Part shown: one piece after another, positions 1 to 64,000 of the stretch | Numbering within the stretch: position 1 is the first letter of the stretch | Layout: the number at the start of each line of letters is the position of its first letter | Source of the DNA: Desulforapulum autotrophicum | Lineage (GTDB): Bacteria; Desulfobacterota; Desulfobacteria; Desulfobacterales; Desulfolunaceae | NCBI GenBank assembly: GCA_020723285.1 | Contig: DYJE01000003.1 | Coordinates: 209,924-273,923, forward strand | Length of the DNA: 64,000 bases | Direction: 5' to 3' | Position numbers and translations under genes: made by a program | The notes under the pieces: model-generated | Seen by the model: the letters and a program-made list of their open reading frames with translations, nothing else | The model's database searches: none | Told to the model about the DNA's origin: nothing

Positions 1-237
1 AGGCTCTATGACCTACAAGACCGAATCGATGGGTTTCAATCGTTAACAGAGCAATGCATTCAATATTGTTTGGTCAATGACTGGTTATCAATAGACGAAC
101 ACAGTTTGACCATTCGCGCATGTAATGAATCTGAGCCAGGATTTACCAATCAAAAAAGTGCAGAGAAGTTAGGACGGTTATTTAGCGGTCACTCAGTGGT
201 CGAGATTTATGCGTTTTTAGGAGTGATTCCGCGATGA
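1..237 (+). CDS. ABC-3C system middle component (3' end only)
   Basis: An open frame runs from base 1 to a TGA at 235-237, giving the last 78 residues of a protein cut by the window edge. Its end (AEKLGRLFSGHSVVEIYAFL, then GVIPR) resembles the C-terminus of the 'middle component' of three-component ABC systems, a small helical protein encoded next to SMC/Rad50-like ATPases. The stop overlaps the start of the downstream DUF3732 ATPase (ATGA), so the two are translationally coupled, which supports the call. In ABC-3C loci the middle component is thought to link the ATPase to an effector; here the effector gene, if any, lies left of the window. Motif match is from memory, so family assignment is likely rather than proven. 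Confidence 0.7.
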   Translation, partial: RLYDLQDRIDGFQSLTEQCIQYCLVNDWLSIDEHSLTIRACNESEPGFTNQKSAEKLGRLFSGHSVVEIYAFLGVIPR

Positions 238-2255
238 AAACATTAATTCATGAAATTGGCGTTATTGATAAGCAGGGAACCAAGCACCCTGTTAATTTTA
301 AAAAGGGGCTAAATGTTGTCACTGGTAAGTCATCGACAGGCAAAAGCGCCTTAATTGAAATCTTTGATTATTGCTTTGGCAGTAGTGAGAACACTATTCC
401 AAAAGGGGTCATTACCAATAGGGCTACTATTTACTATGTCGCGCTTTCGGTGAATGAGCAACATATGGTGATTGCGCGTGATCCTGCTATAGCGAGTAAG
501 GCTTTTTTTCGTCGTGTTGAGTCATTCAATTCTGAAGATATTGATCGCGAATATTTTAACAGAAACTATTTTCGCCCGTTAGCTGATTTTAAAAAGCATC
601 TAAGAGACTTTTTCTTAGATATAGATGATGTGGATGAGTCATTGGCAGCTAAAGCCAATCGGCGCTTTAATGCCAAAGCGTCTACTCCTTCAATACGCAG
701 CTTTTCATCGTTTATTCTTCAACATCAAAACCTTGTTGCCAATAAACATGCGTTATTTTACCGTTTCGATGAAAAGAAAAAACGTGACCAAGCGATTGAT
801 CATACCAAAATATTTTTAGGGTTAGTTGATCAAAAATACTTTCATTTGTCACAAGAAAAAGAACGGTTAAGCGCCGATGTTAAACGCTTAGAGCGTCAGA
901 GAGAGACAAACAAGCGTACCTCTGAAAACTACAAGCAACGTGTTGGTCCTGTTTTAAGCCATCTTTATGCTTTGATGGGATTTAAAGACGAGCCACTGTC
1001 TTCGGAAATGGTGCTACGCCACCCACAGGACGCCAAAGACCAGCTCGACCTCATTATCGTACCTGAAAAAATTAATCATAACTCGGATGCTGTAACTCAA
1101 CGCTACAATCAACTTAAGCTGGAGCGCACTCAAAAGACTGCCGATCTTAGAAAGTTGCATCGACAAGCGGCATCAATTAACAAGCATATTCAAGAAGAAG
1201 AGCGTTTTGTAGCTAACGTAAGGCAATTTAGCTCTCCAAATTATGTTCAGATATCAGCTTTAGTCTGCCCTTTTTGCCATACTGAAAAAGACACATTGCG
1301 AGATAGTGCAGAAAAATTACAGCAAGCTATTGCGAAAGTATCGGGCAACCTCGCACAAGCGCGCCCAATGAAAGCAAAGTTTGAATCGTCCTTGGTTGAA
1401 GTTCAACGTAACATAGAAGTTTTTGATAAGGAGTTGACCGCGTTAAACCTGCAAATCATGGAAGTTGAGAAAGCAGAGAAACAGTTGGAAGAACAAAAGA
1501 GCCTATATGAGAGTATCTTGATGCAGAAGGCCAAGCTATTCGTACTTCTCGACACCCTTAACATGGCAGATGATGGCGAGCTTGAAAAGGAAATTAAAGC
1601 TATAGAGAAACAGCTTAGAGATATCAATAAAGGCCTTAAACAATACGACGTACAAAAAGGAATAGAAATCGCTTCTGCAAAAGTAAATGAATATATGGCT
1701 GAAATTGGCAGACATTTCGAATTTGAAGCCAGCTACAAACCTATCAACCTTCATTTTTCCTTTGAGACATTTGATCTCTATCACTTAACTCCCGAGAACG
1801 AAAAAATTTACTTAAGATCAATGGGTAGTGGTGCAAACTGGCTGTACAGTCACGCAACGCTTTTTTTGGCACTTCACAAATATTTTACTGAGTTGGGTGA
1901 TAGGTGCGCTATTCCTTCAATACTATTTTTTGATCAGCCAACCCAGGTGTATTTCCCTAGCTTCAATCGCGACAACTCTGAATCATTTGAAGAACAAAAA
2001 AAGCAAGAAGCGGAGCAGCGTAAGACACTATATGTTGCACAAGATATCGATGAAGACATTAAAGCTGTTGAAAACCTATTCAGCCAGCTCTCGATTTATT
2101 GCAATGAGCTTGAGTTGAACAACGGATTTAGCCCACAAATAATCGTAACTGACCATGCGGATAATTTGACTTTGTCGAATGGAGTATCGTTTGAATCTTT
2201 GGTGAACGGCAACAGGTGGCGAATGCGCGGTTTAATTCATCCTACAGATGAATAA
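234..2255 (+). CDS. DUF3732 Rad50/SMC-like ATPase of an ABC-3C conflict system
   Basis: A 673-residue SMC-like ATPase of the DUF3732 type. The N-terminus carries a Walker A loop (GKSSTGKSALIE, about residues 32-43). A long coiled coil (about 200-500) is interrupted by a zinc-hook-like CPFC at residues 345-348, as in Rad50. The C-terminal head has an ABC signature region (SMGSGANWLYSHATLFLALH) and a Walker B (LFFDQPTQVYFP) near residue 564. The start overlaps the preceding middle-component gene by 4 nt. Such ATPases are believed to act on DNA or nucleoprotein in anti-phage or anti-plasmid conflict. Base composition is AT-richer than the core genes at the right end of the window, which fits horizontal acquisition. 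Function beyond the family is inferred. Confidence 0.85.
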   Translation: MKTLIHEIGVIDKQGTKHPVNFKKGLNVVTGKSSTGKSALIEIFDYCFGSSENTIPKGVITNRATIYYVALSVNEQHMVIARDPAIASKAFFRRVESFNSEDIDREYFNRNYFRPLADFKKHLRDFFLDIDDVDESLAAKANRRFNAKASTPSIRSFSSFILQHQNLVANKHALFYRFDEKKKRDQAIDHTKIFLGLVDQKYFHLSQEKERLSADVKRLERQRETNKRTSENYKQRVGPVLSHLYALMGFKDEPLSSEMVLRHPQDAKDQLDLIIVPEKINHNSDAVTQRYNQLKLERTQKTADLRKLHRQAASINKHIQEEERFVANVRQFSSPNYVQISALVCPFCHTEKDTLRDSAEKLQQAIAKVSGNLAQARPMKAKFESSLVEVQRNIEVFDKELTALNLQIMEVEKAEKQLEEQKSLYESILMQKAKLFVLLDTLNMADDGELEKEIKAIEKQLRDINKGLKQYDVQKGIEIASAKVNEYMAEIGRHFEFEASYKPINLHFSFETFDLYHLTPENEKIYLRSMGSGANWLYSHATLFLALHKYFTELGDRCAIPSILFFDQPTQVYFPSFNRDNSESFEEQKKQEAEQRKTLYVAQDIDEDIKAVENLFSQLSIYCNELELNNGFSPQIIVTDHADNLTLSNGVSFESLVNGNRWRMRGLIHPTDE

Positions 2256-2547
2256 GTGCACGCTAACGAGAGTATGGGTTAATTCACAAGAGTGGAGTTA
2301 GATTAGAAAATGTCCGGCTTTGGCAGCATCCGAACTGTTAGAGGATACGAAGGCGGCGTGTAACGTTAATTATTTTAGTGAAAAAAGGGGGCGGCCAACT
2401 TTGATGGGCAAGGCAGTTTATCTCCTTTTAAATGTTATTTCAATGCCGTCACCTTTAAGGTGGAATGTTTATTAATATTTGATAACTAATATAGAAAATA
2501 TCATTCATAGTAATAGCAAATTATTTTATAAAGGATCTTTTATACCT

Positions 2548-3189
2548 ATGATAAAAAAATCTGTTGTTTTGCATAGCGGTGGCTTAGACTCAACTTTATG
2601 CATTCTTCTAGCAATGGAGGCAAAAAGGGAAGTAGTGAGCCTTGGAATAGACTATGGACAACGACATCGCATAGAGTTGGAATATGCACAGGCACAGTGT
2701 CGGATCTATGGGATTGAACGGCGTGTATTAAGGGTGGAATGGGATAAACCAATAAGGGAAATACCTACCGATAGATCACTTGAAACAATCAGATCAGGTA
2801 TTTCACCAGCCTTTCTTCCAGTTCGTAATGCCGTATTTCTTACCCTTGCATGTGCTGAAGCAACAGGTATTGATGCAAAGGAGGTCTGGATTGGTGTTAA
2901 TGCATTGGATTTCTCGGGTTATCCTGATTGCCGTCCTGAATTCATTAATGCATTCAATGCCATGATCAATGTAGGCGTTCCCGATGGACCGCAAGTTGTA
3001 TCTCCATTAATTGAAATGTCAAAACCAGCCATAGCTTCTGAAGCAAAACGCCTTGGTCTCTCCCAAGGTGATACATGGAGTTGCTATCAGCCACAATACA
3101 CAAATAAAGGAATCTTACCTTGTGGAAAATGTGATGCTTGTATTCTTCATCATCATGCCTGGCATCCTAAAGACCTTAAAAAGAGATAG
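2548..3189 (+). CDS. queC: QueC-like 7-cyano-7-deazaguanine synthase
   Basis: 213 residues, normal length for QueC (about 220-230). It has the PP-loop ATP pyrophosphatase motif SGGLDS at residues 10-15, DYGQRHRIELEYA shortly after, and a C-terminal four-cysteine zinc site (C179, C192, C195, C198 in PCGKCDAC). QueC converts 7-carboxy-7-deazaguanine to preQ0 with ATP and ammonia, for queuosine or 7-deazaguanine DNA modification. I chose ATG 2548, preceded by AAGGA; an upstream in-frame TTG at 2479 would add 23 AT-rich residues without homology. It is the first gene of a tight run with a DUF6884 protein, a SIR2-kinase fusion and a deoxyribosyltransferase, and no queD, queE, queF or tgt is nearby. 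QueC-like proteins recur in defence loci (QatC in Qat, Cap9 in type IV CBASS), so a defence role is more likely than housekeeping queuosine synthesis. Confidence 0.88.
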   Translation: MIKKSVVLHSGGLDSTLCILLAMEAKREVVSLGIDYGQRHRIELEYAQAQCRIYGIERRVLRVEWDKPIREIPTDRSLETIRSGISPAFLPVRNAVFLTLACAEATGIDAKEVWIGVNALDFSGYPDCRPEFINAFNAMINVGVPDGPQVVSPLIEMSKPAIASEAKRLGLSQGDTWSCYQPQYTNKGILPCGKCDACILHHHAWHPKDLKKR

Positions 3190-3199
3190 GGCAGAACAA

Positions 3200-4405
3200 A
3201 TGGCTAAAATAGGACTTATATCTTGTGTAAGCAAAAAATGTCATAGCGAAACCTTTGCCAAAGAATTATACACATCGGCACTATTTACCAAATCTCGACA
3301 GTATGTCGAGCGAAATTGTGACACTTGGTTTATTCTATCTGCAAAATATGGTTTGGTTGAACCAAATGAAATTATTGAACCCTATAATGAAACTCTAAAT
3401 TCGAAAACAAAATATGATAGAGAAGAATGGGCAAAAAAAGTATGGAAAACCCTATGCCTCAGACTTAAACCCAATGATCAAGTTACAATCTTAGCCGGTG
3501 ATAAATACCGTGAAAAATTAATTCCACTTTTGATAGAATATGGTTGCAAGATTCACATACCGATGAAAGGTCTTGGTATAGGCTCTCAACTTAAATGGCT
3601 TTCAAGGGAACTTTCACAACCCAACAGGCAGAATGATATCGAACGTCTTTATAGAATATTAAGAAGGTTGGAAATTGGATTGGGCGGGAAACGTTTAATG
3701 GCGGAATGCACAGGAAAACAAAAATGGCCAACCAGTGGTGTTTATTTTTTCTTTGAGCCTAATGAATTCAGATCTGGATCGAATGAACTACGAATAGTGA
3801 GGGTTGGTACTCATCGTGTAAGTAAGGGGTCCAAGTCGACTCTTTGGAATCGTCTCCGCACACATCGAGGTACAGATAATGGTGGTGGGAATCATCGAGG
3901 CTCAATCTTTCGACTTCATATTGGTGCCGCCTTATCCATTAAAGAACCTAAGATTGCAGTCGATTCATGGGGTAAAGGCCAGTCAGCTAATGCTGAAATA
4001 CGTAGATCAGAGATAAATTTAGAACGCAGAGTGTCTAATCACATTGGTAATATGAAGCTGCTTTGGTTATCTATCAATGACGAAGCAAGCCCAATCAGTG
4101 ATAGAGCCTATATTGAAAGAAATATAATTGGAATGCTTGTTGGCATGGGAGGGGCTGCAGAGCCAGCCTCATCTGAATGGCTTGGTTTATCAAGTCCTGA
4201 TGAACGAATTAGGCAAGCAGGACTTTGGAATCTTGAATTTCTTGATTATTCATATTCTCCAGATTATCTTGACGTGATAGAAGAATACGTCGAAATAACG
4301 TTAGGAAATAAAAAATCACCGGCATGTTCAATTGCTCCTCAAGGCTGGTATATCAAGAAAAGACAAGGGGTATCTCATAAACAATTATTACTTTTTGGTG
4401 ATTAA
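3200..4405 (+). CDS. DUF6884 protein with C-terminal GIY-YIG-like nuclease domain
   Basis: 401 residues. Residues 4-135 match the DUF6884 pattern: ISCVSKKC near the start, then ELYTSALFTKSRQYV, FILSAKYGLV (45-53) and PYNETL (61-66). This domain has a Rossmann-like look, distantly like YaaA, and no established activity. Residues 178-320 look like a divergent GIY-YIG nuclease: GVYFFFE (180-186), IVRVGTH (199-205), LWNRLRTHRG (215-224) with a candidate catalytic arginine, and a later glutamate in YIERNIIGML (304-313). The start at ATG 3200 lies 10 nt after queC; a longer frame back to 3053 would overlap queC and lacks homology. The next gene begins 4 nt after its stop, so this is one operon. The GIY-YIG call is from motif spacing and should be tested by structure prediction. 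Confidence 0.72.
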   Translation: MAKIGLISCVSKKCHSETFAKELYTSALFTKSRQYVERNCDTWFILSAKYGLVEPNEIIEPYNETLNSKTKYDREEWAKKVWKTLCLRLKPNDQVTILAGDKYREKLIPLLIEYGCKIHIPMKGLGIGSQLKWLSRELSQPNRQNDIERLYRILRRLEIGLGGKRLMAECTGKQKWPTSGVYFFFEPNEFRSGSNELRIVRVGTHRVSKGSKSTLWNRLRTHRGTDNGGGNHRGSIFRLHIGAALSIKEPKIAVDSWGKGQSANAEIRRSEINLERRVSNHIGNMKLLWLSINDEASPISDRAYIERNIIGMLVGMGGAAEPASSEWLGLSSPDERIRQAGLWNLEFLDYSYSPDYLDVIEEYVEITLGNKKSPACSIAPQGWYIKKRQGVSHKQLLLFGD

Positions 4406-4409
4406 TTTT

Positions 4410-6068
4410 ATGATTAAATTGAACTGTGATCACAAATCGGTTTTAGAATGCTACAATAGGCCAGTTGTACATATGAGAAAGCAGATAGATACTCGACGAT
4501 TTGGACTCATTTTTGGTGCAGGTTTGAGCAAAGGCTTTAATCTGCCCACTTGGAGTAAGCTTGTTGATGATTTAGCTTCTGACCCTGAAGTTGATGGAAA
4601 AGTGGTTTTAGATGTAGTCCCTCCGCGGGCTGGGCTTCCCTATCAAACTGAAATGCTATTTGAACATTACAGGCAGAAGCGCTATGTTGCTACTATACCT
4701 GAACAACATAATACCCGCGAAGTTGATTTTAAAATTGGTGCTGATTGGCGTGAATTAATTAGAAAGCATCTGTATTCAGAGCTCAAAGATGATATAGGTG
4801 ATGCACTTGACAAACACCCGTATTTGAAGCAATACATTCCATTAATCAAACGAACAAGTATGACTGTTACATACAACTTTGATGACTTTCTTGAACAAGC
4901 GCTTTTAAGAGAACGAAAAGGTTCTGAAGATCAATCTCTTGGATTTGAATCGGTGACAAATCCATGGGTACAGTTTAGGAGAACAAACGCTGTAATATAC
5001 CATCCAAATGGAGTAATCCCACAAAATCCCTTAGAAACACCAAGTGACCGTTTCGTTTTTTCCGAACAATCCTATGTAAAGCAATTAATGGGAATATATT
5101 CAGGTGATCAAGCTGGATTAGTCAACCATTTATCGAAGAATACATGCTTATTGATCGGTTTGTCACTGGAAGATGATACATTGCGTAATGTACTTACGCA
5201 GGCGGCTCATTCTTGTCCGGGGAGCTTTCACTATTATATACACTACCTTCCACCAGGTGGAGTTATTGATGATGCTACACGAAAAGCCATCACAAAAACT
5301 AATTTCAAGGTATACAATCTGATCACGCTTTTTCTGGATGATAGCGGAATCAAGGCAATTGGCGAACTTATAAATACATCCAGTTGTGAAAAAAATAAAT
5401 TCTGTGATTTCGCCGCAGAACACAATATCAAGGTAAGGTTTCGGTTTTATATCACAGGTGCATTAGGTGTCGGGAAGAGTACTTTAATTAATCATTTTAG
5501 AAATTTAGATGTTTTAGATGAGTGGATCGATCATAAACCAGCAATCTTAGCGAAAAGATGGGATTTGTTGACGCCTGAGGAGAAAATTCAAGCTGATGAC
5601 TGGATTATTAATCAATTCAAGAAAAAAAATGACAAGTTGCGAAATGAACGCGAAGGTATATTCATTTTGGACCGAGGTCCACTTGATCCAATGACCTTCA
5701 CACATATTAAAGAATGGAAAGAAAAGGCAAATAATATTCTTAAGGCTTTATGTCCAGGTAATGCCCAGTGGCATGTAGAGGGAGGCCGTGTTATTCTGCT
5801 TCAAGGTGACAGTAACGAATTATCCCTTCGCATGCTTATGACCAAAAGGGAAGATTATACAGCTGAACGACTTGCAAATATGGATGAAAGACTCAAGCAA
5901 GCATATGGCACAAAAAACGTCATGTTGTTTGATACTCGTGGTCTTACACCTTCTGATGTAGCTAATCGATTAGGTGATATTATTCATTTAGAAGACTATT
6001 CCCCAGTTTGCAACTTACACGAAAGATTGGAGACGCTTAAAAAAGAGGGATTTGATGTCGATAAATAA
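4410..6068 (+). CDS. SIR2-like NADase fused to a P-loop nucleoside-kinase-like domain
   Basis: 552 residues with two recognisable parts. Residues 30-330 form a SIR2_2-type domain: GAGLSKGFNLPTW (36-48), the VTYNFDDFLE segment (152-161), YHPNG with the likely catalytic histidine (H198), and LLIGLSLEDDTLRNVL (247-262). In prokaryotic immunity SIR2 domains act as NAD+-degrading effectors. Residues 343-530 form a P-loop domain: Walker A GALGVGKST (350-358), then FILDRGPLDP (418-427), like deoxynucleoside or thymidylate-type kinases, and a DTRG near 508. ATG 4410 is 4 nt after the DUF6884 stop; a TTG at 4332 would overlap that gene. The C-terminal domain could phosphorylate a nucleoside or act as a sensor switch. 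Substrate is unknown. Confidence 0.8.
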   Translation: MIKLNCDHKSVLECYNRPVVHMRKQIDTRRFGLIFGAGLSKGFNLPTWSKLVDDLASDPEVDGKVVLDVVPPRAGLPYQTEMLFEHYRQKRYVATIPEQHNTREVDFKIGADWRELIRKHLYSELKDDIGDALDKHPYLKQYIPLIKRTSMTVTYNFDDFLEQALLRERKGSEDQSLGFESVTNPWVQFRRTNAVIYHPNGVIPQNPLETPSDRFVFSEQSYVKQLMGIYSGDQAGLVNHLSKNTCLLIGLSLEDDTLRNVLTQAAHSCPGSFHYYIHYLPPGGVIDDATRKAITKTNFKVYNLITLFLDDSGIKAIGELINTSSCEKNKFCDFAAEHNIKVRFRFYITGALGVGKSTLINHFRNLDVLDEWIDHKPAILAKRWDLLTPEEKIQADDWIINQFKKKNDKLRNEREGIFILDRGPLDPMTFTHIKEWKEKANNILKALCPGNAQWHVEGGRVILLQGDSNELSLRMLMTKREDYTAERLANMDERLKQAYGTKNVMLFDTRGLTPSDVANRLGDIIHLEDYSPVCNLHERLETLKKEGFDVDK

Positions 6069-6537
6069 TAATCAAATGCAATACAGACCAATGGTATACC
6101 TTGCAGCGCCACTATTCAGCGATGCAGAGAGAACCTTTAATATTTTTGTGACTGAGTTAATTGAAAAGTACATTAAAGTATACCTTCCGCAAAGGGATGG
6201 TGGCCTTATGAGTGAAATGGTATCCAATGGAATGCCATATCATATTGCTAAGAGTATAATTTTTAAGCAGGATATGAAAGCAATTCACCAGTCTGAATGC
6301 TTGATCGCTATATTGGATGGCAGATCAATAGACGAAGGAGTTGCCTTTGAATTGGGTGTAGCGTTCTCTCAGTGCAAACTATGTGTTGGGCTTCAGACGG
6401 ATAGCCGCAGGCTGTCTGTGTGGGGTAACAATCCAATGATAGCTGGTGCCTTGGAAACAGTATTTGATTCGATTGATCCACTTCTGAATTGGGTTAGATA
6501 TACGTTAACAAAAAATTATTTTTGTTTACAAGATTAA
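6055..6537 (+). CDS. nucleoside 2-deoxyribosyltransferase family protein
   Basis: 160 residues, the usual size for the family. Key features are VYLAAPLFSDAER (14-26), a KQDMKAIHQSECLIAILDG segment (71-89) and SIDEGVAFELGVAF (91-104) with the probable catalytic nucleophile Glu99. These enzymes cleave or exchange the base of 2'-deoxynucleosides through a covalent deoxyribosyl-enzyme; related domains in conflict systems are proposed to process NAD- or nucleotide-derived signals. ATG 6055 overlaps the SIR2-kinase stop by 14 nt, so the genes are coupled. It is the last gene of the cassette; a repeat-rich region follows. In this context it may attach a modified base made with QueC to deoxyribose, or destroy a nucleotide pool. 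Both are inference. Confidence 0.82.
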   Translation: MSINNNQMQYRPMVYLAAPLFSDAERTFNIFVTELIEKYIKVYLPQRDGGLMSEMVSNGMPYHIAKSIIFKQDMKAIHQSECLIAILDGRSIDEGVAFELGVAFSQCKLCVGLQTDSRRLSVWGNNPMIAGALETVFDSIDPLLNWVRYTLTKNYFCLQD

Positions 6538-6549
6538 GTGCTGCGGGGC

Positions 6550-6670
6550 GGGGTCGGGCCACGGTAACGCACTGTAATTAAACAGTATCATTCATATTTA
6601 AGCCTGTTTTTAGGGCTTAAACTGACATTTTCAAGTATGAAAATAGCATTTTAAGGAATCGAACAATAAA
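6550..6670 (+). repeat. diverged left-half copy of the GGGGTCGGGCCA element
   Basis: Starts with GGGGTCGGGCCACGGTAAC and keeps the internal GTATGAAAAT and CATTTTAAGG landmarks of the full element at 6945-7191, but is diverged and lacks the right terminal inverted repeat. It lies just after the deoxyribosyltransferase gene and before the transposase fragment. Confidence 0.6.
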
Positions 6671-6711
6671 ACGGTATCGTTAAAGTGAAAATGGGTTTAC
6701 CGGATGGCACG

Positions 6712-6741
6712 TGGAATTCCGGGGACACCATACTTAATTAT
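6712..6741. repeat. REP-like repeat CCGGGGACACCATACTTAAT
   Basis: The string AATTCCGGGGACACCATACT followed by TAATTA recurs in both orientations at 14291-14394. Such repeats commonly flank REP-associated tyrosine transposases (RAYT), and one RAYT fragment begins 38 nt downstream here. Confidence 0.65.
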
Positions 6742-6778
6742 TGATTTGACAAGCAACATATGTGAATAGTGATTCACT

Positions 6779-6944
6779 ATGGCACGACTATCATGATCAG
6801 TGGCTCCGGGATTGCCACACCACGTCACCCAGCGTGGAAACAGGCGTCAGCAGACATTTTTCAATGAAAATGATTATCAGGCATATCTTGAACTGATGTC
6901 GGAATCATGTTTGAGGTATGGTGTTGAGAGCTTGTTGAGAGCTG
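6779..6944 (+). pseudogene. REP-associated tyrosine transposase (RAYT) remnant
   Basis: Translation from ATG 6779 gives MARLS, a TGA stop, then SVAPGLPHHVTQRGNRRQQT and FFNENDYQAYLELM, the classic N-terminus of a Y1 (RAYT/TnpA_REP) transposase, including the metal-binding HHV region. The stop at codon 6 replaces an arginine usual in the family (one substitution, CGA to TGA). Homology ends near 6930, where a MITE-like element begins at 6945, so the catalytic tyrosine part is missing. The gene is dead by nonsense mutation and truncation. It may once have mobilised the REP-like repeat immediately upstream. Confidence 0.85.
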
Positions 6945-7191
6945 CAAATGGGGTCGGGCCACAGTAACTGGCTGAAACAAAAAGATATCACCTGAAAAAA
7001 TGGGCTTATTTTGCCCTTAAAAGCATGTTTTTGGGTATGAAATTGTTCATTTAAGGGAAATAAGAAACAGAAAAACAATTCATAGAGGGCCAATTTGGGG
7101 GGCGAAAATGCCGGTTTAAACATCATTTAAGGCAAAATGTTTAGCCCATTTGTTATTATTTCATTTTGTTGCCATGGCCCGACCCCATTTG
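6945..7191. mobile_element. MITE-like element, copy 1 (247 bp)
   Basis: Bounded by perfect 17-bp terminal inverted repeats CAAATGGGGTCGGGCCA and TGGCCCGACCCCATTTG. The interior is itself a foldback: an ATGGGCTTATTTTGCCC arm near the left is mirrored by GGCAAAATGTTTAGCCCAT near the right. It has no coding capacity. Two further near-identical copies lie at 9125-9366 and 9773-10018. It sits directly against the truncated RAYT gene. Confidence 0.85.
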
Positions 7192-7464
7192 AAAAACATT
7201 TTGCTTCACCGGAGCGCATAAAGCCGTGCCCGGTGAGCAATGCGTTGAAATTGTAGAAAAAGCCGGTTTTCAGGTATTTTTTTTATTATGACCTCCAAAA
7301 TGGAGAAAAATGAAAAAATCCATGGTTGGAGGTGGATAACCCGGAAATTGACGTCAACAAAGCATTTCCGAGGTTTATACTCATTAAATTTTAAAAGTTT
7401 GTGAAAAAGCTATTATTTAGAAAATGTGGCAAAAAACCTGAAAATGGACTTTTTCTACAGACTC
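7192..7464. other. gene-free stretch between MITE copy 1 and cassette-like genes
   Basis: AT-rich with no coding frame of note. It ends in ACTCGTTAGGC, where GTTAGGC (7465-7471) matches the core (R') sequence at which integron cassettes join. A complete attC or attI partner is not evident upstream. Confidence 0.4.
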
Positions 7465-7483
7465 GTTAGGCATTGGAAGAAAT

Positions 7484-8203
7484 ATGGCTGAAGTTCCAAG
7501 TATATTGAACTCAACAAAACCAATTCTTTATGAAACCGGATATGAAGAATGGCCATATGGATATGCGGGTTCATGTTTTCCTGTCCGATGGAGAAATAAT
7601 CTATATATAGTTTCAGCGTTTCACTGCTATAAAAATCATCAAGTTGATCCTGAAAAAACACTTTATCCCATTCCAACAGACTCAAATAATTATTTTGGTT
7701 TTTGTTGCAAAACACGCGCAAAGGTGAATAAAGCAGGTGACTTAAAGCATTATGACCAAATATTGCTTCAGGTGTCAGCTGACATCCATAGTGATGAACA
7801 GATTAATTCTGTTAATGCATTTGACTTGAGTGATACTAACCATTATATATCATTATCAAATCGAAATATTAAAGATATATGGTTAAGGGGGTATCTTTTA
7901 AAGAATCCTATTCATTCAATCGAATATGAAAAACACATAATAAGACAACAGGCCTACCTCACAAATGGTTATGTATCTTCAAGAAAAAGCATGTTTGATT
8001 TTTGCTTTATGTTAAAAGTCAAAACACCAGTACCTGAAGGTTTAACACCTAATGGTATGAGTGGAAGCCCTGTCTATGCTATAGACTATAATAATAGTAT
8101 AAGATTTGCAGGAACAATAATTGAGCACAACTCATATACTGATGAGTTTTTGGTTATCGATTCAGTTATTTTACAGGAATTACTAAGAAGAATAAATGCC
8201 TAA
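7484..8203 (+). CDS. trypsin-like serine protease domain protein (cassette-borne)
   Basis: 239 residues. The order of motifs fits a chymotrypsin-fold protease: VSAFHC with His47, HYDQILL with Asp91, and GMSGSPVY with Ser193. There is no signal peptide, so it should act in the cytoplasm. The ATG at 7484 comes about 13 nt after a GTTAGGC core and the TAA stop lies inside the left arm of an attC-like site (CCTAAC), the arrangement of a promoterless integron gene cassette. The coding sequence is AT-rich, unlike the core genes. Cytoplasmic trypsin-like proteases occur in several defence systems, but no partner is assigned here. I recognise the fold, not a named family. Confidence 0.65.
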   Translation: MAEVPSILNSTKPILYETGYEEWPYGYAGSCFPVRWRNNLYIVSAFHCYKNHQVDPEKTLYPIPTDSNNYFGFCCKTRAKVNKAGDLKHYDQILLQVSADIHSDEQINSVNAFDLSDTNHYISLSNRNIKDIWLRGYLLKNPIHSIEYEKHIIRQQAYLTNGYVSSRKSMFDFCFMLKVKTPVPEGLTPNGMSGSPVYAIDYNNSIRFAGTIIEHNSYTDEFLVIDSVILQELLRRINA

Positions 8204-8257
8204 CCATCGCTTGAAGGCGACGGTTAAACGCCGCGCCTGAAGCGCACGTTTTAGGGC
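8198..8257. other. attC-like integron recombination site
   Basis: The 60-bp segment starts GCCTAACCATCGCTTGAAGG and ends AAGCGCACGTTTTAGGGC. The halves are imperfect inverted repeats: GCCTAA pairs with TTAGGGC, and CGCTTGAAGGCG pairs with CGCCTGAAGCG with one unpaired base, the hallmark of a folded attC. The stop codon of the upstream gene overlaps its left end and the next gene follows 21 nt later. No integron integrase is in the window. Confidence 0.75.
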
Positions 8258-8278
8258 AAAATAAAGGAACCAATTAAC

Positions 8279-9064
8279 TTGAGTCTCAAAAAACGATTGC
8301 TTAAAGTATCAGATGAACTTGCCAAAGTTCCAAGTTTAGGTTGGGGGTTGGGATACTTTTTGGTGATTTTTATTTTTGCAGGAATTTACACATTGAATAG
8401 TCGTGGGTTTTATCATTCAACCTCTCAATTTGAGATGAGTATGGATGATGATGCACAAAAAATCCTTTCATCACTTGAGTCAATATTTAAGAGTAAATCC
8501 AATTTTTCGTCCGCGGAATATGATGGTTGGAGGTTAGTAGAAGAGAAGTATTCTGTTCATTCGTTAAAAATAGTTGATAAAAACGTTAGGTTTTCTATTT
8601 ACACTGTATTCGAGAAAGAACATGATTTGGTTGGTTTGAATATTGAACTTTACTTTGCTATCAATCCATATCTTACAACATGTGAAAGTAATTCCGATTG
8701 TTATTCAACTCGTATTGTTCAAACTGTAAGACCAATTATTAATAAAGAGAACAATTCTTTTAATCTTATCACTCAAGCTATAGCCTATTACAGTGACATA
8801 AACCTAATTCAGGTGCCAATAGAGTTGGATAAAAAAATTAGTGGATTTGCTGCAGCGACTATAGGTTTTCCTTCTGAAGCAAGCGGTAGCTTTAGCCGAA
8901 TGTTATATTTAAGTGTTGTAACAATAACTACTCTTGGCTACGGTGATATAGTTCCAATCACGGATTTCAATCGGTTTTTAATCGGTTTTGAGTCAATAAT
9001 TGGTCTTGTAATAATTGGTTTGTTTTTAAATTCCCTTTCTAAAGAGAGGAGAGAATTGCCCTAA
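8279..9064 (+). CDS. two-TM potassium channel-like protein (cassette-borne)
   Basis: 261 residues from a TTG start preceded by AAAGGAA; no ATG gives the first membrane helix. Helix 1 is about residues 20-39. A soluble loop of roughly 160 residues follows. The pore region near the C-terminus contains the K+ selectivity filter TTLGYGD (217-223) and a second helix (about 234-252). This is the Ion_trans_2 (2TM) layout, but with an unusually large extra domain between the helices. The stop codon lies in GCCCTAAC, matching the left end of an attC site, so it looks like a second gene cassette; the right half of that site is missing. The likely role is K+ conductance in the inner membrane; ligand and purpose are unknown. 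Confidence 0.75.
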   Translation: MSLKKRLLKVSDELAKVPSLGWGLGYFLVIFIFAGIYTLNSRGFYHSTSQFEMSMDDDAQKILSSLESIFKSKSNFSSAEYDGWRLVEEKYSVHSLKIVDKNVRFSIYTVFEKEHDLVGLNIELYFAINPYLTTCESNSDCYSTRIVQTVRPIINKENNSFNLITQAIAYYSDINLIQVPIELDKKISGFAAATIGFPSEASGSFSRMLYLSVVTITTLGYGDIVPITDFNRFLIGFESIIGLVIIGLFLNSLSKERRELP

Positions 9065-9124
9065 CAAAAAATTCCAGTGGGACCGGGCGTGGGCTCAGTG
9101 TTTCGGACCTGCAGCAAATTGATT
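9057..9124. other. truncated attC-like left arm
   Basis: GCCCTAACAAAAAATTCCAG at the end of the channel gene resembles the left half of an attC site. The matching right half (ending GTTAGGGC) is absent; a MITE copy begins at 9125. Weak on its own, but supported by the complete site 0.8 kb upstream. Confidence 0.35.
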
Positions 9125-9366
9125 AAATGGGGTCGGGCCACAGTAACTGGCTGAAACAAAAAGATATCACCTGAAAAAATGGGCTTATTTTGCCCTTAAA
9201 AGCATGTTTTTGGTATGAAATTGTCCATTTAACGGAAATAAGAAACAGAAAAAAAATTCATAGAGGGCCAATTTGGGGGTCGAAAATGCCTGTTTAAACA
9301 TCATTTAGGGCAAAATGTTTAGCCCATTTGTCATTATTTCAGTTTGTTGCCATGGCCCGACCCCAT
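9125..9366. mobile_element. MITE-like element, copy 2
   Basis: Terminal inverted repeats ATGGGGTCGGGCCA and TGGCCCGACCCCAT. Its interior is nearly identical to the copies at 6945-7191 and 9773-10018. It lies immediately downstream of the truncated attC-like arm. Confidence 0.85.
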
Positions 9367-9772
9367 GGAAAGCTCTTGATTAGGGAATTTCGGAATTGAG
9401 GTCGGTCGTCAATAGTGGATACCAACCAACTCATTTTTTATAACTTTCAGCATATATTTTATTAAAAAAAAGCAGCGGGAGAAAGGTAGCCAAGCCTTTA
9501 CTGGCACCTTTTACGATTATGGGGGGCACGGTGTTGGGCCACGCCAACAAGATGTAATCAGGATTAATATCATCGAAATAGTGCCTTAAAATGACCTTAA
9601 GCCGTCAATTTCACGCCCGAAAATGCCGGTTTAAGAATTCATTCATATTCCTGCCGGTTATGGCATATTCACAAGCTTGTTGAACCAAACCACCTGATTC
9701 ACAGATTGTTATTTATCCGATTTCATATATTCGCGAATCAATATTTCTGCAACCTGAGACTTATTCCTGAAA
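9367..9772. repeat. gene-free stretch with a short relative of the element (9521-9636)
   Basis: No coding frame seen. From about 9521 the sequence GTTGGGCCACGCC through AAAATGCCGGTTTAAG belongs to a shorter (about 110 bp) subfamily that shares its ends and the TGCCTTAAAATGACCTTAA core with copies at 11456-11565 and 11796-11902. Confidence 0.55.
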
Positions 9773-10018
9773 CAAATGGGGTCGGGCCACAGTAACTGGT
9801 TGAAACAAAGAGATATCACCTGAAAAAATGGGCTTATTTTGCCCTTAAAAGCATGTTTTTGGGTATGAAATTGTCCATTTAAGGGAAATAAGAAACAGAA
9901 AAAAATTCTTAGAGGGCCAATTTGGGGGTCGAAAATGCCGGTTTAAACATCATTTAGGGCAAAATATTTAGCCCATTTGTCATTATTTCAGTTAGTTGCC
10001 ATGGCCCGACCCCATTTG
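9773..10018. mobile_element. MITE-like element, copy 3
   Basis: Perfect 17-bp terminal inverted repeats CAAATGGGGTCGGGCCA and TGGCCCGACCCCATTTG. The interior matches copies 1 and 2 with only a few differences, implying recent spread. Confidence 0.85.
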
Positions 10019-10080
10019 ACATTTGCCACATTTGCCCTGTGATACCACTATGCCTTTTCCCGATGTGATCTTGGCTTGCA

Positions 10081-10247
10081 GTTTGTCTATCATATTTGCC
10101 ACAATTTGATAGACAAAGGCTTTTGACGTAAAGTTCTTAACGTCAAACTTGTTTGTCTATCAAATCTGCCTAAATATGATAGACAACGGTTTTTGACGTA
10201 AAATGATTAACGTCAAACCTGTTTGTTTATCAAAAAAGCATAAATAT
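10081..10247. repeat. 70-bp tandem repeats with nested palindromes upstream of fic
   Basis: GTTTGTCTATCA recurs at 10081, 10151 and (as GTTTGTTTATCA) 10221, an exact 70-bp period, giving two full units and a partial third. Each full unit holds two inverted repeats: TTGTCTATCA with TGATAGACAA, and TTGACGTA with TAACGTCAA. The array ends about 70 bp before the Fic gene start, a position typical of operator or iteron-like control DNA. Binding protein unknown. Confidence 0.8.
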
Positions 10248-10318
10248 TGACTTCTATCAAACTTGTCGTTACCATTTGAATATCAAATCAACGTCTACAC
10301 TGATTGAAAAGGCAGTTC

Positions 10319-11440
10319 ATGGAATTAAGCTTAGAAAATGCGGTCCACTATCATTACGACAAGTTCCCACCCACCGAGTTGAATTATGGACAATTTGTAG
10401 ATCACTTGGTAAGGGCGGCGGATGCAGTCGCCCGTTACGATCAAATGTTAAAAAATATGCACAACAGTGACATATTTTTAGCCCCGCTACGTAATCAAGA
10501 GGCCGTTATATCATCACGAATGGAAGGTACGATAAGTACCATGGATGAAATTCTTAAATATGAGGCCGACCATGATACGGACACCCATGACACTGCGAAG
10601 GTAAGATCCGAAGTCATCGAGACCATTCTCTATCAGAGGGCGTTATCAAACACCCAAAAAGCGTTATCGGATGGTTACCCGCTGTCCCAATCTCTTATTA
10701 AGGGCATCCATCAGCAACTGCTTTATGTTGGCCGTGGCGCTTCCAAATCGCCCGGGCAGTTTAAAAACGAACAAAACTACCTGGCCGATAAGAACAGGAA
10801 AAAAATATTGTTCATCCCTATCAGCCCGGAAAAACTCCAGGATGGATTGGACAAGCTGTTTCAATACATCGATCAAAGCACACACACGCCATTAGTCAAA
10901 GCCGGTATTGCCCATGTTGAATTTGAAGCCCTGCATCCTTTTAAAGATGGCAATGGCCGTATCGGACGTATGCTGATCACATTGATGTTGTGGAATTCAG
11001 GAATCATATCCGCCCCTCACTTTTATATAAGCGGATACATGGAAGACAATAAAGATCTTTACATAGACACGATGCGGAAAGTCTCTGAACACGGGGACTG
11101 GGAAAGCTGGTGTTGTTTCTTTCTCGAAGCGGTGGAACAACAGGCCATCAGAAATCTTTCCATCGCAGAGGATATCAGGGCACTTTACGAAGAGATGAAA
11201 ACCGTTTTCGCCGAGGCCCTTTGCTCCAAATGGAGCGTCAACGCCTTGGACTTTGTGTTCTCGAACCCCGTGTTTCGAAACAACAAATTCACCGCGAAAA
11301 GTGGCATTCCAGGACCATCCGCTTCAAGATTTGCCAGGGTATTATTAGAAAAGGGTCTCATTGTGACATTGGAGGAAGCGTCCGGCAGAAAGGCAGCGCT
11401 ATACTCTTTTGAGCCATTAATGAATCTTGTCAGGGTATAG
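10319..11440 (+). CDS. Fic family protein (probable AMP-transferase) with Fic_N domain
   Basis: 373 residues. The catalytic loop is intact: HPFKDGNGRIGR (206-217). An N-terminal inhibitory motif of the (S/T)xxxE(G/N) type is seen in SRMEG (66-70) within the Fic_N region PLRNQEAVISS, so it should be self-inhibited (class II). The C-terminal 90 residues look like a winged helix (SGIPGPSASRFARVLLEKGL). ATG 10319 follows AAAGG; an in-frame TTG at 10304 is possible. Such proteins transfer AMP (or another nucleotide moiety) to hydroxyls of target proteins; the winged helix suggests some act on DNA-linked targets or autoregulate. The 70-bp repeats upstream are a likely control region. No separate antitoxin gene is adjacent. 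Confidence 0.88.
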   Translation: MELSLENAVHYHYDKFPPTELNYGQFVDHLVRAADAVARYDQMLKNMHNSDIFLAPLRNQEAVISSRMEGTISTMDEILKYEADHDTDTHDTAKVRSEVIETILYQRALSNTQKALSDGYPLSQSLIKGIHQQLLYVGRGASKSPGQFKNEQNYLADKNRKKILFIPISPEKLQDGLDKLFQYIDQSTHTPLVKAGIAHVEFEALHPFKDGNGRIGRMLITLMLWNSGIISAPHFYISGYMEDNKDLYIDTMRKVSEHGDWESWCCFFLEAVEQQAIRNLSIAEDIRALYEEMKTVFAEALCSKWSVNALDFVFSNPVFRNNKFTAKSGIPGPSASRFARVLLEKGLIVTLEEASGRKAALYSFEPLMNLVRV

Positions 11441-11455
11441 AATGAGTCGAGGACT

Positions 11456-11919
11456 GGGGCCGGGCCACGCCACGCCAATAACCTGAAATCAGACTATATA
11501 TCTTCTAAATAATGCCTTAAATGACCTTAAACCGTCAATTCCACCTTTGAAAATACTGGTTTAACAAAGAAGAAAACCATGGCTGGACTATTCGAAAAAA
11601 CCGTTCAAAGGCCCTCGAAGACTTTATAGGCTTCATCGTCACGGCATTCACCAAATTGAGTCCAGATGGTGAATGCCGGGCGTTATCGTTTTGATTTCAG
11701 AGATTAGTGGCTTGGTTTACCCACATCATCTGGATAGAAAACCGCCATTGATGAATATGGTCTGGGCTGTAATCCATTTCGATTTGATTTGGGCTGGGGT
11801 CGGGCCACACTAACTTGCCGTAATCAGATTAAATATCATTAAAATAGTGCCTTAAAATTACCTTAAACCAATATTTTCACCCCCGATAATACCGGTTTAA
11901 GGAAATGATAGGATCTCGG
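11456..11919. repeat. gene-free stretch with two short element copies (11456-11565, 11796-11902)
   Basis: Both segments start GGGGYCGGGCCAC and end in CCGGTTTAA, with TGCCTTAAA and ACCTTAAACC between. Between them is a possible hairpin, GGCATTCACC with GGTGAATGCC (about 11643-11676), without a T-run. No coding frame is supported. Confidence 0.55.
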
Positions 11920-12780
11920 TTACTCTGCTTTAAAATAATCCTGGGTTGAAAGAACGCGGTTGATTTTGACGGCAATGCCCAGTCCGTCCTTCTTTTTCCC
12001 ATGGACGACAAATTCTGATAGACCGACGGGGTTGCGTGGATTGCCCCAGTCGTAGGTGTAGCCAAGCCGTGTCCAGGGATAGGGATATTCCGCTGTGTAG
12101 ATGAAATCCATGCGGTTTTCGAACCATTCCTGGTAATCCACAAAAGCGTTGACGGTGTTCTGATCGGAATAAATCAGGGCAGTGGGATCAAAAACACGGA
12201 AAAGATCCCGGGGAAAATCCAGTTCGCACTGGCTGTCCGTGATTTCAGGGTCAGGACAGGGCCGGAACAAATCCTGGGGAGACACGAACATTTCCAGCAT
12301 ATAGGCTTTTCTGGTCGCATCTCCCGGAGGCAGACCCAGAAGCTGTGCGATTCGCATCGGTTCGGGCATGGCATTTCCGAAGTATTCTTTTAATTCCGGT
12401 GCGACAGTGACCCAGGTGTCGTAGCGATAGTCGGGGCACTCCCGGTCTTCCTTGCAGGTATCGTCAGGGCTGCAGCCTTCATCCGGGCATAAATAGTAAG
12501 ACGCCACCTGCGAGGTCACCCAGCTCACCACAAGCACCCGGGAACCGGGGCCGTCTTCCCATATCAGGTGGTCGTTCCAGTCGGTGATCGGTGTCAGATC
12601 CGTCACTATTTCATCGGCGGTGGCGATACCGGCATCCTCACAGGCCATGGCATAGGTGAACTCCGGAATTCCCTTCGTGAAGTCCGCTTTATCCGCATCT
12701 GTACACGCTACAAGAAGGAGAAGAAAAATAAAACCGAACGTGACGAAAAAACAGGTTTTTATGGCATGGAAGTTATTCAA
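11920..12780 (-). CDS. predicted lipoprotein, function unknown
   Basis: 286 residues beginning at a TTG codon (12780) with GGAAAGG upstream; no ATG is available ahead of the signal peptide. The signal sequence ends in a lipobox (LLLLVAC), so the protein should be lipid-anchored. The mature part is acidic and has a cysteine-rich stretch (CPDEGCSPDDTCKEDREC) near residues 98-115 that may be disulfide-bonded. I recognise no domain. It is followed downstream on the same strand by short repeats and preceded, 194 nt away, by another lipoprotein gene on the same strand. Confidence 0.7.
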   Translation of the reverse strand: MNNFHAIKTCFFVTFGFIFLLLLVACTDADKADFTKGIPEFTYAMACEDAGIATADEIVTDLTPITDWNDHLIWEDGPGSRVLVVSWVTSQVASYYLCPDEGCSPDDTCKEDRECPDYRYDTWVTVAPELKEYFGNAMPEPMRIAQLLGLPPGDATRKAYMLEMFVSPQDLFRPCPDPEITDSQCELDFPRDLFRVFDPTALIYSDQNTVNAFVDYQEWFENRMDFIYTAEYPYPWTRLGYTYDWGNPRNPVGLSEFVVHGKKKDGLGIAVKINRVLSTQDYFKAE

Positions 12781-12974
12781 AATGCCTTTCCTTTATGGCG
12801 GGACGTCTCAACTATTGATTTTAGCCAGCGGTCCTGCCGGAAGCCAACCTTTTTGAAAAATGTTGCCCAAACGGGTCATTGATTTCGGCGGATCTTTACG
12901 CTTTTGTTCGTCAAGCCACTTCCGGAATGGCTGCTCGTCATCTTAAAAAAGCCGGACGCCGAAGACTTTTTATT

Positions 12975-14021
12975 TCACTTTGAATCGCTTTCGAAATAAG
13001 CAGCAATCCTGTCTGCCGCATTGGCGCGCAGGTTGAAATAGTAAAAAAGATAATCAAAACTATGATAAATTCCTGGAGCTAATGCCGGATTTAAAGCATG
13101 AAGCGCGTCTTCATCTGCCGTAGTGCAAATCACAACACCCTTGTTAAGGTCCAGCGTGGCGTCCGCGTACTGGGGCACCTTGCTGAAGACTCCCCCGACC
13201 GGCATGAATGACCCCTGGCCTTCATCGGTCCCCGCAGGGGTTTCATCCCGGCTCCAGTTGATAGGATTGATCGCCAGGGCGCCATCCACAACCAAGGGGT
13301 TGTCACCTTCAGCGACATTGGGTGACTGGGTGTTGTATGAAATGATGACTCCCGTATCCTCAGCACCGGTGGCAAATTTCAAATGAGGATTTTCGGCGAG
13401 GTAGTTTTCCGTTACGGAATCACCGATCACATAAGCTGCAATCATGCGTTCATACACATCAGGATGTTCTTTCATATAGACGGACAGTATGTTCATAAGC
13501 ACAGCCGAACCTTGGGAATGACCCGCCAGAATAAACGGCCGGTCATTGTTGAAATGCTTGATGAAATAATCGAAAGCGGCCATGGCGTCCAATGTAGGAA
13601 TGCCAGCGATAACCGCATTACGCTCTTCTATCGTCGGTAACGTCAATGTGTAACCGGCATCTGCCTGACGGTAATAGGGAGCATAGATATTGCCGACCGT
13701 TTCAAATACCGTTGCTGTCCTTGCAAATGCAGCATTTGAGCCTGTCCGCATCGATGCATTGTCGATGTCATTGATGTTTGGATCATTTTCATTCTGTTTG
13801 CGCCAAGCTGTTTGATAGAGATAAAAAATATCCACTGCTTTTGTCGTCGCAGGCAGCGACAACCAGTGATCAGCCTGTGAGTAATCTGTGGCCCGCACTG
13901 AAGGTTCATCAGAAACAGAACGGTCGCTGCAAGCACAGAGAAACAACCCTGCCAATATTGAAAGCATAAAGATAGAAAAGGGTTTCATTAGCCTTGCCTG
14001 TTTACTTGACGCTCTCTCCAT
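12975..14021 (-). CDS. DUF3089-type alpha/beta hydrolase lipoprotein
   Basis: 348 residues with a lipobox signal (AGLFLCAC). The body fits DUF3089 hydrolases: VDIFYLYQTAW early, then the nucleophile elbow GHSQGS near residue 168, and a late GIYHSFDYLFYY with a candidate catalytic histidine. These are predicted esterases or lipases of unknown substrate, here on the outer side of a membrane. ATG 14021 has a strong GAGGAGGT ribosome site 6 nt upstream, preferred over an internal ATG 11 codons later. It may be cotranscribed with the unknown lipoprotein gene downstream (194-nt gap). Confidence 0.82.
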   Translation of the reverse strand: MERASSKQARLMKPFSIFMLSILAGLFLCACSDRSVSDEPSVRATDYSQADHWLSLPATTKAVDIFYLYQTAWRKQNENDPNINDIDNASMRTGSNAAFARTATVFETVGNIYAPYYRQADAGYTLTLPTIEERNAVIAGIPTLDAMAAFDYFIKHFNNDRPFILAGHSQGSAVLMNILSVYMKEHPDVYERMIAAYVIGDSVTENYLAENPHLKFATGAEDTGVIISYNTQSPNVAEGDNPLVVDGALAINPINWSRDETPAGTDEGQGSFMPVGGVFSKVPQYADATLDLNKGVVICTTADEDALHALNPALAPGIYHSFDYLFYYFNLRANAADRIAAYFESDSK

Positions 14022-14248
14022 TTTTTACCTCCTCATCTGTTTACAGCTGTTTAAAATGTAATGATCATCTGCTATGGTATCCCTGACCATCACTTCATCG
14101 GCACTGTCTCACGCTTTAATGAGTTTTTTTTTCATCCGAGAAAATTAATTATCTCCTGGGACATTACATTTACATGAAGGGTGAAGGGGTCAGGTCTCCC
14201 CCTGACTCATTTTGAAGATATGGCCCGATAATAATTTGAATTCAGTGA

Positions 14249-14420
14249 GTTCCGTGGACACGATACTGAATTCTAACCAGAAAAATCACCAAATTCCGGG
14301 GACACCATACTTAATTACGATTACGGTTTGAAAACATGAATTAAGTATGGTGTCCCCGGAATTATGCCAAATTAAGTATGGAGTCCCCGGAATTATGCCC
14401 GGAATTATGCCCGGAATTAT
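14249..14420. repeat. cluster of RAYT/REP-type repeats in both orientations
   Basis: AATTCCGGGGACACCATACT (14291) is followed by its reverse complement at 14340 (TTAAGTATGGTGTCCCCGGA) and a one-base variant at 14371; a more diverged copy is at 14249-14274. After them CCGGAATTATGC repeats three times and runs straight into the FGE fragment, so the repeat cluster has replaced the 5' part of that gene. Confidence 0.75.
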
Positions 14421-14669
14421 GCAAATAACTGGGGTTTGTACGACATGCATGGGAATGTCTGGGAATGGTGCCAGGACTGGTATGGAAATTATCCTTCTGG
14501 TAATGTCACCGATCCGTCAGGTCCTACCTCAGGGACTGGCCGTGTTCTTCGTGGCGGCAGCTTTGGCCACTACGCACAGCACTGCCGATCGGCGATTCGT
14601 CACGGGGGCGATCCGAGCGGCTATCTCTACGGTGGCGGAATTCGCCTGGCTCTCACCCCAGGTCAATGA
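14421..14669 (+). pseudogene. C-terminal fragment of an FGE-sulfatase (SUMF1-type) domain protein
   Basis: The frame reads [20 protein letters not shown], then [14 protein letters not shown] and [10 protein letters not shown] before TGA 14667-14669, the conserved C-terminal third of the formylglycine-generating-enzyme/C-type-lectin-like fold. The N-terminal two-thirds is missing and the sequence is joined directly to REP-like repeats, so it is a truncated remnant. Such domains act as sulfatase modifiers, binding domains, or variable proteins of diversity-generating retroelements; none of these can be assigned to the fragment. Confidence 0.8.
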
Positions 14670-14750
14670 TCCCGGCCAGGTGAAAAAAATGTGAGTCAAA
14701 TCTTGATTTGTGATTGTTTAATGTAGAATCAATAATCTGAGGAAAGGGTC

Positions 14751-15389
14751 ATGTACCGGGGAGTGGGGTTATATAACGATATTCAGCATATTGAAAAATA
14801 TCGAAACAGTATTCTTCGACTTATAAAAGCAGTCCAACTCGTTAGAGATACGAATGATTTTGTTCATACGACAAAATTGATGTCTATCATTCGGCTTTAT
14901 GACTGGAATAAATCATGTGATGATTTTTATCTGTATTTATTGGAAAAAAGCTGGTTCCACTTTAAAAACGGAAACTCACTTGCTAAATCGCATATTATCA
15001 CTGATCAAGAAAAAACTGAGCTATACGGGGAAGTTCTAAGCTGTGTTAGAAATTTTCATGAAAATAGAAATCAAGGGCCTGCTAAAAACAGACTTGAGGA
15101 ATTATATGGGTACTTTCAGAAACTATCGCCTGGATGGAAACGGTTCTACATTCATACAGGAAGGCGGACATTGGAAGAGCCCGATCTGATTTTAATGGAG
15201 TATATCATCAGTTGTTATTTAAAAGATTCACATAATGGGTATTGGGCATTTTCTCTGGCTCAGTTTTATTGTTGTGACTACAAAAACTTCCGGTTCAAAA
15301 TGGATGCACAATCGGAAGGAAGAATCATGGACATCGTTCGTTATTTTATAGAAAAATATTCCTTTTTCGATTTATTGGAATGCCTGTGA
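14751..15389 (+). CDS. hypothetical protein
   Basis: 212 residues, AT-rich, with a good GAGGAAAGGG ribosome site before ATG 14751, so translation is likely. It looks helical and soluble, without signal peptide or membrane helix, and is rich in Tyr, Phe and Lys. I do not recognise a family. It stands alone between the FGE fragment and the 3' end of the oppositely oriented restriction operon. Confidence 0.6.
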   Translation: MYRGVGLYNDIQHIEKYRNSILRLIKAVQLVRDTNDFVHTTKLMSIIRLYDWNKSCDDFYLYLLEKSWFHFKNGNSLAKSHIITDQEKTELYGEVLSCVRNFHENRNQGPAKNRLEELYGYFQKLSPGWKRFYIHTGRRTLEEPDLILMEYIISCYLKDSHNGYWAFSLAQFYCCDYKNFRFKMDAQSEGRIMDIVRYFIEKYSFFDLLECL

Positions 15390-15426
15390 CTCCAACACCG
15401 CACAAAATTCAGGTCAATATATTTTT

Positions 15427-17880
15427 TCACACCGCCCCATCAAAATACAAAGCTCTCTGAAACCCCGTAAAAATTTCCCCGATCTCTTTGGGCTGTCCCA
15501 GGTCTGCCACAGCGTCGGCAATGGAATCATGATACTTAAGCCGGAGGAGGGGAGTCAGTTTTTCCTGGTCCAGTTCCTCCACGCCCACGCTGACATAATG
15601 CTGAAGCACGAAGTCAAGAAAGGCCTGCTGTTTTTCGCTGAAACGGGAGCTGATAAAGATTTTCGCTTTGGACGCCCGGACTTCGCGGGTTAAGGGCGGG
15701 AGAGCATAGGCCACGTGGGCCAGGACGTCGAACAGGTCGCTTTTTTCGGCGTTGATGATCCGTTGCATTTCGGCCAGCTGGTCGCGGCCGAAACCTTTTT
15801 CCGAAAGTCCTTCAAGGAGCCGTCTGCGGGTGTCGGGGGCGCTCCACACGTTTCTCAGTTCTTCTTCATCCCTGAAGAAATCCGGGAGTTTTCCAAAGAG
15901 GAGTTCCATGAACTGGGCGGCGGACATGGGGGTGCCGTCGGGATGCCAGAAACTGGTGCACATCATGTGCTGAATGTCCCTTTCCTTGCCGTCGGCCAGC
16001 TTGACCCTGGTTTTTGTTTTCTTCCGGCAGGTGCAGGGAAACTGCCCGCAAACCGGGCAGGGTTCGTCCGGGCATTCGCAGGGTCTTTGACCGCATACCG
16101 GGCAGGGTTTGGGTTCGGGCCTGGGGCAGATGCAGGGGCGCTGGCCGCAGATGGCGCAAGGTTCCACCGGCTCTGGGGCCAGGGGTTCGCCGTCCCATTC
16201 GGGATCGCAGAAATGGTGGTGGGCTTTCACGAAATCGTAGAGGGTGAAATAATCCTTGCCGTCGAAAAGCCGGGTGCCGCGCCCGATGATCTGCTTGAAT
16301 TCGATCATGGAATTGATGGGGCGCATGAGGACGATGTTTCGGATGTTCCGGGCGTCCACGCCGGTGGAAAGCTTCTGGGACGTGGTGAGGACGGTGGGGA
16401 TGGTTTTTTCGTTGTCCTGGAAGTCCCGGAGGTGCTGTTCACCCAGGGCTCCATCGTTTGCCGTGACCCGCTGGCAGTAGTTGTGATCTTTGCTTTCCTT
16501 CATCTGGTTCACGAGATCCCGGACAGCCAGGGCATGGATCTGGGTGGCGCAGAACACCAGGGTCTTTTCCCGCTGGTCGATCCGGTCCATGAACAGTTTG
16601 ACCCGGTACGCCTCTCTTTCTCTGATTTCGATGAGTTTGTTGAAATCCTTTTCCTCGTACCTTTTGCCTGCCTCGATCTCGCCTTCCACCACGGTGTCGT
16701 CCGGGGTGTAGATGTAGTCGTCCAGGGTGGTGGCGATCTGGATCACCTTGAACGGGGTCAGGAATCCGTCGTTGATGCCGTCCTTGAGGGAGTAGGTAAA
16801 GACCGGCTCTCTGAAATAGCGGTAGGTGTCGGCATTGTCCTTTCGTTTGGGCGTGGCCGTGAGGCCGAGCTGGACCGCCGGTTCGAAATAGGTAAGGATG
16901 CCGCGCCAGTTGCTTTCGTCATTGGCTCCGCCCCGGTGGCATTCGTCGATGATGATGAAGTCGAAAAAGTCTTTCGGGTATTCTCCAAAGTACCCTTCGA
17001 CAGGATCGGAAGATTCGGTGGCTGAGCCTGCCGAAGCCATGAAGGTCTGGAAGATGGTGAAGAACAGGCTTCCGTTTTTCGGAACGCGGCCTTTTTTGCG
17101 GATGTCTTCCGGTTCGATGCGAACCAGGGCGTCTTCAGGGAAGGCGGAAAAGGCGTTGTACGCCTGATTGGCAAGAATGTTCCGGTCAGCCAGGAACAGG
17201 ATGCGGGGCCGCCGTTTGGGTTCGTCTGTCTTTTTCCAGTCGATGAGGTTCCATCGGCTGTGAAAGAGTTTCCAGGCGATCTGGAAGGCGATGAAGGTTT
17301 TGCCCGTGCCGGTGGCCAGCGTCAGGAGGATGCGGGGGATACCATCCGCGAGGGCGTCCAGAACCCGTTCCACGGCGATGTCCTGGTAATAGCGGGCGGG
17401 ATGGCTTCCGCCCTTGTCCTCGAAAGGGACGTCCTTGAAGCGGTTGCGCCAGAGTTCGGCAAGCGTACCGGCCTTGTCGTCCGGGTCCGGCTTGGGGAAG
17501 GTTTGGGACCAGAGCTGTTCCGGGCCGGGATAGTTCGGGATTTCCCCTTCGGCTCCGGTTTCCATGTCGATGCCGTAGATGCCCTGGCCGTTGGTGGCGT
17601 AGGTGAAGCGGACGGCCAGCTTTTCGGCGTAGTTCTTGGCCTGGGCCACGCCGGAGGTTATGGGCTGGTCCCATGCCTTGGCTTCCACCACGGCCAGCCG
17701 GGTGTTCCGGTAGACCAGCACATAATCGGCCTTCATGGCCCTTGCCCTCCGTCCCCGTCCCTCGATCCGTCCGGGGGTGATGGGATATTCACGGAAGATG
17801 CGGCTTCCTTCAACGGTTCCCCAGCCCGCCGCCGTAAGGGCGGGGTCGATGTGTTCGGCTCTGGTTTGGGCTTCGTTCAT
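15427..17880 (-). CDS. hsdR: type I restriction endonuclease R subunit
   Basis: 817 residues, the EcoEI-like short form. The N-terminal nuclease has Asp52 and the E-x-K pair (E66, K68 in VVEAKAW). The SF2 motor follows with Walker A ATGTGKT (189-195), a DECHRG box, GLTATPKR, and QIIGRGTRL late. Between motor and C-terminal domain (about residues 560-610) are three CxxCGxxPCxC motifs, a likely zinc-binding insertion. It cuts unmodified DNA after ATP-driven translocation, together with HsdM and HsdS. It is the last gene of the hsdM-hepT-mntA-hsdS-hsdR operon, 3 nt after hsdS. A short palindromic repeat is inserted in frame at 16995-17036. Confidence 0.93.
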   Translation of the reverse strand: MNEAQTRAEHIDPALTAAGWGTVEGSRIFREYPITPGRIEGRGRRARAMKADYVLVYRNTRLAVVEAKAWDQPITSGVAQAKNYAEKLAVRFTYATNGQGIYGIDMETGAEGEIPNYPGPEQLWSQTFPKPDPDDKAGTLAELWRNRFKDVPFEDKGGSHPARYYQDIAVERVLDALADGIPRILLTLATGTGKTFIAFQIAWKLFHSRWNLIDWKKTDEPKRRPRILFLADRNILANQAYNAFSAFPEDALVRIEPEDIRKKGRVPKNGSLFFTIFQTFMASAGSATESSDPVEGYFGEYPKDFFDFIIIDECHRGGANDESNWRGILTYFEPAVQLGLTATPKRKDNADTYRYFREPVFTYSLKDGINDGFLTPFKVIQIATTLDDYIYTPDDTVVEGEIEAGKRYEEKDFNKLIEIREREAYRVKLFMDRIDQREKTLVFCATQIHALAVRDLVNQMKESKDHNYCQRVTANDGALGEQHLRDFQDNEKTIPTVLTTSQKLSTGVDARNIRNIVLMRPINSMIEFKQIIGRGTRLFDGKDYFTLYDFVKAHHHFCDPEWDGEPLAPEPVEPCAICGQRPCICPRPEPKPCPVCGQRPCECPDEPCPVCGQFPCTCRKKTKTRVKLADGKERDIQHMMCTSFWHPDGTPMSAAQFMELLFGKLPDFFRDEEELRNVWSAPDTRRRLLEGLSEKGFGRDQLAEMQRIINAEKSDLFDVLAHVAYALPPLTREVRASKAKIFISSRFSEKQQAFLDFVLQHYVSVGVEELDQEKLTPLLRLKYHDSIADAVADLGQPKEIGEIFTGFQRALYFDGAV
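16995..17036. repeat. palindromic repeat inserted in hsdR
   Basis: Bounded by CTTCGACAGG and CCTGCCGAAG. It encodes an in-frame Ser/Glu-rich tract around SATESSDPVEG. A related element (GTTCGTGAGCCTGTCGAAC) lies inside hsdM at 20646-20664. Confidence 0.6.
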
Positions 17881-17883
17881 GGG

Positions 17884-19092
17884 TCAGAGTTCTCCGGAAA
17901 AGGCTTTGTGGAGGATGGATTTTTTCAGTTCCTCCAGGGCGGTGAGTTTGTTTTGGTAGAGGGTTTCGAGGCGTTGGGTTTTTTCGTGAAGAATATCAAG
18001 TTCCTTTGCGACAGATAATTGCTTTTCCATTTGAGTGGGAAAAGATAAAGAGATGGTTTTTAAATCTCGAATATTAATCTGCATAAGAGCTGCACCATAA
18101 GTTTTATCTTTGATTTGACTTTGGATTTTTGGTGAAAGAAGAAGATAATATCCAAAATTTTGTAAAATTAACGTGTGTTTGAATCGTATTGGGACAATTC
18201 CGCGAGTTACGTTCGCACCAGCAAGTTCTGATGATGCAAAGGAAACTATGCCCGTGTTCCCTCTTACACAGAGGAGAATTTCACTCCCTTTGAGGGTGGT
18301 TCGTTTGTAATTTTCTGCTATTTTTGGATCTATTTTCTTCAGCCCAGAAAGATGAATTATATTTGTTGTCAAATCAGTCGGTCGAACTATAGGAAGACCG
18401 TTATCATATTCGTCTCCAGGTTGAACAATACCGTATGAAAGGGAACAATCATCATCAACAACATTTTCAAAGGGTTTCTCAATCCACCCTTCATTTGCTT
18501 TTATAGAAAATACAGAGTTGAGGTGGCTTTCAAAAAGGGCTCGGGCGTTTTGGAGGTTCTTTTCGGCGTTGGCTTTGGCGGTGGCAATGTCTGCAAATGC
18601 TTTGTCCAGGATGTGGACGATACGTTGTTGTTCGGTGATGGAGGGGTATTCAATTGGAATTTTTTTGAGTAAGCTTGATTTGATTCCTTTAACCGTTGCG
18701 CCAGTTCCGTAATCATGAATCCTATTCTGAGCCAAATCAGATAGGAGAAGATATTTAAGAAACGTGCGGTCAAGGTTGTTTGATAAAGGTTGCAGGACAA
18801 TTATTCGCTGTGCGAAGACAACTTTTTCATCGGTATCAAGCTGAGCGACGTTAGCCAGAGGCGCTTCGGTAGTAAACAACACATCACCTTTTTTGGGAAT
18901 GCCGCGAGTCATCCAGGTATCGTAAGATTCTGGGTCAACAAATTCCATAGGCGTCTTTTGTAGGAACCCCATCTTCACGTTCTTGGCAGTTATTAGCCTC
19001 AGCCCATTTTCTTTTTTATCAGGTGTCCTACCACGATAATCAATGAATCTGCAAATATCACCAAGATTTTTTGTCTCCCATCCCTTCTTCAA
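17884..19092 (-). CDS. hsdS: type I restriction-modification specificity subunit
   Basis: 402 residues with the usual two half-repeats: each starts with a W-x-x-K/P-F/N-L-G-like entry (GWETKNLGDICRF; EGWIEKPFENVV), carries a variable target-recognition domain and ends in a long helix (TEQQRIVHILDKAFADIATA; KLTALEELKKSILHKAF). It reads the two half-sites of the DNA target for HsdM and HsdR. The start overlaps mntA by 4 nt. The variable region is AT-richer than its operon neighbours, in line with domain exchange. Confidence 0.93.
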   Translation of the reverse strand: MKKGWETKNLGDICRFIDYRGRTPDKKENGLRLITAKNVKMGFLQKTPMEFVDPESYDTWMTRGIPKKGDVLFTTEAPLANVAQLDTDEKVVFAQRIIVLQPLSNNLDRTFLKYLLLSDLAQNRIHDYGTGATVKGIKSSLLKKIPIEYPSITEQQRIVHILDKAFADIATAKANAEKNLQNARALFESHLNSVFSIKANEGWIEKPFENVVDDDCSLSYGIVQPGDEYDNGLPIVRPTDLTTNIIHLSGLKKIDPKIAENYKRTTLKGSEILLCVRGNTGIVSFASSELAGANVTRGIVPIRFKHTLILQNFGYYLLLSPKIQSQIKDKTYGAALMQINIRDLKTISLSFPTQMEKQLSVAKELDILHEKTQRLETLYQNKLTALEELKKSILHKAFSGEL

Positions 19093-19430
19093 AGTCCCCC
19101 CAAATTATCATCCATAACGGAACGCTGATAAAAAACCACTCCAACCCGTTCGATATGCTCCCTCAGTCCTTCATGATCGATCCGGTCCCACAGAGACAGG
19201 TCCACCTGATAGGGAATCGGGGATTCCTCCATCTGTGTGGCCAGTTTTCCCAGGGTTTTCAGGTCCAGCCGGTCGCCGAAAAGGGTCAGGTCGATGTCAG
19301 AGCCGGGCCGGTGGGTGCCTTTGGCCCGTGATCCGTACAGGACGGCTTTTTCCACGGCCGGGCAATCGGAAAGAATCTGCCGGAGGGTTTTAAGGGTTTT
19401 TTCTGGGAGTCCGAATTCCTCCATGGTCAA
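19089..19430 (-). CDS. mntA: MNT nucleotidyltransferase, MntA-type antitoxin
   Basis: 113 residues, a minimal nucleotidyltransferase with the GSX10DXD signature: G33-S34, then D45-I-D47, in LYGSRAKG and GSDIDLTLFG. In type VII toxin-antitoxin pairs MntA transfers AMP to a tyrosine of its HepT partner and so silences the RNase. The gene overlaps both its hepT-like neighbour and hsdS by 4 nt, so the pair is translated as part of the restriction operon. Confidence 0.88.
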   Translation of the reverse strand: MTMEEFGLPEKTLKTLRQILSDCPAVEKAVLYGSRAKGTHRPGSDIDLTLFGDRLDLKTLGKLATQMEESPIPYQVDLSLWDRIDHEGLREHIERVGVVFYQRSVMDDNLGGL

Positions 19431-19834
19431 AGCTCCGGCTCCAGGCGTTCCTTAAGGGCCAGGAACGCGGGGTGGTAGGTGATTTGAATGGCTTCGACCA
19501 GGCCGGAAACCAGGTCCAGGTTGTAGGTGTGGCTTGACAGGTTTCGTTTTTCGATCATGTCCATCCAGGCTTCACCGTCGGTGATCAGGCCTTGTTTGAA
19601 CGCTTCGCGCACGGCGCTCCGTGAACCGATCAGATCCTGGATGCCTTCGTATTCAAGATAGTCCTTCAGGACTTTCCAGGCCAGTTCGTGGGTGAACTCG
19701 AAACCCTGGATCAGGCCCTGTTTTTCCAGGTCGGAGAGGGGGCGCTGGGCCATGAGGTTGACGGCCTGGGTGAGCTGGTGAAGGGCGCGCCGGTAATTGT
19801 CGAACCGTTGTTTCCAGCGGATGTCTTCTGGCAT
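19427..19834 (-). CDS. hepT: HEPN-domain toxin of the HepT/HI0074 type
   Basis: 135 residues, all-helical HEPN protein (annotated in databases as nucleotidyltransferase substrate-binding protein). It has the full RX4HXY motif: R97, H102 and Y104 in KRNLSSHTY, where the Arg/His pair is the RNase site and the Tyr is the AMPylation target. It lies 3 nt after hsdM and overlaps mntA by 4 nt. Its position inside an RM operon suggests it guards the restriction system or fires when the operon is disturbed; that is inference. Confidence 0.87.
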   Translation of the reverse strand: MPEDIRWKQRFDNYRRALHQLTQAVNLMAQRPLSDLEKQGLIQGFEFTHELAWKVLKDYLEYEGIQDLIGSRSAVREAFKQGLITDGEAWMDMIEKRNLSSHTYNLDLVSGLVEAIQITYHPAFLALKERLEPEL

Positions 19835-19837
19835 GGA

Positions 19838-21319
19838 TCAGGCTCCTTTTCCTTCGGTCAGCAGGTTGCGGATGTTCGAAAGGATCACGGCGCTTTCGGC
19901 ATCCAGGGCGGCGATTTCCTCTAAGATCTCTTCCGGGCTGCGGTGGACGGTTTCCGTGACGGTGTTGGGGTTTTTCACGGAGAGATCGAAGGTGGCCGGA
20001 TCGATATCCGTGGCGTCCACGGTCCAGCTTTTGGGAGAATCCGCCAAGGTCTTTTGCAGGGTCACGAATTCGGCCAGATCGTCATCGTTCAGGGGGTTGG
20101 TTTTGCCCAGGCTCCGGCCGGGGTCGAGCTGGTAAAACCATGTTTTCCGGGTGGGTGCGCCTTTTTCAAAGAACAGCACCACGGTTTTCACGCCCGCACC
20201 CTGGAAGGTTCCTCCGGGGCAGTCCAGCACGGTGTGGAGGTTGCAGCTTTCAAGAAGCAGTTTCCGAAGGCTTACGGAAGCGTTGTCCGTGTTTGAAAGA
20301 AAGGTGTTCTTGATAACCACGCCCGCGCGGCCTCCGGCTCTCAGCATCTTGATGAAGTGCTGGAGGAACAGGAAGGCGGTTTCGCCGGTGCGGATGGGGA
20401 AATTCTGCTGGACTTCCTTCCTTTCCTTGCCGCCAAAGGGCGGATTGGCCAGGATGATGTCGAACCGGTCCTTTTCCTGAACATCGGCCAGATTTTCCGT
20501 GAGGGTGTTTGTGTGAAGGATGTTCGGGGCCTCTATGCCGTGGAGGATCATGTTCATGATGGCCAGACAGTAGGCGAGGGCCTTTTTCTCCTTGCCGTAA
20601 AAGGTTTTTTCCTGGAGGGTTTTTAGGGCCTGGGTGGATAGCCCGGTTCGTGAGCCTGTCGAACGGAGATAGTCGAAGGATTCGCAAAGGAAGCCCGCCG
20701 ATCCGCAGGCCCCATCGTAAATGGTTTCCCCGATTTTGGGGGCCACCACCTTGACCATGGCGCGGATGAGGGGGCGCGGGGTGTAGTATTCGCCGCCGTT
20801 CCGGCCCGCGTTGCCCATGCGTTTGATCTTTTCCTCGTAGAGGGCGGAGAGTTCGTGTTTTTCAACCTGGGAGCGGAAGGTCAGCTCGTCAATGTGGTCG
20901 ATGATCTCGCGGAGGTTGTATCCGCTGGTAATCTTGTTTTTGATTTCCTTGAAAATCTGCCCGATTTTGTATTCGATGGTATCCGGTCCCTCGGCCCTCT
21001 GGGTGAAGCCGTGGAGATAGGGGAAGAGCTTGAGGTTGACGAATTCCCTTAAATCATCGCCGGTCAGAGCCGTGTTGTGGTCCAGCTTGCCGTCGTTTCC
21101 CTTGGGTGCGGCCCAGGATTCCCAGCGGTAGGGCGGGTCGAGGATGTAGGTGTAGGTTTTGCCGCTCAGGGCGGCTTCATCGGCCCTGTCCTGTTCCAGG
21201 CCGTCCAGGTATTTCAGGAACAGAAGCCAGGATGTCTGCTCGGTGTAGTCCAGCTCGGTGGTGCATCCTGCTTCTTTCCAGAGGATGTCGTCAATATTTT
21301 TGAATGTCTGCTCGAACAT
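19838..21319 (-). CDS. hsdM: type I restriction-modification DNA methyltransferase subunit
   Basis: 493 residues. The N-terminal HsdM_N region (LFLKYLDGLE) is followed by the N6-adenine methylase domain: DGACGSAGF (202-210), the SAM-binding motif I, and NPPF (292-295), the catalytic motif IV. With HsdS it methylates adenines in the target. It is the first gene of the operon. Residues 219-228 (RSTGSRTGLS) are encoded by an inserted palindromic repeat (20646-20664). Confidence 0.94.
   Translation of the reverse strand: MFEQTFKNIDDILWKEAGCTTELDYTEQTSWLLFLKYLDGLEQDRADEAALSGKTYTYILDPPYRWESWAAPKGNDGKLDHNTALTGDDLREFVNLKLFPYLHGFTQRAEGPDTIEYKIGQIFKEIKNKITSGYNLREIIDHIDELTFRSQVEKHELSALYEEKIKRMGNAGRNGGEYYTPRPLIRAMVKVVAPKIGETIYDGACGSAGFLCESFDYLRSTGSRTGLSTQALKTLQEKTFYGKEKKALAYCLAIMNMILHGIEAPNILHTNTLTENLADVQEKDRFDIILANPPFGGKERKEVQQNFPIRTGETAFLFLQHFIKMLRAGGRAGVVIKNTFLSNTDNASVSLRKLLLESCNLHTVLDCPGGTFQGAGVKTVVLFFEKGAPTRKTWFYQLDPGRSLGKTNPLNDDDLAEFVTLQKTLADSPKSWTVDATDIDPATFDLSVKNPNTVTETVHRSPEEILEEIAALDAESAVILSNIRNLLTEGKGA
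20646..20664. repeat. palindromic repeat inserted in hsdM
   Basis: GTTCGTGAGCCTGTCGAAC has 5-bp complementary ends and shares the GCCTGTCGAA core with the repeat in hsdR. It adds residues between the SAM motif and the catalytic motif of HsdM without breaking the frame. Confidence 0.55.
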
Positions 21320-21569
21320 CGGGTCTTGTTTTCCATGGTTCCGGCTTGTGGCCGGAGCGGTTCGGGGATAGTTCCCGGGTGTATTGAAAACAGCGGCGGT
21401 ATTGTTGTTGGGATAATACGCACCCTGCTGTTGAAACGTCGTGTCAGGTTAAATAGTTAACCTGAAGAAAAGGTTTACTATGATGAATTGAGGCATTCAA
21501 CCTTTTTCTTTCAAGGGAGTCATTAACGAAGGGATTAGGGGCGGTTTCTAAGCTGGTTTTTTGAAGATT

Positions 21570-21838
21570 TTAATCGACATAATCGAAATTGATGAACCAA
21601 TTTTTATCTATTTTGCGATAAACAACAAAAGATTTATCCGAGTGTTTTCGTGATTCGACATAGGAATCAAGATGGTCGGCAAATGGGGTTTGTTGTTCAG
21701 GTGACCAGATGTAGCTTTTACTTTCTCCGCCATTAAACATGCCGGATGAAGAGACTGTAAATTCAATATAGGCTTCACCTTACATCCTTGAATTAATGCG
21801 ATGGCCATAAGGAAGATCATCGTGATCGTTCTTTTCAT
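21570..21838 (-). pseudogene. small lipoprotein gene broken by a frameshift
   Basis: ATG 21838 starts a clear lipoprotein signal (MKRTITMIFLMAIALIQGC). Right after the lipobox the frame becomes implausible, while the next frame reads sensibly (GEAYIEFTVSSSGMFNGGES, later DKSFVVYRKIDKNWFINFDY) to a stop at 21570-21572. A one- or two-base indel near 21780, or a sequencing error, explains this. Intact length would be about 88 residues. No family recognised. Confidence 0.6.
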
Positions 21839-21918
21839 TGGATTACCGTAAGAATGATAATTGTCTGGGGGGATGATGACCCCTGAAAGTTATCCTATGT
21901 TTTGGTTTTGTTATCGAT

Positions 21919-22260
21919 TTAAAGAGTATCGATTCCATTGCTGATAACATAGTAAAGCCAGCCAAAGATGATGAAAAAGTATGCTACGGCGATCTGTGCC
22001 AGGGTCATGAGGCTTCGAATCCATGTTGCCCATATCTTTGGCAATGAAAGAAAGACGGCGGCCCCGAGTGCAACGATGCTTACCCATACCATGATGAAAT
22101 GAAATGATCCGGGAATTCCACCGGGCATGGGCTGCATGTGGGATGTTTGATCACGTAATGACCAGTCGACGGCCATGCATATCAATTGGAATGAAATGAA
22201 TAGCGCCCAGGCGGTAATGAGCTGAATTGTCTTAAAATGTGATCTTTGGTCTGTCATCAT
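21919..22260 (-). CDS. small membrane protein, unknown
   Basis: 113 residues with three hydrophobic helices (about 15-33, 54-73, 86-107), the N-terminus probably cytoplasmic. No family recognised. The start is one of two adjacent ATGs without an obvious ribosome site. It lies upstream of the broken lipoprotein gene on the same strand. Confidence 0.5.
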   Translation of the reverse strand: MMTDQRSHFKTIQLITAWALFISFQLICMAVDWSLRDQTSHMQPMPGGIPGSFHFIMVWVSIVALGAAVFLSLPKIWATWIRSLMTLAQIAVAYFFIIFGWLYYVISNGIDTL

Positions 22261-23059
22261 AAACCGAATTAAGGGTTTTCAGTCGCATCGTTCCGACACC
22301 CATTCATACACAGGGCGCAACAGTTCAATTTTTTCCTTCAAATGGACGGTCATGTTATTTGACATATGGTCCTTTGTCCAGACTGTCAGATGAGGGGAAA
22401 AAAACATAATTATCTTCAATAAGTCAATTGTGAGAATAATTCCAATCAAATCAAAACGAACACCGGAGACAGGTTAGACGTATTGAACGGCCAACACGTA
22501 TGACAGAACATAAATGATAGAGGAATGAATAATTTTAATACATTAAAAATTGAAGATCTTAGCGTGATATTGATCACCATGTACACAGCCTGAAGAATTT
22601 ACGGTTTGACAACGGATTCGGATTTATTCTAAAGAAATATCACTCACACCGCGACACCCCTTGGGTCCAGAAAAAGACCGGAGGGTTTTCAATTCATCAG
22701 CTCATGGCCGAAATGGCATGGGCTTTTTGTGTTTCTTCCTGACGCCTGCCTGTCCATCTGACACAAAAATATTTTTTAAATTTGTAATGGTCTGATTTTG
22801 ATCGGGATAAAATTTATATTTTTTTCTCGGCACAATCTTATCAAAAAAAACGCGGTTTTCCTGAAGGCGGTTTTAAGGAGAACCCGGAGGGAAATGGGCT
22901 GTTATGTCTTTCGCTTTTATGGGGAGGATTCCGTCAGTTTTTCTGACGGTATTCGTTCCTGGAGATTTATGGAAGTGTTCTCGCCCGTGGTTCAGGGGAT
23001 CGTGATTCGGGGGCTGTGATCCTGATGGGTGATTTTGTTTTCAGTTTCGGGGTTTAAAA
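22261..23059. other. 800-bp stretch without supported genes
   Basis: Composition changes from AT-rich to GC-rich along it. A terminator-like hairpin is at 22699-22729. An open frame from a TTG at 22798 is not convincing. It separates the minus-strand small genes from the plus-strand phage-like module. Confidence 0.5.
22699..22729 (+). terminator. possible rho-independent terminator
   Basis: AGCTCATGGC pairs with GCATGGGCT across CGAAATG and is followed by TTTTT. The stem has one mismatch and there is no obvious gene directly upstream on the plus strand. Confidence 0.4.
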
Positions 23060-23323
23060 ATGGCTGATCCATGCCGTGGGTCGGACGGGGTCTGGTTTGA
23101 CTTGTCCTGGTGGGGATGGAATGCCGAATGGAAGGGCGTTTATGGCATGGTGAAGGAATTCTGGAAAGTGAGAATTTTGACATGCGGAAGATGCCGGAGG
23201 ATCTGGTTTCCGGAGAGCGCTGCGGGTGTTTTTTCGTGCAGGGTCTGCGGGGCGGTTCTTACGGGGGAGCGATCCTGGAGAAAAGGGGCTTATGGATCAA
23301 GGGTATATCAAAATCTGGCGTAA
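23060..23323 (+). CDS. small zinc-ribbon-like protein (tentative)
   Basis: Up to 87 residues, with a later ATG at 23147 as alternative start. The second half has CGRCRRIWFPESAAGVFSC and CRVCG, a two-knuckle zinc ribbon, in a compositional setting like the phage genes that follow. It overlaps the start of the replication gene by 32 nt, which is a point against it. Function unknown. Confidence 0.4.
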   Translation: MADPCRGSDGVWFDLSWWGWNAEWKGVYGMVKEFWKVRILTCGRCRRIWFPESAAGVFSCRVCGAVLTGERSWRKGAYGSRVYQNLA

Positions 23324-24167
23324 GTCCCTGAACTCGGGATTGATGAAGAACGCGAACCTGTGGACGTTCTGGAGCTGGTGTCTTTTGAGCGCGACCTGGA
23401 GGAAGCGGCGGACGTTTGTGGGGTATCAGGTGGTGGATCTCGAACCGGGGCAATTCGTGTTCACACGGCGCACAGCAAGCGAGGAGCTCGAAATGAGTGA
23501 GAAGACGATTCGAACATGCCGCGACACTTTGGAAAAACTGGGGATAATATCGGTGAAAGGGGCCAACAAATTCAGTGTGATAACGATTGTAAATTGGGAT
23601 GTTTATCAGGACCCTGATGCAGGGTGCGGGCCAACAAAGGGCCAGCAAGGGGCCAACAAAGGGCCGGGTAAGGGCCAGCAAGCGGCCAACAAAGGGCCAG
23701 CACTTATAATAGAAACAAACAAGGGAAACAAGGAAAGAATATATCCGTCATCCGACGTCGACGTCGACGAAAGCGGAGGTGGGGAAGAAGGGGAAGAACC
23801 CCTTTTGGTCAATTCTCCTGAATTGACCGATACCCGGATGGGTGTTGATAAAGAAAAAGAAAATTATCCCAGACCCTTTCTCGAATTCTGGATGGCCTAT
23901 CCCAAGAAAGTGGGGAAAGGGGCGGCGTACAGCGCTTATAAAAAAATCAAATCCCCGCGCCCCACATTGAAAACCATCCTCGATTCCATCGACGCCCATG
24001 GAAAAACCGAGCAGTGGAAGAATAAAGCGTTTATTCCGAACCCGGCCACGTTTTTAAACCAGAGGCGCTGGGAGGACGAGTTCGGCCCGGACGATTTCAG
24101 CCCCGGAAGGCCCGGCCCTTCCCGGAATAATCAAAAACCCTCTCCCGAATACGCGGTGCTGTCATGA
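23292..24167 (+). CDS. phage-type replication initiator (O-like, winged helix)
   Basis: 291 residues. The N-terminal third is a winged-helix region typical of phage and satellite replication proteins: GYIKIWRKSLNSG, then GQFVFTRRTASEELEMSEKT and ISVKGANKFSVITIVNWDVY. A low-complexity linker (about 112-140) repeats GQQGANKGPGKGQQAANKGP-type units. The C-terminal part (FLEFWMAYPKKVGKG) is the DnaB-loader-interaction type segment found in O-like proteins. ATG 23292 is preferred over the upstream frame because homology starts there. It overlaps the helicase gene by 4 nt, giving an initiator-helicase pair. Confidence 0.8.
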   Translation: MDQGYIKIWRKSLNSGLMKNANLWTFWSWCLLSATWRKRRTFVGYQVVDLEPGQFVFTRRTASEELEMSEKTIRTCRDTLEKLGIISVKGANKFSVITIVNWDVYQDPDAGCGPTKGQQGANKGPGKGQQAANKGPALIIETNKGNKERIYPSSDVDVDESGGGEEGEEPLLVNSPELTDTRMGVDKEKENYPRPFLEFWMAYPKKVGKGAAYSAYKKIKSPRPTLKTILDSIDAHGKTEQWKNKAFIPNPATFLNQRRWEDEFGPDDFSPGRPGPSRNNQKPSPEYAVLS

Positions 24168-25450
24168 ACGATCCCTTAACGCATTTCGTCAAAGCCGACG
24201 TCGAGATGGCTGTTTTGTCCGGCTTCATCTTCGACAACAACGAATTTTTCCTCCACGAATTTGACCCCGGCCTGTTCACCGGGGACCGGGTGCTGGTTTT
24301 TGCCGGGATCCGGGATCTCGTCACACGCGGCGTGACGGCGGACATCGTGACCCTCACCAGCCATCTGGCCGGGAAGGTGCGGGCTTCCGAGATCGTCATG
24401 ATCGCGGACACGCCCGTTTCCCTCAACCTCGCCTTTCACCGGGGTGTTCTCGAAAACGCCCGACTGTTGCGTGAGATGCACACCGCCTTCACGAAGGGCG
24501 CGGGGATGTGCCGGGAAGGGGCGGCCCCTTCGGAGATCGACGCCCTGGTCCGGTCGAAGATCACCCATACCGAAACCTTCGAGCCCCGAAGCTCCCAGGA
24601 TCTGGTCTTAAAAACTCTGGACGAGATCACCCAGCGTGTGATGGAGGGCGTGGAACCGGGCCTCAAAACAGGCATCACCCGACTGGATCACATCATCAAC
24701 GGCTTTCTTCCCGGAGAGTTTGTCATCATCGCGGCCCGTCCTGGGGTCGGTAAAACCTCCCTCATCCTGAACATGGCCCGGAACTTCGGATTTGCAGGGT
24801 ACCCGGGACTGTTATTCAGCATGGAGATGCCGGAGAGCCAGCTCATGCAGCGGTGGTTGTGTGACGTGGGGTCTGTGGACGGGAAGTATCTGTTCCAGGG
24901 ACGGTTGAAGAAAAACGACGCCGTGGTGTGGACCAAGCTCACCCAGGCGGGCCAGGACATCGCCGGGCTTCCGGTGTTCTGGGACGATTCGGCCCACCTC
25001 ACCATCGACAAAATCCACGCCCGGGCAAGGAAAGCCAAGATGCTTCACGGGATAAGGTGGATCGCCGTGGACTACCTCCAGCTCGTTTCGGGCTGGGGCG
25101 TTCCGGGCCAGGAAGGCAAAGCCGAGATCACCCGCCAGTTCAAGCTCATGGCCAAGGAACTGGATCTGGTGGTGATTGTCTTGAGCCAGCTGAACCGCAA
25201 CATCGAAGGCCGGGCCAGCCGCGCTCCCCAGATGTCGGACCTCCGGGATGCCGGGTCCATTGAGCAGGACTGCGACATCGCCCTGTTCCCCGACGTGCCC
25301 GAACGTTCCATGTCCGGCACCGAAGACGACGGCTTCGACATGGCGAAGCTCTACATCGTCAAGACCCGGCGCGGCCGGACCGGAGTCATCGAAGGCGTCA
25401 GATGGCAGGGCCACTACTTCCGGTTCGCCAACGAGGAGGGCGGGTCATGA
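24164..25450 (+). CDS. DnaB-like replicative helicase (phage type)
   Basis: 428 residues. The N-terminal helical DnaB_N domain (MAVLSGFIFDNNEFFLHEFD) leads to a RecA-like domain with Walker A ARPGVGKTS, Walker B WIAVDYLQLV and the VIVLSQLNRNIEGR motif, ending with RRGRTGVIEG. It is shorter than bacterial DnaB (about 470) and is clearly a phage or island version. It unwinds DNA at the element's own fork, loaded by the O-like protein encoded just before it. High GC and Pro/Gly/Arg-rich codon use mark the module. Confidence 0.92.
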   Translation: MNDPLTHFVKADVEMAVLSGFIFDNNEFFLHEFDPGLFTGDRVLVFAGIRDLVTRGVTADIVTLTSHLAGKVRASEIVMIADTPVSLNLAFHRGVLENARLLREMHTAFTKGAGMCREGAAPSEIDALVRSKITHTETFEPRSSQDLVLKTLDEITQRVMEGVEPGLKTGITRLDHIINGFLPGEFVIIAARPGVGKTSLILNMARNFGFAGYPGLLFSMEMPESQLMQRWLCDVGSVDGKYLFQGRLKKNDAVVWTKLTQAGQDIAGLPVFWDDSAHLTIDKIHARARKAKMLHGIRWIAVDYLQLVSGWGVPGQEGKAEITRQFKLMAKELDLVVIVLSQLNRNIEGRASRAPQMSDLRDAGSIEQDCDIALFPDVPERSMSGTEDDGFDMAKLYIVKTRRGRTGVIEGVRWQGHYFRFANEEGGS

Positions 25451-25584
25451 GGAAAGAGCCTGGAACAGAATCTGGAAAACCGTGGAACGAAGGGGGTCGC
25501 CATCCGCTACCCCCCCCCAACGGGTCCTTCCCCGGAACTGGATTACAGGGGTCGGGGCCGCGCTTGCGGTCCGCGCACTTTTGA
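25447..25584 (+). CDS. possible small protein after the helicase gene
   Basis: 45 residues from an ATG that overlaps the helicase stop (ATGA). Rich in Pro and Gly with no recognisable domain. A run of nine C near 25510 makes the frame prone to error; shifting there would give a different, longer tail to 25649. Support is positional only. Confidence 0.22.
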   Translation: MRKEPGTESGKPWNEGGRHPLPPPNGSFPGTGLQGSGPRLRSAHF

Positions 25585-25642
25585 AAAAAAACGGGGTGGA
25601 AAAATGGAATGTGGGGGGAATTCTGGCAGGGAGGGGGTTGGG

Positions 25643-26038
25643 ATGGTGATGGGGGATAACCGGGGGACCGGTTCGGGATCGCTGGCCGGGGTGTTCGGGG
25701 TTCGTCTTCTCGACCCGGACGAATGCCGGAAGGCGGTGGCTGAATGGCTTCATCCCGAAGGGGCGAGGTGTCCGGGATGCGGGGAAAGTATCAGGGAGGA
25801 GGACAAGGCCCATCGTTTCGCGGCGGGGGAACGGGTGGTGTGCAGCGGTTGCGGGAAACGTTTCTCTTTCCTGACCGGGACCTGTCTTTCGGGATCCCAC
25901 CTCGATGCCCGGGCGCTGGTTCTTCTCGCCTTTCTCGCCGCCGAAGGGTTCAAAGTGGGCCGGATGGCGGAAATCTTAAACCTGGACAGGTCGACGGTTA
26001 GGGCCTGGAAAGAGAAACTCACGGAGAAAAACGCATGA
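25643..26038 (+). CDS. zinc-ribbon/HTH protein of the phage module
   Basis: 131 residues. An N-terminal zinc ribbon has CPGCGESIREEDK and CSGCGKRFSF; a C-terminal helix-turn-helix reads EGFKVGRMAEILNLDRSTVR. It resembles the DNA-recognition half of zinc-ribbon transposases (IS1595 or Mu-like style) without a catalytic domain, so it is likely a DNA-binding accessory or regulator for the element. ATG 25643 follows a GGGAGGGGG stretch. Its stop overlaps the terminase small subunit start by 4 nt. Confidence 0.65.
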   Translation: MVMGDNRGTGSGSLAGVFGVRLLDPDECRKAVAEWLHPEGARCPGCGESIREEDKAHRFAAGERVVCSGCGKRFSFLTGTCLSGSHLDARALVLLAFLAAEGFKVGRMAEILNLDRSTVRAWKEKLTEKNA

Positions 26039-26592
26039 AAACCGTTTTAGACGTGGTCGACTACCTGCAAGCGAAGGGCTACAAGTGCGGGAAATCGGCC
26101 ATTTACAACCATGTGCGGCGGGGCTTTCTCGTGAAGCGGAACGGGGAATTTACCGAGAAAGACGTGGACAAATACGCTTCCCTTTCCCTAACCCGGGAAT
26201 CTGAAGGGGAAGAACAGGCAGGCGATGCCGGAGAGCTGGAACGGATCCAGCGGGAGAAACTCGCGGCCGAGGCCCGGAAAGCCAAGGCCCAGGCCGAACA
26301 CTGGCAGCTCAAGACCCTGGTGGATTCGGGGAAGTACATCGACCGGGATTTGTTCTTCGGCGAGATGGCCTCCCGGGCGGCGATCCTGAAAAGCGATCTC
26401 GAAAACATGATCCGGTCAGGTGCCGGAGCCATGGTCCAGGCCTGCGACGGCGACCCGGTGAAGATCCCCGATGTGATCGGCCTATGGCTGAAGCGCCTGG
26501 AGACCGCCCTGGGGCGCTATGCCGAAGACAAAATCTGGAAAGTCCCGGAATCCCAAATGACCGCAGGAGGTGAAACCCATGATGCAGACTGA
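26035..26592 (+). CDS. phage terminase small subunit (Nu1-like)
   Basis: 185 residues. The N-terminus is a winged-helix DNA-binding domain (TVLDVVDYLQAKGYKCGKSA), followed by a charged coiled coil (ERIQREKLAAEARKAKAQ) and a helical C-terminal part. This is the Nu1/gp1 layout that binds the packaging site and recruits the large subunit, encoded with 14-nt overlap next. The call rests on architecture plus this neighbour. Confidence 0.8.
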   Translation: MKTVLDVVDYLQAKGYKCGKSAIYNHVRRGFLVKRNGEFTEKDVDKYASLSLTRESEGEEQAGDAGELERIQREKLAAEARKAKAQAEHWQLKTLVDSGKYIDRDLFFGEMASRAAILKSDLENMIRSGAGAMVQACDGDPVKIPDVIGLWLKRLETALGRYAEDKIWKVPESQMTAGGETHDAD

Positions 26593-28486
26593 CACGATGG
26601 AATCGAACGTATTGAAAAACAGGATCCCCCGGGAGGTGGTCTTTTCTCCCCACGAACGGCTGGTGTTCAAGCCGAAGGAAAACATCACCGTCTCGGAATG
26701 GGCGGCCCGGCACCGCCATGTGGCCAAAGGCCCGGCCATCGGAAGGTGGACCAACGAGCTCACCCCTTACGCCGTCAAGCCCATGGACACCTTTGCCCTT
26801 CCCTGGATCCGGAAAATCTATCTCTGCTGGTCCGCCCAGACAGCAAAGACACAAGTGGCCATGAACTGCCTGATGTATGCCATCGACCAGGACCCCGGCC
26901 CGGCCATGTACATCATGAGCGTCGAGCAGACCGCGAAACGGATCAGCCGGCGTCAGATCATCCCCGCGTTCCGTCTGTCCCCCAGGATCGCGGCTCTTTT
27001 AAGCGACCGTGCGGACGACGTGTCCACCAAATCCGTGTCGTTCAAGAACGGCATGGACCTGATGATGGCCTGGGCCACCTCCGCCGCCGAAATGGCTTCC
27101 GAATCTATCCGCTACCTGTTTCTCGACGAGCCGGGGAAATATCCGGACTTCGCCGGAAAGGAAGCCGATCCCTTTTCCCTCGCCGAGATCCGGACGAACG
27201 CCTATCCCCACACGAAAAAGATCATGTACTTTTCCACACCCAACGTGGAAGGGGATGCTTTTTCCAGCGCCCTCGAAGACGACGTCGACGTGGCCTACCG
27301 CTACCACGCGAAATGCCCCTTCTGCCGCACCCTCCAGCTCATGGAGTTCGACAGCATCCACTGGGGCGGCCACCGGGATTACCGGCCCGTCCAGCGGAAG
27401 AAGCTGGCCCGCTACACCTGCACCTCCTGCGGCATGGACTGGAACGACGCTTACCGTGACGACGCCGTGAAAGACGGGATCTGGGTCCCGGACAAGGACA
27501 TCGAGCGCCCCGTGTCCGTGTCCTTCCATCTTCCCTCCTGGTATTCGCCCTTCGTGAGCCTCTCGGACGTGGCCGAGGCGTTTTTGAAAGGCCTCCAGGA
27601 TCCACGGAAGATGCAGGCCTTCATCACCCAGCACAAGGCCGAACCCTGGAAGGAGGCGGTGGAACGGAAAGACGAGACCAAAATCCTGTCCCTTCGAAAC
27701 ACCCTGTCTTCAGGCGTTGTGCCCAAAGACACCGTGGCCCTCACCGCCGGGATCGACATGCAGAAAGTGGGGTTCTGGTTCGTGGTCCGGGCCTGGACCA
27801 GCGATCTCACCAGCCATCTGGTTCATTACGGCAGCCTCTCCCACTGGTCCGACGTGGAGACCCTGGTGTACGGGACCCGTTACCCGGTGGAAGGCACAAC
27901 CGAAACCATGGGGATCTGGAGGGCGGGACTCGACACCGGCGGCGGCCAGTCCGAGTTCGAAGACTGGTCCCGCACCGAAGAAGCCTACCAGTGGCTTCGA
28001 AGCGTCCCCAAAGGCGTGGTTTACGGCATCAAGGGGGCCAGCCGCCCCCAGATCCAGCGGGTGAAGAAAACCGCCATCGACAAGTGGCCGGGGAAAAACA
28101 TCCCCATGCCCGGCGGCCTGGAGCTGCGGATCATCGACACCGGCCAGTTCAAAGGGATCATCCACTGGCGTATGTCCCGGAAGGAAGGCGAAAACCAGAG
28201 GTTCACCCTGAACGCCGACACCGGCATCGACTACGCCACCCAGATCCTTTCCGAAGAGCTCCGCAAAGGAAGGAAAGGCGTGGTCAAATGGGAACGGTTC
28301 CGCAAAGACAACCACCTCCTGGACTGCGAAGTCTACGCCGCCGCCTGCGCCGACGGAGAATGGACCCCGAGCCTCGCGTTCCTCGCTAAAAACGAACAGA
28401 AGGAGTCAGCTCCTACCCCCAAACAAAGAACCGAATCCGCCCGGCCCGGCGACCGCCAGAGGCCCGGCTGGTATGCCAACCGATAG
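26579..28486 (+). CDS. phage terminase large subunit (GpA family)
   Basis: 635 residues, normal for lambda-type GpA. It opens with the conserved SEWAARHRHVAKGPAIGRW segment, then the ATPase motif WSAQTAKTQVAMN, Walker B YLFLDEPGKYP, a CPFCRTLQ/CTSCG zinc site and the nuclease region with AGIDMQ and GLDTGGGQSEF. It packages DNA into procapsids. I chose ATG 26579 with AGGAGGTG 7 nt upstream. No portal, protease, capsid or tail genes follow, so packaging would need a helper's particle. Its last about 20 codons are duplicated, non-coding, at 28839-28905. Confidence 0.94.
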   Translation: MMQTDTMESNVLKNRIPREVVFSPHERLVFKPKENITVSEWAARHRHVAKGPAIGRWTNELTPYAVKPMDTFALPWIRKIYLCWSAQTAKTQVAMNCLMYAIDQDPGPAMYIMSVEQTAKRISRRQIIPAFRLSPRIAALLSDRADDVSTKSVSFKNGMDLMMAWATSAAEMASESIRYLFLDEPGKYPDFAGKEADPFSLAEIRTNAYPHTKKIMYFSTPNVEGDAFSSALEDDVDVAYRYHAKCPFCRTLQLMEFDSIHWGGHRDYRPVQRKKLARYTCTSCGMDWNDAYRDDAVKDGIWVPDKDIERPVSVSFHLPSWYSPFVSLSDVAEAFLKGLQDPRKMQAFITQHKAEPWKEAVERKDETKILSLRNTLSSGVVPKDTVALTAGIDMQKVGFWFVVRAWTSDLTSHLVHYGSLSHWSDVETLVYGTRYPVEGTTETMGIWRAGLDTGGGQSEFEDWSRTEEAYQWLRSVPKGVVYGIKGASRPQIQRVKKTAIDKWPGKNIPMPGGLELRIIDTGQFKGIIHWRMSRKEGENQRFTLNADTGIDYATQILSEELRKGRKGVVKWERFRKDNHLLDCEVYAAACADGEWTPSLAFLAKNEQKESAPTPKQRTESARPGDRQRPGWYANR

Positions 28487-28503
28487 AAAAAGGAAGGAGA
28501 ATC

Positions 28504-28752
28504 ATGACACAATCGGGCATTTATTCACGATACGGGAAAAACATGGAAACCAATGCGGACGGCAATGTGGTTATGACCGTAAAGGACGTCTGCAAAAAAC
28601 TGAAATGCAGCCAAACCATGGTTTACAACATGATCGGAAGCGGAAAGCTTCCGGCGTTTAGACTCGGGTGCAGAAAAGGGATCCGGGTAAACAGCCGGGA
28701 AGTTGATCGAATCATGGCAGAACTGATCGATGACGATGCGCTGGAAGAATAG
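28504..28752 (+). CDS. excisionase-family HTH protein, first of a paralogous pair
   Basis: 82 residues. An MTVKDVCKKLKCSQTMVYNM helix-turn-helix is followed by GKLPAFRLGCRKGIRVNSRE, the MerR/Xis-like winged helix. It follows the terminase by 17 nt. It likely regulates element genes or excision. A paralogue of the same length is at 28933-29181. Confidence 0.72.
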   Translation: MTQSGIYSRYGKNMETNADGNVVMTVKDVCKKLKCSQTMVYNMIGSGKLPAFRLGCRKGIRVNSREVDRIMAELIDDDALEE

Positions 28753-28838
28753 AGAACGGTTGAACAGTCCCCGAAATCACGGACAATGCCTTTACCGATG
28801 AGAAATGAAACCCGGCAAGGCAGCGGTATCCGCCCCAA

Positions 28839-28905
28839 ACATAAAACAGAATCCGCCCGGCCCAGAGACCGAAAGCGGCCCGGCCGGTATGACAACCGAT
28901 AATTG
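28839..28905. repeat. duplicated copy of the terminase gene 3' end
   Basis: AGAATCCGCCCGGCCCAGAG and onward to GGTATGACAACCGATAA matches the terminase tail at 28430-28486 with several substitutions. With the two HTH genes it shows an old tandem duplication of [terminase tail + HTH]. Confidence 0.75.
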
Positions 28906-28932
28906 AAAACGCACAAACGAAAGGAGCCCCCC

Positions 28933-29181
28933 ATGGCACAACCCAGCATCTACAAAACCCCCGTTCCCCATAAAACCAAGGACATCTTCAAACCCGAAAA
29001 AGGACGCCTCCTCACCGTCAAACAGGTCAGCAAGATCCTTACCTGCGGCACCTCCCATGTCTACAACCTGATCAATTTCGGAAAACTCAAGGCGATTAAA
29101 ATCGGCATGGCCAGGGGTTACCGCATTTACGAAAAGGACGTGGAGGCGATCATGAAGGAGTTTGAGGAGGCGGATTTCTAA
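28933..29181 (+). CDS. excisionase-family HTH protein, second of the pair
   Basis: 82 residues with LLTVKQVSKILTCGTSHVYN and GKLKAIKIGMARGYRIYEKD, the same fold and length as its neighbour but clearly diverged. ATG 28933 has GAAAGGAG upstream and is preferred to an in-frame codon at 28903. Likely a DNA-binding regulator or directionality factor of the element. Confidence 0.75.
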   Translation: MAQPSIYKTPVPHKTKDIFKPEKGRLLTVKQVSKILTCGTSHVYNLINFGKLKAIKIGMARGYRIYEKDVEAIMKEFEEADF

Positions 29182-29242
29182 ACTGAAGGGAAGGGGAGGG
29201 GACGGATCCGCTTGTCGTACTGGTGGGCGGATCTACATCAAT

Positions 29243-30160
29243 TTAAACTTTCTTTAACGTTAAATTCACAAGTTTCGCTGTATGTAAAAGCGCATGGGAA
29301 AAATCAATTCTTTCCTCCGGTCTTCCGAACGATACGTATCGGACAAAACTTTCATATTCCGTTTTCCATAAACCATCGGTTCTTAACAGATTGAGCATCA
29401 TTTCAAAACGCTCGGCCAGATCCACGGGAATACCTGATCCGCCCCTTTTCGTGTCCGAATTCATTGTCTTTACTGACAGCTCGACAAAGGTGTTCAGGTC
29501 TTTGATATGTTTCTCAAGTGCAGCCAGATCATGGAGATGACGGACGATCGTCGGATCGTCTTCGGCTGTTCCGCGGCGTCGTGTGCAAACCCGCCACGCA
29601 AGGGCGCTCAATTTATCGGCCGCAGTTTCAACAGGGTCGATACAAGGGAAGCATGACACTTCAGGTTCTTTTTTTTGAGCCTCCGATATGATCGATTGGA
29701 TTGGGCGTTTGATCGGTTTGAGCGCCGGTTCTTGAAACGACATCTCAACCTTTATATGAGGCCTGAGTCCGGCACCTGTCGTGAAAGAACTTGGATAGGA
29801 TAAATCAGCTGAGAAAAACCGGCTTTCGTTTCCGCTTAAGGGTGTCCCCATAATCTCGAAACCGTTTGCCGAAAGGGCCGATAAAATATGTTCACGGAAG
29901 GCCTTTCGATGGTTCCGGTTCTCGGTCCTGTTTGAAAATTGAGGTATTGCGACTTTGAAATCAATATCCTCTGAAAACCGTTTTATGAGATTCCAGCCTT
30001 TTGACAAGGAAGTGCCTCCGGAAAAAACCGGAGTGGCGATTCCATGATCAAGCGAGGCTATAATCCCGATTGCACGGACCACGTGCCAGTCTTTTTCAAT
30101 CAGACCCTCGTCTGTTGAAAGCGCACCGGCGATCCTTTCTATGAGCCCTATGTCAAGCAC
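29243..30160 (-). CDS. abiEii: AbiEii/AbiGii-family nucleotidyltransferase toxin
   Basis: 305 residues. The nucleotidyltransferase signature is present: FSGGTSLSKGW (46-56) and FSEDIDFKV (62-70). The later DPVETAADKLSALAWR and HLHDLAAL blocks are family hallmarks. AbiEii-type toxins modify tRNA or nucleotides and cause abortive infection when not restrained. The gene overlaps the upstream antitoxin by 8 nt. It sits between the phage module and the tRNA scar, a usual cargo position. Confidence 0.9.
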   Translation of the reverse strand: MLDIGLIERIAGALSTDEGLIEKDWHVVRAIGIIASLDHGIATPVFSGGTSLSKGWNLIKRFSEDIDFKVAIPQFSNRTENRNHRKAFREHILSALSANGFEIMGTPLSGNESRFFSADLSYPSSFTTGAGLRPHIKVEMSFQEPALKPIKRPIQSIISEAQKKEPEVSCFPCIDPVETAADKLSALAWRVCTRRRGTAEDDPTIVRHLHDLAALEKHIKDLNTFVELSVKTMNSDTKRGGSGIPVDLAERFEMMLNLLRTDGLWKTEYESFVRYVSFGRPEERIDFSHALLHTAKLVNLTLKKV

Positions 30161-30560
30161 GTTCGAAACTCACAAAGGTTCCGTTGAAACCAATTTTCCG
30201 GCGGATTCTTTTTTTGACGCCGATAACCCTTCCGGATGGGACTTGTGTGGTTTTTCCGGAATTGTAGGTTTGTTCGAACCTGGACGGACAGGTTTCGATT
30301 CCAAGACGGTCAAGAGCTTCAGACGCTAAAACGCGAAGTCCTTTTACTGGAGACGGCGTTCCATCAAAAGGTGACGCCTCTGCCCGTGTATAGAGTCCCT
30401 GGCCGATTTTCAGCAGCTGGCCTTTTTTTACGAGAATGCGCAGGGCACGGCCAACTTGATCGTAGCCGCCGAGGTCATCAAAATCCGATCGCATGAACAC
30501 ATTGCCCCGTTTACGGACAATGCGTTTAATTAATTTGGTTTCTATCGTATCATTTTTCAT
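30153..30560 (-). CDS. AbiEi-like (DUF6088) antitoxin
   Basis: 135 residues. An N-terminal winged helix (TIETKLIKRIVRKRGNVFMR, then DQVGRALRILVKKGQLLKIG) and the QGLYTRAE segment match DUF6088/AbiEi antitoxins, which repress the operon and counter the AbiEii toxin. It is the promoter-proximal gene of the pair; the AT-rich region to its right would hold the promoter. Confidence 0.86.
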   Translation of the reverse strand: MKNDTIETKLIKRIVRKRGNVFMRSDFDDLGGYDQVGRALRILVKKGQLLKIGQGLYTRAEASPFDGTPSPVKGLRVLASEALDRLGIETCPSRFEQTYNSGKTTQVPSGRVIGVKKRIRRKIGFNGTFVSFERA

Positions 30561-30943
30561 GGTGTTTCCGATATTCCAGTAGTGTCAATTTACGACATAT
30601 CATAGCTTTTATTTATTGATAAATCAATAAACTAAAACAATATCATATGAATTATACATATAATAGAAAAAGATATTAAGTGTGAATTTGATAAATCATC
30701 ATTGTTAAGATTGATCGGGTGCTTTCTGACAGAGACAGGTATCTTCCAGGATCGATTCCAGATAGGGTGTCATAACCTTTTCGACACGACAGACCCTGGC
30801 GTATTACAGAACTTTGAAAGGGATGAACGTCTTGCGGGATCAATCTTCTTTTGGATTTGAAAAAAATGTGAGGATGCGGGGATTTGAAAGGATGATGATG
30901 TGTATTGTTTGTTTAGTTTGTTTATAATATATTGTTTTTATTT
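30561..30943. other. AT-rich stretch between AbiE operon and tRNA scar
   Basis: No supported gene. The minus-strand frame over about 30720-30805 (e.g. RVEKVMTPYLESILEDTC) looks coding-like and may be a scrap of a lost gene. It probably also holds the abiE promoter, which I cannot place reliably. Confidence 0.35.
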
Positions 30944-30950
30944 GGTCGGT

Positions 30951-30980
30951 TGAGGGTTCGAATCCTCTCATCCCGACCAA
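30951..30980 (+). other. 3' fragment of tRNA-Pro, probable att site
   Basis: GGTTCGAATCCTCTCATCCC followed by GACCA is the T-loop, 3' T-stem and 3' acceptor strand with encoded CCA of a tRNA whose 5' end would be CGGGATG, as in proline tRNAs. The 5' part is absent. Such 3' fragments are the duplicated attachment site left by tyrosine-integrase elements. The natural tRNA terminator follows at 31027-31062. Confidence 0.75.
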
Positions 30981-31026
30981 AATGAATTGATCGACAAGGC
31001 ATTCGATAGTCAATATGCGAAGATAA

Positions 31027-31062
31027 AAAAGGTGCAGACACATGTTTGCACCTTTTTGTTTT
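31027..31062. terminator. strong bidirectional rho-independent terminator
   Basis: AAAAAAGGTGCA pairs with TTGCACCTTTTT across a short loop and is followed by GTTTTT. It would end the tRNA transcript on the plus strand and the large lipoprotein gene, which stops 13 nt away, on the minus strand. Confidence 0.85.
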
Positions 31063-31074
31063 TATAGCGGATCA

Positions 31075-34000
31075 TCAGCCCTTGTACAAGTTTTTCGACA
31101 GGCCGTACAGGGCTTTGACGGGCACGGACAGGGGCGTGATGACGCCGTCCTGGTTTTTGCCGACGCGGTCCACGTTGCCGTTGAAGGTGATGCCGTCCCA
31201 GGAGAACAGGGTCTGCCGGTAGGTGTCGGAATCGAAGATGTATTCGATTTTGACAAAGGCTCCGAAATATCCGGACAGAAGGGTGATGTTCTGGTCCAGG
31301 TTGTTGTAGGCGTTGACGAAGATGTCGTAGTTGAAGGGCCGGTCGTCCGCTGTGCCGTTGTTCTGGGTGATGGACAGGTTGGCGGTGTAGGGGAAACGGA
31401 CGCCGACGAATTTCAGCCCTGTTTCCACACCGGCACTGATGCTGGCCACCCCGGAGATGCCCGCGGTGACGCTGGCCTGGGCAAAGGCGTCGAAATCCAT
31501 GGCGGGGGTGAAGGCGAAATTCATGTTCTTGCTCTTGTTGCTGTTGAACAGCATCTTTTTGTCGGTGGTGACGGTGGTGGCCGCGTCGATGTCACCGGTC
31601 ACCGCGCCCCTTATGGTGATGGAGATGATGCCGCAGATGGGCACGGATTTCTGTACGTCCACGGAAATCATCTGGGCTTCCGGAGTGGGACTTTGGTAAG
31701 ACAGGTCGTCACCTGAATAGTTCTGACTGTGAGTGTATTTTACCGGAGTCTGATTGAAATTGCCGTTGTTGTAACTGAACGTCATCTTTTCGTTTTTGAT
31801 GAACATGAAGTATGTGGTGTTCACATTTTTTTCAGCGGCCACGGCGTTGATGTCGCTGTTGATCCGGTCTTCGTTTTCCTGGCGGGCAAGGGTGGGCGGA
31901 ACCGGCCGTGAATTGCCCGAGGTCTTGTTGCTGGCGTAGGAACCTGCTGAACAGAGAGTGAAATCCCTGCCGAGGAAAGAGCCTCCGGCAAAATAATTTC
32001 CGAATGAAAAAAATCCGGTGTTGGCGCAGACAAAATCCCTGTTGGAAAGATTCTGCTGGTCGATGGTGGCGATGCCGTCATAACCTTCGTACAACCAACC
32101 CAGGGCGTATCCGAATTCAAGTCCGGCGTATTCACCTCCAATGCTGTCGTAGTATGACCGGGATTTGCTCATCATCACTTTGCCCGTCACCGGGTCAAAG
32201 TAATTCATGTCCGCTTCGGCCAGGGTTTTTGTGGTTTCCCGCTGGATGACCGAATCGCAGTCCAGCAGTGCTGCCGGGTATTTCTGGACCAGGCTTTCAA
32301 ATTCACGGAATTTGACGGTGCTTGTGGTGTAATCCACGTATCCGTTGGGAGTCCAGACCTTGAACAGGTTGTTGCTCTGGCATTTGGACGGGAACTGGAA
32401 CTTGAAGTTGTCCACGTTCATGTCGTCAAAGTCGCCACCGGTGACCCGCATGCAGTTGGCATAGACGTTTTCATAGTACGAATCGGGAATCAGGTCGATG
32501 GCGGCGGTGGTGAACATTTCCGGGGTCCAGTCGCACAATGCCTTGTTGTAGTCGAGAACGATTTCGTCGGTGTTGTAGCTGATGGGGTAGTTCAGGTTGG
32601 GGTTGTCGTTGCTTCCCCAGATGTACACATCCAGGCATCCCTTGGACTGTGCTTCAAGCAGGACGGCCTGGATCTGGTCGTCGATTTTTTTAAGGGCGTT
32701 TTCAACCACGATGACGTTACCCAGATTGACGTTGGGTTGAAAGACGTTGAGTTTTTTAACAGACTTGCCCACGGCAATGGATAAGGGTTTTGAGATATTT
32801 TCATACAGCTTCATCTCGGCGTATTCTTTTTCCGACGGTGGAAGGGTTTCCGAGGTGGTGAGAATGGTTTCGGAAAATTTCTTGGACCAGGGGTTCATGC
32901 GGTCCTCGTATCGAGCCCGTTCCGCCAGAAGCTGGATCAGATGTTTTCTTAGAAGCTTGAACTCCAGGAGTTTTTGTTTGAGTACCGTGCTGCTGGGGTA
33001 CATGCGTTTGGCGGCCTTGAGCATGAGAAAGTGATGCTTGAAACTGTTGTCGTAGCATTCCTGGGCGCTGTCAAAACCGGCGATGTCGAACACGCTCTGA
33101 AGGGAACGGGTGTCAATGATGATTCCGCTGGTACGGACGGTGTTATTCCTGTTGATATGACCCAAGACTTCGACGAAGAAGTTTTTGGGCATGTAATCCG
33201 GGGTGGGGAACTGCATGCATCCGGGTTTGGGTTCCGCGCAGATCATACGGGCCTGGTTTTTGGAAAACTCATGGTTCCAGTAAACCTCGATGGAGATATC
33301 CGGTGAGGAGATTTCATAAAACGACGAATTTTCATAGTTTACGTAATTGGAATAGAAGATTCCCATTTCATTGAATATGGAAAGGGGTTCACCCGGGTTG
33401 GCTCCTTTCCTCTGGATGATATCCTTCAGCGCGACGGGATAGGAGTGAATGGCGAAGACGGACATGAATTTGGACCCGATGGATCCGGGCAGAAGGTCGT
33501 TGTCATTGACGTGAATGCCTTCTGCGTCAAGTTCCGATCCACGGTAAGCGTATTCCACAACCCGTAACGGATCATTGCTGTGAAGGGACGAGAAATCTTT
33601 GTACAGCGAAAAATCGTAAAATTTTTCATAGGCGTATTCTTCGCAGGATTCCACCTTTCTTCCGTTGTCGTTCCAGGCTGCGACCTTGCCGGTGTACAGG
33701 CTGTCCAGGTACTGGGAGATGAGGTTTTCGTTGTATGTCAGCCCCTGGAACATGAACGCCGGTTTTGTGGCCCTTATGGGCGGCGTGATCTGGACGATGC
33801 TTGCGGCGGCTTTGGAAAGGAAACGGCCGAGAAGAGGCGATGTGGGGTTGAATTCCAGGTCGGGCAGGAGCGGATGCAGTGTGGAGGCGGACAGGATGCC
33901 GTCGTTGATGTTTAAGAGATTGAACTTGGCGTTTCGCAGGTAATAGGTTTCAGGAACAAGGGCGATGGGGATGTAAAGATAAGGCTGGTCTGCATAGGAC

Positions 34001-34272
34001 ACGTCGTAGCGTTCCCGCAGGGTGTTTTCGGTTCCGGAAAGCTCCGGCACCAGATCAAGCTCCTTTTTGCTGGCGTCGTAATGGTCTTTCAGCACATCCT
34101 GACAAAGGGTTTCGATGTCCACGCCCTTGGATTCGCAGGCGTTGCAGTACGAATCCTCTAAGCACTGAGCCGCTGTGGGCGGAAGCGTGCAAGGCGGTGG
34201 AGCGGTGTTGCTTGAACATCCCGCAATGATAAATCCAAAAAACAAAGCAAAGGGGAAGATGCTTTTTTTCAT
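31075..34272 (-). CDS. very large lipoprotein, function unknown
   Basis: 1065 residues with a lipobox signal (FGFIIAGC) and a cysteine-rich start (CTLPPTAAQCLEDSYCNAC). ATG 34272 has GGAGAA 6 nt upstream. I recognise no domain. The centre is mixed and charged; the last 250 residues are rich in beta-type patterns (SVTAGISGVASISAGVETGL) ending in a possible sandwich domain. It is probably exposed at the cell surface or in the periplasm. A 137-nt gap separates it from the DUF4015 gene on the same strand, so cotranscription is possible. Confidence 0.75.
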   Translation of the reverse strand: MKKSIFPFALFFGFIIAGCSSNTAPPPCTLPPTAAQCLEDSYCNACESKGVDIETLCQDVLKDHYDASKKELDLVPELSGTENTLRERYDVSYADQPYLYIPIALVPETYYLRNAKFNLLNINDGILSASTLHPLLPDLEFNPTSPLLGRFLSKAAASIVQITPPIRATKPAFMFQGLTYNENLISQYLDSLYTGKVAAWNDNGRKVESCEEYAYEKFYDFSLYKDFSSLHSNDPLRVVEYAYRGSELDAEGIHVNDNDLLPGSIGSKFMSVFAIHSYPVALKDIIQRKGANPGEPLSIFNEMGIFYSNYVNYENSSFYEISSPDISIEVYWNHEFSKNQARMICAEPKPGCMQFPTPDYMPKNFFVEVLGHINRNNTVRTSGIIIDTRSLQSVFDIAGFDSAQECYDNSFKHHFLMLKAAKRMYPSSTVLKQKLLEFKLLRKHLIQLLAERARYEDRMNPWSKKFSETILTTSETLPPSEKEYAEMKLYENISKPLSIAVGKSVKKLNVFQPNVNLGNVIVVENALKKIDDQIQAVLLEAQSKGCLDVYIWGSNDNPNLNYPISYNTDEIVLDYNKALCDWTPEMFTTAAIDLIPDSYYENVYANCMRVTGGDFDDMNVDNFKFQFPSKCQSNNLFKVWTPNGYVDYTTSTVKFREFESLVQKYPAALLDCDSVIQRETTKTLAEADMNYFDPVTGKVMMSKSRSYYDSIGGEYAGLEFGYALGWLYEGYDGIATIDQQNLSNRDFVCANTGFFSFGNYFAGGSFLGRDFTLCSAGSYASNKTSGNSRPVPPTLARQENEDRINSDINAVAAEKNVNTTYFMFIKNEKMTFSYNNGNFNQTPVKYTHSQNYSGDDLSYQSPTPEAQMISVDVQKSVPICGIISITIRGAVTGDIDAATTVTTDKKMLFNSNKSKNMNFAFTPAMDFDAFAQASVTAGISGVASISAGVETGLKFVGVRFPYTANLSITQNNGTADDRPFNYDIFVNAYNNLDQNITLLSGYFGAFVKIEYIFDSDTYRQTLFSWDGITFNGNVDRVGKNQDGVITPLSVPVKALYGLSKNLYKG

Positions 34273-34409
34273 GGTTGTTCTCCGATTTTTTTTTAACGTC
34301 TTGAAAATGGGGATACGTGATGCTGTTCAAGAACGTTCTATCTTCACCGGAAATTTTTTTCAATTGATAAAATGCATCTCCCCAGGGAAAAAATGGCCAT
34401 GATGCCCTG

Positions 34410-35837
34410 TCAGGCTTTAGGCGCTGTGTCTTCAGGCTTGATGGTTTGTGGGCGAGTTTCTCTTGCAAGCCCCTCAGCTTTGTAGACGTTTCTGGGGTTC
34501 CACAGCATCCAGCCATTGGAACCGAATTCATCCGACGCCTTGATCTGGTCTTCAATTTCATCTGCGTTGAAAATGCGGCGGTCAAAAGCGTAATCCCGGA
34601 ACGCCTGGAGCCAGGGCCTGAAGCGGACTGCGGGAAGGCCCGAACGTTCCTGTGCTTTTTTGAGGGACAGGTATACAATCCGGTTTGAATTGGCCACGGG
34701 GTTCCGGTATTTGGGGATGCCCAGGTGGAAACCGGAAGGGTAGAGCATCAGGCAGATGTAGTCCGCGGCATCCAGATGGTCGATTTTCTGGCCGATGTGG
34801 GTGTCGTTCTGATTCCATACCACATAACCGAAAATGTCGGCGGCGATAAACACATTGTAAGGCGTCAGACGTTTTCGGGCTTCGGTGAGAAAGCCTTCGA
34901 TGTTTTTCACGCGGTTTTCTTCGGTGTTGGGTACGGAAAACACCAACCCTTTTCTGTCGGGAAAGCGGACGTAATCGAACTGAATTTCATCAAAACCGTT
35001 TTTAGCTGCTTCGATGGCGATGTCGATGTTGTAATCCCAGACCTCTTTTCGTGATGCGTCCACCCAGACCAGCTGCTCCCTGTCTTTGAAGAGGGACCCG
35101 TCGGGTTTTTTGATGGCGAGTTCGGGCCGCGCTTTACCCAGAAGGTCGTCCTTGAACACCACGATGCGGGCAATGGTGTATACTCCACGGTCCTTGAGGG
35201 ATTGAACCATGCCCTTGATGTCTTTCACCAGCTTGATTTTCTGGCCACCGATGCTGGCCGCCAGAGGAATGCTGCTGGGATAGGGGATGAAACCCCGGTC
35301 GCCTTTGACGTCGATGACCAGGGAGTTCAGTTCCGTTTTGTCGATGAGGTCAAGGGCGCGGTTGCGGATGATCTTGCTGCCGATCCCGTACACTGTGAGG
35401 TACAAAGCTTTGGGCGTGATGGGCTTCAAACGGAGCTCCACCGGGCCTGAGGGAGGCGATGTTTCAAAGTTCAGTTCCGCCCGTGTGTATCCGTGAGCCC
35501 TGGCTCCCACATGGCGTAGGGGAGTGGTCAAGGTGAAAACACCCTTCTGATCTGTTCGTACAACATCTTTATTGTTCAGGGTTACTGTAGCTTCTTTGAT
35601 AGGGGCATTGGTGCTTTCATCGATCACAGTTCCTGTGCCCAGATTTATGGAGGATTCCGGTGACGCGGTCTCCGCTGCGGGCATCGGTTCTGAGCTGGCC
35701 TTGGGAACGGTGTCCTGCTTCTGTTTTTCTTCGTTGCACCCGGCAAGGAGAAGACAACAAAAAACGAAGATGCAGATGGAGGTGTGGACAAATGATGTCA
35801 TGGGTGTCACGGAACGTTTCAGTCTCTGAAGATCCAT
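34410..35837 (-). CDS. DUF4015 putative glycoside hydrolase lipoprotein
   Basis: 475 residues. The lipobox (CCLLLAGC) ends a signal peptide of about 33 residues. A small carboxypeptidase-regulatory-like beta domain follows (GTGTVIDESTNAPIKEATVT), then the DUF4015 TIM-barrel-type domain from about 130: LNSLVIDVKGDRGFI, FDEIQFDYVRFPD and FIAADIFGYVVW. These are predicted polysaccharide hydrolases. ATG 35837 has AAGGA 5 nt upstream and overlaps the deacetylase gene by 19 nt, so the two act together on an envelope or extracellular glycan (inference). Confidence 0.87.
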   Translation of the reverse strand: MDLQRLKRSVTPMTSFVHTSICIFVFCCLLLAGCNEEKQKQDTVPKASSEPMPAAETASPESSINLGTGTVIDESTNAPIKEATVTLNNKDVVRTDQKGVFTLTTPLRHVGARAHGYTRAELNFETSPPSGPVELRLKPITPKALYLTVYGIGSKIIRNRALDLIDKTELNSLVIDVKGDRGFIPYPSSIPLAASIGGQKIKLVKDIKGMVQSLKDRGVYTIARIVVFKDDLLGKARPELAIKKPDGSLFKDREQLVWVDASRKEVWDYNIDIAIEAAKNGFDEIQFDYVRFPDRKGLVFSVPNTEENRVKNIEGFLTEARKRLTPYNVFIAADIFGYVVWNQNDTHIGQKIDHLDAADYICLMLYPSGFHLGIPKYRNPVANSNRIVYLSLKKAQERSGLPAVRFRPWLQAFRDYAFDRRIFNADEIEDQIKASDEFGSNGWMLWNPRNVYKAEGLARETRPQTIKPEDTAPKA

Positions 35838-36667
35838 TCGAAATCCTTGCCTTTGTTTGCGTTTGTAAGAAGGTAACGGGGCAGTTTCATCACCTGGTCG
35901 GAGTTGCTGAACGGATGGGCCTCAATGGAAAATCCGGCGGTGTATCCGGCTTTGACGGCCCTTGAGATCAGGTAATCGTCCAGAATGCCGAAGGGCCAGC
36001 CGATCATATCCACCTTGCCCCCCACTTTCTTTTCCAGGGTTTTCATAGTTTTGGACAATTGAAAATCAACGAATTTTTCATATTCTGAAGGGCTCAGCCG
36101 CTTTTTTTCTTTTTTGAAATTCGGATGCCAGTATCCGTGGGACTGAATGTCGAAAAGACCGGTGTTTTTCAGTTCTCTAAGCTGATCCCAGGTCATGGCG
36201 TAGGATGCATTGCTGATGGCCGAAGGGTAGACGAAAAGGGTGACGGGGATTTTTCCTTTTTTCACCAGGGGATACATTTCGGTATAAACCGTGATGTGGC
36301 CGTCATCCACCACCAGAGCCACGGATTTGGAGGGAAGGGCCGGGCCTTTTCTCTGGAACGCATCAACCAGTCGTTTTAATGGAACCACGGTGTGCCCGTG
36401 GGATTGCAGGTATTCCAGATGGGAAACGAACACCTTCGTGGTGACGGTCATGCTGTCTGCTACCGTGGGGCCGAAACGGTGGTACAGAAGGACCCGTGCG
36501 CCTGCCGCGGGATTTTCGGACGCCAAGGCACTGTGGACGGTCTGTGCGTCATACGATGCGGCGATCAGTATCAGCAGGACCGGGATAAAACAACGGCGTA
36601 GTCCGGCTGTGATACCTTTAAAAATTGGATTCATCAAAGGTATGGATAAGATGTTGTTATGAATCAT
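35819..36667 (-). CDS. polysaccharide deacetylase family protein (NodB fold)
   Basis: 282 residues. A signal or anchor helix (about 20-40) precedes the NodB domain: RVLLYHRFGP, LVVDDGH with the metal/catalytic aspartates, and IQSHGYWHPNF with the metal histidines; GWPFG follows. It should remove N-acetyl groups from an extracytoplasmic polysaccharide. ATG 36667 or 36634 could both be the start; neither has a strong ribosome site. Overlaps the DUF4015 gene downstream. Confidence 0.88.
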   Translation of the reverse strand: MIHNNILSIPLMNPIFKGITAGLRRCFIPVLLILIAASYDAQTVHSALASENPAAGARVLLYHRFGPTVADSMTVTTKVFVSHLEYLQSHGHTVVPLKRLVDAFQRKGPALPSKSVALVVDDGHITVYTEMYPLVKKGKIPVTLFVYPSAISNASYAMTWDQLRELKNTGLFDIQSHGYWHPNFKKEKKRLSPSEYEKFVDFQLSKTMKTLEKKVGGKVDMIGWPFGILDDYLISRAVKAGYTAGFSIEAHPFSNSDQVMKLPRYLLTNANKGKDFEWIFRD

Positions 36668-37069
36668 ATGTCGGAAGTGTTCCTGAGCAGTTCTGGGGTT
36701 TGAAGTCTGTCTTGTTGATGTGTCCTGGACGAATCGTCATAATTCCACGTTCCGCTGTTATTTAATTAGGTCTGTTATCGCTGTTTTAATGCTTGTTCGG
36801 GCAAGGTCGGCACATCATACACAACGACACAGTCAATCTCAATTGAAATTCACGGAGAAGATAAAATCGTTCAGTCTTATGGGTTGGCGAGGATTTCTGA
36901 AGAGGATGAAACGTAATAGACGCTTTGTTGAATTCCAACTCTTAATTAAAATAATATCTTTTGATTTCAGATGGATGGATAAAGCAGGCTGGGAACGCGC
37001 ACGACAAATGACGGCGTGTGTGAACCCAACCTGCAACGTAAAAACATGGCATGGAGGCCATTACGACAG
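36668..37069. other. 400-bp stretch without supported genes
   Basis: Lies between two minus-strand genes. I see no coding frame, RNA or repeat; it presumably holds the deacetylase operon promoter. Confidence 0.4.
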
Positions 37070-37723
37070 TTAATAGTTCCAGTGCATGATGCCTTTGCCG
37101 AAGATGTTCATGATCACGGCCACCGAATAGATGGTGGCAATGGTGATGATCTTGCTGCGGATGGTTTTGAGGTGCATCACGAAGATGGAGGCGACAAAAA
37201 AATGGAAATATCCGATGAGGAAGATCAGGATGACCCCTTGGGGTGTGCGTTCCCAGAACGAGTATTCCCAGACCAGGTGACCGCCTTTGTTGAGAAGGAC
37301 TTCCACGAACACGCAGAATGCGGAAAAAATGACGGCAATCGCCCAGTTTTCAGGGATTCCAAGGATTTTGCCTTTTCGTTCCTCGGACAGGGAGTGGTAG
37401 TAGATGATGCCCATGATGCTGAACATGAACATGATTTCGATGTTCCAGCCCACCATGGTTCTCAAAGCCGTGTCTCCGGGAGCGGTCCAGAATGCCGAAC
37501 GTCCTGAAAGAACCATGACCCAGCTGTTCCACGTTTCATTGACGAAATCCATGCCGAAAATGGTGAGACCGGCGAAAACGGCTTCCCAGTTTCCGGTCTT
37601 TCTCGCCTCTTTGATTTCGCGGGTGTAGATGTAAAACACGATGGCCAGTAAAGGAATCACATACCACTTGATCATGCTTAAATCCCTTAATCCTGTCAAC
37701 GCTCGAACGGTCGCCTCTGTCAT
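37070..37723 (-). CDS. multi-helix membrane protein, unknown
   Basis: 217 residues with about six hydrophobic helices (for example IKWYVIPLLAIVFYIYT, IMFMFSIMGIIYYHSL, WAIAVIFSAFCVFVEVLL). No signal peptide and no recognised family. It starts inside the end of the TetR gene (4-nt overlap), so it is the likely regulated product of that repressor. Its role may be transport or membrane lipid metabolism, but this is a guess. Confidence 0.7.
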   Translation of the reverse strand: MTEATVRALTGLRDLSMIKWYVIPLLAIVFYIYTREIKEARKTGNWEAVFAGLTIFGMDFVNETWNSWVMVLSGRSAFWTAPGDTALRTMVGWNIEIMFMFSIMGIIYYHSLSEERKGKILGIPENWAIAVIFSAFCVFVEVLLNKGGHLVWEYSFWERTPQGVILIFLIGYFHFFVASIFVMHLKTIRSKIITIATIYSVAVIMNIFGKGIMHWNY

Positions 37724-38361
37724 GATTTCCCCCCTTTTGAAGTTGTTTGTGCTGCGGTTGTCGTTACAGGGCTCATGACGAGCCCGCGTATGGTCAGTTC
37801 CAGGGCCTCCCTGAACATGGTTTTCGATGAACTGCTTTCGGATTTCACGTAACGCTTGATGAGAAACATGATGTACACGGAATAAAGATATTCGGAGATA
37901 TGGTCCACATCCATGGGGTAGAAGATGTTCTGTCTGACGCCTTCTTCGAGAACCGCTTTAAGGATGGCCATGGCGCTTTCGTTTGTTTTCCTGAAACGGT
38001 CTTCGTTCGCGGAGATGGTGAAGATGGACGGGTCGTTCATGAGAACCTGGCGGAGTGTGGGGTTGTTTTCGATGTATTCGATGGCGGCGATGGCCATGCT
38101 TCTGAATTGAGACACCACATCCGTTTCGCTTTCCATGGCTTTCTGCCCGGCAGCTTTCCACTGGTTTAAGGCGTGGTTCACCGTTTTTTCGTACAGGTCT
38201 TTTTTGTTTTTGACGTAAAAATACAGGTTCCCTTTGGTCATGGAAAGGCGGGCAGCCACATCGTCGACCGTTGTTTTTTTATAGCCGTAGGCCGCGAACA
38301 GCTCAAGGGCCGTTTCAAAAAGTAACTCGGTTTTCTTTTCGCGCTCTTTCATGATTTTCAT
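37720..38361 (-). CDS. TetR-family transcriptional regulator
   Basis: 213 residues. The N-terminal helix-turn-helix is typical: ETALELFAAYGYKKTTVDDV and ARLSMTKGNLYFYVKNKKDL (about 14-56). The C-terminal ligand domain is helical and unassigned. It is the first gene of a two-gene operon with the membrane protein and probably represses itself and that gene. Confidence 0.92.
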   Translation of the reverse strand: MKIMKEREKKTELLFETALELFAAYGYKKTTVDDVAARLSMTKGNLYFYVKNKKDLYEKTVNHALNQWKAAGQKAMESETDVVSQFRSMAIAAIEYIENNPTLRQVLMNDPSIFTISANEDRFRKTNESAMAILKAVLEEGVRQNIFYPMDVDHISEYLYSVYIMFLIKRYVKSESSSSKTMFREALELTIRGLVMSPVTTTAAQTTSKGGKS

Positions 38362-38565
38362 GGCATTTTCCTGAACAATTTAACGAAATGTTCAAAAGTT
38401 AATATATGGATATCAGGGAGGAGTCAATGGGTTTTTTAATCAAAATTCATTGCCCATTGAAAAGGGATTGCTGTATGATACGTCCCAAAATCGTGATCAT
38501 ACCCTCTGTCTTCTAAAAAACATACCTTATCGTCAACAGGGTCATACTGAAAATTAAGGTTTCTC

Positions 38566-40203
38566 ATGGAAAAGGAATGGCATATATTTATGGAGTACGG
38601 GAACAGGACCAGTTCGTTCATGTCCATGTATCCCGGCATCGAACACATTCACATTGAAAATGGACAAGCCCGTGGAATTCATTTCCGGAATCACCTTGTT
38701 CTGGCCAGTGAACCTCATTGTGATGAGCATGCCAAAGCCGAAGAAATCCTGAAACTGAAAGACAGTCACAACAAAAAAATCAGTCTGTTACCCATTGGCG
38801 AAAAGCTTTCTTGTGTGTTGAAGAATCATGGATTTTCGGTCTGGCAGATCGGAAGTGAACCCATTTTCGAACTGTCATCCTATCTTGAATCAAAGCCTCT
38901 GGACTTTCTCCCCCTTGGACGAACGCTTAAACGGAGAGGGGCGGCCCTTGTGGAGATCACGTCATCTTACCTGGAGTTGTACAGGGAAAGACTTCAGAAT
39001 ATTCACGAAGAATGGAAACAAAGCAAAATGTTCGAGCTGGGATTTCTCAACCAGGTCGACCCGTTTTTCAAATTTGACATGAAGCGGTGTTTTATTCTGG
39101 AAATCCGTGGCGAAATCCAGGCGTTCATGACGGCCGTTCCGTTTTTTTACCGTGGCGAAATCCTGGGATATTATTTCAACGATATCATACGGTCAGGGAG
39201 ATCTCGGGCCGGAACGAACGAGCTGTTGATCATTGAAGCCATGAGGGTTCTTCACGATGAAGGGGTATCGGAAGTCAGGCTGGGTATGGCACCGCTTTCA
39301 CGCATCAAAAAAAATGGACCCGCTTCCGTGTTCCTGAATTTTCTATTCAAGCATCATACCTTTGGTTACAATTTTTCCGGGCACTATCAGTTTAAAAACA
39401 AACTCAGACCCACGCGGTGGGATGACCTTTATCTTGCGTCCAGCGGCAACGGATTTCTTCAGAGTCTGAAGTACGCCATCGAAGCACATTTTCCCAATGG
39501 ACTGTGGCATCTTGCCCAGACCCTTCTTTCCAATGAATGGGGAAGATTTCTGGAGATAAGGAAGAGTGTCAAGGGCATGATGAACATTGAAAAAGGTGAG
39601 GAAAGATATGTTTCTTCATTCAGGGATGCTGTGGGAAAAACGAAGTGGACCCTCACGTTTATGAGCCTGTTCATCATTCTTCACATTCTGAAAGTCCATC
39701 ACCCCTATTTTTCAGATCTTTTTACCCAAAGCGCATACACACCCGGTGCTGTTACCCCGCGAGGGCTTTTCCTTGCCCCGTTGTTTCACAACCATCTTTT
39801 TCATCTGTTTGGAGACCAGCTCTGTTTTTTTCTTTTCGGGGCTTACATCGAAGTCGTTCTTGGGGTCCGGCATTTCATGGCCCTTACGGTTGCCGGGCTT
39901 TTTTTGTCCAATCCATTGACCCACGGAATCATGGATACGGGGCTTCCGCATTGGCCCGATCTTTACCAGAATCATTTTCTGCTTGAAAAAGATTACGGTT
40001 CGAGCAATGCGGTGTTCGCCTTTGTCGGAGCCATGGGGGGTGTCCTGAAAAAGAATATGTGGCTTTTCATTCCGTTTCTTCTCTATGCGGTCTACATCGC
40101 GTTTTCGCTTCAAAGCTTTCTTGCAGCTCACCATGTTCTCGCCATGGTCATGGGCTATGCCATGGTGTTGGGGGCTGCATTCATGGCCGGTTTTCGTCAG
40201 TGA
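38566..40203 (+). CDS. MprF-like (DUF2156) aminoacyltransferase fused to a rhomboid-like membrane domain
   Basis: 545 residues. Residues 1-290 resemble the cytosolic LPG-synthase/DUF2156 (GNAT-fold) domain of MprF: the FDMKRCFILEIRGEIQAFMT core, GTNELLIIEAMRVLHDEGV and LGMAPLSRIKKN. Residues about 350-545 are six or so membrane helices with rhomboid hallmarks: APLFHNHLFHLFGDQ with paired histidines, DYGSSNAVFAFVGA with a candidate catalytic serine, and LAAHHVLAMVMGYAM with a candidate catalytic histidine. The first part would transfer an amino acid or similar group; the second would be an intramembrane protease or a pseudo-protease. Start ATG 38566. Confidence 0.72.
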   Translation: MEKEWHIFMEYGNRTSSFMSMYPGIEHIHIENGQARGIHFRNHLVLASEPHCDEHAKAEEILKLKDSHNKKISLLPIGEKLSCVLKNHGFSVWQIGSEPIFELSSYLESKPLDFLPLGRTLKRRGAALVEITSSYLELYRERLQNIHEEWKQSKMFELGFLNQVDPFFKFDMKRCFILEIRGEIQAFMTAVPFFYRGEILGYYFNDIIRSGRSRAGTNELLIIEAMRVLHDEGVSEVRLGMAPLSRIKKNGPASVFLNFLFKHHTFGYNFSGHYQFKNKLRPTRWDDLYLASSGNGFLQSLKYAIEAHFPNGLWHLAQTLLSNEWGRFLEIRKSVKGMMNIEKGEERYVSSFRDAVGKTKWTLTFMSLFIILHILKVHHPYFSDLFTQSAYTPGAVTPRGLFLAPLFHNHLFHLFGDQLCFFLFGAYIEVVLGVRHFMALTVAGLFLSNPLTHGIMDTGLPHWPDLYQNHFLLEKDYGSSNAVFAFVGAMGGVLKKNMWLFIPFLLYAVYIAFSLQSFLAAHHVLAMVMGYAMVLGAAFMAGFRQ

Positions 40204-40222
40204 AGTCACTGTTGTTCTCTGA

Positions 40223-43200
40223 TCAAAACAGCTGACGCCAGAAAAAGATCCCACTTGTTATTCCGTTTTCAGGTGACGAGGGTATGGGCAGATTCTTGTC
40301 GAAAAGCATTTTGTCCCCGGCAGGCGTCATGATAATAACAGGAATCTGAACAGGAGTGTTCGGGGCTATGGCCACGGCGTTTTCAACCATGCTTCCAGTC
40401 GCAGGATTGAGATAGTACAGCATGGTGTAACCGCCTCCGGTGCAGGGTTCGACGGCCGGTGTCCGGCCAAGGGCGATCAGAACGTTGTTCCAGATCCGTA
40501 CATTCTGGTGGACACGTTCTGTCGACGGAAGATTCAGATACCAGCCCGCATCCCGTGAAACGTTGGGCAGACCCCTGTGATGGTCAGAGGTGTCAAGGGT
40601 CGACGCATAATTTACCGGATTCTGTGTGCCGGTCCGGTATGGCAGATTGTTGGAAGTCCCGTTGCAGTCAATGGACTGTTGAACGAGACGGACGTCCGTA
40701 CCCTGTTGATTGGAAAGCCTTCGTGTCAGCGGGTCGAATTCCCCGAGATACTCCTCGGTATCGTCACCGTAATCCCATATCCCGTAAAGGGCCTGGGTGT
40801 TCGAGGTGTTCAGGTCGGAAACGCCGAGGAGTCTGCCTGTTCCGAAACAGACCACATATCCATGCTGGGTCGGGTGCCGCATAACGTCAGGACGGCTTGT
40901 GATCGGCTGGTTTCCAGCTGTTTTGAAAAGTGGGGCAGGCGATCCGGTCGAGGATCTGAAGGAAAAATTCCAGGTAAGAAAGTCTTCGCCACGGATATCC
41001 CATTTCCAGAGATTGCCTTTGAGGTCTCCGGCATAGACATAATCCGCACGGTTGTCGTTGTTGACATCGGTCACGATGGGGGAAGACAGGCCGTTGTCAC
41101 CCGCGATTCCGGTGTCCAGATTGCAAAGGACGGTTCCTGTCAAGGCATCCAGGACGTAAAGGTGTGCCGAACCGTTTGTGCTGTTGTATCCGTTGCCGAA
41201 AATCACCACATATTCATGGGTTTTTGATTTGGTTCTGACAATCACAGGCTCACTGAAGGTGTATCCGAGATCCGCATCGTCCTTGAACTCCCATTTTACA
41301 AGCTGAATGAGCGTATTCTCGTTTGGGGAATTCATGGTGTCCACGTCAGTAATATCCAGGCAGTAATATCCTTTTCCACCTTTCCCAAGTCCTCCCACAA
41401 GCCAGGTTTTTGGCTGGCCGCTGATGAATATCCGTGAATACACCGGTGTCTGATCGACATAGAAACGGTGGGTGTACAGTTTATCTGAAAGATGTCGGAG
41501 GTTCGGGAAAACAAGGTTTGGGATATAGGCGAAAGCCTCCTCACCGTCCGTGGTACTGAACACATGAAGCATGCCGTCGTTGGCCCCGGCGTAGACATGC
41601 TTTCCGATAACCACCGGTGATGAGTGGACGATGTCGCCGAGGATTGATTTTCTTTTCCTGAACCGATCGAATGATTCGCCTCTGATGTAGCTGATCAGCT
41701 CCTGATCCTGATTCAGCTGGTTTTTCTGGATATCCGACAGCTCATTCCACTGGAAACCGATACCGCTGGACCCGTTATAACTGATGATGTTCCGGTTCTG
41801 TGCGGATCGTTGCCTTATTTTGTCCGCAGCGCTCCATAAGGTCTGTGGATTGACAGTGATTGTTGTGCTCCCCGGCGCGTAATTCAGGGTATGGGCTTCA
41901 ACATCGCCGATCCAGCCGCTGGAATTGTAAATGGACTGATAGAAAGTCGTCGATGAGAGAAAAAAATCAGACAATACCGTCACCGGTGATGACGTGGTCT
42001 GATGGTCCTGAATGTTTTCAAATATTTTTTTTAGTGATGCGACAAGGGTTTCCGGGTTGGCGGCGCTGAAAAATGAACCGTGTGTGTTGGCGGATGCGTG
42101 CCAGAGATCGTCGATTTTAGATTTGCATTCGTTGCAGTAGGGGTTGGGCCATACCGGTAGAGAACCGCTTGAGCTCTGAAGCGAACAGGGGTCGTAATCC
42201 GCCGGATTCAATGTGCCTGGAACTCCGAAGGAAATGGTGAAGGTGATCATGTGCTGTCGCCGGTCCGGGTCGCATTCCACGGGAAAAAGGAGGTCGGCCA
42301 GCTGGGGATTGAGATCTTTGCAGAAATAGGTGAACGCCACATCGGCCAGGGTGTTCGAATATCCGTCCCTGTCAGGGTCCGGTCTGCTCAGAGAAAAATG
42401 TGTTTCCGTCCAGTATCCATCGGTCATGGCAAGGGCGTAAACCCGCTGGCAGGCACCTCCGTCAGCGGCCGCTGCAAATGGGGATGGACCAAGACCCTCG
42501 GGGTTCGATCCTTCGAAATACTTGCCAACCGCGTCGAGGCCCTCACGGAGTGGCGTTCCTCCTTTGCTTTTAAGTCCGTAAAGACGTGACAGAAGATCGG
42601 ATGTCCGATCGGCGATGTTTCCGTCATTTTGGGTCATTCTGACCGGAAGGGCGTTTTGGATGAGATTTTTATTGATGCTGTAAAACCCCAGGTAAATATC
42701 TGAAAGTTCGGTGATGGTTCGGGCCATCGCCGCTTTGGCTGTGAGAGAACGTTTTCTGTAAAACGAATACCAGTTTGCGAAATTCTGAAGGTCGACCCCC
42801 GGAGTGTCAAAAGGTCTCAGGCGCTCAGGAATGACCGACATGTCCACGTGACTCAATTCATTATCATCCACCCGGCCATTCCCGTTGCTGTCGGAGAATC
42901 GGTATGATGATCGGGTTGTTCCTGAAAGATTGATGAGAAAGACGTTTTCGCCAGGGTCCGCCACGTTGTCGGAATCCTGATCATCCACGATGAAGTAATG
43001 GGAGTTGCGTATGGAAACGGCGTCACCTCCGATCTGCACTGTGTAATAGGTACCGTTCAAGGTCAGGGTTGCGTCCGGGTTCATGGGATTCGAGCGGGGG
43101 CGAACCGTATCGGCATGGGGCAGTGTTCCGGAACCGCTGATGTCAGGCCAGGGCGTGTATACAGATTTATGGTTGTAAAAGAGGGAATTGTAACCATGCC

Positions 43201-43579
43201 ATTGGGATTTCCAGTTTTTTCGTTCTGTTTCCGTCATGTAACTCTGGAAATAGGATGTAAAGCTGTACACGTTGTCCCCGGGGTTTTCGGGGAAGATATA
43301 AAGGTTGTTTTCAAAAGTTCCGTTGTTTTCGGGTGTGATCATCTCGATGTCCATGCTGCTGGAGTCGTCCAGTACCACCATCACGATGGGACATGCGGCC
43401 TTGTAGGCCAGATCCAAAGGAAAATCAGCGATATCGATGGCATGGGCGTGAATCCTCATCAATAACACACATGAAATAACCGTGAGGCATGAACAGGATT
43501 TTTTAAGTCGGCAGCTGGAACCGTGGCTGAATTGTTTTTCTGATGAGGTGTGTTTTAAGCGATTTGGCATCATGGTCAT
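40223..43579 (-). CDS. pilY1: PilY1-like type IV pilus tip/assembly protein
   Basis: 1118 residues. The N-terminus has a signal sequence and a VWA-like segment (VMVVLDDSSSMD). The C-terminal half is the PilC/PilY1 beta-propeller: GDIVHSSPVVIGKHVYAGAN, WLVGGLGKGGKGYYCLDITD, and a calcium loop VTDVNNDNRADYV. It caps type IVa pili and controls extension, adhesion and surface sensing. It is the last gene of the fimT-pilW-pilV-pilX-pilY1 operon. The first residues (MMPNRLKHTSSEKQFSHGSS) precede the hydrophobic signal, so the true start may be slightly internal. Confidence 0.92.
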   Translation of the reverse strand: MTMMPNRLKHTSSEKQFSHGSSCRLKKSCSCLTVISCVLLMRIHAHAIDIADFPLDLAYKAACPIVMVVLDDSSSMDIEMITPENNGTFENNLYIFPENPGDNVYSFTSYFQSYMTETERKNWKSQWHGYNSLFYNHKSVYTPWPDISGSGTLPHADTVRPRSNPMNPDATLTLNGTYYTVQIGGDAVSIRNSHYFIVDDQDSDNVADPGENVFLINLSGTTRSSYRFSDSNGNGRVDDNELSHVDMSVIPERLRPFDTPGVDLQNFANWYSFYRKRSLTAKAAMARTITELSDIYLGFYSINKNLIQNALPVRMTQNDGNIADRTSDLLSRLYGLKSKGGTPLREGLDAVGKYFEGSNPEGLGPSPFAAAADGGACQRVYALAMTDGYWTETHFSLSRPDPDRDGYSNTLADVAFTYFCKDLNPQLADLLFPVECDPDRRQHMITFTISFGVPGTLNPADYDPCSLQSSSGSLPVWPNPYCNECKSKIDDLWHASANTHGSFFSAANPETLVASLKKIFENIQDHQTTSSPVTVLSDFFLSSTTFYQSIYNSSGWIGDVEAHTLNYAPGSTTITVNPQTLWSAADKIRQRSAQNRNIISYNGSSGIGFQWNELSDIQKNQLNQDQELISYIRGESFDRFRKRKSILGDIVHSSPVVIGKHVYAGANDGMLHVFSTTDGEEAFAYIPNLVFPNLRHLSDKLYTHRFYVDQTPVYSRIFISGQPKTWLVGGLGKGGKGYYCLDITDVDTMNSPNENTLIQLVKWEFKDDADLGYTFSEPVIVRTKSKTHEYVVIFGNGYNSTNGSAHLYVLDALTGTVLCNLDTGIAGDNGLSSPIVTDVNNDNRADYVYAGDLKGNLWKWDIRGEDFLTWNFSFRSSTGSPAPLFKTAGNQPITSRPDVMRHPTQHGYVVCFGTGRLLGVSDLNTSNTQALYGIWDYGDDTEEYLGEFDPLTRRLSNQQGTDVRLVQQSIDCNGTSNNLPYRTGTQNPVNYASTLDTSDHHRGLPNVSRDAGWYLNLPSTERVHQNVRIWNNVLIALGRTPAVEPCTGGGYTMLYYLNPATGSMVENAVAIAPNTPVQIPVIIMTPAGDKMLFDKNLPIPSSPENGITSGIFFWRQLF

Positions 43580-43638
43580 TCGTAGTGTTATGGGGTTATA
43601 AGTTTTTTGGATACGATTTTACATCCCAATGAAACCTG

Positions 43639-44259
43639 CTAGTTCTGTTTGTAATATTTTCTGAAACCGATCTGGGTCATACATTTTCCGGAATTTTCTT
43701 CGCTGAGGCCGGTGATGTAGAAATCATGCATGGAACCCTGATTGTTTCCGGTCTGAAGGGATGAACCGTGGGATTTTTCCACGTCTATCGCCTGAAAACG
43801 GCATTTACTGAATTCGCACATGAAGTCTGGACTTGCGGCGTTTCCCTTTTCTGGCACAAGATAAGTGCAGTTGGCCGGACCGTTCTTTCCATCAGACCAG
43901 TTCCCAGGATTCTGGACAAATGATTTAATGGCGTCATATTTGGTTTCATCGAAATCCTTGTCGGATTTCCATCGGACCAGCCATGGCAGTCGTGTTGGAG
44001 AATCTAGGTCGGTTTCCGAAAGAACCCGGTCCGAAAGCTGGTTGCCGATAAGCGCCGCCGCCGTGGATGCAGCAGATTCGGATTTGGTTTTAAGCCGATT
44101 GATGACCCTGTCGTTGCCGGAAAGATTCAGTTCAAACCATGTTGTCTGGATGCCGATGGCTCCGATCAGGCTGAGAACGGTCAGGACGATCAGGCCGTAG
44201 ATGAGAATGGAACCTCGCTCATCAAAAATCCGTTTATTCGAAAGTACATAGGGAATCAT
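43639..44259 (-). CDS. pilX: PilX-like minor pilin
   Basis: 206 residues. The N-terminal helix follows DERGSILIYGLIVLTVLSLI and FELNLSGNDR, the PilX_N pattern; the prepilin cleavage site lies at the Gly before SILIY. It joins the priming complex of minor pilins at the pilus tip. 59 nt upstream of pilY1 and 10 nt downstream of pilV. Confidence 0.85.
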   Translation of the reverse strand: MIPYVLSNKRIFDERGSILIYGLIVLTVLSLIGAIGIQTTWFELNLSGNDRVINRLKTKSESAASTAAALIGNQLSDRVLSETDLDSPTRLPWLVRWKSDKDFDETKYDAIKSFVQNPGNWSDGKNGPANCTYLVPEKGNAASPDFMCEFSKCRFQAIDVEKSHGSSLQTGNNQGSMHDFYITGLSEENSGKCMTQIGFRKYYKQN

Positions 44260-44269
44260 GTGTTCACCT

Positions 44270-44755
44270 TTATATCCTGGCGCTGGGATTCAAAATGGAT
44301 CTGGTTTTAATGAAAGAGCAGTTGAAAAGGCGGTTCCGGCCCGAAGTATCATTGAAACCTTGAGATGACGAAAAAACCACGACATCGATGGTTTTACTCA
44401 CTGAAAAGGCGGTGATACTCTGGCCGTTGGTGTCATGAACCACAGCGTTCAGGGGGACGTCATCCGTCACATTCCAGCCAACCCATAAAGAACCCTGCGG
44501 CGTTGCCTGGTGGATACCATTTGATAATTCAGGACTTTCGAACGACAGTGATTTCAGGATTTCGATCTGATTGGTGGCCGCAGAACCGGAAAGGGTATGT
44601 CTGTTGGCCTGGGAGTTTCCTTTGATGGAACTGAGTTGCAGAGATGCTGCGGACAGTATGCCTATAGAGAACAAAAACAAGGCGATGAGGACTTCAATGA
44701 CGGTGAATCCAGGGTTTACAGTTGAAGGTAACGTGTGGCGGTGTTCCGATTCCAT
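44270..44755 (-). CDS. pilV: PilV-like minor pilin
   Basis: 161 residues with the prepilin motif PGFTVIEVLIALFLFSIGIL (cleavage after Gly16 or nearby), then AASLQLSSIKGNSQANR typical of PilV. Part of the minor pilin set; 12 nt after pilW. Confidence 0.87.
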   Translation of the reverse strand: MESEHRHTLPSTVNPGFTVIEVLIALFLFSIGILSAASLQLSSIKGNSQANRHTLSGSAATNQIEILKSLSFESPELSNGIHQATPQGSLWVGWNVTDDVPLNAVVHDTNGQSITAFSVSKTIDVVVFSSSQGFNDTSGRNRLFNCSFIKTRSILNPSARI

Positions 44756-44767
44756 GGTGTCTATTCC

Positions 44768-45472
44768 TTAAAGATTCCTCAGGAGGATGATTTTTGAAAG
44801 AGAACGTCTGTGATAATGGTCGTTTTTATTTTTTATCAGCTCATCACCCCTGAGGTTTGTGTATGTCGTGTTGTCAAGGTGAGAGACATTCTGGTTTTCG
44901 GATCTGGCCACCAACGTGATTTCCACGGAACGTATTCGCCGTCTGTCGTTTTCAGAAAGGGGGAAAGGTGAGATGATATTGCCCGTAGCATCGAGATAGA
45001 CAAAATCGAGGCATTCGATGTAATCCGCGATGGCTGAACTTCCGGCATTCCAGTTGGTCTGAGTCAGGCTTCCTATTCCGCTGGCATTGATAGATAAACC
45101 GTATGTGATCTGTTCATTGCTGTCATTGACAGATGCGGTTGAACCACCCGCCACGGGTTTTTCGGATTGAAGACGGCCGTTGGCATTGAGATCGGCCTGG
45201 AATCCAAAGGTTTGTCTGTCGGCAACGATGATGGAAGGTGCCGCGCTTTGCAGTGGATCGAAACAGGCGTGTTTGATGCCGCTTTCCAGAAGATGCATGC
45301 AGGATCTGAGGCTTTGCTGGATCTCTGCGATCTGTTTCTGTGCAAGGTAAATTCTTTGCTGAACCACAAACAGGGCGTAGATGGCTATGGAAACGATGGA
45401 TGCCATGGCAAGGCTAACAAGGATTTCGACAAGGGTGAAGCCGGACTCTCCATGATGTTTCAATCCAGCCAT
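44768..45472 (-). CDS. pilW: PilW-like minor pilin
   Basis: 234 residues from ATG 45472, which shares a TAATG junction with the fimT stop; a longer frame to 45553 would overlap fimT and lacks homology. The prepilin motif is SGFTLVEILVSLAMASIVSI. The rest matches PilW in having YALFVVQQRIYLAQKQIAEI and a beta-rich C-terminus. Confidence 0.87.
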   Translation of the reverse strand: MAGLKHHGESGFTLVEILVSLAMASIVSIAIYALFVVQQRIYLAQKQIAEIQQSLRSCMHLLESGIKHACFDPLQSAAPSIIVADRQTFGFQADLNANGRLQSEKPVAGGSTASVNDSNEQITYGLSINASGIGSLTQTNWNAGSSAIADYIECLDFVYLDATGNIISPFPLSENDRRRIRSVEITLVARSENQNVSHLDNTTYTNLRGDELIKNKNDHYHRRSLSKIILLRNL

Positions 45473-46065
45473 TACCTCTTCTCCCACTTGCCGTTGACAG
45501 CCCTGTACATTCTCACGATGCCCGTGATGTTGGGGGTCCCCACGGCGTAGCACCGGTTTTTCCCTGTGTGTGTCATGTATACGTATCCCAGTTCATCGGA
45601 ACTCCCGTTGATGCTGAAAGTGGCTCTGTCCAGGGTGTATGTCAGGATGTCGCCGCTGTCCGTCATCCGGGGGGCCTGACCTCTGCCAAAAGTGACCCCG
45701 CTTCCAAAGTCTGAAAGTTTCACATGCTTGATGGGTGTGTCCTGGGCCGTGCCGGTGCCACCATTCGCACCATCGTTTCCGAGACGGAAGACGCGGTAGG
45801 AGTTGGTTTGCAGATCAAATTGTACCCGGGTTTTTTCCTGATGGAGGACAGCATGGGATTTGGCCAGCTGAAAATCAAGAAACAGGGCGTTGGCCGCCAT
45901 CTGAAGGTCGTAATCCGGTTTGTTCCGGATAATGGCGAAGGATGTCCCTGCTGCGAGGATGGATATGATGGCGATGACGACAATGAGTTCCATCGTGGTG
46001 AATCCATTGTCTTTAACATTGTTCATTATTAATGATGGCGTATAATTTTTTTGAATAATCATCAT
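45472..46065 (-). CDS. fimT: FimT/GspH-type pseudopilin
   Basis: 197 residues; an internal ATG at 46026 would remove 13 residues and place the prepilin motif NGFTTMELIVVIAIISILAA nearer the start, as is usual. After the helix come MAANALFLDFQLAKSHAVLH and a beta C-terminal domain typical of FimT. First gene of the minor pilin operon. Confidence 0.87.
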   Translation of the reverse strand: MMIIQKNYTPSLIMNNVKDNGFTTMELIVVIAIISILAAGTSFAIIRNKPDYDLQMAANALFLDFQLAKSHAVLHQEKTRVQFDLQTNSYRVFRLGNDGANGGTGTAQDTPIKHVKLSDFGSGVTFGRGQAPRMTDSGDILTYTLDRATFSINGSSDELGYVYMTHTGKNRCYAVGTPNITGIVRMYRAVNGKWEKR

Positions 46066-46499
46066 AATTTGTATAAATTCAGGTTTAAAAATGTCAATGG
46101 AAACATAACAAATTGAATATAAAAACTATAATAACGTATTGAACGAAATTATAATCATGGTATTGACGCCATGCATTGGATCGATATGTGTAATATGTGG
46201 CTTATAAAAAAACATAATAAATATATTGAACATATGATTTATGTTTTTTTAAAATTAATAATGTTCCCTATAAAACATGGGGTGTGTATTTGCAATAATT
46301 TTTTTTTCGGTTGATTAAAAAACATGATTGTTTCTATGATTTTCCAATATCCTAATAAATAAGAAGGAACTTGCCTTTATACGGTCAAAGCATGTATAAG
46401 GTATCAACTTCAGAATGTACGGGCGTTTCAGGAATGAGTTGGCTGTATGTGACAGCCAATATCTTAAAGATGATAATGTGGATAACGAGGGATGGTATA
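46066..46499. other. AT-rich divergent promoter region
   Basis: About 430 bp between fimT (minus) and the lipoprotein gene (plus). Strongly AT-rich with many A and T runs; no gene supported. It should hold the divergent promoters, but I cannot place boxes with confidence and see no riboswitch. Confidence 0.4.
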
Positions 46500-47072
46500 A
46501 TGGAAGGAATAACAGTTCGATCGATCATCGGCACTGTTTACAGAATGATAGTGGTATTAACCGTTATTCCGGTGTTAGGGGCTGTATACGGGTGTAACAC
46601 ATTTGACAAAAAAACCGGATCGGCGGGTCAGATCAAAAAAGACCGGCCAAAAGCGCCTCTGTATCGTGATTTCAGCGATATTCTTATACCGGGTGATTTC
46701 ATCGTCACCAAGAAATACTCTAAAGTCGTTGAATCGGATGGCGATAAAACAGGTTTTCTTTCTCTGTACGGTCCGGTGGAACTGAATTCATGTGTGAATT
46801 TTTTCAATGTTAAAATGCCTTTGGACGGCTGGCGATCCATTACCCTTGTGAAAACACCACTGTCAACGTTGATGGTGTTTAACAAGAAGAAACGCTGGTG
46901 CACCATTGAGCTTTCTGAAACGGAATTTACCACGGATCTTCGGATCGGTGTTTCCCTGGAAATCGAGAAACCGGAATCGGCATCAGCGTCTGAAACAAAC
47001 GTTGAAACGACACTGAACGCCAGTCCTGAACCGGTCATCATCACAGAACCCAGCGGAGTGATCGAGGAATGA
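46500..47072 (+). CDS. conserved lipoprotein upstream of coaBC, unknown
   Basis: 190 residues from ATG 46500, which has GAGGGAT 8 nt upstream; the longer frame back to 46371 is unlikely. A signal peptide ends in the lipobox LGAVYGC. The mature domain (LYRDFSDILIPGDFIVTKKY, later NFFNVKMPLDGWRSITLVKT) resembles small outer-membrane-lipoprotein domains of Desulfobacterota with no known role. Its stop overlaps the coaBC start (ATGA). Confidence 0.72.
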   Translation: MEGITVRSIIGTVYRMIVVLTVIPVLGAVYGCNTFDKKTGSAGQIKKDRPKAPLYRDFSDILIPGDFIVTKKYSKVVESDGDKTGFLSLYGPVELNSCVNFFNVKMPLDGWRSITLVKTPLSTLMVFNKKKRWCTIELSETEFTTDLRIGVSLEIEKPESASASETNVETTLNASPEPVIITEPSGVIEE

Positions 47073-48280
47073 TGGAGCAACTGAAAAACAAGAACGTCGT
47101 CCTCTGTGTGACAGGGGGAATCGCTGTCTACAAAGCAGTTGAACTTTTACGTCTCCTTCAGAAACAGGGTGCGAAAGTCCGGGTGATCATGACCCGTGCC
47201 GCCATGGAATTTGTGACTCCACTGACGTTTCAGGCTCTTTCCGGTGAACCGGTTTTTACGGATTTATTTAACGACAATACCGTTGATGCGTCCATCCGCC
47301 ATATTCGCTGGGCCGAGGACGCCGATCTGGTGGTGGTGGCCCCGGCAACGGCCAACATCATCGGGAAAATGGCTCATGGCATTGCCGATGACGCCCTGTC
47401 CACGTTTTTATTGGCTGTCCGTTCCAGAATCGTCATTTGCCCTGCCATGAACACCGCCATGTATGAAAGCAGGGCTGTCCAGAGAAACATCGATATCCTT
47501 GAAAACGACGGCTGTTTATTGATTGAACCCGGAGTGGGGGACATGGCCTGCGGAACGTCCGGGGCCGGAAGATTTCCGGCACCCGCGGATATCGTGGACC
47601 GGATTTTAACTCTGATGACGCCCAAGGATCTGAAAGGCAGGTGCGTTCTTGTAAGTGCCGGTCCCACCCGGGAAGCCATTGATCCGGTACGTTTCATTTC
47701 AAACCATTCGTCTGGGAAAATGGGATACGCCATTGCCCGTGCAGCCGAACGAAGGGGAGCCATGGTGACCCTGGTATCAGGGCCTGTGGATATCGAGCCT
47801 CCGCTTCATGTAAAACTGGTGAAAGTTCAGTCGGCAGACCAGATGAAAGAGGCTTTTCTCGACGCCATGGGGGATGCGGATATCGCTGTAAAAGTCGCAG
47901 CCGTGGCGGATTACCGTGTTAAAAACCAGGCGGAACACAAGATCAAGAAAACCGAGGAACAGCTTGTTCTTGAACTGGAAAAGAATCCGGATATCCTGAA
48001 ATGCGCCGGGCAGAAGAAAAGAAGCGATCAGGTGCTTGTGGGTTTTGCCGCAGAAACGCAGGATCTCAAAGAAAACGCGGTGAAAAAGTTGGAAGCCAAG
48101 AACCTGGATATGATCGTCGGAAACCTGGTGGGTGGCGGCAAAGGATTCGGGACCGATGACAACACTGTGACGTTTTTTTTCAAAGATGGACGAGTGGAAT
48201 CCCTGGAGTCCATGGACAAGGATCAGGTGGCCCATATTCTTCTGGACCGGATCCTTTCCCTGCATTCTAAAGGGCAGTGA
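47069..48280 (+). CDS. coaBC: bifunctional phosphopantothenoylcysteine decarboxylase / phosphopantothenate-cysteine ligase
   Basis: 403 residues. The CoaC half has VTGGIAVYKAVELLRLLQ, the catalytic histidine in SIRHIRWAEDADLVVVAPAT, and PAMNTAMYE. The CoaB half starts near 185 with VSAGPTREAIDPVRFISNHS and SGKMG. Together they convert phosphopantothenate and cysteine to phosphopantetheine in coenzyme A synthesis. ATG 47069 overlaps the upstream stop; ATG 47072 is also possible. Confidence 0.95.
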   Translation: MMEQLKNKNVVLCVTGGIAVYKAVELLRLLQKQGAKVRVIMTRAAMEFVTPLTFQALSGEPVFTDLFNDNTVDASIRHIRWAEDADLVVVAPATANIIGKMAHGIADDALSTFLLAVRSRIVICPAMNTAMYESRAVQRNIDILENDGCLLIEPGVGDMACGTSGAGRFPAPADIVDRILTLMTPKDLKGRCVLVSAGPTREAIDPVRFISNHSSGKMGYAIARAAERRGAMVTLVSGPVDIEPPLHVKLVKVQSADQMKEAFLDAMGDADIAVKVAAVADYRVKNQAEHKIKKTEEQLVLELEKNPDILKCAGQKKRSDQVLVGFAAETQDLKENAVKKLEAKNLDMIVGNLVGGGKGFGTDDNTVTFFFKDGRVESLESMDKDQVAHILLDRILSLHSKGQ

Positions 48281-48294
48281 TTGAGGAATACATC

Positions 48295-49032
48295 ATGACA
48301 CCCGATATCCCTGCTGCAAACGATCTTACGATCATCAGCGACCAGGTTAAGCGCTGTCTGGGATACATGAAAACCCTTGGGGTTCAGGGATTTGATTGTT
48401 CGGCGGAAAGCCTTGAACGGATGGAACTGTGGGGAAAACCACGCCTGAAACAGACTGTCAAGGAGGATCTGGAAGGCATCAAGGCGGATCTGGGTTCCTG
48501 TTCACGATGCCGTCTTTCGTCGACACGGAAAAATCTGGTGTTCGGTTCCGGCAATCCCAAAGCCGTTCTGATGTTTGTCGGCGAGGCACCGGGTTACGAG
48601 GAGGACTTGAAAGGTCAGCCCTTTGTTGGCGAATCGGGACAGCTTCTCACAAAAATGATTGAAGGCATGGGCCTTACGCGTGATGACGTTTACATCGCCA
48701 ATATCATCAAATGCAGGCCTTCAGATAACAGAAATCCTTCGCCTGAAGAGATTGTCCGCTGTTTTCCTTTTCTGGAACGTCAGATCATGGCGGTGGGGCC
48801 TCAGGTTATCTGTACGCTGGGAGCCGTGGCAACTCAGGCTCTTCTCGGAACCCATGAAGGAATATCACGGCTTCGAGGACAATTTCAGGAATACCGTGGT
48901 ATGAAAGTGCTGCCCACGTTTCATCCAGCATATCTTTTGAGATACCCGGACAAGAAACGTGAAGCCTGGGAAGACCTGAAAAAGATCATGGCCGTACTGG
49001 GTCTCAAACGTCCGCAGACGCTTAAGGGGTGA
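48295..49032 (+). CDS. family 4/5 uracil-DNA glycosylase with iron-sulfur cluster
   Basis: 245 residues. The Fe-S cysteines begin in CSRCRLSSTRKN; catalytic and binding motifs are GEAPGYEEDLKGQPFVG and TFHPAYLLR. It removes uracil from DNA. ATG 48295 with GAGGAA 8 nt upstream is preferred to the GTG at 48277 that overlaps coaBC. It has about 70 residues ahead of the Fe-S domain, as in SPO1-DNA-polymerase-related family proteins. Confidence 0.93.
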   Translation: MTPDIPAANDLTIISDQVKRCLGYMKTLGVQGFDCSAESLERMELWGKPRLKQTVKEDLEGIKADLGSCSRCRLSSTRKNLVFGSGNPKAVLMFVGEAPGYEEDLKGQPFVGESGQLLTKMIEGMGLTRDDVYIANIIKCRPSDNRNPSPEEIVRCFPFLERQIMAVGPQVICTLGAVATQALLGTHEGISRLRGQFQEYRGMKVLPTFHPAYLLRYPDKKREAWEDLKKIMAVLGLKRPQTLKG

Positions 49033-49038
49033 GAGTTT

Positions 49039-49971
49039 ATGAGCGGTCTCCTTGAAAAGCTTGATGGTTTTCTTGAGTTTCTTGAAGTCCAGAAAAACTA
49101 TTCAGCCCAAACCCTGAGGGCATACCGAAACGATCTCATGGAATTTGTTCTTCTTTTCGCAGCGTATAACGGTATCTGCCCTGAAAAAAAAGAGGCCATG
49201 GAATCCCTTGCCGTTTCACAGGTTGACGTTCTCTCTGTCCGATCTTATCTTGGTGCCCTGTATAAAAAACGGAACAAAAAGAGTTCGGTAGCCAGAAAAC
49301 TTTCAGCGGTTCGGACGTTTTTCAATTATCTTCAGAAAAACGGCGTTGTTGAAGAAAATCCGGCGGACATGGTGGCCACGCCCAAGCAGGAAAAAAACAT
49401 TCCGGCTTATCTGACGGTGGATGACATGTTCAGACTGCTGGACAACATCGACACCCGGACCCTTTCAGGCCTGAGGGACAAGGCCCTGTTCGAGACACTT
49501 TATTCCACGGGAATCCGTATTTCAGAACTGGCTGGTCTTGATCTGGCGGATGTGGACCGGGCGAACGGATTGATCCGGGTGTTGGGCAAAGGAAACAAGG
49601 AACGTGTGGTTCCTGTCGGGAATCGGGCGTTGTCGGCAATCGCCGATTACAGGAATGTCCTGGACGGACAAGGCAGGCAAGGTGTGAAAGACATCAAGGC
49701 CCTGTTTCTGAATAAAAACGGACATCGACTTACAGAGCGTTCCATGGCAAGGCTATTGAAAACATGGGCGGAAAACGCAGGGATCACTGTTCCGGTTTTT
49801 CCCCATGCGGTGCGGCACACCTTTGCCACCCATATGCTGGACGCCGGGGCGGATTTGCGGGGGGTTCAGGAAATTCTGGGCCATGAAAGTCTGTCGACGA
49901 CCCAGAAATACACCCATGTCACCATTGACAGGCTTGCTCGGGTGTATGACAAGGCGCATCCGAGGAAATAG
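49039..49971 (+). CDS. xerC: tyrosine recombinase XerC/XerD
   Basis: 310 residues with the SAM-like N-terminal domain (FLEFLEVQKNYSAQTLRAYR) and the catalytic set: Arg in YSTGIRISELAGL, HAVRHTFATHML and GHESLSTTQKYTHV with the nucleophilic tyrosine. It resolves chromosome dimers at dif. The position upstream of hslV is conserved in many genomes. XerC versus XerD is not decidable from the motifs alone; context favours XerC. Confidence 0.92.
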   Translation: MSGLLEKLDGFLEFLEVQKNYSAQTLRAYRNDLMEFVLLFAAYNGICPEKKEAMESLAVSQVDVLSVRSYLGALYKKRNKKSSVARKLSAVRTFFNYLQKNGVVEENPADMVATPKQEKNIPAYLTVDDMFRLLDNIDTRTLSGLRDKALFETLYSTGIRISELAGLDLADVDRANGLIRVLGKGNKERVVPVGNRALSAIADYRNVLDGQGRQGVKDIKALFLNKNGHRLTERSMARLLKTWAENAGITVPVFPHAVRHTFATHMLDAGADLRGVQEILGHESLSTTQKYTHVTIDRLARVYDKAHPRK

Positions 49972-50031
49972 GCAACATACGGACAGGCCATGCGCCTGCC
50001 CCATAACATATAAAGGAAAATTTAAAGCGAT

Positions 50032-50568
50032 ATGACAGCATTTCACGGAACAACCATCATCGCCATCCGGCATAACGGAAAAACCGTGGTGGCCGGAGAC
50101 GGACAGGTGACTCTGGGCGACACCGTCACCAAACACAAGGCTAAAAAAGTCCGCCGCATCTATAAAGACAAAATCGTCGTGGGGTTTGCCGGAGCCACGG
50201 CAGACGCCATGAATCTTACGGAAAAACTTGAGGAAAAGCTGGAACGGTACAACGGAAACCTCACCCGGGCGGCGGTGGAGCTCGCCAAGGAATGGCGCAC
50301 GGACAAATACCTGAGGCGCTTGGAAGCCATGATGATCGCCGTGGATGAATCCAAAATGTTTCTGATATCCGGGAACGGGGATGTGATCGAGCCGGATGAA
50401 AACGTCATCAGCATCGGGTCGGGAAGCGTGGCGGCCCAGGCTGCGGCTGTGGCCCTCATCCGGCACAGCACTCTGGAGGCCCGGGGCATTGCTGAGGAAA
50501 CCATGAAGATTGCGGCATCCTTGTGCATTTACACCAACGATTCCATCACCGTGGAGGAGTTGACTTAG
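50032..50568 (+). CDS. hslV: ATP-dependent protease subunit HslV
   Basis: 178 residues. The propeptide MTAFHG is removed to expose the catalytic threonine of TTIIAIRHNGKTVVAGDGQV. It forms the dodecameric protease core that works with HslU on unfolded or misfolded cytoplasmic proteins. 103 nt upstream of hslU. Confidence 0.96.
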   Translation: MTAFHGTTIIAIRHNGKTVVAGDGQVTLGDTVTKHKAKKVRRIYKDKIVVGFAGATADAMNLTEKLEEKLERYNGNLTRAAVELAKEWRTDKYLRRLEAMMIAVDESKMFLISGNGDVIEPDENVISIGSGSVAAQAAAVALIRHSTLEARGIAEETMKIAASLCIYTNDSITVEELT

Positions 50569-50627
50569 TCAAACGGCATCGGATGGATGGTCATGAATCG
50601 GAACTGGATGTCCGGCACAACGTCTGG

Positions 50628-50647
50628 CCGGATGATCCGGTTTTTAT
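50628..50647 (+). terminator. weak terminator-like hairpin between hslV and hslU
   Basis: CCGGA TGA TCCGG followed by TTTTTAT. The stem is only 5 bp; it may lower read-through into hslU rather than stop it. Confidence 0.4.
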
Positions 50648-50671
50648 ATTTTAAAAAGTCAGGAAGGAACT

Positions 50672-52084
50672 ATGAGTGATTTGAAACCCATCGAGATCGT
50701 CAGAGAGCTTGATAAATACATCATCGGTCAGGACAAGGCCAAACGGTCCGTGGCCATCGCTCTCCGCAACCGCTGGAGGCGTCGCCATGTGGAGGAGGAT
50801 CTCCAGGATGAGATTTCACCCAAGAACATCATCATGATCGGGCCCACCGGCGTGGGCAAGACCGAGATCTCCCGGCGGCTTGCCAACCTTACCGATTCAC
50901 CGTTTTTCAAGGTGGAGGCGTCCAAGTTCACGGAAATCGGCTATGTGGGTCGGGACGTGGAATCCATGGTCCGGGATCTGGTAGAGCTCACCGTGAACCG
51001 GATGAGGGACCAGGCCGAAGACGAGGTGATGGACAAGGCGGAAAAAATCGCGGAAGAACGGGTGCTTGATCTCCTTCTGCCCAAGACTCCGGTCAAAGCC
51101 GCGGCTGTTCCCGATTCGGCCGATGATGCCGTGAATGTGGAAAACGTGGAAGAGCAGGTCTCTGAAAAAGTTGAAGAACCTGTGTTGGAAGAAAACCCTG
51201 CCACTGATAAAACCCGTGAGAAACTCCGGAAAATGCTTCAGGAAGGCAAGCTGGACAGCCGAATGGTGGACATCGACGTTACAGATCAGCAGGGACCCAT
51301 GATCGAGATTTTTTCCACCATGGGCATGGAAGACATCGGCATGAACATTAGGGACATGATGAGCAACCTGATGCCCAAAAACACCAAGCGCCGCAAAGTC
51401 ACCGTGGAAGAGGCTCTGGATATCCTGACCGAACAGGAAGCCCAGAATCTCGTGGATCTGGACAAGGTGGTGGACAAGGCCGTTGAAATGGTGGAACAGT
51501 CCGGGATCATCTTCATCGACGAGATCGACAAAGTCACGGGAAACCATGCGGGAAGCGGACCTGAAGTGTCACGGGAAGGGGTCCAGCGTGATCTTCTCCC
51601 CATCGTGGAAGGGAGTTCGGTTCCCACCAAATACGGCATTGTGAAAACGGATCATATCCTGTTCATCGCGTCGGGCGCTTTTCACACCAGCAAACCCTCG
51701 GATCTGATTCCCGAACTTCAGGGCCGATTTCCCATTCGTGTGGAATTGGACAGTCTGGGCCAGAAAGAGTTCATCCGGATTCTCACCGAACCCCAGAACG
51801 CCTTGCTTCTCCAGTACATCGCCCTTTTAAGGACAGAAGGAGTGGATCTTTCCTTTGACGACAGCGCCGTGGCGGAGATCGCCCGTATTGCCGAAGAGGT
51901 GAATTCGCGCACGGAAAACATCGGGGCAAGGCGTCTGCACACCCTGATGGAATACCTTCTTGAAGACATCCTGTTCAACGCACCGGATGTTTTGGAAAAA
52001 AACGTGACCATCGACAGCGGATTTGTTAAGGAAAGGCTGAAAGACGTGGTGGCTGACGAGGATTTAAGCCGTTACATTCTTTAG
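50672..52084 (+). CDS. hslU: ATPase subunit HslU of the HslUV protease
   Basis: 470 residues. Motifs: [20 protein letters not shown], Walker [11 protein letters not shown], Walker [12 protein letters not shown], the sensor region and the C-terminal [15 protein letters not shown] through SRYIL that inserts into HslV. It is longer than E. coli HslU (443) because of an acidic, Val/Glu-rich insertion in the I domain (about residues 150-185). It unfolds substrates for HslV. Confidence 0.96.
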
Positions 52085-52095
52085 AGGAAACGAAC

Positions 52096-52971
52096 ATGGA
52101 CGCAAATGTAGCCGATATTCTGATCGAATCATTGCCGTATATAAGGCGTTTCGCCACTAAGACCCTGGTGGTGAAATACGGCGGACACGCCATGGTGGAC
52201 GAGCAGCTGAAAGAGGATTTCGCCAGGGACATCACCCTTCTGAAATTTATCGGGGTGAACCCGGTGGTGGTTCACGGCGGCGGTCCCCAGATCAATAAGG
52301 TTCTGGAAAGGATGGGAATCACGTCCCGGTTCGTCCGGGGCATGAGGATGACCGACGAGGAAACCATGGACGTGGTGGAAATGGTTCTGGGCGGCAAGGT
52401 GAACAAATCCATCGTGGCCCAGATCAACCGCCAGGGTGGCAAGGCCGTAGGTCTTACCGGCAAGGACGCGGGGCTGATCACGGCAAAGAAGATGACCATT
52501 TACCACCAGGAAGACAAGAACAGCCCGCCTGAAATCATCGACCCCGGCCATGTGGGGCAGGTGACCCGGATCAACCATGAGCTGATCAGGTCCCTCGCCG
52601 ACCAGGGGTTCATTCCCATCATTGCGCCGGTGGGGGTGGGGGAGGCGGGTGAGACTTACAACATCAACGCCGATCTGGTGGCCTCGGAAGTGGCCAAGGC
52701 CCTTAAAGCCGAGCGCCTGATCCTTATCACCGACGTGGACGGGGTTCTTGACGCGGACAAGAATCTGATCTCTTCCATCGATACGGAGAAAGCCAAAGCC
52801 ATGATCGACGACGGCTCCATCAAGGGTGGCATGATTCCCAAGATCGAATGCGCCATGGACGCCCTGAGCGAAGGCGTGGAAAAAGTCCATATCATCAACG
52901 GAAAACAGCGTCATTCCCTGCTTCTGGAACTTTTTACCAACCAGGGAATCGGAACGGAAGTCATGTTATGA
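52096..52971 (+). CDS. argB: acetylglutamate kinase
   Basis: 291 residues, amino-acid-kinase fold: [21 protein letters not shown] and a late [16 protein letters not shown]. It phosphorylates N-acetylglutamate, the second step of arginine synthesis. Ends in an ATGA overlap with argD. Confidence 0.96.
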
Positions 52972-54158
52972 AAGAAAGTATCAAGAAAAAAGCGGATCAT
53001 TATATCGCCCACACCTATGGCCGGTACGACGTGGCCTTTGTGCGGGGAGAGGGGGCGACCCTCTGGGACAGCAACGGCAAATCCTATACGGATTTCGTGT
53101 CCGGCATTGCGGTATGCAATCTGGGCCATGCCCATCCCGGTGTGGCCAAGGCCCTTGCCGAACAGGCCATGAAACTGGTCCATGTGTCCAATCTTTATTA
53201 TACGGAACCCCAGGCTGATCTGGCCGAGTGGCTGGTCAGTCACAGTTTCGCTGACAAGGTTTTTTTCTGCAACAGCGGAGCCGAAGCCAACGAGGCGGCC
53301 ATCAAGCTGGCCCGGCGATACCATTACGTGAAAGGCGACAGTAAAAGAGACACCATCATCACTATGGCCATGAGCTTTCACGGCCGGACCATGGCGACCT
53401 TGACGGCCACGGGCCAGGATAAAATCAAGGAAGGCTTCGCTCCGGTTCTTCCCGGATTCGACTATGTGCCCTACAACGACATCGAGGCCCTTTCGGCCAA
53501 GATGAGCGACCGCATCTGCGCCGTGATGCTGGAACCCCTTCAGGGCGAAGGCGGCATCTGCTGTCCCGATCCCGGCTATCTCAAGAATGTCCGGGATCTC
53601 TGCGATCAGCACGGAGCCCTGTTGATCTTCGATGAAATCCAGACCGGCATGGGCCGGACCGGCACCCTGTTCGCCTACGAGCACGAGAATGTGCCGCCGG
53701 ACATCATGAGCCTCGCCAAAGCCCTGGGCAACGGGCTTCCCATCGGAGCCATGCTGGCCAAAGACGAGATCATGAGCGCATTCACGCCGGGCAGCCACGC
53801 TTCCACCTTCGGTGGCACGCCCCTTGTCACTGCCGCGGCCCTTCACGTGGTGAAAACCATGGAACGGGAAAATATCGTGGACAGCGGCCGTGAAAAAGGA
53901 TTGTATCTCGCATCGAAACTGGAAACGCTGAAAGCGAAGCATCCTGTTGCCGTGGATGTGCGTGGACGTGGGCTGCTTCTCGGCATGAAGATTATGGTAG
54001 AAGGCGCTCAGGTGGTGAAAGCCTGTCAGGAACGGGGCTTTCTCATCAACTGCGTCCAGGGGAATATCCTGCGGTTTATACCGCCTTTGACCATCACGAA
54101 AGAAGAAATCGACGCCTTGTCCGAATGTCTCGATTCGGTCCTGGCCACGTATAAATAA
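52968..54158 (+). CDS. argD: acetylornithine aminotransferase
   Basis: 396 residues from ATG 52968 overlapping the argB stop. PLP-type class III motifs: [32 protein letters not shown], and the PLP lysine in [18 protein letters not shown]. It makes N-acetylornithine from the semialdehyde. Confidence 0.95.
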
Positions 54159-54172
54159 CGAAGGAGAGTCAT

Positions 54173-55090
54173 GTGAAAAAAGATCTGCTCACTCTAAACG
54201 ATCTGACGAAAGAGGATTTTGATGCCCTGTTCGCACGGGCGCTTGAACTGAAGGAACGGCATAAACGGGGCATCTTCGACAAAGTGTTGGCCGGAAAGTC
54301 CGTGGGGCTGATTTTCGACAAACCGTCCACCCGGACCCGGATTTCATTCGAAGCGGCCACCATCCAGCTGGCAGGGACTCCGATTTTCATGGCTGCGGCC
54401 CACACCCAGATTTCCCGGAACGAACCGGTGAAAGACACGGCCCGGGTTCTTTCCCGTTACATCGACTGTCTGGTGTTGCGGACCTTTTCCCAGGAGCTGA
54501 TCGAAGAATACGCCAGAGAGTGCAGCATCCCCGTGATCAACGCCCTGTCCGATTCCTACCACCCCTGCCAGATCCTTTCCGATCTTCTCACGGTGGTGGA
54601 AGCGAAAGGCGGCTATGAAAACGTTCATGTGGCCTGGATCGGTGACGGAAACAACGTGGCCCATTCCTGGATCAACGCGGCGGCCATTCTGGGTTTCAAG
54701 CTGACCCTGGCCTGCCCTGATGGGTACACACCCGATTCAGGAATCCTTGAAAAAGCTCTGGCGAAAAAGACGGGTGAAATCCGGGTGGTGACCGATCCTG
54801 TGGATGCCGTCAAAGGGGCGGACATCGTGTACACCGACGTATGGGCCAGCATGGGCCAGGAAAGCGAGGCCGACGAGCGTCTTGCGCCCTTCCGGAACTA
54901 TCAGGTGGACGCAGCGCTTCTGAAGCACGCCAAGCCCGACGTGAGCGTCATGCACTGCCTGCCCGCCCACCGGGGCGAGGAGATCACCGAAGACGTGATG
55001 GAAGGACCGCACTCCATCATCTGGGATCAGGCGGAGAACAAGCTGCATATGCACAAGGCGATATTGGAAGCGTTGATCTTAAAAAAATGA
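54173..55090 (+). CDS. argF: ornithine carbamoyltransferase
   Basis: 305 residues from GTG 54173 with AAGGAGAG upstream; the nearby ATG two bases earlier runs straight into TGA. The carbamoyl-phosphate loop is KPSTRTRISFE; HPCQ and MHCLPAHRGEEI are the substrate motifs. It makes citrulline. Confidence 0.96.
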   Translation: MKKDLLTLNDLTKEDFDALFARALELKERHKRGIFDKVLAGKSVGLIFDKPSTRTRISFEAATIQLAGTPIFMAAAHTQISRNEPVKDTARVLSRYIDCLVLRTFSQELIEEYARECSIPVINALSDSYHPCQILSDLLTVVEAKGGYENVHVAWIGDGNNVAHSWINAAAILGFKLTLACPDGYTPDSGILEKALAKKTGEIRVVTDPVDAVKGADIVYTDVWASMGQESEADERLAPFRNYQVDAALLKHAKPDVSVMHCLPAHRGEEITEDVMEGPHSIIWDQAENKLHMHKAILEALILKK

Positions 55091-55102
55091 ATGAATAAGG
55101 AA

Positions 55103-55146
55103 AAATGAACATCGAACATCGAACGTCCAACATCGAACATCGAATG
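55103..55146. repeat. short tandem repeat ACATCGA upstream of argG
   Basis: GAACATCGAACATCGAACGT and onward is a run of imperfect AACATCGA units including CGTCCAACATCGAACATCGA. No coding sense; intergenic, 40 nt before argG. Confidence 0.75.
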
Positions 55147-55187
55147 GGGATGTTCTTTATATTTGATGAACAAAAAAAGGAGTCCTC

Positions 55188-56402
55188 ATGTCAGATATAA
55201 AAAAAGTCGTTCTCGCCTATTCCGGGGGGCTGGATACCTCGGTGATTTTGAAATGGCTGATCGAAACCTATCAGTGCGAGGTGGTCACGTTTTCGGCGGA
55301 TCTGGGCCAGGAAGAAGAACTGGACGGCCTGGAAGCCAAGGCGAAAAACACAGGGGCGGTGAAAGCCTACATCGATGATCTCCGGGAAGAGTTCATCCGG
55401 GATTTCGTGTTCCCGGCCTTTAGGGCGAACGCTATATACGAGGGCCAGTACCTGTTAGGCACCTCCATCGCTCGTCCCCTTATCGCCAAACGCCAGATGG
55501 AAATTGCGAAAATCGAAGGGGCAGACGCGGTGAGCCACGGGGCCACGGGCAAAGGCAACGATCAGGTCCGATTTGAACTCAGCTATTTTTCCATCGATCC
55601 GGAAATCAAGATTATCGCACCCTGGCGTGAATGGGACCTGACCTCCCGCACGGCCCTCATGGCCTTTGCGGAAAAACACGGCATTCCCGTTCCCCAGACT
55701 CCGGCCAAACCCTACAGTACGGACCGGAACATGCTGCATATCAGTTACGAGGGCGGCGTTCTTGAAGATCCCTGGGCCCCTGCCACCGACGACATGTACA
55801 CCCTGAGCGTGAAACCTGAAAACGCCCCGGATGTGGCTGAAGAAATCGAGATCAGTTTCGAGCAGGGCAATCCTGTGGCGGTGAACGGCAAAAAACTGGG
55901 TCCGGCAGCGCTTTTCAAGGAATTGAACGTTCTGGGCGGCAGACACGGCATCGGCCGTATCGACATGGTGGAAAACCGTTTCGTGGGCATGAAATCCCGG
56001 GGCGTGTACGAAACGCCGGGCGGTACGATATTGCGGCTGGCCCACATGGCCATGGAATCCATCACCCTGGACCGTGAAGTGGCCCACCTCCGGGACAGTC
56101 TGATTCCCCGCTACGCCGAACTGATCTATTACGGGTTCTGGTTCAGCCCGGAAATGCGCCTGATGCAGAACATGATCGACGAAACGCAGGTGGGCGTCTG
56201 CGGCGACGTGCGTCTGAAACTGTACAAGGGCAACGCCTACGTCCTGGGCCGCCGTTCCGAACGGTCCCTGTACAATCCGGCCATCGCCTCTTTCGAGGAT
56301 GACAAGAACGCTTACCGCCAGAAGGACGCAGAAGGCTTCATCCGCCTGAACGCCCTGCGTCTGCGGATTCTGAGTGCGGCAAACAAGGCCTGGAAGAAAT
56401 AG
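55188..56402 (+). CDS. argG: argininosuccinate synthase
   Basis: 404 residues. The ATP loop [13 protein letters not shown] and the [12 protein letters not shown] block are diagnostic. It joins citrulline and aspartate. AAAAGGAG precedes the ATG. Confidence 0.97.
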
Positions 56403-56836
56403 GTTGTGATGTGCCTCCGGCAGCCCTTCCGGGGGCCAAACCCCTCTCGTTGCTGGGGTAGGCTTTTTGAAAAGTTTGACAAACGGGGAGGGGTAATCTC
56501 GTAGGTCGGATTGAGGCACGAAATCCGACAAATGACCCCATCCTTATTTTACCTCCAGGCCTTGGCCTGGGAGTATGTATGTTAAGATTCCGGCCAATAT
56601 GTGTAAAAAAACCGGTTGGAAAAACTTCAGGCCAGGAGGGCCATGGCCCTCCTGGGTTTTTAAAGGATCGGATCATTTGTCGGGTTTGAAGAACCCGACC
56701 TACGATAGTCTGCTGCGGGACACGGGAAAGCGAAGATCAAAAGCCCGTTTGTCCGGATTTTTAAAATCCGGCCCCCCTGGGAGGGCCGCCGGAGGCCAAC
56801 AAACGGCCAATCAAAAAAAACATGGAGTACGTTTAA
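56403..56836. repeat. argG-argH spacer with palindromic repeats
   Basis: No gene supported. It has a perfect 24-bp palindrome centred on GGGCCATGGCCC (56632-56655) followed by GTTTTTA, a possible terminator; a GTAGGTCGGATT/AATCCGACAAAT unit near 56500 mirrored by TTTGTCGGGTT and AACCCGACCTAC near 56676-56702; and repeated GGGAGGGCCGCC-type motifs near 56780. Confidence 0.6.
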
Positions 56837-58216
56837 ATGAGCGAAAAACCCTGGGACGGCCGTTTTCAGGAAAGCACGGACAAGGCGGTGGAGGTGTTCA
56901 CCTCGTCCATCGCCGTGGACAGCCGTCTTTACAGACATGACATCGAAGGCAGTATGGCCCATTGCCGGATGCTGGCGAAACAGGGCATTATCACCAACGA
57001 TGAAGCGGAAAAGATGGTGGCGGGCCTTGCGAAAATAAAGGGAGACATCGAAAGCGGACACTTCGCCTATTCGGACAGCCTTGAAGACATCCATATGCAC
57101 ATCGAGTCGGCCCTGACCCAAGACATCGGGGAGACGGCGAAAAAGCTCCACACAGCCCGGAGCCGGAACGACCAGGTGGCCCTGGACATCCGCATGTATC
57201 TTCGGGAAGTGAGCCGGGATGTGATCGCCCTTTTGAAAGATATCCGGACCATTCTGGTCACTCTGGCCGAAAAACACGACGGCGTGGTCATGGCCGGTTA
57301 CACCCATCTCCAGCGGGCCCAGCCTGTCCTTTTGTCCCATCATCTCATGGCCTATTACGAGATGTTCAAACGGGACGAGGAACGGTTTACGGACGGTCTC
57401 AAACGGATCAACGTGATGCCCCTGGGCAGCGCGGCCCTGGCAGGAACCACCTATCCCATAGACCGGGCGTATACGGCGGAGCTTCTGGATTTCCCCAAGG
57501 TGTCTGCCAACAGCATGGATTCGGTGGCGGATCGGGATTTCATCATTGAATTCATCTCGGCGTCAAGTATCTGTATGATGCACCTGTCCCGTTTTTCCGA
57601 AGAGCTGATCCTCTGGTCCTCATCGGAATTCGCCTTTGTCGTGATCTCCGACGCCTTCACCACGGGCAGCAGCATCATGCCCCAGAAAAAGAATCCGGAT
57701 ATCCCCGAGCTGGTGCGCGGGAAAACAGGCCGGGTCTACGGCAACCTCATGTCGGTCCTCACCCTGATGAAATCCCTGCCCATGACTTACAACAGGGACA
57801 TGCAGGAAGACAAACCGCCATTGTTCGACACCGTGGACACGCTGACCGCCTGCCTCGACATCTACCGGCGCATGCTGCCAAACATAACGTTCAGGGAACG
57901 AAGACTTTCCGAAACCACGGAAACGGGATTCATCAACGCCACCGACCTGGCCGATTACCTGGCGTCCAAAGGCCTGCCGTTCCGTGACGCCCACGAGGCG
58001 GTGGGCCGGACCGTGGCCTATGGCCTCGGCAACGGCAAGGAACTCCAGGATATGACCGTGGCCGAACTGAAAGGTTTTTCGCCTCTGATCGAAGATGATG
58101 TGTTCGCTTTTCTGGAAACCCGGAACATCATTGACCGGCGCATATCCCAGGGCGGAACGGCCACGGCCAACGTCCGGGAGGCGGTGGCTCAGGCGAAGAG
58201 GGATCTGGGGCTTTAA
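56837..58216 (+). CDS. argH: argininosuccinate lyase
   Basis: 459 residues; fumarase/aspartase superfamily: TARSRNDQVALD, YTHLQRAQPV and the signature GSSIMPQKKNPD. It yields arginine and fumarate. Last gene of the arg block; more than 400 nt from argG, so it may have its own promoter. Confidence 0.97.
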   Translation: MSEKPWDGRFQESTDKAVEVFTSSIAVDSRLYRHDIEGSMAHCRMLAKQGIITNDEAEKMVAGLAKIKGDIESGHFAYSDSLEDIHMHIESALTQDIGETAKKLHTARSRNDQVALDIRMYLREVSRDVIALLKDIRTILVTLAEKHDGVVMAGYTHLQRAQPVLLSHHLMAYYEMFKRDEERFTDGLKRINVMPLGSAALAGTTYPIDRAYTAELLDFPKVSANSMDSVADRDFIIEFISASSICMMHLSRFSEELILWSSSEFAFVVISDAFTTGSSIMPQKKNPDIPELVRGKTGRVYGNLMSVLTLMKSLPMTYNRDMQEDKPPLFDTVDTLTACLDIYRRMLPNITFRERRLSETTETGFINATDLADYLASKGLPFRDAHEAVGRTVAYGLGNGKELQDMTVAELKGFSPLIEDDVFAFLETRNIIDRRISQGGTATANVREAVAQAKRDLGL

Positions 58217-58304
58217 TGATGCAGTTGACATCTGGGCCGGCCTAAAGCCCGTGCTTGGTGAATCTTATTGCCGTGTTGATATCCGTTGAGGGAGATTTCG
58301 ATCA

Positions 58305-58901
58305 GTGACAGAATGGGGTATGGATAACCGTCTTAAAATAAAGTTGATCATGGTTGTGATCGCTCTTGTTTTCGCGTTCCAGAGCTGCGGCAGGAAAGCA
58401 CCGCCCATTCCTCCGGGGGCCATTGTTCCGCCCAAAGTGTCCGGTCTGTCCCACGCCATCGAGGGTGACACCCTGACCCTCATTTGGAAAGCGCCCCAAG
58501 GTAAAGGGGCGAATTCCGTGGACGGTTACGATGTGATGCGTTCCGCCACAAGTTTGGATGAAAAGGAATGTCCGGGATGCCCCATCGTGTTTCAGCGCGT
58601 CGCCCGCCTGGGGTCCTCCCAGACACAGTTCACCGATAAACTGGTAACCGGAAAGCGTTACATCTACAAGGTGGTGGCTGTGACACCCTATCAGGTCCAG
58701 GGCAGGGATTCCAAGCTGATCCGCTTCACCTATCCCGAGCAGAAAAAGGAAAAGGAGCCTGCACCCATCGAATCCGGCGAGGAAATCCGCTACGGTGATG
58801 ACGGTGAAATTCTTACTGGGGAAGACCCGGTACATCACGAGGATACCGGGGAAGACAAGGCAGACGGTGGTTTAGCAAAACCGCCGGGCATGGATGAATA
58901 A
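58305..58901 (+). CDS. small lipoprotein with LptM/YifL-like N-terminus
   Basis: 198 residues from GTG 58305 (GAGGGAG 10 nt upstream); ATG 58320 is also possible. The lipobox is FAFQSCGRKAPPIPP, very like the LptM/YifL pattern. The rest is a fibronectin-III-like segment (VDGYDVMRSATSLDE; TGKRYIYKVVAVTPYQ) and an acidic tail. Same location as in related bacteria, after argH. Function unproven. Confidence 0.7.
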   Translation: MTEWGMDNRLKIKLIMVVIALVFAFQSCGRKAPPIPPGAIVPPKVSGLSHAIEGDTLTLIWKAPQGKGANSVDGYDVMRSATSLDEKECPGCPIVFQRVARLGSSQTQFTDKLVTGKRYIYKVVAVTPYQVQGRDSKLIRFTYPEQKKEKEPAPIESGEEIRYGDDGEILTGEDPVHHEDTGEDKADGGLAKPPGMDE

Positions 58902-58904
58902 CCC

Positions 58905-59426
58905 ATGAAAACCCATCAGGTTTTTCTTTCTTTCGGGTCCAATCTCGGCGACAAGCGCAAAAACTGCGAAAAGGCTTTGAAGGAACTGGAAACACGAAAC
59001 ATCGCACGGATAGTCAGTGTATCTCCGTTTTACATGACCGAACCCGTGGATTACACGGACCAGGACTGGTTTGTCAACGGCGCGGTTCATGTGGAAACAT
59101 CCCTTGACCCGCTGGCGTTGCTGACTGCTTTGAAACAGGTTCAGGCCGATCTGGGAACCCGTGAAAAAACAGTCAGGTTTGGTCCGAGGGTCATCGATCT
59201 GGACATTCTGTTGTACGATGATCTGATCTGGGCTGACGAAGATTTGGCCATACCCCATGAACGCATGCATCAAAGGGCTTTTGTCCTTGTTCCGCTGTGT
59301 GATATAGCGGGGGATACGCTGCACCCCCTTTTCAATCGGACCATGAAAGACCTGCTCAACGCCATCGATCCCGAACACCAGGACGTCAGGCCAATGCAAC
59401 CGGATACAGGAGACCATTATGTTTAA
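58905..59426 (+). CDS. folK: 2-amino-4-hydroxy-6-hydroxymethyldihydropteridine diphosphokinase
   Basis: 173 residues. The HPPK motifs LSFGSNLGDKRKN and FGPRVIDLDILLYDD are present. It pyrophosphorylates hydroxymethyldihydropterin in folate synthesis. 3 nt after the lipoprotein gene. Confidence 0.95.
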   Translation: MKTHQVFLSFGSNLGDKRKNCEKALKELETRNIARIVSVSPFYMTEPVDYTDQDWFVNGAVHVETSLDPLALLTALKQVQADLGTREKTVRFGPRVIDLDILLYDDLIWADEDLAIPHERMHQRAFVLVPLCDIAGDTLHPLFNRTMKDLLNAIDPEHQDVRPMQPDTGDHYV

Positions 59427-59685
59427 AAATCTGATTCTGATCATCATGATTGTTGTGGTTTACAAAATCATCAAAAAGATGATTCTTGAACCGATGAAAA
59501 GCAACACACCTTATCCCCTTGAAAAAAACAGGAATGAGAGCGCGGACGATCTGATGATCAAGGACCCGGAGTGCGGGGTTTATTTTCCCCAGCGCCAGGG
59601 AGTCAGTCTGAGGGCGGGTGGAGAGACATTATATTTCTGCTCTGAAAAATGCAGGGATGATTACAAAAACAAAACCAAGGCATAA
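59419..59685 (+). CDS. small membrane-anchored protein with two-Cys-pair ribbon (PP0621-like)
   Basis: 88 residues: an N-terminal helix ([18 protein letters not shown]), then [20 protein letters not shown] and [11 protein letters not shown], a small metal-binding YHS/ribbon-like domain. Overlaps folK by 8 nt. Function unknown. Confidence 0.75.
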
Positions 59686-59780
59686 ACACAGTTTGGGGTA
59701 GCCATGTGCCCGGCATAGGGACCCTGGCAATCCTGTTTCGAGAGACCGTTCCGGGTCTTGCCCGGGAAAAGGAGAGGATC

Positions 59781-60428
59781 ATGAAATTTTTTATCGATAC
59801 GGCGAACATCAATGAAATCAAGGAAGCCGCCAGCATGGGCATGGTGGACGGCGTCACCACCAATCCGTCCCTCATCGCGAAAGAGGGCCGGGAATTCACG
59901 GAAATCATCAAGGACATCTGTGCCATTGTGGACGGCCCCATCAGCGCGGAAGTGATCAGCCTCGACACCGAAGGCATGGTCCGTGAAGCCCGTGAACTTG
60001 TGAAAATCCATAAAAATATCGTGATCAAGATTCCCATGACCATCGACGGTCTCAAAGCCACCCGCATGCTCACCGACGAAGGCATCAAGACCAACGTGAC
60101 CCTGATTTTCTCGCCGCTCCAGGCCCTGATGGCCGCCAAGGCCGGTGCCACCTACGTGAGCCCTTTCGTGGGCCGGCTGGATGATCTGGCCCAGGACGGT
60201 CTTGTTCTGGTGGAGCAGATTGTCACCTTGTTCGACAACTACGGGTTTACCACCGAAGTCATCGTGGCCAGTGTGAGAAATCCCCTGCATGTTCTGGACT
60301 CCGCCCTCATGGGCGCGGACATTGCCACCATCCCCTTCGATGTCCTGAAGAAACTGGCGGGTCACCCCATGACCGACAAAGGGATCAAGGCATTCATGGA
60401 TGACTGGAACAAAGCCCAGGGCAAGTGA
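59781..60428 (+). CDS. fsa: transaldolase-like fructose-6-phosphate aldolase
   Basis: 215 residues from ATG 59781 (AAAGGAGAGG upstream); the longer frame to 59706 is not supported. [26 protein letters not shown] and [14 protein letters not shown] with the Schiff-base lysine mark the Fsa/TalC type. It works in carbohydrate (pentose/hexose phosphate) interconversion. Confidence 0.93.
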
Positions 60429-60568
60429 GAAAACGTAAAAGTTATTGACAGGGTGTGAAAGATAAAATAGACATTTTCGACATTGTTCATGAAGAACGAT
60501 TTATAAAGTGATTTAAAATAGACGATCCGGGCGCTTGATCTCAAAGGTCCGGGGACTAAAATGACAAT

Positions 60569-60627
60569 AAGCCACGAAGGCATGAAAACAGATGAACTGT
60601 TTTTTATGACTTCGTGGCTTTTTTTTT
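60569..60627 (+). terminator. extended hairpin terminator after fsa
   Basis: AAGCCACGAAG pairs with CTTCGTGGCTT, and within it CATGAAAACAG pairs with CTGTTTTTTATG; a T8-9 run follows. Very stable. Confidence 0.9.
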
Positions 60628-60683
60628 GCGCGGATTTCAATACACGTCAGCAGATCGGAAACATTGAAGGCGAAGAGGAGATA

Positions 60684-62672
60684 ATGATGAATGTAAAACG
60701 GTGTTCAGGATACAGTCGAAGACTGTGCGGGTTTTGGTTTCTTGTTGTCATGATATTCGTGGGCTTTGCCAAATCATCGGTGGCGGTTGAAGAAACAATG
60801 GATGAAGGCGTTGTCAGCCTGGATGCCATTGTGGTCACAGGAACGAAAACGGAGCACACGCTAAAAGATGTTCCGGTGGAAACCGTGGTGATTTCACGGA
60901 AGGACATCGATGCGGTGAACGCGGAAAACGTCATGGATATTCTTGGAACCATACCGGGAATCCATACGGCCAACCACGAGGATATTTTCGGAACATACAC
61001 CTGGAACGCCAAGATGGGCGGTCTGCCCTTTGACAGCGGTTACGCCCTTGTTCTTATCGACGGTCAGAGGGTCATGGGTTGTGGGGCCAGCGGGGGGATG
61101 GGTGAATACGGCATCGGCCTGAATCAGATCCCCGTGAGTATGATCGAACGGATTGAAGTTGTGAAAGGACCGGGTTCGGCACTTTACGGCAGTGATGCCA
61201 TGACCGGGGTGATCAATATCATCACCCGTAAAATACCGAAGAAAGGCATGGGGACGGCCGGAATGTCCTATGGCCGATACGCTGTGACAAGAAAAAATGC
61301 GGATGGTACGGAAGAGGAGGCACCGGGAAGCCGTGTCATGAACCAGGCCTATGTATCCTATGGCGACAGGATCAGCGACAAGCTGGGTTATATGCTCTAC
61401 TACACCTACGAAGGTGCCGATGACCTGACTCAGGATCCGGTGAATTCCGAGCGTCATTCATTCATGGGAAAAATCGACGGAAAACTCAGTGAGAAGCTGG
61501 ATCTCTCCTTAAAATATGAGGCAGGGGAATACGATAAAACAGGAAACCGTGCCGAAGACACCTGGGGTCTTTCGGCTTCGACGGGCATCCGTTTTAATCC
61601 TGATCACCGGCTGGATCTGTCAGCTTACACCTATATCTGGGAATTCACCCATGGAACACCCGGTTCATCAAGCGGGTACAAGGTGGGGGATGTGGGGTAC
61701 AATCACGGCGAAATCCAGTACACCTTCGATATGGCAGGCAGAAACATCCTCACAACAGGCCTTGAGGTGCTGGAACAGGGTATCGACTACTGGATTCTGA
61801 ACAGCAACGGTTCACGGGTGACTGTCGATGAAACGGTGGACGTTAACAGCCTTTATCTTCAGGATGAATTCAAGGTCACACCGGAATTTACCGTGGTTGC
61901 TGGGGCCAGATACGACGACCATTCCACCTTTGGCGACGAAGTGAATCCCAAACTCAGCCTGATGCTGAAATTATTGAAAGACACCACATTACGGGCATCC
62001 GCAGGCCGTTCGTTTAAATCCCCCACCATCCGCCAGCTCTATTACAGCACACCTTACAGACACAGCACGTATTACGCCATGTCCAATCCGGACCTCCAGC
62101 CAGAAAAGGCCATGGGTTATTCGGCGGGTCTGGAGCAGGTTTTTTTTAATGGCCGGATCATGCTGAATGTGGGGTATTCGAGGAACGATGTGGAGGACAT
62201 GGTGATTTCCGTGGACACGGGAACACTTTACGACGGGCTTCCGCTCATGACCTACCGAAACGTGAACAAAGCCTACACCCAGTCCGGTGAATTCATGCTA
62301 AGGGCCATGGTTTCGAAGATGTTCAACGTATCGCTTGCCTACACGTTCATGGATACTGAAAACGAGGAAACCAACAAGGATTTGACCTACGTCCCCGAGC
62401 ATGATGCGTCGATCACTCCATCGTTTGAGCTTTTGGACGGGCGGCTGGCATTGTCGGCCACCGTGAGTTATTCCAGCAAGCAGTTCACCAACGAAACCAA
62501 CACTGAAAAAATCGACGGTAGCACCACATGTGACGCCAAAGTGAGATTCGCTCTTTCTCCGGTGACCACATTATCCTTTCAGGCGGACAACGTGTTCGAT
62601 TCTGCCGAAGGTCGTGTGGCGGCCTGGCAGGTGGGTAGAAGTTATCTGGCAAAAATGGATATGACGTTCTGA
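60684..62672 (+). CDS. TonB-dependent outer-membrane receptor
   Basis: 662 residues from ATG 60684 (GAAGAGGAG upstream); a longer frame would run through the terminator. A signal peptide (about 1-32) precedes a TonB-box-like DAIVVTGTKTEHTLKDVPVE, the plug (VMDILGTIPGI; GLNQIPVSMIERIEVVKGPG; GVINIITRKIP) and the 22-strand barrel ending in a phenylalanine (MDMTF). Size and motifs fit receptors for metal chelates, cobalamin or heme; the ligand cannot be read from the sequence. Confidence 0.92.
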   Translation: MMNVKRCSGYSRRLCGFWFLVVMIFVGFAKSSVAVEETMDEGVVSLDAIVVTGTKTEHTLKDVPVETVVISRKDIDAVNAENVMDILGTIPGIHTANHEDIFGTYTWNAKMGGLPFDSGYALVLIDGQRVMGCGASGGMGEYGIGLNQIPVSMIERIEVVKGPGSALYGSDAMTGVINIITRKIPKKGMGTAGMSYGRYAVTRKNADGTEEEAPGSRVMNQAYVSYGDRISDKLGYMLYYTYEGADDLTQDPVNSERHSFMGKIDGKLSEKLDLSLKYEAGEYDKTGNRAEDTWGLSASTGIRFNPDHRLDLSAYTYIWEFTHGTPGSSSGYKVGDVGYNHGEIQYTFDMAGRNILTTGLEVLEQGIDYWILNSNGSRVTVDETVDVNSLYLQDEFKVTPEFTVVAGARYDDHSTFGDEVNPKLSLMLKLLKDTTLRASAGRSFKSPTIRQLYYSTPYRHSTYYAMSNPDLQPEKAMGYSAGLEQVFFNGRIMLNVGYSRNDVEDMVISVDTGTLYDGLPLMTYRNVNKAYTQSGEFMLRAMVSKMFNVSLAYTFMDTENEETNKDLTYVPEHDASITPSFELLDGRLALSATVSYSSKQFTNETNTEKIDGSTTCDAKVRFALSPVTTLSFQADNVFDSAEGRVAAWQVGRSYLAKMDMTF

Positions 62673-62742
62673 TTTAAACCGTGTCGAAATGTTCTGAGAT
62701 TGAACCATAAACCCTAACACTACAAAATATCAGGAGTTAACG

Positions 62743-63543
62743 ATGAAATTGCACAAAGTGACCATCCGAAAAACATCACGGGTCATAGTTCTTGCCATCT
62801 GTGTCCTTATTAGTCTTCCCGCCATCTGTTCCGCCCATTTCCCATGGATCAATGTCGAGGATTACAGCCCCGGTAAGGGAGCGGCGCTGAACCTCACCAT
62901 CGGTTACGGCCACAACTACCCGTTTGCCGGTTTTCTCTCAAAAGACAAGGTGGATAGCCTTGTAATCAAGGGACCTGATTCAAAAGCACCCGTGCTTCAG
63001 TTTTCATCTGATCTTGAAATAAAATCATCTGAAAATATAACGGCCCCGGGAGTTTATGTTGTTGGTGCAAGCAAAAAACCGGGTTTTTACACCAAAACCA
63101 CCGAAGGTGGAAAACAGATGTCGAAGAAAGGATTAAAAAATGTGCTGAAGTGTTCCTATTCCCATAACTTCATGAAAGCTGTGGTCAACGTGGGCGATGG
63201 TAAGGACGGTAAGGGCCGTGCGGATATGCTTCTGGGCCACGCCATGGAGATTGTTCCCCTTAAAAATCCCGCTGACTTGCGAACGGGAGACAGTCTGCCG
63301 GTGAAAATATTATACAAAGGGAAACCCTGGGACGGCCAATTGACCGCCACCTACGCCGGTTTTTCTACGGAAAAGGACACCTGGGCCCAGACGCTGAAAT
63401 CAGATAAAAACGGTATGGCGAAAATCAGTCTGAAAAACGGAGGCTACTGACTTGTCAAGGTATCCCAGGAGGAAAAATACCCGGACAGCGGTGAATGCGA
63501 TACGGAAACGTTCAACGCCACTCTTACCTTTGAATTAAAATAA
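62743..63543 (+). pseudogene. DUF4198 periplasmic protein with an in-frame TGA
   Basis: A signal peptide (ending ICSAHFPW) and a DUF4198-like body reach a TGA at 63448-63450 after KNGGY. The same frame continues after it (LVKVSQEEKYPDSGECDTET, then ATLTFELK) to TAA 63541-63543, matching the usual family end, where a tryptophan is expected at the stop position. Thus the stop arises from a TGG-to-TGA change, a sequencing error or recoding. If real, the product loses 30 residues of the last beta strands. The family is linked to metal uptake with TonB receptors, as here. Confidence 0.75.
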
Positions 63544-63556
63544 GGAGCCGATAGTC

Positions 63557-64000
63557 ATGACGTCATGGACAGCCTTTTGCCGGAAACCAGCCACACTTCT
63601 GATCTACGGATGTTTTTTTCTGTCCGGGACGGCGGGGCTTGTCTATGAAGTCATCTGGGTCAGGATGATCGAACGGCTCATCGGCGGTGCGCCTTACGCT
63701 GTGGCCTCGGTACTGGCCGTGTTCATGGGCGGGCTTGCCCTGGGGAGCCGGCTTTCCGGAATGTGGACGGAAAAGGCCGGCTCCCGGAGGATGCTTCTTG
63801 GGGTTTATGGATTTCTGGAATTGTTCATCGGGCTTTACGCCCTGCTTCTTCCATATCTTGTCAGGGCTTCGATTCCGGCATACCGGCTGATTTACGACCG
63901 GTTTCACGGCGTTCCCTACGGGTTTCAGATCATGGCCTTTGTCGGCTGTGTTGTGCTTCTCATCATCCCCACCACCCTTATGGGAGGAACGCTTCCCGTT
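63557..64000 (+). CDS. fused membrane/spermidine-synthase-like protein (5' part)
   Basis: 148 residues before the window ends. Hydrophobic helices with GTAGLVYEVIWVRMIERLIG, LAVFMGGLALGSRLSG and LIIPTTLMGGTLPV are typical of the membrane domain found in front of spermine/spermidine-synthase-like domains. Function of the complete protein is unproven. 13 nt after the DUF4198 frame. Confidence 0.8.
   Translation, partial: MTSWTAFCRKPATLLIYGCFFLSGTAGLVYEVIWVRMIERLIGGAPYAVASVLAVFMGGLALGSRLSGMWTEKAGSRRMLLGVYGFLELFIGLYALLLPYLVRASIPAYRLIYDRFHGVPYGFQIMAFVGCVVLLIIPTTLMGGTLPV

Follow-up and report, generated by a model that had tools for sequence, protein, structure and literature searches.

A DUF6884–GIY-YIG-like fusion in a four-gene operon of Desulforapulum autotrophicum: a candidate defence system with a possible link to 7-deazaguanine

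Results

The 64,000-nt stretch of Desulforapulum autotrophicum DNA analyzed here (hereafter, the window) contains a four-gene operon that encodes, in this order, a QueC-family enzyme, a protein fusing DUF6884 to a second domain, a SIR2–P-loop kinase and a nucleoside 2-deoxyribosyltransferase (NDT). We propose, with a probability of about 0.42, that this operon is a mobile, DpdA-less defence system that depends on 7-deazaguanine, in which the fusion protein would act as a base-handling nuclease and the SIR2 domain as a NADase back-up. Gene order, conservation, intact active-site motifs, the alternation of QueC with YhhQ and the linkage of NDT to QueC elsewhere are observed directly. Known families are combined here in a conserved and apparently undescribed arrangement: the open-access literature, newer defence catalogues excepted, yielded no paper on a QueC/SIR2/deoxyribosyltransferase operon, and none of the open-access papers retrieved on PDC-M57 describes it. 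The features of the locus are the following:

234..2255, + strand: LmuB/DUF3732 ATPase (LmuB, 3.0e-116), last gene of a Lamassu-type locus, outside the operon
2548..3189, + strand: QueC-family 7-cyano-7-deazaguanine synthase (PF06508, E=4.4e-54)
3200-4405, + strand: DUF6884–PDC-M57B fusion gene, intact ORF from ATG to TAA, 401 aa
3200..3607, + strand: DUF6884 domain (PDC-M57A; PF21818, CxxxK and LSAxxG motifs)
3620..4405, + strand: PDC-M57B domain (PDC-M57B profile; divergent GIY-YIG nuclease-like) and short disordered tail
4410..6068, + strand: SIR2-like NADase domain (SIR2_2, 1.7e-13) and P-loop, nucleoside/nucleotide-kinase-like domain (AAA_28, 3e-7)
6055..6537, + strand: NDT (PF05014, 5.3e-18), its start overlapping the end of the SIR2-kinase gene

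Conservation of the operon

The whole operon was found, in the same order, in seven further loci spanning several phyla and a viral contig: L021 (Geobacter), L026 (Bacteroidetes), L044, L058, L060 (Burkholderia), L065 (Pseudomonas) and L102 (IMG/VR contig); the hosts also include Sideroxydans and Nitrosomonadales. No operon DNA was found in the E. coli genomes searched. Besides the window, eight related loci have QueC immediately 5' of the fusion gene, and two more have a YhhQ-type gene in this position. These two loci (L083 and L091, both from Clostridia) have no QueC and carry a gene of the Vut_1/PF02592 family (E about 1e-50), to which the preQ0 transporter YhhQ belongs, directly upstream of the fusion, between it and the NDT gene, which lies upstream of the fusion in three Clostridia loci overall. 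In E. coli, YhhQ has been implicated in the transport of preQ0 (PMC5372724). Since synthesis of the base (QueC) or its import (YhhQ) is encoded at the same position, we argue that the operon requires the free base. One operon (L062) presents neither gene.

The SIR2-kinase and NDT genes, which always occur together in the loci with a fused protein, were also found without QueC or the fusion in three loci (L160, L161 and L162) and may constitute an independent module. In L161, a Rhizobium plasmid, they stand behind a gene whose 1212-aa product includes an ATPase segment resembling QatA (2369-8117 for the whole set). In two phyla, the immediate neighbour of the operon encodes a small protein with probable membrane segments (L021, 6142-6753; L026, 10932-11549).

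The DUF6884 half of the fusion protein

The fusion protein consists of DUF6884 (residues 4-136) followed by the second domain (about 141-370). PF21818 matches the former with E=6.4e-48 and 162.8 bits, relative to a gathering cut-off of 30, in agreement with a previous reading made from the sequence only, which had placed DUF6884 at residues 4-135 of the ORF 3200-4405. Both PADLOC profiles of PDC-M57 match the protein (PDC-M57A, residues 1-138, 2.7e-44; PDC-M57B, residues 143-368, 6.8e-88), and the pair of domains is already catalogued in PADLOC as the two-gene defence candidate PDC-M57. The sequence-only reading mentioned neither this candidate nor the operon around the gene. The DpdC profiles of PADLOC match the N-terminal part weakly (2.7e-4), and a sequence profile relates the same half to the YaaA structure 5caj (E=3e-4).

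The CxxxK (C9, K13) and LSAxxG (LSAKYG, from residue 46) motifs are both present. These are the motifs by which the Pfam authors describe DUF6884, together with a YaaA-like fold and a DNA-binding cleft; their AlphaFold3 model places a flipped base in the presumed active site, and proteins that bind abasic and RNA-base lesions were found to include YfjM, which has DUF6884 (PMC11701544). DpdC, to which the DUF6884 domain is assigned, is needed for the presence in DNA of dADG, the amide form of 7-deazaguanine (PMC11888242). The domain, previously presented as possibly nucleotide-handling, is better described as a YaaA/DpdC-type domain that handles DNA bases (PMC11701544, PMC11888242).

The second domain

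The second domain had been read as a divergent GIY-YIG-like nuclease domain from the motifs GVYFFFE, IVRVGTH and LWNRLRTHRG, with an arginine near 218 and a later glutamate. The motifs are found as described (G180-V-Y182-FFFE, I199-VRVGTH-205 and L215-WNRLRTHRG-224, with Arg218), except that the glutamate is Glu306 and not Glu307. In an alignment of 80 homologues, G180, Y182, R201, G203, R218 and H222 are conserved in all sequences and E306 in 79, indicating that the motifs of the fusion protein did not arise by chance. The domain also contains a conserved insertion, GGGNHRGSIFRxxxG. The tyrosine of the YIG motif is replaced by R201 in 80/80 homologues and we thus classify the domain as divergent GIY-YIG-like rather than as a canonical member.

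The sequence-only reading had proposed structure prediction and a Foldseek search as checks. The model of the second domain, built from 80 sequences, presents a mean pLDDT of 94; in it, two strands are followed by a helix, further helices, a third strand and another helix, and the full-length model repeats this topology (b1 180-190, b2 197-204, helix 215-223, b3 286-291, helix 301-314). Strand 1 is predicted to carry GVY and strand 2 to carry RVG, while the first helix holds R218-x3-H222 and the helix that follows strand 3 holds E306. This corresponds to the GIY-YIG layout of two strands, a helix with the counterpart of the catalytic arginine (R218) and a later glutamate (E306). Foldseek returned no GIY-YIG fold for the second domain in PDB or BFVD, nor for the whole protein in PDB. 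This silence is weak evidence, since the top 50 Foldseek matches of the DUF6884 half also lacked YaaA (5caj), although the sequence profile finds it.

The hhalign alignment with the Eco29kI family is in register (GVY with GIY, VRVG with YVG, LWNRLRTH with LYKRLQEH). When ranked against 101 decoy families made from neighbouring genes, the Eco29kI profile came first after the self-match (P 0.008), followed in ranks 2 and 3 by the UvrC/URI GIY-YIG profiles, but the absolute hhalign scores of these profiles are weak (P about 0.01). Pfam and NCBIfam scans of the 80 homologues gave weak and scattered matches to GIY-YIG families. Beyond DUF6884, Pfam matched nothing on the fusion protein, GIY-YIG model included; a sequence search of the second domain against PDB found no match, and no GIY_YIG_2 (PF20815) relative that could serve as a bridge scored above cut-off in the sampled genomes.

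The lack of a Foldseek match and of a direct Pfam match, the arginine at the YIG tyrosine and the low hhalign probabilities would fit a C-terminal domain of unrelated fold with chance GxY and RxG motifs, perhaps as a DNA-binding partner of DUF6884. We regard this as improbable: the core motifs all occur in GIY-YIG order and spacing, R218-x3-H222 and E306 are near-invariant, the Eco29kI profile aligns in register as the best after the self-match, and GIY-YIG families do match among the homologues, if weakly. The GIY-YIG identity initially claimed is supported by topology, conserved residues and profile ranking, but not by Pfam or Foldseek, and we regard a divergent GIY-YIG-like domain, with a predicted nuclease activity, as the very probable identity of the second domain.

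Distribution of the DUF6884/PDC-M57B partnership

An initial genome scan with a single sequence as query gave no matches. When each species was represented by one genome, a scan guided by a profile identified 373 relatives of the second domain, of which 80 were kept, in addition to 15 in viral contigs. We then considered 103 second-domain loci, which were chosen by similarity to the window, such that their fractions are not population estimates. Fifteen of them encode a fusion with DUF6884, and in another 55 a separate DUF6884 ORF lies no more than 400 bp away on the same strand. In the others, DUF6884 is adjacent on the opposite strand (7), elsewhere in the locus (6) or not detected (20). The recurrence of the fusion and of closely spaced same-strand pairs indicates that no frameshift artefact underlies the fusion. 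The earlier observation of two domains joined in one polypeptide is confirmed.

The partnership was found across Bacteria and haloarchaea. The deep branching of the operon members was not settled by a FastTree phylogeny of the B domain. In a Natrialbaceae plasmid (L014, 4998-9862), a DUF6884 gene overlaps a GIY-YIG gene recognized by Pfam, and DUF1837 and a DEAD/DEAH helicase (a Hachiman-like pair) come after these genes. Four DUF6884 and PDC-M57B pairs (L047, L101, L103 and L107) are close to recurring prophage-type structural genes in shared gene clusters, suggesting that they are phage-borne cargo.

Most PDC-M57 pairs, adjacent or fused, have no QueC nearby, and two loci (L022 and L023) encode the fusion without SIR2 or NDT. 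This distribution, the lesion binding of YfjM (PMC11701544) and the SIR2-kinase and NDT genes standing alone in L160 and L162 would fit a fusion protein that acts by itself as a modification-dependent (type IV-like) or lesion-directed nuclease, with the other three genes as a separate module: DUF6884 would flip a phage DNA base that is modified or damaged, and the GIY-YIG-like domain would nick at this site. We consider this explanation possible but unlikely, as it does not account for the eight related loci with QueC, and the two with YhhQ, directly before the fusion.

The partner enzymes

The motifs SGGLDS, YxQxHxxE, LPxRN, YPDC and CY...CxxCxxC are invariant in nine operon QueCs. The whole canonical set is present in the operon QueC, with a V to L change in VPxRN and a longer cysteine spacing, and the operon QueCs match the catalytic signature given for preQ0-forming QueC (PMC13329287). 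A second QueC, with a stronger match than that of the operon, is encoded elsewhere in the genome.

QueC-family enzymes of defence systems can modify proteins: Cap9 of type IV CBASS deazaguanylates a partner protein, and the same has been proposed for QatC of qatABCD (PMC13279940, PMC13329287, PMC11996544). By analogy, the operon QueC might deazaguanylate a partner protein and thereby switch on the SIR2 or nuclease effector, and its canonical motifs would be no obstacle, as Cap9 likewise retains them. The Met-Gly N-terminus of the known targets is, however, absent from the operon proteins of the window (the fusion starts with MAKI, the SIR2 protein with MIKL and NDT with MSIN), which weakens this explanation. 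Moreover, a base transporter replaces QueC in two Clostridia and the QueC motifs fit a preQ0-forming enzyme, and we therefore hold it to be very unlikely. The operon was likewise not assigned to type IV CBASS or qatABCD, given that no operon protein offers an N-terminal glycine substrate beside QueC.

In the SIR2-kinase, N156/D158/H198, the P-loop and the DR motif are invariant in 10 homologues. The catalytic asparagine and histidine of SIR2 (N156, H198) are thus intact in these sequences, and the protein can probably destroy NAD+. PADLOC indicates a weak similarity to ThsA, and Pfam recognized no SLOG, SAVED or similar ligand-sensing domain. Matches of the P-loop domain to PDB sequences were limited to the P-loop level and did not define the type of kinase. 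A search for the SIR2-kinase in phages found none.

The closest solved structure to NDT is DpNDT (7o62; 3.2e-52, 44% identity over the part compared). The residues expected of a deoxyribosyltransferase, D72, D92 and E98, are conserved or invariant among relatives; we take E98 to be the nucleophilic glutamate and D72 and D92 its partner aspartates. NDT relatives on Amycolatopsis and Streptosporangium plasmids (L178 and L179) lie in QueD-QueE-hypothetical-QueC-NDT-epimerase-HAD clusters, possibly a pathway for a 7-deazapurine nucleoside natural product. In addition, about 89% of the neighbours of QueC-family cluster 4 are PfkB-NDT proteins (PMC13329287). These independent linkages suggest that NDT puts 7-deazaguanine onto deoxyribose.

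Alternatively, the SIR2 NADase could be activated by a 7-deazaguanine (deoxy)nucleotide produced by NDT and the kinase domain, with the fusion protein as sensor or processor. To our knowledge, no second messenger is known for such enzymes, and the SIR2 protein carries no recognized ligand-sensing domain. Small nucleotides switch on SIR2 effectors such as ThsA (PMC11204291), and the weak ThsA similarity and the inseparability of NDT and SIR2-kinase in fused loci would agree with such signalling; we give it only a slim chance.

Genomic context

A Lamassu-type LmuA-LmuC-LmuB set lies immediately 5' of the operon, with LmuA (2.8e-39) and LmuC (1.4e-15) closely preceding LmuB on the contig. On the downstream side, type I restriction-like genes were recognized by inspection. 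The G+C content is 37-40% in the first 10 kb of the window, operon included, and mostly 45-61% later. A full-length SIR2-kinase match was found in only one of the 395 sampled genomes of the phylum, that of the window, which suggests that the operon was probably acquired horizontally. Based on the Lamassu neighbour, the viral contig and the patchy distribution, the operon looks like a candidate anti-phage defence system.

Downstream of the operon, a MITE-like element of roughly 240 bp is scattered in three copies (6946-7190, 9125-9367 and 9774-10018) with imperfect inverted ends (TGGGGTCGGGCCAC...GGCCCGACCCCA); its first 23 bases have four matches in the window and none expected by chance. The same island encodes an Ion_trans_2 (potassium-channel-like) protein (8279-9064).

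Proposed mechanism

In the 7-deazaguanine-dependent system that we propose, QueC, or import through the YhhQ transporter in two Clostridia, would supply preQ0, which NDT, perhaps with the P-loop kinase domain, would move onto 2'-deoxyribose. The DUF6884 domain (YaaA/DpdC type, CxxxK) would engage 7-deazaguanine or the unmodified base in DNA, and this contact would license or block the fused GIY-YIG-like domain, a predicted nicker of foreign DNA. Depletion of NAD+ by the SIR2 domain would serve as a cell-killing back-up. The activities and the sequence of steps are all inferred, as are the substrate and the direction in which self and non-self would be discriminated.

No DpdA-like transglycosylase was found in the operon, and the whole genome contains a single TGT-family match. 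This is the main gap of the model, as it concerns the route of the base into DNA. The SIR2-kinase and NDT genes without QueC elsewhere, the many PDC-M57 pairs without QueC, L062 and the Foldseek result also count against it. A more specific version, in which immunity is free of a DNA transglycosylase, NDT and the kinase build a 2'-deoxy-7-deazaguanine nucleotide from preQ0, the fusion protein relies on this base in distinguishing self from foreign DNA and SIR2 kills the cell, appears unlikely. The probabilities that we attach to the alternative explanations overlap, and the possibility that the second domain is not GIY-YIG-like is independent of the others.

If confirmed, the model would connect 7-deazaguanine chemistry with the PDC-M57 candidate, offer for DUF6884 a function outside Dpd islands that can be tested and constitute a third route of QueC recruitment into immunity. 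It would also suggest a nucleotide-level, DpdA-free use of preQ0. The alternation of QueC and YhhQ makes the metabolite requirement directly testable.

Comparison with known systems

Both PDC-M57 profiles match the fusion protein, but PDC-M57 is modelled as two proteins whereas the window encodes one polypeptide within a QueC/SIR2-kinase/NDT operon. The R.Eco29kI family (PF09517) has its GxY, xxG, RLxxH and E motifs ordered as in the fusion protein and aligns in register; the fusion protein differs from it by Arg201 in place of the YIG tyrosine, the conserved NHRGSIFR insertion and its joining to DUF6884, and the Pfam model of the family gives no match. Dpd islands likewise combine a DUF6884 protein (DpdC), preQ0 supply genes including QueC or YhhQ, and a nuclease. 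In contrast, the operon has neither DpdA nor DpdB, its nuclease-like domain is fused to DUF6884, and SIR2-kinase and NDT stand instead of dpdD-K; canonical Dpd membership was rejected, as the genome has a single TGT match. The qatABCD and type IV CBASS systems (QatC, Cap9) also harbor a QueC-family enzyme within a defence locus, but the QueC of the window presents canonical preQ0-type motifs and the operon encodes no CD-NTase, QatB or QatD. The SIR2 domain, with its conserved N, D and H, resembles Thoeris ThsA and other SIR2 NADase effectors, although its protein carries a C-terminal P-loop kinase-like domain rather than the SLOG of ThsA and is paired with NDT. Finally, NDT resembles DpNDT in sequence and in its conserved D72/D92/E98, but it sits in a defence-type operon beside a SIR2-kinase.
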